Source: Salvelinus alpinus
Lineage: Eukaryota; Chordata; Actinopteri; Salmoniformes; Salmonidae
Length of the DNA stretch: 64,000 nt
Assembly (NCBI RefSeq): GCF_045679555.1
Contig: NC_092099.1
Coordinates: 7,808,576-7,872,575, forward strand
Reading direction: 5' to 3'
The translations under genes were made by a program, and so were the position numbers. The notes below the pieces were generated by a model. That model had not been told where the DNA came from and made no database searches. It was given only the letters and a program-made list of their open reading frames with translations. Below, piece by piece: positions 1 through 64,000 of the stretch (within the stretch, counting starts at the first letter, position 1; each line of letters starts with the position of its first letter).

Positions 1-734
1 TTAATGGGAGTCGGGTAGATTTGGGAATCATAACAGATTGTATGTGTATGCAGGCGAGTTTATTCAGTCTTATTTCTCTGTTCATTCCATTTCCTCATCT
101 CAGGGCAAATTACCTTTCACTTTGGTCGTAACTTCCGTGTGCCTCTTTGTATTTGCTCTTTATATACGTTTTATATTCTAATCTGATTCTCAATATATTT
201 ATATAATGGGATGGTGTTTTGTTTATATTTAGATGTACATATGTGTGTGCTTTATTTAACTGGATTCAGATGGGTTTATTAAGAAGATACGGGTTGTATG
301 GGATATAGTATTGATGGCACCTCTCAACAAAAAGCTGTTTTGGTAACGGAGGTGACATGAAATTGAAATATACTTTGGTTGTGAAGTGGTGAATGTGGGA
401 TTAGCATGAAAGGTTTGGAAAAGTGATTAGAGATGGATTTTGGATTTAAAAGAGAAAAGATGGTTATGAGGAAAGGGAATGGCATTGAGATGGTTACAGA
501 GGACGAGAAAACATTGGTTACGGAAGTGATGTCGGTAAAGGTTACGGAGTTGACGGTAGAAAATGTGGACAAACTTTTTGGTAATGCAGTCGATAGACAG
601 GAGAAAGGTTTCGACTGAGATATTTGTACAGTTTTACCAGCAGAGCACTTCCATGTAGAAAATTGAAGTGATCTGTTGAGCACGTTCCCCATCCATTTGT
701 GAACTTATGAAAGAATAACCCACCCTGAAGAATT
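1..734. other. Gene-free stretch with weak internal repetition
   Basis: No gene recognised. Between 341 and 560 a short motif of the type GGTTACGGA(A/G)GTGA recurs at about 341, 492, 516 and 540, giving a small open frame (433-618) of low-complexity composition that I do not believe is coding. Confidence 0.3.
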
Positions 735-1072
735 TATGTGAACCCTAACTGCCAGCAGACCTTAGCTGAACATGTCACTTTGTTCAAGGAGGTGCAAAGA
801 CTACATATCCTTGTTTGTTGTGGTCCTCAAGGTTTCCCAGAGATGTCACCGGCCTGGCACACACAATAGCCTTTGTCTTCGAGAGGGCTGTCTCCAGTCA
901 CGGCCATGCTCTCACTGTATGCTGTCATCCTAAAGGAGAACTGGAACACGTCATTAGTGAGTGGTTCAGTAGTCAGTACTGTCCTCCGTTCAAAGACAGA
1001 CACTTAAATGAAAACCAGACGTTCGAGGTACTGCTGACACCAATCGGCAATAAGTGGACTTGTACAACTTGA
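735..1072 (+). pseudogene. Decayed coding stretch of unknown identity
   Basis: Two adjoining open frames read like one ordinary vertebrate protein. The first, from 735, contains LAEHVTLFKEVQRLHILVCC and ends near 835. The second, in another frame, continues as FPRDVTGLAHTIAFVFERA, then EHVISEWFSSQYCPPFKD and FEVLLTPIGNKWTC, and stops at 1072. The composition is protein-like: amphipathic, few Ser/Thr runs, not transposase-like. Joining needs a frameshift at about 830-838, where no normal intron fits. A further possible exon follows an AG at 1140 (reads VTCVFSGDKGDQFALFTF, then a stop). I do not recognise the family. It is not TYW5, the gene expected beyond C2orf69 from human synteny. It could be a broken gene, or a real gene with a sequencing error. 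Confidence 0.3.
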
Positions 1073-2051
1073 TTATATTTGTAAGAGCTCCACTGCTGAT
1101 TTCATTTTGTATGGCTGTCTGAATTTACTTTTACATACAGATACTAGTCAAGTGACCTGTGTGTTCTCTGGGGACAAAGGTGACCAGTTTGCACTCTTCA
1201 CATTCCTGTGGTGAGATCTTCTCCCACTTTACCAGGGTAATACTGAAGGAAACATCTGAGTCAAACTCATACCAGTTAGAAGCACAAGCAATAACCTTCA
1301 GACATGTTTATTTCACATGTGATAGATTTGTAGGTATATTCCATTTGTTTTTAGAATGGATAATTTCAAATCCCCATTTGTATCTTCTGATCAACATCAA
1401 TCTAATATTTAGGTGTCATCAGCAAACAAGAATGCTCATTAAAGATGATAGAAAACCTTCATGTTGGATGGAGTCTGGTCTTTTTACACTGCTGCACAAA
1501 GTCCTGAGTCTGTCTACGGTTTTTTTTCTACATTTTGTCTTATCTCAGTGGGTTCCCTCAGGTGCGAAGACCACAAGAAACATTTGTGGACAACATCTGC
1601 AGAGACTGGTCTTTAAACAGAGGAACTACCGGCGGCTATGAACAACAGAACTAAGGCATGCCATCATCCGGGGCATTGTTCTGCCAAAAGCAAGTAAGCA
1701 ATTATCTCCATTGTTCTGCCATCTACTGATGAGGAAACATTGCCTCCTAGTGCTGATGGCCATGTGTCCCATATTTTTTTGTTGATAGATATAGAAAAAA
1801 AGCAAAATCATCTTAAAGTAATATCAAAACAAATAAGGAGTTGATTTGGCAATGACATTGACACACATGCCCCTATCACTCCCATTGACTTTCAGGATGA
1901 GGAACCATCTAACATCAAGTTGTAAAATCCTGAAATTCCCCTCTAAGCTCCACTTAAAACGTATCCATTTTCACTTATCCATTGTGGATGCACAAGGTGT
2001 AAGGACTTGGCTAGCTACAGGTGTTTAATGACCGTATGTTAACTTATCATT
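1073..2051. other. Gene-free stretch
   Basis: Apart from the possible decayed exon just after 1140, I see no gene, RNA or recognised repeat. A 160-codon open frame at 1159-1641 is rich in Ser, His and Cys without domain signature and is judged chance. Confidence 0.3.
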
Positions 2052-3142
2052 TACTACATCGATTATAAAGTATGTGGACACCTTCAAATTAGTGGATTTG
2101 GCTATTTCAGCGACATGTTGCTGACAAGTGTGTAAAATTGAGCACACAACCATGCTATCTCCATAGACAAACATTGGCAGTATAATGACCTTACTGAAGA
2201 GCTCAGTGACGTTCAACATGACATAGGATGCCACCTTTTCAACAAGTCAGTTTGTCAAATTTCTGCCCTGCTAGAGCTGCCCCGGTCAACTGTAAGTGCT
2301 GTTATTGTGAAGTGGAAACGTCTAGAAGCAACAGCCGCGAAGTGGTAGGTCACACATGCGCACCAGGCTCCAACTGCCTCTAGAAGCAACGTCAGCACAA
2401 TAACTGTTTGTCGGGAGCTTCCTGAAATGTGTTTCCATGGCCGAGCAGCCGAACACAAGCCTAAGATCACCATGTGCAATGCCAAGCTTTGGCTGGAGTG
2501 GTGTAAAGCTCAATGCGCTTGATTGGACTCTGGAGCAGTGGAAACACATTCTCTGGCGGGATGAATCACGCTTAACCATCTGGCAGTACAACGGACGAAT
2601 CTGGGTTTCGCAGATGCCAGGAGAACGCTATCTGCCGCAATGCATAGAGCCAACTGTAATGTTTGGTGGAGGAGGAATAATGGTCTGGGGTTGTTTTTCA
2701 TGGTTCAGGCTAGGCCCCTTAGTTCCAGTGAATGGAGATCTTAATGCTACATACAATGGCATTCTAGACAATTTTGTGGCAACAGTTTGGGGAAGGCCCT
2801 TAACTGTTTCAGCATGACAATGCCCCCCCCCCCATGCACAAAGATGTCCATGCAGAAATGGTTTGTCGAGATCGGTGTGGAAGAACTTGACTGACCTGAA
2901 TTGGAACGCCGACTGAGAGCCAGGCCTAATCGCCCAACATCAGTGCCCGACCTCACTAATGCTCTTGTGGCTGAATGGAAGCAAGTCCCGGCAGCACTGT
3001 TCCAACATCTAATGGAAAGCCTTCCCAGAAGAGTGGAGGCTGTTATAGCAGCAAAGGGGGACCAACTCCATATTAATGCCAATGATTTTGGAATGAGATG
3101 TTCGACTAGCAGGTGTCCACATACTTTTGGTCATGTAGTGTA
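2052..3142 (+). mobile_element. Tc1-like DNA transposon, degenerate
   Basis: The ends are inverted copies: AAGTATGTGGACACC near 2068 and its complement near 3112, bounded by TA. The length of about 1.1 kb is short for Tc1 (about 1.6 kb), so the copy is internally deleted. The transposase inside is broken (see 2437-3100). Confidence 0.75.
2437..3100 (+). pseudogene. Tc1-like transposase remnant
   Basis: The frame at 2437-2817 contains [19 protein letters not shown], which carries the first catalytic Asp region (W-x-D-E-S), and MVWGCFSWF typical of Tc1 catalytic cores. The C-terminal half reappears in another frame from about 2901 (VAEWKQVPAALFQHLMESLP, VIAAKGD). The segment with the second Asp and the Glu of the DDE triad is not recoverable in frame, and the N-terminal paired-like DNA-binding region is missing. 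Non-functional. Confidence 0.75.
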
Positions 3143-4560
3143 CCTTAAAGTGCATTTTGTATCATGATTGTTGTGTGTCAGACATGCATGCAGCTAGGTA
3201 TAATCAACCATTTACAAATATAAAATGTGTTTGACTGAAATAACCCCTATACACACACACACATTTCAACACTATTGTATATTTTAAGAGTTGGTCATTT
3301 TTTTTCTCTAAATGTGCTAATCATACAACAGCAGCTATGGAATAGCATGTCTTAAACAAAAACAGCATTTCAAAAAAATGGAATGGCTATGAAGTAGAAA
3401 AGTACATTCATTGCATTTCAGGAGCCATTGAAACAATAATCACCAGAAATCCAGCATGGTAGTGCAAAAGCAGCTCTATAAGCTTACCAAGAGATATCAC
3501 TCTAGTCTATTGGAATACAGTATGAATGCTGAACAACAGCCTCCAAGATTCATTTAAGCTAACCTCCAACTCAAAGTCCATCACTGAACATAAATCAATT
3601 TACAACAAGTTACAGGACATTCTGACCCAAGCAACAGCAGGAAATGTAGTTGTTCCACACAAACACCACCAAGTGTTCCTTGGTGAAAGAGAGGCCCACT
3701 CCAAGTCACCACAGTATGTCACTTGATATCAAGACAATGTTCAATGGAAGGAGCTGCTGCACTTGAGGAATAGTCAACTGTTGCCCCTGAAATATTGCAA
3801 GAAAATAAACTTTACTCAACCACACTGGACATTGGATCAAAGCTACTTTTTAGATTACAATCAATGTGTTGTATTGCACAAAAAAGGCAAAGGTTACAAT
3901 CAAGGTTAGATAATCTGACAATTGACAGGTCTGGCCCTTGATCTTAAAGACATGCTCCGGAACTTTGGCGACTAGTAAGTACAGCATTTTTTAAACATCC
4001 CGCTATGGGCTGAATGTTTAAGTGTAGTTCATACATGCATAATCTATGAGCAGAATTACTGTACTACCTAAATTAAACATGAAATCCCTAGTTCGAAAGT
4101 GACTACTGGAGGTTGTGCGGTGCCATTTTCACTCTTTAAAAAGGTGCATTCTGTCAAATGTTCATATGCAAATAGCCCTTATTCGGTACAATATGCAAAC
4201 TTTGTCTATGATAAAGGCCAATCTAGTGGAAGTAAGGAAATGCATTCCTAGGAGAAACGACTGAGGGGTGTCTAGATAAGGGCAATGCATTCCAATTGGA
4301 ATCTGCATGCTTGGATTTTAAAGAAAAATATTAGATCATAAATATTAGATAATCTTAGATCATGAAATATGAGGTCTAGGAAGATAGAGACAGTGATAGA
4401 TTGACTTCTGCACGAAAGGAAGAACCAAGAGGGATGAATGAGACTCAACTAGCTTTAGCCCCTTGCATTAAACCAGAAATTTGCAGATCGAATCAAGCTT
4501 TGCCAGTATTTTTTTTTTAAACTTTGCATGCCAATAGACAATCAGGAATGAACAAACACC
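3143..4560. other. Intergenic, C2orf69 3' flank
   Basis: No gene recognised. 3250-3265 holds a short (AC)n run. The part at about 3940-4330 reads like a dispersed salmonid repeat (impression from memory of similar non-coding sequence) and lies immediately 3' of C2orf69, so it may partly be its 3' UTR. Confidence 0.3.
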
Positions 4561-5038
4561 TCAGAAATCCTGGATGATCCGGAAGTGGTTCTCGATGGAT
4601 GCGGGCTCATCCTCAAAGTGCAGCTTCTGGCTGAGTCGGGCCCCTAGATCCTCAAGTTTCTTGACAAAGCGACCATGCTCTCGGCCCACCCAGGCTCGCA
4701 TGGGGTCACGCACCTCGTACGGTGTCACGTGGGCGTGGACCGCAACCCCGCTGGCCGCCAGTTCCCCCAGCGCCCGCTTGTCAGTCACCCAGGTCTCGCT
4801 GCCTCCCGGGTGGCCACCGTCCAGCCAGTACATGTCTGAAAGGCGCTCCACAAATGGCCCCAGCTCCGGGTCAGCCCGCGCCCTCGCCAGCTCGTACACC
4901 ATCTGGTTGAGCACCACGCAGCCTTTGCTGAAGCCAACCACGGCCAAGGAGAAACCCGGGGCGACTGTGTCGCTACCCCTTTGAAGCGGGAGGGGGTTAG
5001 GCAAGCCAGCTCGCTCCATGCCGTTGCTCAGCAGTGCC
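4561..5038 (-). CDS. c2orf69: C2orf69 coding exon 3 (C-terminal half)
   Basis: The acceptor TTTGTAG precedes 5038. The exon restores frame as ALLSNGMERAGLPNPLP and carries the G-x-S-x-G motif, the DGGH block and the conserved ENHFRIIQDF C-terminus, ending in TGA at 4561. Codon use is strongly GC-rich, unlike the AT-rich flanks, as expected for a real exon. Confidence 0.93.
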
Positions 5039-8000
5039 CTACAAATCAGTTATAATTGAGTCATTTGGCAGATTATCTAAAGCAATTTACAGTAAATTGA
5101 GACAACTGCATAAAAAATAAGGGCATTCGGAAAGTATTGAGTCCCCTTGACTTTTTCCCACATTTTGTTAAGTTAGCCTTTTTTAAACAATCCTCAATCT
5201 ACACACAATACCACATAATGACAAAGTAAAAACAGGTTTAGAAATGTTTTGTTAATTTATTTAAAAATATCACATTTACATAAGTATTCAGACTCAGGAC
5301 TTTGTTGAAGCACCTTTGGCAGCAATTACAGCCTCAAGTCTTCTTGGGTATTATACTAGAAGCATGGCACACCTGTATTTGGGGAGTTTCTCCCATTCTT
5401 CTCTGTAGATCCTCAAGCACTGTTAGGTTGGTTGGGGAGCGTCGCTGCACACTTATTTCCAGGTCTCTCCAGAGATGTTCGATCAGGTTCTAGCTGGGCC
5501 ACTCAAGGACATTCATCGACTTGTGCCGAAGCCACTCCTGCGTTGTCTTGGCTGTGTGCTTAGGGTCGTTGTCCTGTTAGAAGGTGAACCTTCGCTCCAG
5601 TCTGAGATCCTGAGTGCTCTGGAGCAGGTTTTCATCAAGAATCTCTGTACTTTATTCCGTTCTTCTTTCCCTCGATCCTGACTAGTCTCCCAGTCCCTGC
5701 TGCTGAAAAACATCCCCACAGTATGCTGCTGCCACCATGCTTCACTGTAGGGATGGTGCCAGGTTTCTTCCAGATGTGACGCTTGGCATTCAGGCCAAAG
5801 AGTTGAATCTAGGTTTCATCAGACCAGAGAATCTTGTTTCTCATGGTCTGAGAATCTTTATGTGCCTTTTGGCAAACTCCAAGCGGGCTGTCATGTGCGT
5901 TTTTACTGAGGAGTGGCTTCAGTCTGGCCACTCTACCATAAAGGCCTGATTGGTGGAGTGCTGCAGAGATGGTTGTCCTTCTGGAAGGTTCTCCCATCTC
6001 CACAGTGGAACTCTGTCAGAGTGACCATCGGGTTCTTGGTCACCTTCCTGACCAAGGCCCTTTTCCCCAGATTGCTCAGTTTGGCAGGGTGTCCAGCTCT
6101 AGGAAGAGTCTTGGTGATTCAACATTTCTTCCATTTAAGAATGGAAGCCACTGTGTTCTTGGGAACCTTCAATGCTGCAGCAATTTTTTGCTATCTTTCC
6201 CCAGACCTGTGCCTCAACACAATCCAGTCTCGGAGCTCTACGGACAATTCCTTTTGACCTCATGGCTTGGTTTTTGCTTTGATGTCAACTTAGGCACACA
6301 CCTGTCTATAAGGTCCCCATCTAAATCATGTCCAATCAATTGAATTTACCACAGGTGGACTCCAATCAAGTTGAAGAAACATCTCAAGGATGATCAATAG
6401 AAACAGGATGCACCTGAGGCCAATTTTGAGTCTCATAGTAAAGGGTCTGAATACTTAGGTAAATAAGGTATTTAAAAAATCATATAAGTTCGCAAAAATG
6501 TCTAAACCTGTTTCCGCTTTGTCATTATGGGGTAGTGTGTAGATTGAGGAAAAAGAAATCAAATCAATTTTAGAATAAGGCTGTAATGTAACAAAATGTG
6601 GAAAAAGTCAAGGGGTCTGAGGTAGTGAGTGTTAGTGACAATCACAGTGCTAGAATAAAACATTACGAGATGGGATACATCAGGTGGCGAAATGCTCCGT
6701 AGTCAGGTGAGTGCTCGGGCGCTCCAAACAGGTTGCTCTCCACAAAGTTGTGATAGCAGCTGAACTTGTGCAGGTACATGCGGGAGGCTCGGATCACCCA
6801 CACGTGGCGGTCAGGGAAGCGGCGACCCAGGGTGAGGGCGACGTTCTCCAGGCTCCAGGACAGCCACTGCGCCCCCTCTGGCTGGAGCGACATCTCCTGC
6901 TGGAAGTTCTAGGGATGAGAGATGGACAGAGGAACAGTGGTGTACGAGATAGACGGGGAGGAGTGGGTTGGGTGGAGGCGGAGGGAAGTGGGGAAAAGGA
7001 GAGGGGGTCAGTGAAAAGGGAAATAGACAGATGGGGGTGCGAGTGGGGGAGATGGACAGAAGGGAAAGGGCCGAGGATGGAGAGAGAGAAAGATGGGGTG
7101 AGTCACCTGGCTTAAAGCAGCTTAAGAAGGGTTCATGTTTTTGTGCATCATGGCAACTAAATAACAACCGCATCAATTGGGAGACAAGACCTGTTCTGCA
7201 GTGTCATGCAGTTCGCCTAACAATGACCATGAACTAATTCTGAGGGGGAAAAAAGGCTACCCTCATGTATTTGGTCCTTGGGTGGAAGACCAAACTTACT
7301 AAACTAGTTTTTAAACTATCCTCCTCCCAATGGAGTTTAACACATCAGGTGAAAGAGTGGTCCCTATGTGATCATGGTCTGGGGTTGCATACATAGACAT
7401 TAAAGGGGTCGCATACAATGAACACATTCATTAACAATTGCTGAGCATCACACTCGCAACATCTTCAGAATACTAACATTCCCTCGGAAATACTAAGACA
7501 CCCTTGGAATCATAACATTTTAGTAGGCTAGTCTGTTGGAACTCTTGGAATGGATGTTATTATTTGTGGGCAGGAGTATGTGAATTCGACAATCCACTTG
7601 AAATGTAAACAACCATAGCTGTAACCAATTTAGCTAACAGGATTATAGGCTGGCTACGCAACGGCCTTTCACCCTTATGCTTGGCATCAATTGGCATACG
7701 TGTATAATGTTACCAACCTGCATAATGCCATGACAAATAGCTGAAATGTTCATTTGATGGCGAAATAAGTGATATTCATATGTACCTGCCTGACAAAACC
7801 CACACCTCTCACCTGTATGTCTCCAGGGAAAAACACAACATGTGCACTGCGATATTCGGCGTCTGAACCGCACCGTCCCTGTGAATCCAAAGTACTGAGT
7901 AGAAGCAAGTCGTTGACTCGGTCCGGTTGGCATCCCGGAATGTCGACCAGTCTCCGCAGTCGCGGCGGGCTCCCAGGGCGTGTTTCCTGGACTCCAGGCA

Positions 8001-8142
8001 GAGAATGCTCTGGAGGCTCGAATGACGATGAACCTGCTGCAGCGCTCATTGCTTTTGCTGCACAATGAAAGCCCGTTGCAACTCCACGAGTGGTTATCAT
8101 GGGGGCTAAAACCGGATTAGTGTAGTTTAGACGCAAATGCAT
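4561..8142 (-). CDS. c2orf69: C2orf69 homologue (mitochondrial, alpha/beta-hydrolase-like), whole gene
   Basis: Three coding exons on the minus strand (8142-7813, 6908-6679, 5038-4561) total 1038 bases: 345 codons plus TGA, close to the 385 residues of the human protein. Junctions are GT/AG with phases 0 and 2 that keep the frame. Conserved blocks are VVFFPGDIQN (exon 1/2 join), WSLENVALTLGRRFP, HKFSCYHNFVESNLFGAPEH, GFSKGCVVLNQ (Ser224 in a G-x-S-x-G nucleophile-elbow-like motif), YWLDGGHPGGSETWVT, HVTPYEVRDPMRAWVG and the terminal ENHFR. The human protein is mitochondrial, and its loss causes a combined oxidative phosphorylation deficiency; its enzymatic activity is not settled. The start at 8142 follows an in-frame TAA 9 bases upstream. 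A second Met at codon 15 (8100) is possible. The N-terminus is basic, as expected for a mitochondrial presequence. The gene is divergent from FTCDNL1, and a Tc1 copy sits in intron 2. Confidence 0.93.
5119..6625 (-). mobile_element. Tc1-like transposon in C2orf69 intron 2
   Basis: The left end GCATTCGGAAAGTATT with AGTCCCCTTGAC is mirrored at the right by GTCAAGGGGTCTGA. The element fills nearly the whole intron between exons 2 and 3. It reads antisense to + and so has the same transcriptional direction as the host gene. Same family as the truncated copy at 31565-32832. Both ends are diverged, so it is an old insertion. Confidence 0.85.
5290..6262 (-). pseudogene. Tc1-like transposase remnant
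   Basis: Minus-strand fragments in shifting frames. 6003-5809 carries PSRRTTISAALHQSGLYGR (DNA-binding region) and MRNKILWSDET, the first catalytic Asp. Upstream and downstream parts are only recoverable by changing frame several times. Non-functional. Confidence 0.8.
6679..6908 (-). CDS. c2orf69: C2orf69 coding exon 2
   Basis: 230 bases after the acceptor CCCTAG at 6914-6909. Begins NFQQEMSLQPEG, runs through WSLENVALTLGRRFPDRHVW and HKFSCYHNFVESNLFGAPEH, and ends inside the Met codon of GAFRHLM with donor AT|GTATCC (phase 2). Read-through of the donor gives a stop four codons later, which supports splicing there. Confidence 0.9.
6909..7812 (-). other. C2orf69 intron 1
   Basis: About 900 bases with consensus GT/AG ends. 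6950-7100 is strongly purine-rich on the plus strand (GGGGGAGATGG-type), which gives meaningless open frames. No repeat element recognised. Confidence 0.6.
7813..8142 (-). CDS. c2orf69: C2orf69 coding exon 1
   Basis: Codes for residues 1-110, from MHLRLNYTNPV to HVVFFPGDIQ. The donor is ACAG|GTGAGAG, with the intron starting at 7812, phase 0. The first half is poorly conserved, low in acidic residues, and probably holds the mitochondrial targeting sequence. VVFFPGDIQ is the first block shared with the human protein. Confidence 0.9.
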
Positions 8143-8620
8143 AGCCAGTTAATGTACAGCATCCGAGACAGACACACGACAATGAACGTGCAAAACGATG
8201 GAATATCGACAAAATAGTCATAAACAACTTTCTACCTTATGTCGTTGTAGTTCCTCCTCAACATCGTTGTTTTTCCTGGACGTTGATAATCTTGTCAACC
8301 TGGGTGACGCTAAAGCGAGTACTGTTGTTGTCTTTGCATTTTGGTCCTCCACGTGTCGCTGTTTGCCAAGGACGTCAGCACGGGAACCAGCCCTCATCCG
8401 GTTTCTGAAAGCAAAATACGAATTGCGCATGATCACAGCAAAGACCGTACAATATAAAGATGGGCAGAAACTGCTTCTCCAATAGAAAACCCCGATCACG
8501 CTTGTAGTAGGCGAAGTCATGGTGTCTTTTGCTTTCTAAACGCATGCGCTGAAACACGTCATCGGTTCAAACGGTCGTCTCGCGCCAAACTGCGCATGTG
8601 CAGACCGTGAAATCAAAGGC
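8143..8620 (-). promoter_or_regulatory. Putative C2orf69 promoter with NRF-1-like and E2F-like motifs
   Basis: No TATA box in a convincing position. Motifs of the kind found at TATA-less promoters cluster here: GCATGCGC at 8542-8549 and TGCGCATGTGCA at 8591-8602 (NRF-1-like), and GTTTGGCGCG on the minus strand at 8590-8581 (E2F-like). NRF-1 commonly drives nuclear genes for mitochondrial proteins, which fits C2orf69. Assignment is by motif only. Confidence 0.45.
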
Positions 8621-9489
8621 AGACCTTCAATAAATTGTTTTGGATGAAAACGTGTCAGTTTGTCACTTTCATGAGGTTGGCGGCCCGGCTCTAGGTTGTG
8701 CTTTTAGATTTGAGAAAATTGACAACTAAGGAAGAATTTGTCACCTCTCTAAATGACTTCTGAAACCCCAATCCCTGGTCTGCTTTGCATGCCTTCCCGG
8801 AAGTCTCGCGATGTTGCCTCTCGGTTTATAAACTCAATGGTTGAAGTTTGAATTTACCACTGAGTTACTAAACCCAGAGGTGCAACATCGTGAGAGACTT
8901 CCGGGAACGCTTACGAAGCAGACCAGGCCGGGGTTTGAGAAGTCAATTAGAGAAGTGACTAATTATTCCTTAGTTGTTAATTTTCACAAAATCTAAAGGC
9001 ACAACCTAGATTCGAGCCAATGTTTTAAGAACTTGAACATCTTATTACGCTAACCTCGTGAAAGTGACAAACTGCCACGTTTTCATTTACATAAAAAAAT
9101 AAATTTTGTATCGAAGTTGTGCCTTTGATTTGACAGCCTGCACCAACGCAATTTGGCGCGAAACGACAGTTAGCCCAGATGATGTGCTTCTGCGCATGAG
9201 TTTAGTTTAGCCGACGTCGCCATTACATCGTTTACAAGTGTGATCGGGGATTTCTCTGGTTTCCACTAGTTACCACAGTCACCATGTCAAATTTGGCTAT
9301 CGTAAAAAGTAATGTAAACAAAAAAATTGCTTTTGGTATTAATTGAAGGTTAGTCATAAGGTTAGCAGTGTGGTTAGGATTAGGTTTAAAATCAGATTTT
9401 AGCCAGAAAATTGTAGGAAAGGGCGGGGTTTATCGCTTTGTGGCTGTGGTAACTAGTGACGACCGATTTCTATTGGAGAGGCAGCTTCT

Positions 9490-9490
<1 letters not shown>
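8478..9490. repeat. Large imperfect palindrome between two divergent genes
   Basis: The left arm from about 8478 to about 8850 is repeated in inverse from about 9490 back to about 8865. Matching landmarks include CCCGATCAC (8491) with GTGATCGGG (9240-9248), CGCGCCAAA (8581) with TTTGGCGCG (9152), AAATCAAAGGC with GCCTTTGATTT (9121), GTTTGTCACTTTCATGAGG with CCTCGTGAAAGTGACAAAC, and GGAAGTCTCGCGATGTTGC with GCAACATCGTGAGAGACTTCC. The centre is near 8850-8870 with only a short spacer. By eye the arms are roughly 75-85% alike, so the structure is old. The right arm contains a later insertion at 9256-9465. Confidence 0.85.
9256..9465. mobile_element. 210-bp MITE with terminal inverted repeats inside a palindrome arm
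   Basis: Ends are CACTAGTTACCACAG and its complement CTGTGGTAACTAGTG. It is flanked by ATTTCT at 9250-9255 and 9466-9471 (with the preceding G, up to 7 of 8 bases match, so a hAT-type 8-bp duplication is possible). The opposite palindrome arm reads straight through, which confirms the boundaries. The interior contains a GGTTAGGATTAGG-like stretch and no coding sequence. Confidence 0.8.
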
Positions 9491-14180
<4,690 letters not shown>

Positions 14181-14675
14181 CCTTCCAAACTTTACTACAA
14201 AACCTCAACGTTTTGTATTATTCAGGTTGATTGAACGAAGAATGTAAAAGGACATGCAAGCTGTTATCGGCAAGGTTTAAAGCATATGAATTGCACAAAT
14301 GCACGACTATTACACAACAGTTTTGAATCTGTGGGCTCTGGATTTGATGTAGCACATCTGAACAAGGATATTGTACAGAGAATCTTATTTAGTGTGGTGA
14401 TCATGGTTGAAAACATCAATGCCATAGTCCTTAACTGTGATCATCTTAATATAAGTACTCATCAAGACACAAAGGGACAAATTACCAATTTAGAGTTGAG
14501 GTAATACTTTTTTGTAAATCATTTAACGATGTCAGTGGGATACTTACACAATTTATTTTGTTAAGCGTGCATATCTCAAGTCAGAATAACACTGAAAGTG
14601 CTGCAAAATGTTGCAATTTATTGTTCTATTTAACAGGTTAATCCTTCTTTATTTGACTTCTACTAATCTATAAAG

Positions 14676-14681
14676 AATAAA
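14676..14681 (+). terminator. Candidate polyadenylation signal of FTCDNL1
   Basis: An AATAAA hexamer about 500 bases after the stop codon, in AT-rich sequence. It is the clearest signal on this strand downstream of the gene. Cleavage not verifiable here. Confidence 0.45.
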
Positions 14682-14699
14682 CATGACTTTACTATAACT

Positions 14700-15419
14700 T
14701 TACTATTTTCATATTATTGTTTATAATTCTACCAAAAAATATATATAATCATGAAATATATTGAAGGTGCGTTCTGTAACATTCTCATGTTCAAAAATCT
14801 AAAACTACCATTAATATTGGACTCAATGAGTAAAAAAAGCAACTGTGTATCCAGACCAAAGTGTGTACACACCTCGTGTTGTAAGACGTGGTCTAGCGTC
14901 AGCCAGGAAAGTTCTGGCCACCTTCAGACAAACAAACGTGCACACTGTTTGGCATGGTAGAGGTCTTCGCCAAGACGTGTCAAAACGCATAGACATTTGT
15001 TTGCTCTGTCTATTTACGTTTTTATTGCCTTTTGTGATTGGATTTCAAATTACCATGTTGATAGAAATGGCTCACTCCAAAAGTGGTCAAGGACAGGGTT
15101 AAGTTTAGGGCTGGTGCTTAAGCTATTCAAGATAATATTTTCTCATGTCCACCACTTTGGAATTTGGGCGATGGTCAGGTCACTTCCTGTTTGGTATAAA
15201 TATGGAACTGTGTTTACAGATGGGTCCTTGGTAATTTCCTGTAATTTAGCATACATCGCTTTTAGTCAGTCAGTCTGCCTAAGGCAATTTTTGCCATCCA
15301 AGATACAGATGCATAATATCCTAGAGAATTGATGTTATGTATTCATATGGGGAATAGTTTTTGCATGCGCTTTCACTATACGTTCAACTAATTGCAATAT
15401 GTATGCCAATTAAATGAAT
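14700..15419. other. Intergenic, no feature recognised
   Basis: AT-rich. Short open frames at 14751-15332 lack any domain signature. Confidence 0.3.
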
Positions 15420-15421
15420 CT

Positions 15422-16136
15422 ATACTGAACACAAATATAAACACAACATGTAAAGTGTTGGTCCCATGTTTCATGAGCTGAAATAAAAGATCCCAGAAAT
15501 GTTCCATACGCACAAAGCTTATTTCTCTCAAATTTTGGACACAAATTTGTTTTTAATCCCTGTTAGTGAGCATTTCTCCTTTGCCAAAATAATCCATCCA
15601 CCTGACAAGTGTGGCATATAAAGAAGCTGATTAAACAGCATGATAATTACACAGTTGCACCTTGTGCTGGGGTCAATAAAAGGCCATTAAAAATGTGCAG
15701 TTTTGTCACACAACACAATGAACACAGATGTCTCAAGTTTTGAGGGAGCATGCAATTGGCATCCTGACTGCAGGAATGTCCACACGAGCTGTTGCCAGTT
15801 CATTTCTCTACCATAAGCCGCCTCATACGTTGTTTTAGAGAGAGTGTGGGCAAGTGGTTTGCAGATGTCAATGTTGTGAACAGAGTGCCCCATGGTGGTG
15901 GTGGGGTTATGGTATGGGCAGGCATAAAGCTACGGACAACGAACACAGTTGCATTTTATCAATAGCAATTTAAATGCACAAAAATACTGTGAGATCCTGA
16001 GGTCCATTGTGAGGACCAATCTTTAAAGGAATCTGTGACCAACAGATGCATATCTGTATTCCCAGTCATGTAAAATCCATAGATTAGGGCCTAATAAATG
16101 TATTTAAAATCTATGAATATTTTTGTTCAGTATAGC
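15422..16136. mobile_element. Internally deleted Tc1-like element
   Basis: Left end ATACTGAACACAAATATAAA, right end ATATTTTTGTTCAGTATAG, an inverted pair bounded by TA. About 715 bases. A second copy of the family lies at 55510-56462. Only scraps of transposase-like sequence (15687-15893) remain. Confidence 0.8.
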
Positions 16137-19100
16137 TTGGCTACTAGAGGGATATGTACTGTATGCATGTCCACTATGCATTGTGACAATTCTACTAATT
16201 TAATTCACGATATTACACATTTATAATTTCATCTTCACATATTCATGTTTTTAATTGTCTTTGTGTGTCTGTGCACTGTGAAATTTGAGTGTTACATTAG
16301 AGAGTACTGTAGCGTGTATTGCGAGGCTATTTGCCTCCATTCTGACTCACAGTATTAACCATTTGATGACATGCAGGGGAATTTGGCTAGATGACAAGCA
16401 GATAGTTCTGGGACGAGATGATTTCACTCATTGGTTACATGAGGGCAGTTCAACCGAGTAAAGGCTTAACTGAATGAACAACAAAGGTGGAAATTAATTA
16501 AATAGTTTCTGGATTGGCTACGTCTCTGAGGGAAGATCCTCAAAGCTAGATGATGTGAAGCCAGCAGCCCCACATAGGGCTACCTGCCATCAAACCCCCC
16601 CACACACCCCCTGAAAACCCTGCACAGCTAAATCAAGTGCACCCAAATAATCGAAAGGAAACATAATATTATTTTGACCCAGGTCTGTGTTTCACATACA
16701 TTTAAAAGCCCACAAGCGATCTGATGGTGTGAGCTATCAAGGCATTCCAGAAAAAGAATTTGGTGTTGCACCCTTAATGTATGCATGCACCATCGTTATG
16801 ACTGTATGTACTTGTCTGGTTTGTGTACTTTAGGTATGAATTTTCCTACAGTAGGCTATATTTGTTTGCGTTAGCGTTTATATGCATTTGTACGTTCCCT
16901 CTTAATGTGTGCACATTAGTCTCTTTGTATCTTGTCCAGCTGAGGCTCTTAGTCATACAGTTAATGCAGCCATGCAGCTTCATCTCATCAGTACAGTACA
17001 TACTGCACAACACACACAAACACACACTCCCTGCCGGCCTTGGGAGCATCAGGCCCCAATGTAGGTCACAGCATAAGCCCAGGGGTGTCCTGATCCTCCC
17101 AACACTCTCACACACACGTATGGACATGTACATGGAACCCTATTCACATTTTTGCTCATTTAACTTCCAAACAGTATCTACCTCAAACTCATATATTAGC
17201 ACTCACTCTGCACTTTGTTTTGAAAAGCTACCTAATTTAATCTAAGCAGCTGTCACTCATGTCACCATGCATTAGCTTACTTTTATGGGATGAAAATGGT
17301 CCAGGTAATGCGTGGCATCTGGTGGCTTAGAACATGTTTGTCTGCCACAAGTCTGAAGTCTCATGTATTTCCCTCATGTAAAGAAAAAACAACTGATTGA
17401 GCATTAGATAGATAGGTACTTTATTTATTCCCAGGGAAATGTAATTTAAGCTTCTCTCGGACTCGAGCTCACTCGGGCTCTCTCTGCTTTCCCTCTCTCA
17501 CTGTCTTTTTTTTGCTTTTTTCCTCACTCTCTTTTCCTCCCTCTCTATCAATCTACACCCCTCCCTCCCTATTAACCTCATTAGTCCTTAGTGAGTCACT
17601 TCTGATAGCCCTAACGACTGTAAATGCAACCTTGCTAGATTCTAGGTTGACACTTCCTTCTAAGGACTTTCAAGGAGGGCCCTTTTAGATACTCACTAGA
17701 AAGTGTGGATTAGGTAGTCACTAGGCAAACAGACATTATGATAGAGTGGCATTGGTTGTCTGTTACTGTATATTTCATAGCAATAATATACTGTAGATAT
17801 TATATCAAATCAGGGGTTAATGTTACAGCCCTAATTTTCACTATAAATATTCATATCTAATCAAATGTTCACTGTAAACATTTCATTGTAATAATCCAAT
17901 GTTTTTAGAGTTGTGTGCCTTTTTAGTTCTTCAATAGATGCGACACAGGATTCTTTCGACATGAGTTGAAAGCCTGGCAGTGTATCAACTGAGGGTCATG
18001 TGACATGATACAGACATAAAGGATCTGATGTGCGCAAATGGGCAACCATTCATAAGCAAGTTATTAAGCCGATATGTGGAACATAACATTTGTTTCTTCA
18101 GTAATGTGTTTTCGCTGTGATTTTATCATTTTATTTCGGATAATTTGAGACCTGAGGTCAAGTCAGTCGTGACAGCATAACATTATCTTCCTCGGCAGTA
18201 CCCAAAAGTCAAACACATTCCTTTTAAACTTAGTTGATTCTGTCAATTCAAAGAAAGTAATGTATACCGTTGGTCAAATATCTTGGAACTACCTTTTGAC
18301 GCAGTGTTAGAACAATTGCCCTTCTCATGTAAAGTATTATGATTTTGAAGTAGCTTTGGAGGAAACTTAAGTCTATCATGGTCACTCTCATTAAAATAGT
18401 CCAAAATGCAACGGCTATCCTCACCCGCCTTGCAGAAGCAGAATGTGCCACCTATGAAGTCAGCAGTCCCCAACCCCCACCCTGAACACATGTTATACAT
18501 CCGCTGGGCACAGGGAGAGCATAACGCTGAGACACAGCTGAGAATAGGGAGAGAAAGAGAGGGGGCACTGAAGTGGAAGTATGAGTGAGCATCAGAGAGA
18601 AGGACAGAAATAGAGCGATAAAGGAATGAATTGCAGAGGGAGGCTCAGAGAGAGAGAGCAATGGTGGCGCACATGGGTTTATGGTATTGTTGCAAGAGCC
18701 TTTTCTGTCATTTTCTGTGGACATGAACCTCACGTGGATTTTGTTTTCTCAGACTCCCTGTGGATTTCCCTGCAATTCCTCCCTGGATCTAAACAGCTGT
18801 TGAAGACTTGAAGACCAAACCATGCCTTCTCTTCATTGTAGCTTCAACATGGGCCCTTGACTGGGTTCCCTGGCTGGATTCTTACTACCACGGATACCCT
18901 TCACGGTTTTTATTTAACTCTATCTTAGTCCCAATGAGATCAAAATACCTATTTTTCAAGGGAGACCTGGCGAAGAAGGATGGCGCTATGTTGCACCTCC
19001 ACTCAGCACCACCACTCAGTGCATGCTCTGCAGTGAAGATTCCTCCATGTGCTATCTATACTGACGTCCCTAATCGTGGATAGCCACGGACAGGGTAAGA

Positions 19101-20960
19101 TGCTGCCATGACGGCTGCTTTGAATGAATGACTGTCATGTAGAAATGTAAGACTGTTCAGTGTGGCACTGAATTACCACATCGTAGGTGTGTTATACATG
19201 GCCTGAGAATTGGCATGGAGACAGACAGGTGGGATTTGAAAAGTATGGTTTGTGTAGCAGTGGCAAGGTTCATGGCGTGTTAAAGGACTTCGCTTATGTA
19301 AAAAGGAGTATAAACTGGATGGTATGGTATCTATTACTCTCGTGCCTAAGACCCTCATACACTGCACTCCTCTCCATGCCCCCTCATACCTATGGCCCTT
19401 CTCCCCTCAGATCTACTCCCCCACTATAGTCTCACACTTTATCCATTCTTTATCCCCCTCCCCAAGGGATATATTCATACCAAGGAGTATATTCACATTC
19501 CAATGTGCCAGGTAATTCTGAATTATGCTTGAAAATTGAGTGTGGAACTCCAATGTGGAATTAAATGTGCTTCTGCGCCAGCTGTGCACTTTGGGTGGAG
19601 CAGATTTGTGTACATACATAATATTGCTCTGGTAGCACCTATCTAAACAAGATCACAGAATTTTGAGAAGCACGTAGTCATGTGTTGAAAGTGCGTAGCA
19701 GCCGATATGTGATATATTGCTTCCTGATGAATAGGCAGTCTCATACAAATGGAAGACTATGGCAACAACACCGCAGCAGCCCTGAATAGGACAGAGCACT
19801 TACTCAACAGTGGATGTGATGTGGCTCAGGGCAAGGGGATGGTCAATGTCCACAGCTAGATTTTCATGCTTGGCCTGTCTAGGCACACAATCGACTGTGT
19901 TGGCAAGGGAGACTGAGACATGCATTTAGGAAGAGGTAATTAGTCTACATGTTTTGGATAAGCATACAGTACAACAAGAAGATGATAGACAGTGAAACAT
20001 AGATATGTATGCATATGGTAGTGTGCATGCATTTTTATTTCATTAAATCAAATAGTTTATGTAATCAAGGTGTTGTTTACGTAATCAAGACATATGTGCG
20101 TGCTGCAGCAAGCAATCGCTTGGGAACTATGATGGCTAGCCCCGCTTGTACAGTCGTAGCGGTGTTGTAACCAAGATAAATGTAATGCTGTCTACACAAC
20201 CACGTTCATTTTCAGCTGACTTCAGAGGTTTAAACAACAGTTTTTTTTATACTTTATTTTATTTTAGAACATTACTGGAGTTGTTTTCAGAACAGTTGTT
20301 CCAGCAGAGGACACTGCAGGCCCAGACTGCACGTCCTTGCTTCACCCCTTTGAGTAGGGAATTGTTTCTACTAAATAATCCCTTTTTTTGGGTCAAACAG
20401 CACGTAGTCTCTTGTGAGAGACTGTTAACATAAATGTAATGTCTGTTAGCACTACTGCTGAATCTGAGAAGTGGGGGAGACATAGTTGGTTCTGGGTTCT
20501 GGAATTAAACAGCACAGTACACTGCATTAAGACAAATTAAGTCAAATGATTAAGATGTCTGGGTTGCAGCAGGATGTGATTTACTGAAGATGTATGTATT
20601 TAAATGCTCAGGGGGAAGGTCCCAAGGCCAATGTGAGAGGAAGAGGAAAGCTTCCTCAATTATACCAATTTACCCCCTACCCAGAGGAAGACATTTAATT
20701 ACACTTTTCTGGCCCAAGTCTTTCCATATAAGCACACATACAGAAAACTGCTGCTGCTGACAAGCCAGTAATGGAATGACTGTAGGCCCATCCTCAGTTG
20801 TTCCCACACCATGGGCTCAATTTAGGACCGTGGCTTACATGTTTGCACACATTTAAGTATTGCACACAAGGTTCAACATAATCTTACTCTTATATTTTCA
20901 CTTGTCATGGGAACAATTTGTGAGGATAATGTGGAACTACACAGCAAATTATCTAGTAAA
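16137..20960. other. Long gene-free stretch
   Basis: Almost 5 kb without a recognised exon, RNA or intact mobile element. 17399-17450 (ATAGGTACTTTATTTATTCC) resembles the 3' tail of a LINE. 17450-17570 is a CT-rich run and 18535-18660 a GA-rich run. It may hold distal regulatory sequence, but I cannot show this. Confidence 0.4.
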
Positions 20961-21015
20961 AAATCTATGAAAAAAGAACACTGGTAAATCAACACTGAAA
21001 GTCTGTGGACCCATA
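20961..21015. repeat. Flank piece of a dispersed repeat (see 28375-28625)
   Basis: GTCTGTGGACCCATATA at about 21000-21016 is the inverse of TATATGGGTCCACAGAC near 28545. Together with 22385-22515 it forms one repeat copy split by the Tc1 element between them. Confidence 0.6.
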
Positions 21016-22372
21016 TACAGTCGTGGCCAAAAGTTTTGAGAATGACACAAATATTAATTTTCACAAAGTCTGCTGCCTCAGTTTGTATGATGGCAATTTG
21101 CATATACTCCAGAATGTTATGAAGAGTGATCAGATGAATTGCAATTAATTGCAAAGTCCCTCTTTGCTATGCAAATTAACTGAATCCCCCAAAAACATTT
21201 CCACTGCATTTCAGCCCTGCCACAAAAGGACCAGCTGTCAGTGATTCTCTTGTTAACACAGGTGTGAGTGTTGACGAGGACAAGGCTGGAGATCACTCTG
21301 TCATGCTGATTGAGTTCGAAAAACAGACTAGAAGCTTCAAAAGGAGACTGTGGTGCTTGGAATCATTGTTCTTCCTCTGTCAACCATGGTTACCTGCAAG
21401 GAAACACGTGCCGTCATCATTGCTTTGCACAAAAAGGGCTTCACAGGCAAGGATATTGCTGCCAGTAAGATTGCACCTAAATCAACCATTTATCGGATCA
21501 TCAAGAACTTCAAGTAGAGCAGTTCAATTGTTGTGAAGAAGGCTTCAGGGCGCCCAAGAAAGTCCAGCAAGCGCCAGGACCGTTTCCTAAAGTTGATTCA
21601 GCTGCGAGATCGGGGAACCACCAGAACAGAACTTGCTCAGGAATGGCAGCAGGCAGGTGTGAGTGCATCTGCACGCACAGTGAGGCGAAGACTTTGAGGA
21701 TGGCCTGGTGTCAAGGGCAGCAAAGAAGCCACTTCTCTCCAGGAAAAACATCAGGGACAGACTGATATTCTGCAAAAGGTACAGGGATTGAACTGCTGAG
21801 GACTGGGGTAAAGTAATTTTCTCTGATGAATCCCCTTTCTGATTGTGTGGGGCATCCGGAAAAAAGCTTGTCCGGAGAAGACAAGGTGAGCGCTACCATC
21901 AGTCCTGTGTCATGCCAACAGTAAAGCATCCTGAGACCATTCATGTGTCGGGTTTCTTCTCAGCCAAGGGAGTGAGCTCACTCACAATTTTGCCTAAGAA
22001 CACAGCCATGAATAACGAATGGTACCAACACATCCTCCGAGAGCAACTTCTCCCAACCATCCAGGAACAGTTTGGTGATGAACAATGCCTTTTCCAGCAT
22101 GATGGAGCACCTTGCCATGAGGCAAAAGTGATAACTAAGTGGCTCGGGGAACAAAACATCGATATTTTGGGTCCATGGCCAGGAAACTCTCCAGACCTTA
22201 ATCCCATTGAGAACTTGTGGTCATTCCTCAAGAGGCGGGTGGACAAACAAAAACCCACAAATTCTGACAAACTCCAAGCATTGATTATGCAAGAATGGGC
22301 TGCAATCAGTCAGGATGTGGCCCAGAAGTTAATTGACAGCATGGCTGTACAAATACAAATGGCAACAATGTT
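21016..22372 (+). mobile_element. Tc1-like transposon, right end missing
   Basis: Starts TACAGTCGTGGCCAAAAG. The inverse of that terminus is absent at the other side; the transposase reading instead runs into repeat flank after about 22372. The element lost its last part, including the right inverted repeat. Confidence 0.85.
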
Positions 22373-22379
22373 AAATTAG
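21386..22379 (+). pseudogene. Tc1-like transposase with in-frame stops
   Basis: Begins MVTCKETRAVIIALHKKGFT at 21386 and contains the helix-turn-helix segment TIYRIIKNFK, then a TAG. It reopens as VVKKASGRPRKSSKRQDRF, meets a TGA, and then carries VIFSDESPF (first Asp) followed by another TGA. 21843-22379 is open for 178 codons with FQHDGAPCHEAK (second Asp) and [18 protein letters not shown] (Glu). The C-terminus is cut, ending in foreign residues MAVQIQMATMLN. The whole catalytic triad is encoded, but no functional protein can be made. Confidence 0.88.
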
Positions 22380-22384
22380 CATGC

Positions 22385-22515
22385 TGCTAAAGCCTTATTC
22401 AAATATTTCCCAGTGTCTTGCCTTGCCCAGAGTTACCACCCATGACTGTATTTTTTATTGACAGACATGGTTGTTGCATTCATCCATTTTCAGCCCTATG
22501 GACTTCACCGATTGA
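22385..22515. repeat. Second flank piece of the repeat split by Tc1
   Basis: AAAGCCTTATTCAAATATTT then AGAGTTACCACCCATGACTG and TTGTTGCATTCATCCATTTT are the inverse of matching stretches at 28375-28510. Confidence 0.75.
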
Positions 22516-22543
22516 GATCCTATGGGAATATGTTATAATAAAT

Positions 22544-22745
22544 ACAGTGCCTTCGGAAAGTATTCACACCCCTTGATTTTTTCCACATTTTGTTACATTA
22601 CAGCCAATTGTAAAATGTATTAAATAAAACAATTTCCTCAGCAATCTACACACAATACACCACAATGACAAAGCAAAAACAGGTTTTTAGAAATTGTAGC
22701 AAATTTATAAAAAATTAAAAAAAAGATACCTTATTGACATAAGTA
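22544..22745. mobile_element. Tc1-like terminal fragment
   Basis: CAGTGCCTTCGGAAAGTATT then CACACCCCTTGATTTTTTCC, one inverted-repeat end only. Like the fragment at 11102, it ends after about 200 bases without transposase. Confidence 0.7.
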
Positions 22746-23367
22746 AAAATGTTAACACAATACCATATGTATTTCAATATCTATGTTTGTGCATGTACAT
22801 TGCTTAATTAAAAACCCCAGGGCCACTTGATTTCTGAAATGTAGGACCTCTTTAGGTATCAATTTTATATCATATATTTATAAAAATATATAATTTGATG
22901 AAACATTGAATTTGGCCATCGTTTTATTTTCCCAAAGAAACACATTGTATAACAGATTCATTCAGAACGGAGTGCTCGGGTTGGGGTGTAGGTTTTCTAG
23001 CATAGCCTGAAGGTAGGTAGGGGCAGTTCCGCTTTCTGTTCCGGTGGTAAGCACCATGGTCTTGTAGCCAGTGGAGTGTGTGGAGGAGCTGGGTGACATG
23101 AGAACTTTGGAAGGTTGAAAACCAGGCAGCCTGCAGCGTTCTGGATAAGTTGCAGGGGTTTGATGGCAAAGCGAGGAACCCAGCCAACAGCGAGTTGCGG
23201 TAGTCCAGACGGGAGAGGACATTTGCCTGAAGAGCATGAACCTGCAGGAGTGAGTCACTGCTTTGATGTTTGCAGAGAACAACAGGGTGTTTTCCAGGGT
23301 CACGCCAAGGTTCTTTGTACTTTGGGAGGGTGACACTGTGGAGTTGTCAACCATGATGGAGAAGTCT

Positions 23368-24344
23368 TTAAGCGGGCAGGCCTTCCCCGGGAGAAAGCGG
23401 TTCAGTTTTGTTGAGCGTGAGGTGGTGGGCCGATATCCAAGTTGAGATATCTACCAAGCATGCAGAGATGCGTGTTGCCACCTGGGTGTCAGAAGGGGGG
23501 AAGGAGAAAAGTAGTTGAGTGTCATCCGTATAGCAATGATAGGAGAGACCATGTGAGGATATGACGGAGCCGAGTGACTTGGTGTATAAAGAGAAGAGGA
23601 GAGGGCCTAGAACTGAGCACGGGGGGGACACCAGTAGTGAAAGTACGTGGTGCTGACACAGATCCTCTCCACGACACCTGGTAGGATCGTCCTGCCAGTT
23701 AGGATGCAATCCAAGAGTGTGCATAGCCTGAGACGCCCAGCCCTGAGAGGGTGGCAAGGATGATCTGATGGTTCACGGTGTCAAAGGCAGCAGATTGATC
23801 TAGGAGGATGAGAACAGAGGAGAGAGCTTTGGCAGTGCAGAAAGCCTCCGTGACACAGAAGAGCAGTCTCGGTTGAGTGAACCGTCTTGAAGCCTGAGTG
23901 GTTAGGGTCAAGAAGATCGTTCTGAGAGAGATGACGAGAAAGTTGATCAGAGACAGCACGCTCAAGTTTTTTGGAAAGAAGGGATATAGGTCTATATTTT
24001 TTGATGTCACATGAGTCGAGTGTTTATTTCTTGAGGAGGGGAGCAACTCGGGGCATTTTGAAGTCAGAGGGGATGCAACCAGTGGTCAGGGATGAGTTGT
24101 TGAGTGAAGTGAGGAAAGAGAGAAGGTCTCCAGAGATGATCTGGAGAAGGGAGGAGGGGATAAAGTTGAGCTGGCAGGTTGTCGGGCGGCCAGACCTCAC
24201 TAGTCGCAGGATGTCATCTAGAGAAAGAGGAGAGAAAGAGGTCAAGGCATAGGGTAGTTCTTTGTGAGTGAGACCAGTGGACTCAATAGGCTGAGTTAAT
24301 GAGTAGAGGATGTAGCCAACCTTTTTTTTCAAAGTGGTTGACAA
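23368..24344 (-). pseudogene. LINE reverse transcriptase fragment
   Basis: Fragments include [20 protein letters not shown] (RT motif A, D-x-SAAFDT), [19 protein letters not shown] (motif B region) and [16 protein letters not shown] (motif C, Y-x-DD-like). Frameshifts and small deletions split it. Confidence 0.85.
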
Positions 24345-24368
24345 AGTTGTCCGTGAGAGGGAGAAGGA

Positions 24369-25719
24369 TTAAAAAAACATCTTAAGGATCGGTGTTCCGT
24401 CAACGGGACAGTTGTAAGTCATGCAGCGCGTTAAATCAAGATCGCAGATTTTAGAGTAACAACAAATGTCGGTACATAGAAGTGTCTTATATCGGCTGAA
24501 AGCTTAAATTCTTGTTAATATAACTACACTGTCCAATTTACGGTAGCTATTACTTCGAAAAAATGCCATGCTATTGTTTGAGGAGAGCTTCTAACAACAT
24601 TTTTTCCCCCAATGCTATAGGTTTGATAAATTCACCTCCGAAGGTGAAATGTGTCCTTACATTCTGAAATCTTGCTCTGATTTATCATCCAAAGGGTCCC
24701 ATAGATAACATGAAGTCTCATTTTGTTAGATAAAAACATTTTTCATATTCTGAAAGGTCCATATAGCATGCACGATTGATTTTGTATTTCCACTTGTTCA
24801 ATTTTCAAAGAAAGAAATCTCACCCTAAATGTTGTTTCAACAAGTAAAATCACGTTCATATCTATTCCTCAGAGATCCTAGAAGGTAACAAGACTTCACT
24901 ATTTCATTAGGGGTGTAGTATATCCTATAGGGCACCATATTTGGTCAGAGAGCGACACCTTCATGGCACGCCGATGACGCGGGTGACCATCTCTTGAACA
25001 ACTGTATCTTTGTCAAATAAGCACCAATCGGGGTCAAACAAAGCTAGCTAGATAGCCAATGAGCCGGGCTTTACGGGAGTACCCGGAAACCATGTATATG
25101 CTGTAAAATGTAGCTTCTAACCTTGTACGACAGCATGCATTTTCATTTTGGACAAAAATTATAAGGATATTCAGACTTATGAAGTTATGAAAACTGGTTG
25201 TTTTGCAAATGTTGAACTTATAATATGGCTACTAATACTTGGAAAGCTACATCAATGTCCAAGTATACAGATTTGATGATATTCTTGCAGAAAAATGGAA
25301 TATGAATGCAAATGTCTCCTTCACAATTTGCCCAAATGTACATGGGGACTTCACACTAAATGTCTGTCATACTCCAAGTAATCCATCTGAAACTTTTTAC
25401 ATACACTGCTTCCATCTTGTGGACACTATCGGCATTACAAACGGAGTGATGGCAATAACAGAGACCTTTCTCTTCCATTTCAAGATGGTAGTAAAAAAAC
25501 ACTGGTTGTTGTTTTCTTTGTATTTTATGCTATCAGATCTATTGTGTTATATTCTCATACGTTCACTTCACATTTCCACAAACTTCAAAGTGTTTCCTTT
25601 CAAATGGTACCAAGAATATGCATATCCTTGCTTCAGGGTCTGAGCTACAGGCAGTTAGATTTGGGTATGTCATTTAGGTGAAAATTGAAAAAAAGGGGGC
25701 TATCCCTAAGAAGTTTTAA
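24369..25719. mobile_element. TTAA-flanked element (piggyBac-like, no transposase), copy 1
   Basis: Lies between TTAA at 24369-24372 and TTAA at 25716-25719. Ends are AACATCTTAAGGAT and, inverted, AACTTCTTAGGGATA. An imperfect palindrome TCCGTCAACGGGA lies just inside the left end. About 1.35 kb without a plausible transposase; the 134-codon frame at 25239-25643 has no motif. It interrupts a LINE. Relatives are at 43103-44124 and 45321-46759. Assignment to piggyBac rests on the TTAA duplication. Confidence 0.7.
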
Positions 25720-26032
25720 GTGGCACACAGTTTCCTAGGGTTAGCGGTAGAAGCTTGAAATATAGAGAGGTAGAAAGTGGCTTTACCATCAGATACAGAG
25801 GAAGAGAAAATAGAGAGGAGGGAGTGAAAGGTTGATAGGTCTTCCGGAAGTTTAGTTTCGCTCAGCTACCCGCAGTCCTGTTCTGTATGCTCGCAATGAG
25901 TCAACTAGCCACGGTGCAGGAGGGGAGGGCCGAGCCGGCCGGCAGGAAAGGGGACAGTGTGAGTCATAGGATGTGGAAAGGGAGGAGTGTAGGGTCGAAT
26001 AGGCAGAATCAGGAGACCGGAGGGAGAAGGAT

Positions 26033-26595
26033 TTAACAGAAGGGAGAGATGATAGGATAGAAGAGGAGAGAGTAGTGGGAGAGAGAAAGCGAAGATTGCA
26101 ACGTCGCATTCATCTGGGTAGGAGCTGAGTGGTTAGGGTTGGAGGAAAGGGAGACCGAAAAGGAAACAAAGTAGTGATCAGAGACCAAGAGGGGGGTTAC
26201 AGTGAGTTTAGTATGCGAGCAGCCTCTAGTAAATATGAGGTCAAGCATATGGCCTGCTTTGTGAGTTGGAGGGGATTGGGAGAGGGTAAGGTCAAAAGAG
26301 GTAAGGAGGGGAAGAGAGAGTTGGGAAAAAATGAATCGAAAGCAGACGTCGGGACGTTGAAGTCGTCAAGTATGAAGAGCGGTGAGCCATCGTCAGGAAA
26401 TGCGCTTATCAAGGTGTCAAGCTCATTGACGAACTCTCCAAGGGCACCTGGTGGATGATAGATGACAATAATGTTAAGCTTGAGTGGACAAGTGACAGTG
26501 ACAGCATGGAATTCAAATGAGGAGATGGACAGGTGAGAGATAGAGAAAATCTCCACTAATGACAAATGAGTAGACCCATGCCACCAGCACGACAA
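26033..26595 (-). pseudogene. LINE endonuclease fragment
   Basis: NIIVIYHPPGALGEFVNELD and FPDDGSPLFILDDFNVPTS are apurinic-endonuclease motifs (the G/D-DFN metal site). MLDLIFTRGC and VSDHYFVSFSVSL carry the terminal SDH motif. Frame changes separate the pieces. Confidence 0.8.
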
Positions 26596-26811
26596 CCAGA
26601 TGCTTTCGGACTATGAGAGAAAACATAGTCAGATGAAGGAAGAGCAGCTGGAGTAGCAGGGTTCTCTGGGGTGATCCATGTCTCCATCAGGAACAAAAAG
26701 TCAAGGGACTGAAGGGCAGCATAGGCTTAGCTGAACTTTGTGTTCTTGACCCCAGATTGTCGGTTCCAACTGCTGCCAGAGACCCGGAATTCTACATGGG
26801 TTGTTTGTGCA

Positions 26812-27215
26812 GGGTACATTTGAGGCCACACTAGTCAAGGACTGTTTTATCTGCTACCGCACGGCAAGCGGTACCGGAGCGCCAAGTCTAAGTCCAAAAG
26901 GCTTCTTAATAACAGCTTCTACCCCCAAGACATAAGACTCCTGAACAGTTAATCAAAGGGCTACCCAAACCCCTCTTTTACACTGCTGCTAATCTGTGTT
27001 TATTATCTATGCATAGTCACTTTAACTCTACCTACATGTACACATTACCTCAATAACCTCGACTAACCGGTGCCCCCGCACATTGACTCTGTACTGGTAC
27101 CTGCTGTATATAGCCTCACTATTGTTATTTTACTGTTGCTGTTTAATTATTTGTTACTTTTTTTTCTTAACTTCTTAAAGCATTGTTGGTTAAGGGCTTG
27201 TAAAGTAAGCATTTC
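26812..27215 (+). mobile_element. LINE 3' end fragment
   Basis: Reads KRYRSAKSKSKRLLNNSFYP, the C-terminal tail of a fish LINE, then an A/T-rich 3' UTR ending GGTTAAGGGCTTGTAAAGTA. Inverse of the fragment at 27480-27584. Confidence 0.65.
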
Positions 27216-27584
27216 CCAGGAAATCTGAAATCCTTCAACCAGCATTTTTTGAAAATCTGGGCATTTGGGGAAAGTCACTGGATTTTGCAACCCTACTTGC
27301 AGGCCTGATGTGGTTGAGATATGAACTGGGGTACAATTATGCACCAATAGCTAAAGGTAGCAAATAGCAAAATGCCCAGATTTTCAAAAAATGCTAGTTG
27401 AAGGATTTCAGATTTCCTGCTTCAGTTTCCAGGAAAATTCCAAGCAGGATTTGTGGAAAACCTGGGAATTTTGGGAAATCAAACCAACTTTTATTTGTCA
27501 CATGCGCCAAATACAACAGGTGTAGACCTTTACAGTGAAATGCTTACTTTACAAGCCCTTAACCAACAATGCTTTAAGAAGTTA
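27168..27584. repeat. Nested inverted repeat
   Basis: The outer arms (27168-27214 and 27538-27584) are inverse copies of a LINE tail. The inner arms (27219-27267 and 27369-27416) are 48-bp near-perfect inverse copies around AAATCCTTCAACCAGCATTT. The right side carries about 120 extra bases. Confidence 0.8.
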
Positions 27585-28150
27585 CAGGGCACCACTAAAG
27601 TGAAATGTGTTTGTACCCCTTTTATCTAAACCTTTTATTCTGAGTGTAATACAATGGACTGAAACTCATGGTTTACAGACCACATCAGGCCTGCAAGTCA
27701 CTTTATGCAGGTTTGAAAGGTGATGTGTAATTCCTATTGGAATCCAGCCAGTGTGGGTATTTCCAAATACATTTCACCCACAACCTTTATTTAGAATGAC
27801 TGCCAGGGTTAGGAAGACTATGCCATGAGACTATCTAAACCATCTAAACTGGAACAAGTATTTCAGTAATGGGTGCAATAAGTCCAAGTAACATATTGGA
27901 TTAGTCTAGAAATGTTTTGTAATTTATATTTGAGTAGTATAAGAATAATGAATTACTCAATAAATCAATCAATGTACATGCACAAACATAGGTATTGAAA
28001 CAAATAATTCAAAAAATCAACCTGCAATAGAGCATGCAGGGAAATATGATAATAATGGGTGTGGTTTTGGTTCAAAGTGATGTGTATGAGATTCAGGCCC
28101 CTTTATTAGGGTAAAACTAGGCCCTCAAATTATGAATTACGTATGATAGG
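27585..28150. other. Gene-free stretch
   Basis: No feature except a short inverse match: CTTGCAGGCCTGATGTGGT near 27296 and its complement near 27682. Confidence 0.4.
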
Positions 28151-28308
28151 CTGTGTTTACACAGGCAGCCAAATTCTGATATTTTTTCACTAATTTGTCT
28201 TTTGACCAATCAGATCAGCGCTGAAAAAGATCTGATTTGAAAAGATCTGATGTGATTGGTCAAAATACCAATTACTGAAAAAAAGATCAGAATTGGGCTG
28301 CCTGTCTC
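28151..28308. mobile_element. Hairpin MITE, about 158 bp
   Basis: Nearly the whole element folds on itself: ACAGGCAGCC and AATTCTGAT at the left match ATCAGAATT and GGGCTGCCTGT at the right, and GACCAATCAGATCAG pairs with CTGATGTGATTGGTC. No coding capacity. It resembles a hairpin MITE frequent in salmonid DNA. Confidence 0.8.
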
Positions 28309-28374
28309 AACATTGCAGTACTTTGTTAAATCTTTTTTTTTTTTATGATTACATATTCAGTTAGCATCTCACTT

Positions 28375-28625
28375 GGTGAAGTCCATAGCACCCAAAAATG
28401 GATGAATGCAACAATGATGTCTCTGTTACTAACAAATACAGTCCTGGGTGGTAAACTCTACAATTTACTCAAAAGGCACTCTGGGAAATATTTGAATAAG
28501 GCTTTACACTAAGCAGTGTGTTAATTTAACACTGTTCTGGTGTGTATATGGGTCCACAGACTCCACATGTTCAGTGTTGATTTAACACGTAGTGTTAATT
28601 CTTATTATTCATATTGGATCATTTG
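28375..28625. repeat. Uninterrupted copy of the repeat split by Tc1 at 21016
   Basis: Inverse of 20961-21015 plus 22385-22515. It serves as the empty-site version. It contains partly self-complementary pieces around TTAACACTGTTCTGGTGTG. Confidence 0.7.
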
Positions 28626-29189
28626 GTGTGTATTAATCCACTATGACCATTGGCTACAATGTTATGTTCTACCCTGGTCACCATACAGTAGATGTTTTAT
28701 TTATCTGAGCATATGAGGGCCTATCATGGTTGTCCTCACAGTAAATCCCAACAGTGGGTGAATCATTTGACTTGGTAATGTAATTAAGCAACAAACAAAC
28801 CACAGTACAGCAGCACTCATATAGCCCTTTAATATCCTAGCGTGACACTCCTGATCTAGGTCACTTGTCCTGAATTCAAGCAGATCCTACTAATTCAGTG
28901 AACTCTCGCAAATCAAGGATCTTCCTTTATTTTGTGAAATAAGATTAGTATCTTATTGTAGCCTCTGAGCTTTCACAATCTCTTTGATCGATATCGCCTA
29001 TTGTATTTTAAATGCAGTGCATTAAAAAATATATAAATTAGCTGATTTCAAGCTAGGTATAATGCTTTTTTAGAAAGGTCTTGGTGTTATGATTATAAAC
29101 CATCTCCATGGATCCATAATCCACAAGCTATAAAATGATGGCATTGTAACCGTGTGCAGATACACATGGCAGTTATCAACTAAGGCATT

Positions 29190-29660
29190 TAAAAAAAAAA
29201 AAAGGATCTCCATTAGTCGACGGCAATGGCGACAGCTAGTCTTACTCGGATCCGACAGATAACGAAAAAGACATTACAGACAAAAAACTTTACAATTTAC
29301 ATGCATTTAAAAACATTAACATCTAGTGTGTGTGCATCTATTAGTTACTCGTACATGTCAGTACATACACACAACAAGTAGGTCACATGGGGGAGAGGCG
29401 TTGTGCGGTGAGGTGTTGCTTTATTTGTTTTTTGAAACCAGTTTTGATATTCACTTGCGCTATATAAGATGGAAGGGAGTTAGTTCCATGCACTCATGGC
29501 TCAGTATAATACTGTACGTTTCCTTGAATTTGTTGTGGACATGGGACATAAAAAGGTAAATTCCTGGTCATTCATAATTGCATGTCAAAGGTTCATGCTC
29601 GTGGACTGAGCGCTCCCTCTGCAGGGGACAATAGAGCAAAAAGATCATTGATAATGCTAT
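29190..29660. repeat. Dispersed repeat, class uncertain
   Basis: Begins with a poly-A run then GGATCTCCATTAGTCGACGG and continues through CAGTATAATACTGTACGTTT. I recognise this as a common salmonid dispersed sequence, probably a LINE 3' part in minus orientation, but see no coding motif. Confidence 0.45.
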
Positions 29661-30500
29661 ACGAGGCAACCTGTTATATAATGCCCCTACATAAGACAGC
29701 GTTTAATAACCAGTAGTATGGTGCGTTTTCACAGCGCATTTTTAAGAATAGACAAATATTTGTCCTCTCCTTTTTTATGTATATTGCCAATACACAGAAT
29801 ATCCATAACAGTGACCAACACACAGACATAATTCTAATACAAGAAGAAACATGCTGGGATAAAATCAAACGTGTCACATGACATGGAGCCCTGATGGTCT
29901 AGTAACTGATGGTGTTCACCACTAGATGGGAGTGGTGACCCAGGTTATAGTCAATATTGCCAGGCACCTGATCTTGGCAACACAGAGACAGAAAAATGAT
30001 ACAAAATTGACAGAAAAATGTATGTCTCGCACATTTGTAGTTAGACTGTAAATGTTTTGGTAGATACTTCCAGAGATTAATTTGGTTCCTATCCAACCAA
30101 ATTAAATCATTGCATAATTTTAAGTTGCGTACAGGTATAAGGAAAATATCTTTGACTTTGGGAAAGATTGTTGAGTGAGTCAATGAACCCACATTTTACT
30201 GCAGTTAGCTCATACATACTATCACAGAGCTGACATCGTCTGGAACACACTAAAGGTCGTGTTACACGTGACTCATTGGTTTTGAAGGCACATTGGTTTT
30301 GGATCTTTACAATTACAATTCTGTGATTGTTACATTCATTTCTGGACTTTTCAGTTAATGATATATACCCATTTATTCTTGAAGAATATAACTTTTACAA
30401 ATGCCTCCATGAGCTTAGTTCAACTGTCATACCTCACCAGAGCCCCAATCTAAGCTTGTTTTACTCCAAAGTTGATCAACAATGTAATTGTAAACAAACA
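29661..30500. other. Gene-free stretch
   Basis: No recognised feature; short open frames only. Confidence 0.3.
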
Positions 30501-30519
30501 CTTGAGCCTCAAAACATGA

Positions 30520-31565
30520 CTTAGAATACGTGGACAACTACAAATACCTAGGTGTCTGGTTAGACTGTAAACTCTCCTTCCAGACTCACATTAAGCATCT
30601 CCAATCCAAAATTAAATCTAGAATCGGCTTCCTATATCGCAACAAAGCATCCTTCACTCATGCCGCCAAACATACCCTCGTAAAACTGACCATCCTACCG
30701 ATCCTCGACTTCGGTGATGTCATCTATAAAATAGCCTCCAACACTCTAGTCTGCAAACTGGATGCAGTCTATCACAGTGCCATCGGTTTTGTCACCTAAG
30801 CCCCATACACTACCCACCATTGCGACCTGTACGCTCTCGTTGGTTGGCCCTCGCTTCATACTCGTCGCCAAACCCACTGGCTACAGGTTATCTACAAGTC
30901 TCTGCTAGGTAGAGCCCCGCCTTATCTCAGCTCACTGGTCACCATAGCAGCACCCACTCGTAGCACGCGCTCCAGCAGGTATATCTCACTGGTCACCCCC
31001 AAAGCCAATTCCTCCTTTGGTCGTTTTTCCTTCCAGTTCTCTGCTGCCAATGACTGGAACGAACTGCGAAAATCTCTGAAGCTGGAGACTCATATCTCCC
31101 TCACTAGCTTTAAGCACCAGCTGTCAGAGCAGCTCACAGATCACTGCACCTGTACATAGCCCATCTGTAAAACAGCCCATCTATCTACCTATCTCCTCCC
31201 CATACTGTATTTATTTATTTATCTTGCTCCTTTGCACCCCAGTATCTCTACTTGCACATTCATCTTCTGCACATCTACCATTCCAGTGTTTTAATTGCTA
31301 TATTGTAATTACTTCGCCACTATGGCCTATTTATTGCCTTAACTCCCTTATCTTACCTCATTTGCACTCACTGTATATAGACTTTTTGTTTTCTTTTGTT
31401 CTACTGTATTATTGACTGTATGTTTTGTTTATTCCATGTGTAACTCTGTGTTGTTGTTTGTGTCACACTGCTTTGCTTTATCTTGGCCAGGTCGCAGTTG
31501 CAAATGAGAACTTGTTCTCAACTAGCCTACCTGGTTAAATAAAGGTGAAATAAATAAAAAATAAA
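30520..31565 (+). mobile_element. LINE 3' fragment (RT C-terminal region and 3' UTR)
   Basis: Reads YVDNYKYLGVWLDCKLSFQT and IYKIASNTLVCKLDAVYHSA, then after a stop PTHWLQ-like and SFGRFSFQFSAANDWNELRK, ending with a 3' UTR whose tail CCTACCTGGTTAAATAAAGG is followed by A-rich repeats. Same family as 34992-35828 and 52738-54935. 5'-truncated, as is typical for LINEs. Confidence 0.85.
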
Positions 31566-32832
31566 TACTAGTGCTGGCTGCCTGGCCAAACTGATCAAGT
31601 CGTGGAGAAGGGCTTTGGTTAGGGTGGTGACCAAGAAGCGAAAGGTCACTCTGACAGAGCTCTGGAGTTCCTCTGTGGAGATGGTTGTCCTTCTGGAAGG
31701 TTTTCCCGTCTCTGCAGCACTCCACCAATCAGGCTTTTATGGTAGAGTGGCCAGACCGAAGCCACTCCTCAGCCCGCTAGGAGTTTGCCAAAAGGCACCT
31801 AAAAACTCTCAGACCATGAGAAACAAGATTCTCTGGTCTAATGAAGCCAAGATGGAACTCTTTGGTCTGAATCTGGAGGAAACGTCTGGAGGAAACCTGG
31901 CATCATCCCTATGGTGAAGCATGGTGGTGGCATCATCATGCTGTGGGGATGTTTTTCAGCTGCAGGTGTAACGGATGTGAAATGGCTAGCTAGTTAGCGG
32001 GTACGCGCTACTAGCGTTTCAATCAGTTACGTCACTTGCTCTGAAACCTAGAAGTAGTGTTGCACCTTGCTCTGCAAGGGCCGCAGCTTTTGTGGAGCGA
32101 TGGGTAACGACGCTTCGTGGGTGACTGTTGTTGATGTGTGCAGAGGGTCCCTGGTTCGCGCCCGAGGTCGGGGCGAGGGGACGGTCTAAAGTTATACTGT
32201 TACACAGGGACTCGGAGACTAGTCAGGATCGAGGCAAAAATGAACAGAGCAAAGTACAGAGAGATCCTTGATGAAAACCTGTTCCAGAGCGCTCAGGACC
32301 TCAGACTGGGGTGAAGGTTCACTTTCCAACAGGACAATGACCATAAGCATACAGACAACGCAGGAGTGACTTTGGGACAAGTAGCTGAATGTCCTTGAGT
32401 GGCCCAGTCAGAGCCCGGACTTGAACCCAATCGAACATCTCTGGAGAGATCTGAAAATAGCTGTGTAGCAACGCTCCCCATCCAACCTTACAGAGCTTGA
32501 GAGGATCTGCAGAGAAGACTGGGAGAAACTCCCCAAATACAAGTGTGCCAAGCTTGCAGCGTCATACCCAAGAAGACTCAATGCTGTAATCTCTGCCAAA
32601 CGTACTTCAACAAAGTACTGAGTAAAGGGTCTGAATACTTATGTAAATGTATTATTTCATTTTTTTTTGTATAAATTAATTTTTTTAAATTATGTTTTTG
32701 CCTTGTTATTATGTGGTATTGTGTGTGGTTTGAGGAAAAATAGCAATTGAATCAATTTTAGAATAATGCTGTAGCGTAACAAAGTGTGGAAAAAAGTAAA
32801 GGGGTCTGAATATTTTCTGAATGCATTGTATA
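31565..32832 (+). mobile_element. 5'-truncated Tc1-like transposon
   Basis: Starts inside the transposase and runs to the right terminus GTCTGAATATTTTCTGAATG. The transposase is in pieces: VTLTELWSSSVEMVVLLEG, SGFYGRVARPKPLL, then [19 protein letters not shown], where the first catalytic Asp reads Asn; later [20 protein letters not shown]-type degenerate Glu region. A 238-bp element interrupts it at 31967-32204. Confidence 0.8.
31967..32204 (+). mobile_element. 238-bp TG...CA element with 4-bp target duplication, copy 1
   Basis: Starts TGTAACGGATGTGAAATGGC and ends GTTATACTGTTACA. Flanked by CAGG at 31963-31966 and 32205-32208, inside a Tc1 transposase. Contains CTGGTTCGCGCCCG, which resembles a pol III B box. 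It could be a short solo LTR or an unusual SINE/MITE. Second copy, inverted, at 40655-40891. Confidence 0.8.
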
Positions 32833-32869
32833 CAGTAGTTAAATGAACTAAAGAGGAACAATGGTTACA

Positions 32870-33780
32870 TATCCCCAGAATCTTTTCACGTGTCTATTTT
32901 CAAAGGACAACGCTAAGAACTTTAACAACTTCATAGTTAAAAACACAATAACAATATGGAAGAAAATGAAACCTATTCTACAAGAACCAATATCATTCCC
33001 TAGAAACACAACCCTATAGAAAAATCCTTGGAAAGCCTTTCATAATTCACCGATAAATTGGTCAACATAGAAAACTAAAGGCAAAGAAACCATAAATTAC
33101 TTGGTAATAAGAATACATTTATTTCAATGATAGAATTTAAAAAAGGATATTCATATGATAGGTAAGATATACAAAACCTTGCAGAGAGCCTATCCAACTG
33201 ACAATCTTTTACATTTCTTTGGAACCAAGACTTAAAAAGAAATTATATTGGCACAAGAACATAAGTAACAACATTACAGTTAACTAAAATGTATTCTTAA
33301 TCTAAATGAATGTATAGAATTTATTACACAAGGCAAAATTAACACTACAGCACAACAGCAGCCAAGTGTAAAACTAGCAATGACAAATTTTTCCATGCCT
33401 TCTGGGAATGCTATGAAGTTCCAAAGTTATGGGTGGAGTTAGAAAGATGTCTGTCAGAAGTATTACAATGTAAATGTACTTTGAATCCGTCTGTTTGCAT
33501 ATGTCTTTACATGGCATATGAGATATCAGGGTGCTGTGAGATACCCGGTGGGTTGGACGATACTTTCTTGTCAATCATCTTAAAATGATAAAGGAAAGGT
33601 CAAATTATTTATTATTTAAATGTTTAAAGTGCATGGGCAACGGAGAGAAACAAAATTGTGCAGTTTGAGGCCATGTGGTGGAGAATGATGTGGGCCCTGG
33701 AGAAGGGGGTGTGAGCAGGTCGGTCTGGGCAGGGGTGATGTTGTGGATGTTTGTATGCATCTGTATGTTGTCGTTTGTTA
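32870..33780 (+). mobile_element. L1-like retrotransposon C-terminal fragment
   Basis: Contains FFHAFWECYEVPKLWVELER and CLSEVLQCKCTLNPSVCIC, matching the Cys/His region at the end of fish L1 ORF2, followed by GGWTIL. Frames break repeatedly. Confidence 0.65.
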
Positions 33781-33867
33781 AAAGTATTCAAAGTATTTTC
33801 CGGATGTTGAAAATCCGTTTTTCTCTAATGTACTGTACTGGTGCTGTGCAATCTTGTGAAACATATG

Positions 33868-33952
33868 TCTATGATTGGTTCAGATTTGGTCGATGTTTTG
33901 GCCAAATCAAGGCCGGTCCGGATTTGAGCAAATCTGAACCAAACATAGAAAA
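33868..33952. repeat. Short inverted repeat
   Basis: TTGGTTCAGATTT and AAATCTGAACCAA are inverse arms with a GC-rich loop containing GGCCAAATCAAGGCC-like sequence. Confidence 0.6.
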
Positions 33953-34019
33953 AGCAAAGCAGTGTGACACAAACAACAACACAGAGTTACACATGGAATA
34001 AACAAACGTACAGTCAATA

Positions 34020-34897
34020 ACGCAATAGCCACTTTAAACAATGCCACTTTATATAATTTTTTACATACCCTACATTTATCATCTCATTTGTATATACTGT
34101 ACTCTATACTATCTACTGCATCTTGCCTATGCCGTTCGGCCATCACTCATTCATATATTTTTATGTACATATTCTTATTCTGTCATGTTTTGTCTTTGAT
34201 CATGTCTTGTCCCTGTGCTTCCCTCTGCTGGTCTTATTAGGTTCTTTCCCTCTTTCTCTCTCTCTCTCTCCTCCTCCCTCTCTCCCTCTCCCGCTCTCTC
34301 TCTCTATCGTTCCGTTCCTGCTCCCAGCTGTTTCTCATTCTCCTAACGACCTCATTTACTCTTTCACACCTGTCCCCTATTTTGCCCTCTGATTAGAGTC
34401 CCTATTTCTCCCTCTGTTTTCCGCTTCTGTCCTTGTCGGATTCTTGTTTGATGTTTGCTGTTCCTGTGTCCTTGTTCCGCCCTGTCGTGTTCTTTGCCTT
34501 CTTCAGATGCTGCGTGTGAGCAGGTGTCTATGTCAGCTACGGCCAGTGCTTCCTGAAGCGACCTGCAGTCTGTGGTCGCGTCTCCAGTCGTTCCTCTCTA
34601 TTGACGAGAGGATTTCAGTTTCCTGTTTTGGATCGACCATTGATAATATCCAGGAGAATCATTATTTGTTTAATACTGGAATAAAGACTCTGTTACTATT
34701 ACGTCGCTTTTGGGTCCTCATTCACCAGCATAACATATTCACTTGTGTGTATAAGGTAGTTGTGAAATTGTTAGGTTATATTACTTGTCAGATATTACTG
34801 CATGGTCGGAACTAGAAGCACAAGCATTTCGCTACACTCGCGTTACATCTGCTAACCATGTGTATGTGACAAATAAAATGTGATTTGATTTGACAAT
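34020..34897 (+). mobile_element. LINE 3' tail, split by a solo LTR
   Basis: 34020-34180 and 34736-34897 read together as one LINE 3' UTR ending TGTGTATGTGACAAATAAAA then TGATTTGATTTG. Confidence 0.7.
34181..34735 (+). mobile_element. Solo LTR, 555 bp
   Basis: Begins TGTCATGTTTTGTC and ends CACCAGCATAACA. Exact 5-bp duplication TATTC at 34176-34180 and 34736-34740. AATAAAGACTCTG near the 3' end is a plausible LTR polyadenylation signal. A (CT)n tract lies at 34254-34310. No internal retroviral or retrotransposon genes remain; class (Gypsy or ERV-like) not decidable. Confidence 0.88.
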
Positions 34898-34991
34898 AGG
34901 AAAGTCTATATACAGTGTGTGCAAATTAGGTAAGATTAGGGAGGTAAGGCAATAAATAGGCCATAGTGGCGAAATAATTACTATTTAGCAA

Positions 34992-35828
34992 TTAAACACG
35001 AGTGATAGATGTGCAGAAGATGAACGTGCAAGTAGAGATACTGGGGTGCAAAGGAGCAAAAATAAAAAAAAATAACGATATGGGGATGAGGTAGTTGGAT
35101 GGGCTATTTACAGATGGGCTATGTACTGGTGCAGTGATCTGTGAGCTGCTCTGACAGCTGATGCTTAAAGTTAGTAAGGGAGATATGAGTGATTTTTGAA
35201 ATTTGTTCCAGTCATTTGCAGCAGAGAACTGAAAGGAAAGGCGACCAAAGGAGGAATTGGTGATGACCAGTGAAATATAACTGCTGGAGCGCGTGCTACG
35301 GGTGGGTGCTGCTATGGTGACCAGTGAGCTGAGATAAGGTGGGGCTTTACCTAGCAAAGACTTACAGATGACCTGGAGCCAGTGGGTTTGACAATGAATA
35401 TGAAGCCAGGGCCAGCCAACGAGAGAATGCAGGTCCCAGTGGTGGGTAGTATATGGGGCTTTGGTGACAAAATGGATGGCACTGTGATAGACTGCATTCA
35501 ATTTGCTGAGTAGAGTGTTGGAGGCTATTTTGTAAATGACATCGTCGAAGTCAAGGATCGGTAGGATAGTCACTTTTATGAGGGTATGTTTGGCAGCATG
35601 AGTGAAGGATGCTTTGTTGCGAAACAGGAAGCCGATTCTAGATTTAATTATCGATTGGAGATGCTTAATGTTAGTCTGGAAGGAGAGTTTACTGTCTAAC
35701 CAGTCACCTAGGTATTTGTAGTTGTCCACATATTCTAAGTCAGAACCGTCCAGAGTAGTGATGCTAGACGGGCGGGCAGGTGCGGGCAGCGATCGGTTGA
35801 AGAGCATGCTTTTAGTTTTACTTGTCAT
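34992..35828 (-). pseudogene. LINE reverse transcriptase C-terminal region, open for 278 codons
   Basis: The longest open frame in the window. Contains LEYVDNYKYLGDWLDSKLSF, SRIGFLFRNKASFTHAAKHT, ILPILDFDDVIYKIASNTLL, THWLQVICKSLLGKAPPYLS and SFGRLSFQFSAANDWNKFQK. This is the region after the RT catalytic core of the same LINE family as 30520-31565. The RT Y-x-DD core and endonuclease are absent, so it is a 5'-truncated, dead copy whose frame survived by chance or recency. Confidence 0.85.
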
Positions 35829-36258
35829 ACCTTCAACCTGTAAACTATGGGGCTTTTACACATATTTGTGGAGTTCATCTACAGTATCAACAGTCGTTTT
35901 TTTCTTATGTTGGTGAAATATGTGAACATATGTAGCCTACTGTATTTTTTAATTGTATTAAATTATTATGCTCTTCATTCCTCTTACAGCCTGAGCGATC
36001 CGAAAGTCTAGCCGGAGAACAAACAACATCTGGGCGTGGGGAGAGAGGAGAGGGACGAGGCTCAGCAAGGATATTAGCAGATGGTGTCACTGCAACAACA
36101 CTTCGTCAGGTACTGTAACGCAACTTCATATCCACCCACTCCACCTTAGGGAGCCATGCAGCATATATGTAAACCAACGCTAGGGGGGAAATGTCTCCCC
36201 TATACATAGCAGTTAAATGATTTCCCTTCCCTTATGTGTGAGGGAATTACGCCTATAG

Positions 36259-37345
36259 ATGGCAATATGGCAACTCAAACCACACCTCACCAACCCCCAA
36301 AACACCATAACAACCCACAACAAGCTTACATCCATGACATTTACTGGTATGCTTGAGGAATTTCAGGTGGAAAAGAATGGAAGAATGGTACCGGAGGGGA
36401 TGGCTGCCATTTTACGGGCTCCTAACCAACTGTGTTATTTTGTGTGTTTTTTCGCATTGTTTGTAACTTATTTTGAACATAATGTTGATGCTACTGTCTC
36501 TTATGAATGTAAAGAGCTGCTGGATATCAGAACAGCGATTACTAACCTAACTGGTCGAATTGTTTTCTTTAATGAGTCTGACGCAAAGGATATAATGTTG
36601 CTCCCAGACAAGGCTCAAATCCCCGTAATTCGCATGAAGAAAAGAAGGAGGACGCAGATCAGGGTGCCTTGTGAGAATTTGTCGGCAAGTGGGTAACCCG
36701 CCTCTACCATCTGTTCTATTGGCCAACATGCATTCACTGGAGAATAAACTGGACCTATATACTAGTGGCCGGGGACTTTAATTCAGACAAATTTAAGTCT
36801 GTTTTATCTCATTTCTACCTGCATGTCACATGTGCAACCAGAGGTAAAAAAACCTCTAGAACATCTTTACTCCACATACAGAGACATGTACAAAACTCTC
36901 CCTCGCCCTCCATTTGGCAAATCTGACCATAATGCTATCCCCCTGATTCCTGCTTACAAGCAAAAACTAAAGCAGGAAGTACCAGTGACTCGCTCAATAT
37001 GAAAGGGGTCAGATGACGTGGATGCTATGCTACAGGACTGTTTTGCTAGCACAGACTGGAATATGTTCCGGGATTCATCCAATGGCATTGAGGAGTATAC
37101 CACCTCAGTCACCAGCTTCATCAATAAGTGCATCGATGACGTCTTCCCTACAGTGGCCATACGTACAACCAGAAGCCATGGATTACAGGCAACATCCGCA
37201 CCGAGCTAAAGGGTAGAGCTGCTGCTTTCTTATAAGCGTCTGGACACTAATCCGGACACTTATAAGAAATCCCACTTTTCCCTCAGACTAACCATCAAAC
37301 AGGCAAAGTGTCAATACAGGACTAATATTGAATCACTTTAGCACT
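36259..37345 (+). mobile_element. LINE endonuclease-region fragment
   Basis: Includes TAITNLTGRIVFFNESDAKD, then LYSTYRDMYKTLPRPPFGKS and DHNAIPLIPAYKQKL (the SDH-type end of an apurinic endonuclease), [20 protein letters not shown] and a region before the RT. Broken by stops at 36694, 37002 and others. Followed directly by the fold-back Tc1. Confidence 0.75.
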
Positions 37346-37614
37346 GTTTCAAACTTATATACACTGCTCAAAAAAATAAAGGGAACACTTAAACAACACA
37401 ATGTAACTCCAAGTCAATCACACTTCTGTGAAATCAAACTGTCCACTTAGGAAGCAACACTGATTGACAATAAATTTCACATGCTGTTGTGCAAATGGAA
37501 TAGACAAAAGGTGGAAATTATAGGCAATTAGCAAGACACCCCCCAATAAAGGAGTGGTTCTGCAGGTGGTGACCACAGACCACTTCTCAGTTCCTATGCT
37601 TCCTGGCTGATGTT

Positions 37615-38346
37615 TTGGTCACTTTTGAATGCTGGCGGTGCTTTCACTCTAGTGGTAGCATGAGACGGAGTCTACAACCCACACAAGTGGCTCAGGTAGT
37701 GCAGCTCATCCTGGATGGCACATCAATGCGAGCTGTGGCAAGAAGGTTTGCTGTGACTGTCAGCGTAGTGTCCAGAGCATGGAGGCGCTACCAGGAGACA
37801 GGCCAGTACATCAGGAGACGTGGAGGAGGCCGTAGGAGGGCAACAACCCAGCAGCAGGACCGCTACCTCCGCCTTTGTGCAAGGAGGGGCACTGCCAGAG
37901 CCCTGCAAAATGACCTCCAGCAGGCCACAAATGTGCATGTGTCTGCTCAAATGGTCAGAAACAGACTCCATGAGGGTGGTATGAGGGCCCGACGTCCACA
38001 GGTGGGGGTTGTGCTTACAGCCCAACACCGTGCAGGACGTTTGGCATTTGCCAGAGAACACCAAGATTGGCAAATTCGCCACTGGCGCCCTGTGCTCTTC
38101 ACAGATGAAAGCAGGTTCACACTGAGCACATGAGCACATGTGACAGACGTGACAGAGTCTGGAGACGCCGTGGAGAACGTTCTGCTGCCTGCAACATCCT
38201 CCAGCATGACCGGTTTGGCGGTGGGTCAGTCATGGTGTGGGGTGGCATTTCTTTGTGGGGCCGCACAGCCCTCCATGTGCTTGCCAGAGGTAGCCTGACT
38301 GCCATTAGGTACCGAGATGAGATCCTCAGACCCCTTGTGAGACCAT
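37615..38346 (+). pseudogene. Tc1-like transposase, C-terminus lost
   Basis: Open from 37615 to 38133: [40 protein letters not shown] (paired-like helix-turn-helix), then [20 protein letters not shown] and VLFTDESRF (first Asp). A short duplication near 38125 (GAGCACAT twice) shifts the frame. Continues as [20 protein letters not shown] to about 38346. The HDNA-type second Asp and NPIE Glu region is absent, replaced by the inverted arm. Confidence 0.88.
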
Positions 38347-38680
38347 ATGCTGACACATGCACATTTGTGGCCTGCTGGAGGTCATTTTGCAGGGCTCTGG
38401 CAGTGCCCCTCCTTGCACAAAGGCGGAGGTAGCGGTCCTGCTGCTGGGTTGTTGCCCTCCTACGGCCTCCTCCACGTCTCCTGATGTACTGGCCTGTCTC
38501 CTGGTAGCGCCTCCATGCTCTGGACACTACGCTGACAGACACAGCAAACCTTCTTGCCACAGCTCGCATTGATGTGCCATCCTGGATGAGCTGCACTACC
38601 TGAGCCACTTGTGTGGGTTGTAGACTCCGTCTCATGCTACCACTAGAGTGAAAGCACCGCCAGCATTCAAAAGTGACCAA
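38347..38680 (-). pseudogene. Second, inverted transposase N-terminus
   Basis: Minus-strand frame from 38680 reads [20 protein letters not shown] and [20 protein letters not shown], almost identical to the plus-strand copy (Leu/Gln and Thr/Ser changes). It runs into the centre antisense and has no catalytic domain. Confidence 0.88.
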
Positions 38681-38935
38681 AACATCAGCCAGGAAGCATA
38701 GGAACTGAGAAGTGGTCTGTGGTCACCACCTGCAGAACCACTCCTTTATTGGGGGGTGTCTTGCTAATTGCCTATAATTTCCACCTTTTGTCTATTCCAT
38801 TTGCACAACAGCATGTGAAATTTATTGTCAATCAGTGTTGCTTCCTAAGTGGCCAGTTTGATTTCACAGAAGTGTGATTGACTTGGAGTTACATTGTGTT
38901 GTTTAAGTGTTCCCTTTATTTTTTTGAGCAGTGTA

Positions 38936-39566
38936 TATATATATACGGTGCTGCAGCATGCACCCATTCGTTGTCATGCTCTGTTGTGGTATGAAAAGAT
39001 ATATATTCTGCTTGTCTCCAGTCATGTAAAATGCATAAAATGCGTTTATAAAAAAATGTAGTTTCTCAGACCGCAAATAAGATGATAGATTCATGAAGTG
39101 CTATTATTATAATGGAGATCTTTTCACGTCTACTCTTGTCCGGGGTGGTCTGCGAATCCACAAACTTCTGACTACTTTGCCATGTAATGCTTACAAAACA
39201 ATGAACAGTTTCTAAAACTGCATAGGCCTATCTAAGGCTCTGGTCTGTCCTAGGAGTGAGGGTAAATGGTAGGCATGTTCTCTGCTATCGACTTTATGTT
39301 GTAATTATTATTTTGGGTCTAGAGAACAGTCGCTTGTTTTTTTCAAGGCTTCAGGGAGGGTCGGGTAAAATGATATTTTATTGAAGAGAGGGCCATCCAT
39401 TTTGATTTCAGAGGTCCGATTTTCTCCTGGTATCAGTCATTATAAATAACGTACAGTTCCTAAGCTACAACATATGCAAAAATGAGAAGAAAAAAATCAG
39501 AGTTTGCAAGTTTTTTGATAATAAAGGTAAAAAATAACCAAATGTATGATTTTTTTTTTTCTTCAC
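38936..39566. other. Gene-free stretch
   Basis: Starts with a short (TA)n run; no other feature recognised. Confidence 0.3.
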
Positions 39567-40130
39567 ATTTACATTTTAGCAGACGATCTTATCCAGAGGC
39601 GCAATTAGGGTTAAGTATCTTGCTCAATGGCATATTGGCAGATTGTTAACTAGTTAGCTCAGGGAATCTAACCAGCAACATATTGGTTACCGGCGCAATG
39701 CTCTTGTCACGCCCTGACCTTAGAGATCCTTTTTATGTCTCTATTTTGGTTTGGTCAGGGCGTGAGTTGGGGTGGGCATTCTATGTTTTGTTCTATGTTG
39801 TCCTTTTCTATGTGTTTGGCCTGGTATGGTTCCCAATCAGAGGCAGCTGTCAATCGTTGTCTCTGATTGAGAACCATACTTAGGTAGCCTGTTCCCACCT
39901 GTGTTTGTGGGTAGTTGTTTCCTGTTTTGTGTTTTTTCACCTTACAGGACTGTTTCGTGTCGTTCACTCTCTTTGTTGTTTTTTGTCATTCAGTGTTCCG
40001 TTTATTTAATTAAATTTACAATGAACACTTAGCACGCTGCGTGTTGGTCCGATGATTCCTATTCCTCATCATCAGACGAAGAGGAGGAGCGTTACAGCTC
40101 TTAAACCTCTAGGCTACTTGCCATCCTAAT
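39567..40130 (-). mobile_element. SINE fragment split by a solo LTR
   Basis: 39567-39704 (TTTAGCAGACGATCTTATCC then ATTAGGGTTAAGTATCTTGC) continues at 40102 (AACCTCTAGGCTAC). This is a tRNA-derived SINE with the common salmonid tail. Confidence 0.7.
39705..40096 (+). mobile_element. Solo LTR, 392 bp
   Basis: Begins TGTCACGCCCTGACCTTAG and ends GAGGAGCGTTACA. Exact 5-bp duplication GCTCT at 39700-39704 and 40097-40101. Contains the palindromic stem CCAATCAGAGGCAG / CTCTGATTGAGAACC. Sits in a SINE. No internal genes. Confidence 0.9.
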
Positions 40131-40494
40131 ACTAATACTCAAGAAATAGTTCAGTAGTTTGACAACCCTGTTTGTAAGTTTATAAATTATATCAAACTCA
40201 ACCGTTTATATTTTCCAGTGACGAAGACATGGATGTCTCACAGCAGGGTGTGGTATGTAGAATGGATCAACTTTGAACACCTCTATCTTATAAATGTTTT
40301 GACATTCAGGTCCAAAAGGTAACTTTATGACCACTGAGCAAATACGTAGTTTAATTCAAATTAAAAAGGGGTGCGGTCAATAACTTATTGAAATCAAATG
40401 GAACAATCCCATGGCAACCTATACAGACTTCAGACAAGGTAACCCAACCCAAACACTGTCATAACCTATTCAACCATGACCAACATATCATTTT

Positions 40495-40937
40495 TTTTAA
40501 AACCTTTATTTAACTAGACAAGTCAGTTAAGAACAAATTCTTATTTGCAATGACAGCCTAGGAACAGTGGGTTAACTGCCTCGTTCAGGTGCAGAACAAC
40601 AGATTTTTACCTTGTCAGCTTGGGGATTTGATCTTGCAACCTTTCGGGTACAAGTGTAACAGTATAACTTTAAACCATCCCCTCGCCCCGACACGGGCGC
40701 GAACCAGGGACCTTCTGCACACATCAACAACGGTCGCCCACGAAGCATCGTTACCCATCGCTCCACAAAGGCCGCGGCCCTTGCAGAGCAAGGGGCAACA
40801 CTACTTCTAGGTTTCAGAGCAAGTGACGTAACTGATTGAAACGCTAGTAGCGTGTACCCGCTAACTAGCTAGCCATTTCACATCCGTTACACAAGTCCAA
40901 CGCTCTAACCACTAGGCAACCTGCCACCCCATCATGC
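40495..40937 (-). mobile_element. tRNA-derived SINE split by a 237-bp element
   Basis: Minus-strand SINE: the head reads GGCAGGTTGCCTAGTGGTTA (A-box-like) from 40937, and the tail is AGTTAAATAAAGG near 40505. Interrupted at 40655-40891. Confidence 0.8.
40655..40891 (-). mobile_element. 237-bp TG...CA element with 4-bp target duplication, copy 2
   Basis: Inverse of 31967-32204. Ends TGTAACAGTATAAC and CACATCCGTTACA. Flanked by CAAG at 40651-40654 and 40892-40895. Very similar over its full length to copy 1, so recently active or homogenised. Confidence 0.85.
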
Positions 40938-40996
40938 TGATATTCCACCTCAATATCAAACTGTCTATCACCACAATAAATCTATGTTATATGAAG

Positions 40997-41082
40997 CCAC
41001 CCGCTGGGCACACACTGGTTGAATCAACGTTGTTTCCAAGTCATTTCAATGAAATTATGTTGAATCAACGTGGACTAGACAT
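40997..41082. repeat. Short dispersed repeat with internal repetition
   Basis: TGGGCACACACTGGTTGAAT, then two GTTGAATCAACGT motifs in 60 bases. I recognise similar sequence as common in salmonids. Confidence 0.5.
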
Positions 41083-41976
41083 TTTTCAATGAACAACAAA
41101 GCCAGGTGTGAACACTTTTCTCCAAAACGTAATATGAAGTGTTAACCATCTGCAAAAAGCCGGCACTGCATTTATTTTATATCGTTCGACTTCGCAGCGC
41201 GTTAGAAAGGAAAAAAAGTCTGCTGTTGCTGCATTCTGTCCTACCCACTATTAGACCAGTGACAAGCATGCATGCTCCAAGGGTCCGATCCCATCTACAC
41301 GTGTGAGGTGTGAGATTAGGCTCAAATGATTTATGTCTGTAAGTTAACTCACTCCTGTTGAGCTCAAGATATTACACACATCACTCAGAAGCTTGCCACT
41401 GAGTAAAACCAAGCTAATTGGAAAAAATATTAGTATCATCACATATTATTCTGTCATTGTAAGTAGTAGAGGAAAGTGGGCCTACAATGTAAACTGACAT
41501 TAATTGTATGACCTATCAGTGACAAGCATATCATCAGGTGGATGTGGAGAATTAAATAGTAGCCTTAGTAATTTAGGTAGAGCGTATAATACCCATTTAG
41601 CCTATAGGGCTAAGTGACACATGATTTTAAATGGCTTTGAATGGACAACTTCAACATAAGGGGGTAACATAATTATATTGTATATTGTATTTCTTCACAC
41701 AATAGTGTTTATTGAGTAATTCTTCCCAAATTGCATAACATTTCTCAGATGGTGTATGATACTCCACAGTAGAGCTTGTCGGTTTGTGCAATGTTGGTGA
41801 TTTCAAAGCATGGAAAATTTCATATTTTAAAAAGCACATCCAACCAACACATTCACTATTTTACATTCACGTTCACTATCTTCATGGCACTTGCTCCTCT
41901 GAACATGAACATCATATGATGTGTGTGAGAGAGATTTTTTATGCTCCTTTTTAAATGATTTAATTTGGAGTCATTG
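41083..41976. other. Gene-free stretch
   Basis: No recognised feature; AT-rich from about 41400. Confidence 0.3.
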
Positions 41977-41981
41977 TTATG

Positions 41982-42422
41982 TGTCACGATCGTCTTGATA
42001 TGAGCGATTGGACCAAGGCGCAGCATGATATGAATACATCTTCTTTTTATTTATACGAAGACGGAACACGAAACACTTATTCAAACTAACAAAACTACAA
42101 ACGCAAGTGCACACACAAACTACTTACGTTCGACATAGACTAGACATATACAATGACCCACAAACAGCTAAAGCCTATGGCTGCCTTAAATATGGCTCCC
42201 AATCAGAGACAACAATAACCAGCTGTCTCTAATTGAGACCCAATTCAGGCAACCATAGACTTTCCTAGACACCTACACTGAACATTAAACCATCTATTCT
42301 ACTAAACCCCCTAAACCAAACAACACCCTAGACAATACAAAAAACACATACTTCACCATGTCACACCCTGACCTAACTAAAATAATAATGAAAACAAAGA
42401 TAACTAAGGCCAGGGTGTGACA
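41982..42422 (-). mobile_element. Solo LTR, 441 bp
   Basis: Ends TGTCACGATCGTC and CCAGGGTGTGACA. Exact 5-bp duplication TTATG at 41977-41981 and 42423-42427. The orientation is inferred from CAATCAGAGACAAC / CTCTAATTGAGA order relative to the LTR at 39705. No internal genes. Confidence 0.88.
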
Positions 42423-42792
42423 TTATGATTGTAGAGTACTAACGATTCAAGTATTTTAAATGGAGTGTGTATAAATTCCATGGAAATTAAAGTTCCGTCC
42501 ATAATTGTATTTATATATTTTTTTAAAACAGCATTAAAGAATTACATTTGAGTTACTAATGCATAATACAAATTTAAAAACTGATCCGGAAAAAAATTCT
42601 GAATAACATTTGGGATGTTGTAAAGCACTGTTACAATCCCACTGACATTAAACAATAACTATTATGACAGAACCAGAAAATCAATTAAAGCAAATGCAAT
42701 ATGAGGTTGTGTTAATGAGCATTGGGCCATATGTCATCAGTCAGATGAAAGTGAAACTCATAAGCTATGAACAGTGGAGAAAATCTGTTGCG

Positions 42793-45045
42793 TTTGAGTT
42801 TTAGAACACCCACTCATTCAAGGGTTTTTCTTTATTTGTACTATTCTCTACATTGTGGAATAATAGTGAAGACATCATAACTAAGAAATAACACATGGAA
42901 TCATGTAGTAACCAAAAAAGTGTTAAACAAATCAAAATACATTTTATATTTGAGATTCTTCAAATAGCCACCCTTTGCCTTGATGACAGCTTTGCACAAT
43001 CTTGGCATTCTCTCAACCAGATTCATGAGGTAGTCACCTGGAATGCATTTCAATTAACAGGTGTGCCTTCTTAAAAGTTGATTTGTGGAATTTCTGTCCT
43101 TCTCAATAAGGCTAGGCGTCCCGCTAGCGGGACACCTGTCGACAACATCCGGTGAAATTGGAGGGCACGCATTTCAAAAAAATAATCGTAATATTAAACA
43201 TTTATGAACATACAAGTATCTTATATCGTTTACAAGCTTAAATTCTTGTTAATTTAACTGCATTGCCCGAGTTACAGTAGGCTTTACAGCAAAAGCATAC
43301 CATGCGATTGTTTGAGGACGGCGCCCCACATCAACACATTTTTCAACCAGCACAGGCTTCATAAAATCACAAATAGCGATTAAATAAATCACTTAAAAAG
43401 AAAATCTTCCTCTGTTTGCAATCACAAGGGTCCCAGCTACAACATGAATGGTCGTTTTGTTAGATAAAATCCTTCTTTATATCCAAAAAAGTCAGTTTAG
43501 TTGGTTCCATCGATTTCAGTAATCCACTCATTCAACATGCAGACAAAGGAGTCCAAAAAGCTACCGCTAAACTTCGTTCAAACAAGTCAAACTACGTTTC
43601 TATCCAATTGTCAGGTATTTGTAAATAAACTATAATATTTGATACGGAAAGAAGTATGTTCAATAGAAAAGTAAAATTATTAAGCGCATCCTCTTCATCG
43701 TGCGCCAACAGACTGATATTGTACCGGCACTCTTTGTACAAAAACTCAAAATTCTTGCTAGTTTTTGAAGAAACAAGCCTGAAACAATGAACAAAGACTG
43801 TTGACATCTAGTGGAAGCCATAGGAATTGCAATCTGGGAGCTGGAATTACAAAGAACCCATAGCTTTCCATTATAAGAGCCTGGGAGCTAAAAAGAAATA
43901 ATAATAATTCTGGGTGGTTTTTCTTTGGATATTCCCCTGCCATATCAATTGTGTTATAGTCTCATACATTATTTTAACATTTCTACAAACTTCAAAATGT
44001 TTTCTATCCAATGCTACCAATGATGTGCTTATCCTGGCTTTTGGGCCTGAGTAACAGGCAGTTTACTTTGGGCACGTCAGTCAGGCGGAAATTCTGAAAA
44101 AAGGAGCCTAGTCTGAAGAAGTTTGTTTGAGCCAATCAGTTGTGTTGTGACAAGGTAGGGTGGGGTATACAGAAGATAGCCCTATTTGGTAAAAGACCAA
44201 GACCATATTATGGCAAGAACAGCTCAAATAAGCAAAGAGAAATGACAGTCCATCCTTACTTTAAGACATGGTCAGTCAATATGGAACATTTCAAGAACTT
44301 TGAAAGTTTCTTCAAGTGCAGTCGCAAAAACCATCAAGCGCTATGATGAAACTGTCTGTCATGAGGACCACCAGAGGAATAGAAGACCCAGAGTTACTTC
44401 TGCTGCAGAGGATACGTTCATTAGAGTTACCATTCTCAGAAATTGCAGCCCAAATAAATGCTTCACAGAGTTCAAGTAACGGACACATCTCAATATCAAC
44501 TGTTCAGAGGAGACTGTGTGAATCAGGCCTTCGTGGTTGAATTGCTGCAAAGAAACCACTATTAAAGGACATCAATAATAATTAGAGACTTGCTTGGGCC
44601 AAGAAACACAAGCAATGGACAATAGACCGGCGGAAATTTGTCCTTTGGTCTGATGAGTCCAAATTTGAGTCCAAATGAGTTCAAACCTCAACCAAGTTGA
44701 GATGGTTTGGGATGAGTCGGACCGCAGAGTGAAGGAAAAGCAGCCAACAAGTGCTCAGCATATGTGGGAACTCCTTCAAGACTGTTGGAAAAGCATTCCA
44801 GGTGAAGCTGGTTGAGAGAATGCCAAAACTGTGCAAAGCTGTCATTAATGCAAAGGGTGTCTATTTGAAGAATCTCAAATATAAAATATATTTTGATTTG
44901 TTTAACCCTTTTTTGGTTACTACGTGATTCCATATGTGTTAATTCATAGTTTGATGTCTTCACTATTACTCCACAATGTAGAAAATAGTACAAATAAAGA
45001 AAAACCCTTGAATGAGGTGTTCTAAAACCTTTGACCGGTAGTGTA
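42793..45045 (+). mobile_element. Degenerate Tc1-like transposon, split by a TTAA-type element
   Basis: Outer parts are ACCCACTCATTCAAGGGTTT at the left and AAACCCTTGAATGAGGTGTT with TGACCGGTAGTGTA at the right. Same family as 57907-59469 and 62570-64000. The interior carries the insertion 43103-44124. Transposase pieces from 44205 (AAGAACAGCTCAAATAAGCA region) to 44900 are frame-broken and internally deleted. Confidence 0.8.
43103..44124. mobile_element. TTAA-type element, copy 2
   Basis: Begins AAGGCTAGGCGTCCCGCTAG with the perfect palindrome GTCCCGCTAGCGGGAC and ends AGTCTGAAGAAGTT. Same orientation as copy 1. The target in an intact Tc1 relative (59130 region) reads TTAATGTGTTTGAG, so insertion was at a TTAA now mutated to TCAA on the left and partly lost on the right. 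Confidence 0.7.
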
Positions 45046-45320
45046 CATTTGAGATAAAAGTGAACTTGTTCTTCAGTTGTCAAGCGGCATACATAATAAA
45101 GTAATTTATTGAAGACAATTAACATAATAATTCACAAGGTAGTAGATATAGAATTATGTTATTATAACCTGAAAAAAAAGGTCTGCTTTTTGTTAGAGTT
45201 CCTTGTTAATTGGGTCCTAACTCCTCTGGTTTGAGGGCAGAGATAGCTGTAGCGGTAATGCTATTTTTTAGTTATTTAAAAATCTAACATTTTACAGCTA
45301 TGAACAGGAATAAGCCCAGT
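45046..45320. other. Gene-free spacer
   Basis: No recognised feature. Confidence 0.3.
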
Positions 45321-46759
45321 TTAACTTCTTATGGCTGCAGGGGCAGTATTGAGTAGCTTGGATGAAAGGTGCCCAGAGTAAACGGCCTGCTCCTCAGTCC
45401 CAGTTGCTAATATATGCATATTATTATTATTATTGGATAGAAAACACTCTGAAGTTTCAAAAACTGTTTGAATGATGTCTGTGAGTATAACAGAACTCAT
45501 AAGGCAGGCAAAAACCTGAGAAGAAATCACAACAGGAAGTGGGAAATCTGAGGTTGGTCGATTTTCAACCCAGCCCCTATTGAATACACAGTGGGATATT
45601 GGTTATGTTGCACTTCCTAAGGCTTCCACTAGAAGTCAACCGTCTTTAGAAACTTGAATGAGGCTTCTACTGTGATGTGGGGCCGGATGAGAGCTCTTTG
45701 AGTCAGTGGTCTGGCAGAGAGCCAGGTCCTGGTCACTCGCATTTCACATGATAGCGACCTGCGTTCCATGGCTTTTCTACAGACAATGGAATTCTCCGGT
45801 TGGAACGTTATTGAAGATTTATGATAAAAACATCCTAAAGATTGATTCTATACTTAGTTTGAAATGTTTCTACGACCTGTAATATAACTTTTTGAACTTT
45901 TCGCACGACTTTCGGCTGGATCTGCACGAGCGTTTGGATTTGTGTACTAAACGCCCTAACAAAAGTAGCTACATGGACATAAATAATGGACATTATCGAA
46001 CAAATCAAACATTTATTGTGGAGCTAGGATTCCTGGGAGTGCATTCTGATGAAGATCATCAAAGGTAAGGGAATATTTATAATGTTATTTCTGATTTCTG
46101 TTGACTCCAACATGGCGGATACATTTTTTTTCTTTCTGAGCACCGTTCTCAGATTATTGCATGGTTTGCTTTTTCCGTAAAGTTATTTTGAAGTCTGACA
46201 CAGCGGTTGCATTAAGGAGAGGTATATCTATAATTCCATATGTAACACTTGTATTTTCATCAACATTTATGATGAGTATTTCTGTAAAATTGATGTGGCT
46301 ATGCAAAATCACTGGATGTTTTTGGAACTAGTGAACGTAACGCGCCAATGTAAACTCAGATTTTTTTATATAAATATGAACTTTATCAAACAAAACATAC
46401 ATGTATTGTGTAACATGAAGTCCTATGAGTGTCATCTGATGAAGATCATCAAAGGTTAGTGATTAATTTTATCTCTTTGTGCTTTTTGTGACTCCTCTCT
46501 TTGGCGGGAAAAATGGCTGAATTTTTCTGTGACTTGGCGGTGACCTAACATAATCGTTTGTAGTGCTTTCGCTGTAAAGCCTATTTGAAATCGGACACTT
46601 TGGTGGGATTAACAACAAGATTACCTTTAAAATTGTATAAAATACATGTATGTTTGAGGAATTTTAATTATGAGATTTCTGTTGTTTGAATTTGGCGCCC
46701 TGCACTTTCACTGGCTGTTGTCATATCGATCCCATTAACGGGATTGCAGCCATAATTAA
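45321..46759. mobile_element. TTAA-flanked element, copy 3, with internal direct repeat
   Basis: TTAA at 45321-45324 and 46756-46759. The ends CTTCTTATGGCTGCAG and, inverted, TTATGGCTGCAATCCCG are clear terminal inverted repeats. CCCATTAACGGGAT lies inside the right end. CTGATGAAGATCATCAAAGG occurs near 46048 and again near 46438, with similar following sequence, showing a direct internal repeat with a period of about 390 bases. Opposite orientation to copies 1 and 2. No transposase. Confidence 0.78.
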
Positions 46760-49540
46760 CAGGCACACAAAGGATTGCTCCCCCACAAAAGAAAATGAGG
46801 TGTTGGCCTACAGAAAGTTTGTGGTTTGGTCTAATCAAGGCGGATCCAAACAACTAAACTGCAAACAACTTTACAGACCTAAACTGCAAACGCACTTTTG
46901 CAAAATTAACTAACACTATCACAATTTAAGATACATGTTACAAAAACAGCTAACTCTGTCAAAATAATATCTTTATTCATCAAATTAGAAGGTAATCTCA
47001 CCACTCATTAGATAATGGCTAAAACAAATACTAACTATAACCATCAATAGGCCAACTTTTTCTGTGGAAAAGAGTAAACGGAATAAGATGGTAATGAAAC
47101 ATTTAATAGAAGTGAGACTATTCTTAATCTCAGAATAAGGATCCAATATTTCCCAAATAGTTTCCTTCACAGTGCTCAAGTATCCGAGAAAACTGTAAGT
47201 ACTTACATAACCATTAGACTTTTCCAATTTAATGAGGGGAATCAGTGTCTGTTGTGTGGGTGGCACAGCACCCACCATCGACCATGTGCCCTTTAAGGTG
47301 AAGAACTTAAACTTCTGTGATTTAATCTTATCCATGCATTTTTTAAGGTGGAATTCACTCATGAGCTACTGCCCATGTGTGTAAGTGATCTTATGACCTC
47401 ACAATAGACGCATTATGTGAAAGCCAGGGCAGACAGAGTTCACCAAAAGGCCAACAATGAAAACACAGTTAAAGCACTGTGTGACCAGGCTGTGTTTTTG
47501 GATCTTGGTCAAGATAAGGCAATAAGAGGTCACCACGAGGTCGACCTGCGTGACCCCAATTCATGAAGAAACAAGCACCTGATTGTTTTCCTGTCTCTAA
47601 GATGATTTGTAGCTGTCATGTTTTGATGCTATCACTATTAGAGGCACATATAACAGTAATAGAGTAAAACATTTTAATAATAATTTAACAGGGTGCTGTA
47701 CTAGGACCATGCAAGCCAGGTATGTTACTACCTGCCTCCTATCCTATATGTGTGACAGTAGGCCAGCTATATGTCTGTGTGAATGTGTTCGTGCTTTTAC
47801 ATGTGTACATTGTCTGTCTGGCAGTCCCCCAATCCCTTTGCCTTCCGTCTGCCTGCGTGCCTGCCTGTCTGAACTGTCCGTCTGCCTGGAAAGATGATCA
47901 TATATCATATAGCCTAGTTTCATGTACTCAAAGAAAACAAAGCAATTGTTGTAATGATAACTGTGATTAGGTGGTATCTTAGCAACAGTTCTATAGTGAG
48001 TCATGCATGCTTGTTATAAGCAGTGAGCAGTTCTGATATTTTTTAACTGTAAGAAATGTAAGTCCTGTATGCGGAAAATAATAACATAGTTAGGGTAAGA
48101 GGCCGACGACCCATTTTTTTCCAAATGCCCACTCATACACACGAAATGCTAACTGACTCCCAGATACAATATGGATCTGAGGAATCTGTGCACCATGTTT
48201 GTAGCGTTATTTAGAGGGAACAACAACGTCCCTGAAATTGGATTGGAAAAACAGCATGGGGTGAGTGGTTGAATGTGTGTGAGAAGAAGAGTATGAAGCA
48301 AGGTTTCATTTATGTTAAAGATAAACAACAGTTTGGTTTAAGAGCATGCCATTTTATATGAATTGCAATGTATGAAGTGAGACGAGGCTGAAATGTAATG
48401 AGAAGGCAATATAATGAATGAGACATTGCTTTGATGTTCTGAGGATCATACTATACGTGTTTGAATAACGGGGCTGAGATGTAGTGAGACAAATAATACA
48501 TCTTCAAATATAAGAAACTGGAACACAAAAGTAGTAAAAAGTCCAAAGTTGGGTTGGCATGGTAGGGATAAAAACACAGCAAACAGAGGACATAGAAGGC
48601 ACGGTATGTGGGGGAAGTATGGTTGTGACGGAAGATGAGGTGTGCGTTTTTGTGATTGGAAAAGTGCGGCGAGTTAAGAGAGTGAAAAGGAAAATGGTTG
48701 CAAATGCCGGAACCCGTGTGTCTGCAAGCAGGAGTTGTGAAAGAGAGAGTTTCAATTTTGTGCAGATATGGGATATACATTTGAAAATAAATTACAAATA
48801 TAGTCTATTTATTTATTGTCCTATCACGATGGAACGGTCCACAACCCAATACCCTAAACACCGAACCTCAGTGACCCACACAATAAGGAGAAGTCCTTTA
48901 CTGTTTTATAGGCCTACTGCAAGTATCCTATAGACAACCAAGACAGAAAGATAAACGTGGTCAGAGACCCAGTAAAGCAGCACCGTCCCCTCGAGGGTCT
49001 GAGGTTGCCTCATCAAAGCCCCCGGGTGGGTGAGCATGATATTCAAGGAATTTCGGTGGGAATTCCAGTGGAGACCCCAACCCAGGTAGTGGCAGGGCTG
49101 GCAACACTAGCTGCAGTAACCCTTGGGGAGAGGGTCAAACTCGGACAATCAGAGAGGGAGCAAATTATTGTGGCCCGGTCGGCACAAAATAATCACAAGG
49201 TTTGACTGTCACAACGGGGGACCAGCGTGTGTGTGTCTCAGGGGAAAGGGGGGTATCTGCAATCCTTCAGCTAGGACTTGACATTGGTTAAGCAAATCTC
49301 CCCATTCTTGCTCAATTTTGCATGCCTTCTCAAACAGCTACAACTGTATATGCATTCGCGCATCAAGTATTCTCTTGAGTTGGGCTCGGGGATGGAACAA
49401 CTGTTGAACATCTGAGCTTGTGGTTGTTTGTGATGGAACGGTGGGGAGAGTGTGTGTATGTATCCCACATCTGTTGCTAAGGGGTAATGATGTTTACAAT
49501 TGGCTCATTCATCCCCCTCCTCTCCCCTGTAACTATTCCC
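46760..49540. other. Long gene-free stretch
   Basis: No exon, RNA gene or clear mobile element. 46850-46895 has a short repeat of AAACTGCAAAC. 48390-48490 has degenerate repetition of AATGAGACAT and GAGATGTAGTGAGAC, which reappears at about 59640-59660. Open frames at 46985-47362, 48559-48933 and 48957-49205 show no domain signature. Confidence 0.35.
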
Positions 49541-49542
49541 CA

Positions 49543-49618
49543 GGTCGTTGCTGTAAATGAGAACGTGTTCTCAGTCAACTTACCTGGTAAAATAACGGAT
49601 AAATTAAAAAATAAAAAT
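49543..49618 (+). mobile_element. LINE tail fragment
   Basis: CAGGTCGTTGCTGTAAATGA then CTTACCTGGTAAAATAACGG, the same 3' tail as at 31486-31565 and 54838-54930. Confidence 0.65.
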
Positions 49619-49797
49619 GTTAGGGAAAGTATAGGATGAATTACAATAACTGCTTCACAAAAATGAATTGCTTGCCAAACAATGTTATTTTTGTAATGCC
49701 AGTCCCAATTATAGGTAACAATCCTTTGTATGAAGTGCCTACATTAGTACGCATATTATTAGTTAATTGTGGAAATGTTTTATTATTATTATATATT

Positions 49798-50136
49798 TTT
49801 TTTACCTTTATTTAACTAGGCAAGTCAGTTAAGAACAAATTCTTATTTTCAATGACGGCCTAGAAACAGTGGGTTAACTGCCTTGTTCAGCTGGAGGATT
49901 CAATCTTGTAACCTTTCAGTTACTAGTCCGTGGGGCGACGCACAATTGGCATAGCGTCGTCCGGGTTAGGGAGGGTTTGGCCGGTAGGGATATCCTTGTC
50001 TCAGTATGTAAAAATGTAATAAAATGTATGCACTCTACTGTAAGTCGCTCTGGATAAGAGCGTCTGCTAAATGACTAAAATGTAAATGTAAAATGTAGTC
50101 CAACGCTCTAACCACTGGGCTACCTGCCGCCCCAAC
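49798..50136 (-). mobile_element. tRNA-derived SINE split by a second SINE
   Basis: Left part CTTTATTTAACTAGGCAAGT (SINE tail in inverse) to 49922; right part CCAACGCTCTAACCACTGGG (A-box region in inverse) to 50136. Same family as 40495-40937. Confidence 0.8.
49923..50098 (+). mobile_element. Second SINE nested in the first
   Basis: Contains GGGGCGACGCACAATTGGC, then CTGTAAGTCGCTCTGGATAA and GCGTCTGCTAAATGAC, the common salmonid SINE tail. Flanked by AGTC on both sides. Confidence 0.7.
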
Positions 50137-50159
50137 AAATTAATTAAGATGTGCAATAT

Positions 50160-50303
50160 ATATAGCATTTCCACCGCCCTCACCACGATTGTACTGTATT
50201 CTGTTATTTAAAAAAAAAATATATATATATTTTTTTAAACCCAAAAGCATTTCCACCGCCCTCACCACGATTGCACTGTGTACTGTTATAAAAATAAAAA
50301 TAA

Positions 50304-50351
<48 letters not shown>

Positions 50352-50435
50352 TTATTTTTATTTTATTTTTTATTTTAAGCATTTCCACCGCCCTCACCAC
50401 GATTGCACTGTGTACTGTTATAAAAATAAAAATAA

Positions 50436-50475
<40 letters not shown>

Positions 50476-50590
50476 TTATTTTTTTATTTTTGGATCTTTT
50501 TTATATATATATATATATACATTTATTTTTATTTTTATAACAGTACACAGTGCAATCGTGGTGAGGGCGGTGGAAATGCTTTTGGGTGTT
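50160..50590. repeat. Array of hairpin units with (TA)n centres
   Basis: The unit GCATTTCCACCGCCCTCACC + ACGATTGCACTGTG occurs directly at 50165, 50248 and 50380, and once inverted at about 50520-50580. Between units are AAAATAAATGTATATA...TACATTTATTTT stems with (TA)n. The outer ends CCCAAAAGC (50240) and GCTTTTGGG (50577) pair as well. A self-complementary element duplicated in tandem explains this. Confidence 0.85.
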
Positions 50591-50889
50591 AATCTGCTTT
50601 TGTTCTGTAGGTGGCACTGTGTGCTCTTTTTAAAGGATGGGTCTCAATCTCTCAAAGACCAAAGGATCCAGGTGGACAGGGGTGGTCTGCCAGTCACTAG
50701 GATGACAACCCAACTTGGGATGGGGGAAGGTTTTAGTGGGTGGAATAGTGGAGAACAATTGGAGGTTTACTCAGTAGCAGTGCAAATATCATGTTACAGC
50801 TGTATGGACACTCAATCATCATGGTATTTTTTTATATTTTTTATTAACAAACATATATTATGATAAATATAATTGAAACTTGTATCTCA

Positions 50890-52730
50890 TTATGGTAAAT
50901 GGAGAATAAGTGTAGCCAGTTATAATTGTAATGGCTTAGCAGATAATAAGAAAAGACGATCAGTATTTACCTGGCTAAAAGAGAAGGGATGAAATATCTA
51001 TTGTTCACAGTAAACTCCTTCAACAATTTTAGATGAAGTTGTATGGAAAAAGGACTTGGGGAGGGGGGGTGATATATAATTCTCCCATGGGCAAAGAAAC
51101 TCAAAAGGTGTGATGCTATTAATTAACAATTTTTTTTTATCCGAATGTGCAAATTCTCCAAACAGATTGACAAGGTAGATTGGATCTTTTGAATATGTTA
51201 TTAGACCATAAACTGATTTGGCTCATTAATCTGTACGGTCCAAATAATGATGATCCATGCTTCTTTGAAAATATATATAATAACTTATCAAGCCTACAAG
51301 CAATGCAAGACTCTACTATTATGGTGGGAGATTATAATACAGTTTTAAATACCTCAATGGGTGGTAAAGGAAATCACATTACAAACTACAGTATCACCCT
51401 CACGCATTTAAGGAAATCACGAATATCATGGATGTATTGGAACTAGTGGATATATGGAGGCTTAAATATCCTGACCTAGTGAGATATACATGGCGGAGGC
51501 TTAGTCAAGCTAGTCGTCTTAACTACTTTCTTATGTCATTCTCGCTGGCACCAAAAGTTATAAAAAGTTTTGATAGGGGACAAAATGCGCTAGGACCATC
51601 TAATAATTGGCATATACATTACTCTGACAGAATTTCCACGTGGACGAGGATGTTGGAAATTGAATCAAAGCTATTCTATTGGATGACAACTTGTTTTTAA
51701 CCAGGACAGAATCATTTATAACTGACTTTTTCCAACATGACGTAGGTACAGCAGATCACCTTATTGTATGGGAGCTTTTATATGTGCCTTTAGAGGCCAA
51801 TGCAATACTCATCTTTAAAACAAAAGCAATTTAGGTCAAAAGAGTTCATATTAACAAAGGAAATAGAGAGACTAACAGTACAGATAGCAATAAAAACTGT
51901 ACCATAGAGGCACAGAATAAGTTATAGGAAAAACAAAAAACATGTGTAATATATTAGTGTAATATATTATAAAAAATAAAGTGAACTGGATGCAATATTG
52001 GGAAAAATGCACCAAATTATTTTTAATCTTCAACATGGAAATGCTATCAAAAATAATTTACTATAACTTGTTACAAATGATGGAGTCACCCATGATTCAC
52101 CAACCATATTTTGAAAGGGGAAGCAAAGTACTTTAAATGTAGGTTTTCATTACAGTTTCCTCCATCTCCACTAACCAAAGTTAATTGTAAGGATTTTTTT
52201 TCTATTCATAATGTAAAATTAACAGCTGTACAGAAAGACTCATGTGAACGCCAAATTACAGGTGAGCAACTTGATACAGTTAAAGCCTGTAAGTCCGGGA
52301 AAACTCCAGGGCTGGATGGCATACCAGTGGAGGTATACCAAACTTTTCTTCATGTACTCAGAGGACCATTATTAAGTTTTAACCACTCCTATAAAAATGG
52401 TAGATTACCAGATACTCAACAAGAAGGTCTGATTTTTAAAAAACATAATTGGAGGCTCCTTACACTTAGTGCATAGAATTAAAAAGGTACTGTCCGATAT
52501 TATTCATCCTAATCAGAAAGCTTTTTTACATGGATGAGACATTGGAGAGAATATAAGACAAGTAGTGGAAACACTAGAACACTATGAAAAGTCTGGGAAA
52601 CCAGGCTTAGTAGACAAAGCTGTCGTTGAAAAGGCTTTTGATGAATTATGACTGGAATTTATTTGTAAATGCCTGGAATATTTCCATTTTGGAGAAGCTA
52701 TTATACAATGGGTTAAAGTTATGTATAGTA
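50890..52730 (+). pseudogene. L1-like ORF2, endonuclease and first RT part
   Basis: 51180-51446 carries INLYGPNNDDPCFFENIYNN and IMVGDYNTVLNTSMGGKG (endonuclease GD-x-N motif). 52111-52476 carries KACKSGKTPGLDGIPVEVYQ, the conserved start of the RT domain. The text around 52570-52700 gives SGKPGLV-type then KAFDEL and WVKVMY, i.e. RT motif A and following. Stops and frameshifts throughout. Confidence 0.8.
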
Positions 52731-52862
52731 ACCCCCCCACTCCAGCAGGTATATTTCACTGGTCATCCCCAAAGCCAACACTTCCTTTGGCCGCCTTTCC
52801 TTCCAGTTCTCTGCTGCCAGTGACTGGAACGAATTGCAAAAATCACTGAAGCTGGAGTCTTA

Positions 52863-54093
52863 TACAGTGGGGCAAAAAAGTATTTAGTCAGCCACCAATT
52901 GTGCAAGTTCTCCCACTTAAAACGATGAGAGAGGCCTGTAATTTTCATCATAGGTACACTTCAACTATGACAGACAAAATGAGGGAAAAAAATCTTGAAA
53001 ATCACATTGTAGGATTTTTTATGAATTTATTTGCAAATTATGGTGGAAAATAAGTATTTGGTCAATAAGAAAAGTTTATCTCAATACTTTTTTATATACC
53101 CTTTGTTGGCAATGACAGAGGTCAAATGTTTTCTGTAAGTCTTCACAAGGTTTTCACACACTGTTGCTGGTATTTTGGCCCATTCCTCCATGCAGATCTC
53201 CTCTAGAGCAGTGATGTTTTGGGGCTGTTGCTGGGCAACACGGACTTTCAACTCCCTCCAAAGATTTTCTATGGGGTTGAGATCTGGAGACTGGCTAGGC
53301 CACTCCAGGACCTTGAAATGCTTCTTACGAAGCCACTCCTTCGTTGCCCGGGCGGTGTGTTTGGGATCATTGTCATGCTGAAAGACCCAGCCACGTTTCA
53401 TCTTCAATGCCCTTGCTGATGGTAGGCTTTGTTACTTTGGTCCCAGCTCTCTGCAGGTCATTCACTAGGCCCCCCCGTGTGGTTCTGGGATTTTTGCTCA
53501 CCGTTCTTGTGATCATTTTGACCCCACGGGGTGAGATCTTGCGTGGAGCCCCAGATCGAGGGAGATTATCAGTGGTCTTGTATGTCTTCCATTTCCTAAT
53601 AATTGCTCCCACAGTTGATTTCTTCAAACCAAGCTGCTTACCTATTGCAGATTCAGTCTTCCCAGCCTGGTGCAGGTCTACAATTTTGTTTCTGGTGTCC
53701 TTTGACAGCTCTTTGGTTTTGGCCATAGTGGAGTTTGGAGTGTGACTGTTTGAGGTTGTGGACAGGTGTCTTTTATACTGATAACAAGTTCAAACAGGTG
53801 CCATTAATACAGGTAACGAGTGGAGGACAGAGGAGCCTCTTAAAGAAGAAGTTACAGGTCTGTGAGAGCCAGAAATCTTGCTTGTTTGTAGGTGACCAAA
53901 TACTTATTTTCCACCATAATTTGCAAATAAATTCATTAAAAATCCTACAATGTGATTTTCAAGATTTTTTTTCTCATTTTGTCTGTCATAGTTGAAGTGT
54001 ACCTATGATGAAAATTACAGGCCTCTCTCATCTTTTTAAGTGGGAGAACTTGCACAATTGGGGACTGACTAAATACTTTTTTGCCCCACTGTA
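52863..54093 (-). mobile_element. Tc1-like transposon with internal deletion
   Basis: Terminal inverted repeats of about 200 bases start TACAGTGGGGCAAAAAAGTA. The two arms are near-identical, suggesting a recent copy. TA at both sides. 1231 bases in place of about 1.6 kb. Confidence 0.92.
53081..53726 (-). pseudogene. Tc1-like transposase, middle deleted
   Basis: From 53726: [20 protein letters not shown], then a helix-turn-helix and basic region [20 protein letters not shown], up to VTKPTISKG. It jumps, out of frame, to [20 protein letters not shown] (second Asp), [20 protein letters not shown] (Glu), ending at 53081. By comparison with relatives about 180 codons, including the first catalytic Asp (W-SDET), are missing. 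The copy is non-autonomous. Confidence 0.9.
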
Positions 54094-54139
54094 TCTCCCT
54101 CTCTAACTTTCAGCATCAGCTGTCAGAGCAGCATACTGA

Positions 54140-54530
54140 TCAGCTGTTCTGCCTGCGGTTATGGAACCGCCACCTGTCCCAGACCTGTTGTTTTTCAACT
54201 CTTGATGATCGGCTATGAAAAGCCAACTGAAAATTATTCATGATTATTATTTGACCATGCTTGTCACTTATGAACATTTTTGAACATCTTGGCATAGTTC
54301 TGTTATAATCTCCACCCGGCACAGCCAGAAGAGGACTGGCCACCCCTCATAGCCTGGTTCCTCTCTAGGTTTCTTCCTAGGTTTTGGCCTTTCTAGGGAG
54401 TTTTTCCTAGCCACCGTGCTTCTACACCTGCATTACTAGCTGTTTGGGGTTTTAGGCTGGGTGTCTGTACAGCACTTCGAGATATTAGCTGATGTACGAA
54501 GGGCTATATAAAATAAAATTGATTGAAATT
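54140..54530 (+). mobile_element. Second LINE tail nested in the first
   Basis: Contains TAGTTCTGTTATAATCTCCA, CTAGGTTTCTTCCTAGGTTT, TGTACAGCACTTCGAGATAT and ends ATAAAATTGATTGAAATTGA. This is a common fish LINE 3' end. The outer LINE 3' UTR continues at 54531 (CTGTACCTGTACACAGCC). Confidence 0.7.
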
Positions 54531-54935
54531 GACTGTACCTGTACACAGCCAATCTGTAAATATCACACCCAACTACCTCATCCCCATATTGTTACTTATC
54601 CTCTTGCTCTTTTGCACCGCAGTATCTCTACTTGCACATCATCATCTGCACATCTATCACTCCAGTGTTAATGCTAAATTGTAATTATTTTGCCTCTATG
54701 GCCTATTTATTGCCTTACCTCCCTACTCTTTTACATTTGCACACACTGTACATATATTTTTCTATTGTGTTATTGACTGTATGTTTGTTTATGTGTAACT
54801 CTATGTTGTTGTTTTTGTCGCACTGCTTTGCTTTATCTTGGCCAGGTCGCAGTTGTAAATGAGAACTTGTTCTCAACTGGCCTACCTGGTTAAATAAAGG
54901 TGAAATAAAAATAAATAAAAAAGTAAATAATGGCT

Positions 54936-55505
54936 ACTTCTCAGAAAATATTGAACTGTCAAGAGGAGTAAAACAAGGTTGTCCACTATCGGCAAATCTA
55001 TTTATTATGGCCATTGAAATGTTAGCTATTAAAATCAGAACAATAATATCAAGGAGCTAGAAATCCAGGGCTTAAAAACAAAGGTGTCATTGTATGCTGA
55101 TGATAGATGTTTTCTTTTAAATCCACAATTTGGATCCCTCCAAAGCCTCGTAGAGGATCTAGATAATTGTTCTAAACTCTCTGAATTACAACCAAATGGT
55201 GTGTACTATACTGTACTATATTACGTATTGGATCACCAATAATACAACGTTTAGATTACCGTGTAGTTTACCAATAAAATGGTCTGATGGTGAAGTGGAC
55301 ATACTTGGTATTCATATCCCAAAATAAAAAAAGTATCTCACTACAATACATTTTAATAGAAAGTTAGCAGAAATAGATATTGTTATCAAGGAAAGGAAAA
55401 TACCTGGCTATTTGTGGAAAAATCACCCTAATTTAACTCTTTAGTCATGTCCCAGTTTATCTATTTGCTTATGGCTCTGCCAATACCTAATGACTTGTTT
55501 TTAAA
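54936..55505 (+). pseudogene. L1-like ORF2, second RT part
   Basis: Reads GYFSENIELSRGVKQGCPLS and ANLFIMAIEMLAI (RT motif B, GVKQGCPLS), then VIVSLYADD (the catalytic Y-A-DD; the A is as in L1). Further frames are broken. Confidence 0.8.
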
Positions 55506-55509
55506 ATTA

Positions 55510-56462
55510 TACTGAACAAAAATATAAATTCAACATGCAACAATTTCAACGATTTTGCTAAGTTACTGTTCATATAAGGAAATAAGTCAATTGAAATAAA
55601 TTCATTAGGCCCTAATCTATGGATTTCACATGACTGGGCAGGGGCACATCCATGGGTGGGCCTGGGAGCGCATAGGCCCACCCACTGGGGAGCCAGGCCC
55701 AGCCAATCAGAATGAGTTGTTCCACACAAAAGGGCTTTATTACAGACAGAAATACTATTCAGTTTAATCAGCTGTTCGGGTGACTGGTCTCAGATGATCC
55801 TGCAGCTGAAGAAGCCGGATGTGGAGGTCCTGGGGTGGAGTGGTTACACGTTGTCTGCGGTTGTGAGGTTGGTTGGACACACTGCCAAGTTCTGTAATAT
55901 GACGTTGCAGGAGGTTTATGGTAGAGAAATTGACATTTGTGTATTTGGTGTACATTCCTGCAGTCAGCATGCTAATTGCACCCTGCCTCAACTTGAGACA
56001 TCTGTGGCATTTTTCTGTGAGACATGACATTTACATTGTAGTCATTTAGCAGACGCTCTTATCCAGAGCGACTTACAGTAGCGAGTAGATACATCTTTGT
56101 ACTTTTTCCGGTACTGGTCCCCCGTGGGAATCGAACCCACAACCCTGGCGTTGCAAGTGCTATGCTCTACCAACTGAGCCACTGAGCCAAAACTGCACAT
56201 TTTAGAGTGGCCTTTTGTTGTCCCCAGCACAAGGTGCACCTGTGTAATGACCACACTGTTTAATGATATGCCACAACTGTCAGGTGGATGGATTATCTTG
56301 GAAAAGGAGAAATGCTCACTAACAGGGATGTAAACAAATTTGTGCACACATTTTGAGATAAATAAGCTTTTTGTGCATATGGAAAATATCTGTGATATTT
56401 TATTTCAGCTCATGAAACATTGGACCAACACTTTACATGTTGTGTTTATTTTTTGTTCAGTC
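55510..56462. mobile_element. Internally deleted Tc1-like element with nested SINE
   Basis: Ends ATACTGAACAAAAATATAAA and TTATTTTTTGTTCAGTCTAT, the same family as 15422-16136 in the other orientation. CATGACTGGGCAGGGGCACA lies near the left end. Interrupted at about 56026-56189 by a SINE. Confidence 0.85.
56026..56189 (-). mobile_element. tRNA-derived SINE (HpaI-like tail)
   Basis: On the minus strand from 56189: TGGCTCAGTTGGTAGAGCAT (A box), TTGTGGGTTCGATTCCCAC (B box), then CTGTAAGTCGCTCTGGATAA and GCGTCTGCTAAATGAC. The head resembles tRNA-Ala (TGC at the anticodon position) but lacks a paired acceptor stem and is fused to the SINE tail, so it is not a tRNA gene. Confidence 0.82.
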
Positions 56463-56464
56463 TA

Positions 56465-57735
56465 TATGAGTAAAACATATTCTATTTTATTTGGAATGGT
56501 AAGCCAGACAAAATTAAACTGGCCTATTTATATAATGAATATGAATTTGGAGGGCAGAAATGATTAAATATTAAAGCATTAGTGAAGACATCACAACTCA
56601 CTAAAGGCTTCAGTCATACAAAAGCTATACTTAAATCCGAACTGGTTCTCTAGCAGATAAGTAAGAATGGCTCACCCCATGCTCAATAATGACCCTTTTC
56701 CCTTATTCAGATAACAACTTTTTACTTTCGGTTATTTGAAAATGAAATAATCTCCAAAATATAGCCATTTTTAAAACAAGCCATCGAAAATTGGTTGCAA
56801 TTTCAGTTTAATCCACCAGTAAAGATAGAACAAATATTACAATAAATATTATGGTTAAACTCAAATACACTAATTGATCAAATAAACTATTGTTTTGGAA
56901 AAACTGTTTTAAAAAGGGTATAATCTTTGTAAATGAAATCATAAACAGGACGGGTGGAGTTATGTCACACATGCAGCGAACAAAAATATATGGACATGTC
57001 TGCTCTACTCAAAATTACAACCAACTAATTGCAGCATTACTGCAAAAATGGAAGAGGCAAGTTGAAGGGGGGAAAAGTAAGGAACTTGTCTGTCTTCCCT
57101 GTGTTAAAGACTAAAATGGTTAAAGAAAATTGTGACAAATAAAAAAGTATACTAGTTTCATTTAAGGACAAAAAAAATACAGATTTGCCATACAGATTGC
57201 TAAATAGTTCGGAAGAGATTTTCGACGTATCGATTCCATAGCACATGATTTATGGACTGATACACAAAACAACGCTGGATTCAAATCTTAGTTTTTCAAT
57301 TTAAATTATTATACAAAATTCTTGCAACAAATAGAATGTTTTATGTATCGGGGATACAACCATCCCAGCTCTGTAGAATTTGCTATGAAGAGACCCGAAT
57401 CATTAGATAATATATTTTGGTACTGTCCAAGCTTGTTTTTGGTCTCAGGTTCAGGAATGGCTGAAGAATTGCAACATTTACCTGGAACTCTACAAATAAC
57501 ACTGCTGGGTGATCTGAAAAGTCATAGTCAATTGATAAACATATTTGCGAAGAGTATTATTATATTATTTATCTTTAATGTAAAAACCTACAGAAACTAT
57601 GAGAATAGAAAGGTTCAGAACTTTTCTGAAACATCACAGCCCAGTTGAAAAATATATGGCAAATAGAAATCAAAACTGGATGGTCTTCAGAGACAGATGG
57701 GAGGGGTTGATGGTAGCTGAAGGACGGGACTAAAA
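56465..57735 (+). pseudogene. L1-like ORF2, C-terminal region
   Basis: 57322-57440 carries RICYEE-type and YRGYNHPSSVEFAMKRPESL in neighbouring frames, matching the Cys/His end of fish L1 ORF2 (compare 33390-33480), ending with KYMANRNQNWMVFRDRWEGL near 57700. Strongly decayed. Confidence 0.6.
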
Positions 57736-57906
57736 CAAACAAAAGATAACTCATGTAAAATATACTGTGTCTGTAAAATGTATATAGTATGTACTGTATA
57801 AGCTGGAAGTAGACGCATAAGTGTTGTTGTCCAATAGTTTACCCCCTTTAGGGGAGGGGTGATAGGGTTCGGGAAAAATAAAGGAAAATATATTCTAAAA
57901 AAGATA

Positions 57907-59469
57907 TACAGTACCAGTCAAAAGTTTGGACACACCTACTCATTAAAGGGTTTTTCTTTATTTTTACTTTTTTCTACATTGTACAATATTAGTGAGGACA
58001 TCACAACTATGAAATAACACATATGGAATCATGTAGTAAACCAAAAAGTTTTTATATTTTATATTTGAGATTCTTCGAAGTAGCCACCCTTTAACTTGAT
58101 GACAGCTTTGCACACTCTTGGCATTCTCTCAACCACCTTCACCTGGAATGCTTTTCCCACAGTCTTGAAGGAGTTTCCATGTATGCTGAGCATTTGTTGG
58201 CCTCTTTTCCTTCACTCTGCGGTCCAACTCATCTCAAACCATCTCAATTGGGTTGAGGTCAGGTGATTGTGGAGGCCAGGTCATCTGATGCAGCACTCCA
58301 TCACTCTCCTTCTTGGTCAAATAGCCATTACACAGCATGGAGGTGTGTTTGGTCATTGTCTTGTTGAAAAAGAAATGATAGTCCCACTAAGCGCAAACCA
58401 GATGGGATGGTGTATCGCTGCAAAATACTGTGGTTACCATGCTGGTTAAGTGTGCCTTGAATTCTAAATAAATCACAGACAGTGTCACCAGCAAAGAACC
58501 CCCACATCATCACACATGCAGAGTGGGAACCACATGGGAACCACACATGCAGAGATCGTCCGTTCACCTACTCTGCGTCTCACAAAGACACGGTGGTTGG
58601 AACCAAAAATCTCAAATTTGGACTCATCGGATGAAAGGTCAGATTTCCACCGGTCTAATTTCCATTGCTTGTATTTCTTGGTGCAAGCAAGTTTATTTTT
58701 CTTATTGGTGTCCTTCAGTAGTGGCTTCTTTGCAGCAATTCGACCATGAAGGTCTGATTCACGCTGTCTCTCAACAGTTGATGTTGAGATGTGTATGTTA
58801 ATTGAACTCTGTGAAGCATTTATTTGGGCTGCAATTTCTGAGGCTGGTAACTCTAATGAACTTAAACTCTGGGTCTTCCTTTTCCTGTGGCGGTCCTCAT
58901 GAGAGCCAGTTTCATCATAGCGCTTGATGGTTTTTGCAACTACACTTGAAGAAACTTTCAAAGTTCTTGAAATGTTCCTGATTGACTGACCTTCATGTCT
59001 TATGGTAATGATGGACTGTCGTTTCTCTTTGCTTATTTGAGCTGTTCTTGCCATAATATGGACTTGGACTTTTACCAAATAGGGCTATCTTCTGTATACC
59101 ACCCTACCTTGTCACAACACAACTGATTGGCTCAAACACATTAAGAAGGAAATAAATTCTGCAAATTAACTTTTAAGAAGGCACACCTGTTAATTGAAAT
59201 GCATTCCAGGTGACTACCTCATGAAGCTGGTTAAGAGAATGCCAAGAGTGTGCAAAGCTGTCATCAAGGCAAAGGGTGGTTACTTTGAAGCATCTCCAAT
59301 ATATAATATATTTCGAATTGTTTAACACTTTTTATGTTACTACATGATTCCATGTGTTATTTCATAGTTTTACTGTTTCTTCACTATTATTCTACTATGT
59401 AGAAAATAGTAAAAATAAAGAAAAACCCTTGAATGAGTGGGTGTGTCCAAACTTTTGACTGGTACAGTA
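57907..59469 (-). mobile_element. Near-full-length Tc1-like transposon
   Basis: TACAGTACCAGTCAAAAGTT at the left and its inverse AACTTTTGACTGGTACAGTA at the right, 1563 bases. Inserted in the 3' end of the L1-like element, whose tail resumes at 59470. Confidence 0.93.
58140..59078 (-). pseudogene. Tc1-like transposase, frameshifted
   Basis: Starts at 59078 or at the internal MARTAQISKEKRQSIITIRH (about 59054). Contains RNISRTLKVSSSVVAKTIKR (helix-turn-helix), [20 protein letters not shown], and [20 protein letters not shown], where the usual WSDES has become SSDES. 197 codons are open before a small duplication near 58530 shifts the frame to [20 protein letters not shown] and LSFLFQQDNDQTHLHAV (second Asp). 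The Glu region near 58250 is out of frame. Confidence 0.88.
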
Positions 59470-59590
59470 TATTTATAAAAAAATATATATGTGGGATTGG
59501 AAATAATGCAGACAATTACATTGATAGAAGCCACAATCTATTTGCAATATTAAAGCTGATCCACCCAAAAAAAACTAAAAAATCAAAAAG

Positions 59591-60991
59591 CTGTGATAAA
59601 TGGAAAAGCACTGAGATGGGGATATGAATGATATTCTGAATGAGACATAGCTGAGATGTAGTGAGACTGGTATGGAATACATTGAATGAAACAGTGATAT
59701 CTGTGAATGAAACAGCAATGTGATACTTTGTGACACAAAGCACCAGGCTGCCATAGGTTAGCCCGAGTGTCAAGGTCAGTCAGTGTGACAAGTGAATGGA
59801 GAGCAGGGAAAGGGGGGGATGGAGTGTCCAGTATGATGGTTAGACAAGCTCTGAGAAGAGGGGCTCCCTCAGCAGGGTTGAGAAGAGGTTATGGCTAAAC
59901 GTCATGGAAAGAAATCAGTGAGGGAGCAATGTGAAAATGATTTTAGTAAAGTACAGTATTATGTAAACCTTTGATACAGCTCAGAAATTTCTATGCTTAT
60001 GTAACCACAAGCTGTCACACAGTGAATCCGTTGTTCTTAGTACTTTTCTCTAATAAATACATTGAATTAAATGTATCTATGTGGATAAAGTACTATGAAA
60101 CTACAACTGTGTAGCATTGTTGCATTAATGAATTGCGTTACTTTCCTTTATTGTTTTATTTATTTCTATCCCCCATTTCTTTCTAGCTAAAATGCATGGA
60201 ATTTGTTTGTAATTTCCTCCTAGTCCAGCATACTGTTAGTGGCCTCACTCCTCCTTTTCATTTGCTGGGTAGGTTTCAGGTCAGTGACAGGGTTAATTTC
60301 CAATATCCAAGACTCTCTCTGAAAGTGTTGCCTGGCAAGACTGTCAAAGGCCTGGTCACAGTTAGCTGGGTTGGACTAATATCCGTGCCACATGCATTAA
60401 GCAGAGAAGGGTTGCTATGGAAATGACTGGGCAAAATGTCACTGAGTACGGCGTTTTGGGAAACACGGTCAGTGTCTCTCAAACATCCATCGCTCCAAGG
60501 GAAAGCAATTATAAATCAGTAAACAAGGATCTGCCAGTTTAATGAGGAGTAAGAGCGCAAATGTCAGCTAGCATGATGGTTGTTTGCAAAGGTTACTAAC
60601 TGATGGGCAAAGCATTCACCAGTAGAGACATTTAAAGCATGGATACAATGGGCGATTGATGGGCCCTTTGTAGGCTACTTGTTGTTAGTTAGGAGGTTTT
60701 GATAATGTGGTTACACTATGCATTCATAATTCTTACATGATGGCTAAGTCAGCTGTGAAATAGTCATGCCTTATGTGTCCCTTAGAATAAAGTGTTACTT
60801 TGTTGTGTTGGCTGACACACTATCCTGGTTGTCGATCTGCAGCGCATCTAATATCAGCCTCATGACTTGTGCTATTATGCATTTCTCCCTCTATTGATAA
60901 ACTACAGGAATGTTTCTTGGCATTGCAACCATTGGGCAGGCCACCTAAGCCTTTCTTTGGGCCACCTTAGTCCAAACAGTGTAAAAAAATA
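59591..60991. other. Gene-free stretch
   Basis: Degenerate repetition at 59600-59720 (AATGAGACAT, GAGATGTAGTGAGAC, GAATGAAACAG) similar to 48390-48490. No other feature. Confidence 0.4.
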
Positions 60992-62544
60992 TACAGCACC
61001 GTTCAAAAGTTTGGGGTCACTTAGAAATGTCCTTGTTTTCCAAGTAAACTTACATGAAATAAGTTGCAAAATGAATAGTAAATATAGTCAAGACGTTGAC
61101 AAGGTTATAAATAATGATTTTTAATTGAAATAATAATTGTGTACTTCAAACTTTGCTTTACTCAAATAATCCTCCATTTGCAGCAATTACAGCCTTGCAG
61201 GCCTTTGGCATTCTAGTTGTCAATTTGTTGAGGTAATCTGAAGAGATTTCACCCCATGCTTCCTGAAGGACCTCCCACAAATTGGATTGGCTTGATGGGT
61301 ACTTCTTACGTACCATACTGTCAAGCTGCTCCCACAACAGCTCAATAGGGTTGAGATCCGGTGACTGTGCTGGCCAGCTGACTGCTTCTTCCCTAAATAG
61401 TTCTTGCATTGTTTGGAGCTGTGCTTTGGGTCCTTGTCCTGTTGTAGGAGGAAATTGGCTTCAATTAAGCGCCGTCCACAGGGTATGGCATGGCGTTGCA
61501 AAATGGAGTAATAGCCTCCCTTCTTCAAAATCCCTTAGACCCTGTTCAAATCCCCCAAAGCCCCCCCAGACCATCACATTGCCTCCACCATGCTTGACAG
61601 ATGGCGTCAAGGACTCCTCCAGCATCTTTTCATTTTTTCTGCATCTCACGAATGTTCTTCTTTGTGATCTGAACACCTCAAACTTAGATTTGTCTGTCCA
61701 TAACACTTTTTCCCGATCTTCCTTTGTCCAGTGTCTGTTCTTTTGCCCATCTTAATCTTTTCTTTTTATTGGCCAGTCTGAGATATGGCTTTTTCTTTGC
61801 AACTGCCTAGAAGGCCAGAATCCCAGAGTCGCCTCTTCACTGTTGAAGTTGAGACTGGTGTTTTGCGGGTACTATTTAATGAAGCTGCCAGTTGAGTACT
61901 TGTGAGGTGTCTGTTTCTCAAACTAGACACTCTAATGTACTTGTCCTCTTAATCAGTTGTGTACCGGGGCCTCCCACTCCTCTTTCTATTCTGGTTAGAG
62001 CCAGTTTGCGCTGTTCTGTGAAGGGAGTAGTATACAGCGTTGTACGAGATCTTCAGTTTCTTGGCAATTTCTCACATGGAATAGCCTTCATTTCTCAGAA
62101 CAAGAATAGACTGATGAGTTTCAGAAGAAGGTTATTTGTTTCTGGCCATTTTGGGCCTGTATTCGAACCCACAAATACTGATGCTCCAGATACTCAACTA
62201 GTCTAAAGAAGGACAGTTTTATTGCTTCTTTAGTCAGGACTACAGTTTTCAGCTGTGCTAACATAATTGCAAAAGGGTTTTCTAAATGATCAATTAGCCT
62301 TTTAAAATTATAAACTTGGATTAGCTAAAACAACGTCCCATTGACCACAGGAGTGATTGTTGCTGATAATGGGCCTCTGTACGCCTACGTAGATATTTCA
62401 TAAAAAATTGTCCGTTTCCAGCTACAATAGTAATTTACAACACTGTATTTATGATCAATTTTATGTTATTTTAATGGACAAAATATGTGCCTTTCTTTCA
62501 AAAACAAGGACATTTCTAAGCGACCAATTTTGATTGGTAGTGTA
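60992..62544 (-). mobile_element. Near-full-length Tc1-like transposon
   Basis: Left TACAGCACCGTTCAAAAGTT with CACTTAGAAATGTCCTTG. Right CAAGGACATTTCTAAGCGAC with GATTGGTAGTGTA. 1553 bases. A different Tc1 family from its neighbours on both sides. Confidence 0.92.
61158..62150 (-). pseudogene. Tc1-like transposase, frameshifted
   Basis: 61706-61461 holds VLWTDKSKFEVFRSQRRTFV (first Asp) and KHGGGNVMVWGGFGGF. 61528-61220 holds LLQQDKDPKHSSKQCKNYLG (second Asp). 61409-61158 holds [20 protein letters not shown] (Glu) and the C-terminus. The N-terminal part towards 62150 is only recoverable with frame changes. Confidence 0.88.
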
Positions 62545-62569
62545 AATACAAATAAATTATATATATATA

Positions 62570-64000
62570 TACAGTACCAGTCAAAAGTTTGGACACACCT
62601 ACTCATCAATAGTCTTTCTTTCTTTTATTTATATTTTCTACATTGTAGAATAAGAGTGAAGACATCAAAACTATGAAATAACACATATTGAATCATGTAG
62701 TAACCAAAAAAGTGTTAAACAAATCAACATGTATTTTATATTTATTTGAGATTATTTGAGTTGCCACCCTTTGCCTTGATGACAGCTTTGCACACTCTTG
62801 GCATTCTCCCAACCAGCTTCATGAGGTAGTCACCTGGAATGCATTTCAATTAACAAGTGTGCCTTCTTATAAGTTAATTTGTGTAATTTCTTTCCTTCTT
62901 AATGCGTTTCAGCCAATCAGTTGTGTTGTGCCAAGGTAGGGCTGGTATACAGAAGATAGCCCTATTTGGTAAAAGTCCAAGTACAAATTATGGCAAAAAC
63001 AGCTCAAATAAGCAAAGAGAAACGGCAGTACATCATTACCTTGAGACATGAAGGTCAGTCAATGCGGAACATTTCAAGAACTTTGAACTATTATAAAACT
63101 GGCTCTCATGAGGACCGCCACAGGAAAGGAAAGGAAGACCCAGAGCTACCTCTGCTGCAGAGAAAAAAGTTAATTAGAGTTAACTGCACCTCAGATTGCA
63201 GCCCAAATCAGAGGAGACTGCCTGAAATCAGGCCTTCATGGTCAAATTGCTGCAAAGAAACCACTACTAAAGGACACCAATATGAAGAGACGACTTGCTT
63301 GTGCCAAGAAACACAAGCAATGGACATTAGACCGGTGGAAATGTGACCTTTCGTCTCATGAGTCCAAATTTGAGATTTTTGGTTCCAACTGCCGTGTCTT
63401 TGTGAGATGCAGAGTAGGTGAACTGATTATCTCTGCATGTGTGGTTCCCACCGTGAAGCTTGGAGGTGTGATGGTGTGGGCATGCTTTGCTGGTGACACT
63501 GTCTGTGATTTATTTAAAATTCAAGGCACACAGAATGGCTACCACAGCATTCTGCAGCGATACACCATCCCATCTGGTTTGCACTTAATGGGACTATCAT
63601 TTGTTTTTCAACAGGACAATGACCCCAAAAAACACCTCCAGGCTGTGTAAGGGCTATTTTGACCAAGAAGGAGAGTGATGAGATGCTGCATCAGATGACC
63701 TGGGATCCACATTCACCCGACCTCAACCCAATTGAGATGGTTTGGGATGAGTTGGACCGCAGAGTGAAGGAAAAGAAACCAACAAGTGCTCAGCAAATGT
63801 GGGAACACCTTCAAAACTGTTAAAAAATATTCCTCATGAAGGTGATTGAGAGAATGCCAAGAGTGTGCAAAGCTGTCATCAAGGTGGCTACTTTGAAGAA
63901 TCTCAAATATGTTTTGATTTATTTAACACTTTTTTGGTTACTACATGATTCCATATGTGTAATTTCATAGTTTTGATGTCTTCACTATTATTGTACAATG
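62570..64000 (+). mobile_element. Tc1-like transposon, cut by the window end
   Basis: Starts TACAGTACCAGTCAAAAGTT, the same family as 57907-59469 but in the opposite direction. The right terminus is just beyond 64000, since the inner part of the right repeat (TTTTGATGTCTTCACTATTA) is already present. Confidence 0.92.
62990..63830 (+). pseudogene. Tc1-like transposase, deleted and frameshifted
   Basis: MAKTAQISKEKRQYIITLRH at 62990, then NISRTLNYYKTGSHEDRHRK, where the helix-turn-helix is shortened compared with 58140-59078. 63282-63650 is open with [20 protein letters not shown] (the catalytic Asp reads His), [20 protein letters not shown] and LSFVFQQDNDPKKHLQAV. The Glu region (NPIEMVWDELDRR near 63728) is out of frame. 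Confidence 0.88.

What the first reader, a model, noticed from the sequence alone, without database searches (positions are those of the whole stretch)
8478..9490. Palindromic divergent promoter between C2orf69 and FTCDNL1
The space between two divergent genes is an imperfect palindrome with arms of about 380 bases and almost no spacer. E2F-like motifs appear in both arms, and an NRF-1-like motif appears in the left arm with a degenerate counterpart in the right, so each gene may look out on a mirror-image promoter copy. Either the promoter was duplicated in inverse, or a fold-back element inserted between the genes and supplied promoter sequence to both. Hairpins this long are usually unstable, so its survival is notable.
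Basis: partly seen in the sequence, partly recalled or inferred. Interest (0 to 1): 0.75.

Follow-up and report, generated by a model that had tools for sequence, protein, structure and literature searches.

The report
Two back-to-back transposon copies in promoter
The mirror-image stretch between two fish genes is real, but its two halves are old copies of one common mobile DNA element lying tail to tail, not a copied promoter, and whether they now help switch the genes on is untested.

Summary
The palindrome is real (304 of 366 aligned columns identical) and lies between C2orf69 and FTCDNL1. It is not an inverted promoter duplication. Each arm is a copy of a dispersed repeat of about 400 bp in the window's own 2.37-Gb genome: three capped searches gave 103 distinct other places on 34 contigs, from 1159 and 1279 first-look candidates for the two arms. 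Other copies mostly share both ends. Flanking 8-bp duplications (6 or more of 8 matching) occur in 8 of 24 copies, against 4 of 552 mispaired controls. The copies are single units: 0 of 39 fetched copies is palindromic, and among 40 scored places only the window spans the centre. The CCAAT-, NRF1-, E2F- and ETS-like motifs are family traits. So two units lie tail to tail, 8440-8839 and 8858-9491. The right one lacks about 25 terminal bases and holds a second repeat (9257-9464). An 8-bp repeat (7 of 8; chance 0.004) bounds the pair. Flanks are CpG-rich on the left and moderately so on the right, so the pair probably entered an existing promoter. One fold-back event or two insertions remains open; promoter function is untested.

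The parts
7750..8148 (-). open frame that holds C2orf69 coding exon 1 (candidate ATGs between about 8049 and 8142); further exons in 6663-6908 and 4561-5049
   Evidence: Pfam PF10561 on 6663-6908 and 4561-5049; exon 1 read by eye from the translation, not tested against Pfam
8139..8438 (.). CpG-rich flank outside the palindrome on the C2orf69 side, probable native promoter
   Evidence: CpG o/e 1.11; 1 of 48 flanks of 24 other copies reaches this, their mean 0.52
8432..8439 (+). left copy of the putative target-site duplication, ATCACAGC
   Evidence: 7 of 8 matches with 9492-9499; chance 0.004 over 7 offsets
8440..8839 (+). left unit of the dispersed repeat, 5' end outermost, 3' end at the centre
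   Evidence: 39 other scored places at 70-82% identity, 37 of them starting at query position 1-7; ends
8840..8857 (.). spacer at the palindrome centre, 18 nt
   Evidence: unit 3' ends set by genomic copies; letters read
8858..9491 (-). right unit of the same repeat, inverted; lacks about 25 bases of the 5' terminus; interrupted by 9257-9464
   Evidence: 39 other scored places at 77-81% identity; the DNA beyond 9491 is no match to the missing terminus, P 0.45
9257..9464 (+). second repeat (208 bp) nested in the right unit, with inner inverted repeats CACTAGTTACCACAG..., flanked by GATTTCTC / GATTTCTA
   Evidence: 2036 first-look candidates, 39 other scored places, most matching about query 3-209; inverted repeat I8; flanks
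9492..9499 (+). right copy of the putative target-site duplication, ATCACAGA
9492..9791 (.). flank on the FTCDNL1 side, moderately CpG-rich (o/e 0.81), probable native 5' region
   Evidence: 9 of 48 flanks of other copies reach this value
10149..10264 (+). first FTCDNL1 coding exon (ATG at about 10149), preceded by a splice-acceptor-like stretch, so a non-coding first exon is expected upstream
   Evidence: read by eye; colinear DNA match at the FTCDNL1 relative on C20

Best explanation
The palindrome is two units of one old, abundant, non-coding DNA element (about 400 bp, 8-bp target-site duplications, MITE-like) lying tail to tail in the CpG-rich stretch between C2orf69 and FTCDNL1. SHOWN: both arms are dispersed-repeat copies; the other copies examined are single; the promoter-like motifs are family traits; a 7-of-8 direct repeat bounds the pair; a second repeat splits the right unit. 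INFERRED: a unit jumped into an existing divergent promoter, duplicating ATCACAG(C/A). At about that time a second, inverted, end-truncated unit was added between the first unit's 3' end and the right-hand duplication, somewhat more likely by fold-back copying during insertion or excision repair (about 0.5) than by a second independent jump (about 0.4). The arms then diverged like unlinked copies. The insertion moved the two halves of the native promoter about 1 kb apart. Any use of its motifs in transcription is possible but unproven. The confidence given is for the core (two dispersed-element units, tail to tail), not for the fold-back step.
For: Left arm: 39 other scored places (1159 candidates, 40 scored) at 70-82%, 37 of 39 starting at query 1-7. 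Right arm: 39 other scored places (1279 candidates, 40 scored) at 77-81%, most covering nearly the whole query. Union 103 distinct places on 34 contigs. Common ends in alignments of 26 and 20 copies. 8-bp flank match at 6 or more of 8 in 8 of 24 copies against 4 of 552 mispaired flanks (offset chosen on a grid). 0 of 39 loci with over 1 kb of flank on each side is palindromic. The centre query matches 39 other places, each by one arm only. CpG o/e of the flanks is 1.11 and 0.81 here against a mean of 0.52.
Against: Only 40 candidates per search were scored, so copy number is not measured, and the pattern count I asked for did not complete. The centre-search places match over only about 45-60 bases; of the 18 loci fetched from them one (L056) matched the arm over no more than 62 bases. 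Terminal inverted repeats are very weak (CAAAGA/CACAGA), so the class rests on duplication length and size, and 16 of 24 copies show no clear duplication. The bounding repeat was noticed in a search for shared words before its chance was estimated. CpG content dips to o/e 0.52-0.57 at 8601-8900, so the CpG-rich zone is not even. The arms share more changes than expected (8 of 358 sites, excess third among 631 pairs; 11 of 389), yet are not resolved as sisters: 94/32 in one tree, apart in a larger one, AU p 0.51.
Confidence: 0.85

Rival explanations
1. On how the pair arose (compatible with the core of the best explanation): two independent insertions of the same family. The second unit jumped into the end of the first, in opposite orientation, and later lost about 25 bp at its outer end.
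For: The trees are star-like (3 of 24 and 4 of 35 inner branches well supported). With the left arm as query, 11 other places score higher than the right arm; with the right arm as query, all 39 other scored places score higher than the left arm (a list of the best 40 only). In the larger tree the right arm groups with another locus at 86/87. Fish hAT-type MITEs are reported in tandem clusters in cod (PMC12368964; outline with abstract and section 8 read).
Against: No second target-site duplication was seen round the right unit (read by eye). Its truncation ends exactly at the first unit's right-hand duplication. With about 1200 copies in 2.4 Gb, two units within about 20 bp are expected about 0.01 times (my arithmetic; the candidate count stands in for the copy number).
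Confidence: 0.4
2. Inverted duplication of a single-copy native promoter, giving each gene its own mirror copy.
For: CCAAT, E2F- and ETS-like motifs in both arms; CpG o/e 0.99 and 1.08 in the arms.
Against: 103 other genomic places match the arms, with shared ends. Their 300-bp flanks are not promoter-like on average (48 flanks of 24 copies, mean CpG o/e 0.52; longer flanks of 38 loci 0.42).
Confidence: 0.02
3. A fold-back transposon family whose normal form is the palindrome.
For: Nearly spacerless arms; direct repeat bounding the whole.
Against: 0 of 39 fetched copies palindromic; no other place spans the centre among the 40 scored of 236 candidates.
Confidence: 0.04
4. On function (compatible with the core): the pair has been taken over as a working bidirectional promoter, and C2orf69 and FTCDNL1 are driven by mirrored element motifs.
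For: Motif set like that of CpG-island promoters (recalled). The left arm keeps CCAAT, E2F-, NRF1-, ETS- and BANP-like stretches; its motif columns change at half the rate of its other columns (5/61 against 57/355, p 0.075).
Against: Not significant; 1 of 20 other copies (L082) has a lower ratio, and the right arm shows no such trend (p 0.24). CpG-rich flanks remain outside the palindrome. The arms' end branches (0.10-0.13) are above the median of about 0.09. One search's stronger result (0 of 60 in the left arm) used motif strings that I chose with the left arm in view, so it is circular.
Confidence: 0.2

Closest known systems
[quoted passage not shown]
   Same: Short, non-coding, multi-copy; 8-bp target-site duplications (hAT hallmark recalled). 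Tandem clusters of hAT MITEs are described in Atlantic cod (PMC12368964; outline with abstract and section 8 read)
   Different: Here the terminal inverted repeats are barely visible (about 600 bp in the cod element), no autonomous partner was sought, and the pair is tail to tail
Fold-back elements (recalled)
   Same: Two long inverted arms with almost no spacer
   Different: The palindrome was found at this locus only; the family's normal form is one arm
Transposons that spread E2F sites (Brassica MITEs, cited in PMC12595863; passages read)
   Same: A MITE-like family whose copies carry E2F-like motifs
   Different: No binding shown here; the motif set also includes CCAAT-, NRF1- and ETS-like stretches; many copies have lost them (whole motif kept: CCAAT 22 of 30, E2F-like 8 of 33, ETS-BANP 6 of 31)

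Membership tests
hAT-type MITE | 8-bp target-site duplication | tested here: met
   6 or more of 8 matching in 8 of 24 copies against 4 of 552 mispaired flanks; L033 8 of 8; offset chosen as best on a grid
hAT-type MITE | terminal inverted repeats | tested here: inconclusive
   ends (C)AAAGACAG... and ...CTCTGTG give only a weak CA(A/C)AGA match (read by eye)
hAT-type MITE | short and without coding capacity | tested here: met
   unit about 400 bp; no stop-to-stop frame of 80 aa or more overlaps 8536-10266 (the window's copies only, other copies not tested)
hAT-type MITE | relation to a hAT transposase element | not tested
   no autonomous relative was searched for
Fold-back element | copies are themselves long inverted repeats | tested here: not met
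   0 of 39 fetched copies; 0 of 39 other scored places span the centre
Inverted promoter duplication | arms confined to this locus | tested here: not met
   103 other places
Bidirectional CpG-island promoter | CpG-rich DNA between divergent genes | tested here: met
   CpG o/e: left flank 1.11, left arm 0.99, right arm 1.08, right flank 0.81, window 0.42; but 0.52-0.57 in the tiles at 8601-8900
Bidirectional CpG-island promoter | transcription starts in both directions | not testable with these tools
   needs CAGE, 5' RACE or GRO-cap

The most novel reading that the evidence does not exclude
A fish MITE-like family spread a ready-made housekeeping-type promoter module (CCAAT, NRF1-, E2F-, ETS- and BANP-like motifs, CpG-rich even in ordinary DNA). 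Its tail-to-tail doubling between C2orf69 and FTCDNL1 turned one shared promoter into two mirror-image ones that now drive the two genes separately.
Probability: 0.12. Interest if true: 0.6.

Novelty: new member of a known kind. Interest (0 to 1): 0.3.

Why it matters
It removes a tempting but wrong reading (mirror-duplicated promoter) and shows how a pair of ordinary transposon copies can imitate one. If the family's motif array proves active, the locus would be a natural test of whether a mobile element can split a shared promoter into two; one C2orf69 exon matched only once in the genome, which would make the locus easy to assay.

Tried and rejected
Rejected: single-copy inverted promoter duplication; fold-back family; known structured RNA (Rfam, 0 matches in 7600-10400). 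Led nowhere: viral contigs as a source of relatives (0 matches for two patterns). A motif-retention test gave 0 of 60 changed in the left arm but used motif strings picked with the left arm in view; repeated with copies found by the right arm and generic motif patterns recalled from memory, the effect was not significant (SP1, YY1 and CRE patterns gave no match in the family's majority sequence). CpG decay as a test of methylation suggests slow decay, but the copies were chosen by likeness to the left arm, so it is only a hint. A related FTCDNL1 locus on C20 was examined to date the insertion: no arm within about 13 kb upstream of its first coding exon, but the flanks there no longer align, so this does not prove a later origin. 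A pattern count of all copies was asked for several times and never answered.

Full report
Between C2orf69 (minus strand) and FTCDNL1 (plus strand; Pfam PF10561 and PF07837) lies an imperfect palindrome. A self-comparison gives one inverted match over 8484-9255 (E 1e-124) and an outer 24-nt pair. With the interrupting insert left out, 304 of 366 paired columns agree and K80 is 0.19.

The decisive test was copy number in the window's own genome (2.37 Gb, 928 contigs, unnamed; a salmonid by my inference). The left arm gave 1159 first-look candidates, of which 40 were scored; besides the window's own arms, 39 places match at 70-82%, and 37 of these start at query position 1-7. The right arm gave 1279 candidates, 40 scored; 39 other places match at 77-81%, most over nearly the full arm. 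With the centre query these make 103 distinct other places on 34 contigs. The centre-query places rest on about 45-60 bases each; of 18 loci fetched from them, which hold two places already known and one place twice, one (L056) matched the arm over no more than 62 bases. Alignments of 26 copies and of 20 further copies found with the right arm show a unit of about 400 bp with common ends. An 8-bp flanking duplication at 6 or more of 8 matches is seen in 8 of 24 copies and in 4 of 552 mispaired controls (two near-duplicate copies dropped beforehand, offset chosen on a grid). This is a dispersed mobile element, MITE-like by size and duplication length. Its terminal inverted repeats are too weak to classify it firmly.

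The family is not made of palindromes. None of 39 fetched loci with more than 1 kb on each side carries an abutting inverted partner; one, L041, has a fragment in opposite orientation about 1 kb away, and one, L024, a short internal inversion. A query across the palindrome centre found 39 other places, each matching one arm only (40 scored of 236 candidates). So the locus holds two units tail to tail, 8440-8839 and 8858-9491, with an 18-nt spacer. The right unit lacks about 25 terminal bases: the DNA beyond 9491 resembles the missing end no better than random window stretches (P 0.45). The right unit is also split by a second repeat, 9257-9464, with 2036 first-look candidates in the genome.

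How the pair arose is less certain. The 8 bases before the left unit (ATCACAGC) recur as ATCACAGA directly after the right unit (7 of 8; 0.004 by chance over 7 offsets), as if the pair were one insertion. The repeat was first noticed in a search for shared words, so that figure is somewhat after the fact. Chance adjacency of two units is unlikely on copy number alone. Yet the arms are no more alike than unlinked copies: with the right arm as query the 39 other scored places reach 307-358 bits and the left arm 214 (best 40 only); with the left arm as query 11 other places outscore the right arm. Trees are star-like. In one the arms are sisters with support 94/32; in a larger one they are apart; the AU test does not decide (p 0.51, the tree with them together 0.64 log units better). 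They share more changes than expected (11 of 389 sites; 8 of 358, excess third among 631 pairs). Fold-back copying at about the time of insertion explains the bounding duplication, the truncation and the divergence, and I prefer it narrowly over two insertions.

What it does is unproven. Many copies have lost them: whole motif kept in 22 of 30 for CCAAT, 8 of 33 for E2F-like, 10 of 35 for NRF1-like, 6 of 31 for ETS-BANP. Copies elsewhere are CpG-rich (24 copies, mean o/e 0.88) in ordinary flanks (48 flanks, mean 0.52; longer flanks of 38 loci, mean 0.42). Here the flanks are 1.11 on the left (reached by 1 of 48) and 0.81 on the right (reached by 9 of 48), so the pair probably entered an existing promoter, though the right side alone would not show it. 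Motif columns in the window's arms are not significantly better kept than the rest (left p 0.075, right p 0.24). Both arms have end branches above the family median. Hence no sign of strong constraint, but not a refutation of promoter use.

Dating was tried. One C2orf69 exon used as query matched one place in the genome. A decayed relative of FTCDNL1 with stops lies on C20 and several exons align in order at about 78-80% DNA identity. No arm occurs within about 13 kb upstream of its first coding exon, but the flanks there are eroded. Tens of millions of years is my guess from K80 0.19 and recalled fish rates.

Literature: eight searches. I read the outline with abstract and section 8 of PMC12368964 and passages of PMC12595863; all other papers were seen only in listings. 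The listings showed no title or abstract start describing this palindrome.

Noticed in passing
window 9257-9464: A second dispersed repeat (208 bp, 2036 first-look candidates) nested in the right arm, with flanks GATTTCTC/GATTTCTA (7 of 8).
   Followed up: partly
G000:C20:46983055-46983451 (L093): A relative of FTCDNL1 with stop codons, several exons colinear with the window's at about 78-80% DNA identity; probably a decayed duplicate from genome doubling, while one C2orf69 exon matched only once.
   Followed up: partly
L009-L045: Copies of the arm family stay CpG-rich (mean o/e 0.88 in 24 copies) in CpG-poorer surroundings although they are about 16% diverged, a hint of low germline methylation; copies were chosen by likeness to the left arm.
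   Followed up: partly
L012/L047 and L034/L038 (contig C36): Two pairs of nearly identical copies with the same near flanks, about 3 and 10 kb apart: probably local segmental duplications; one of each pair was left out.
   Followed up: no
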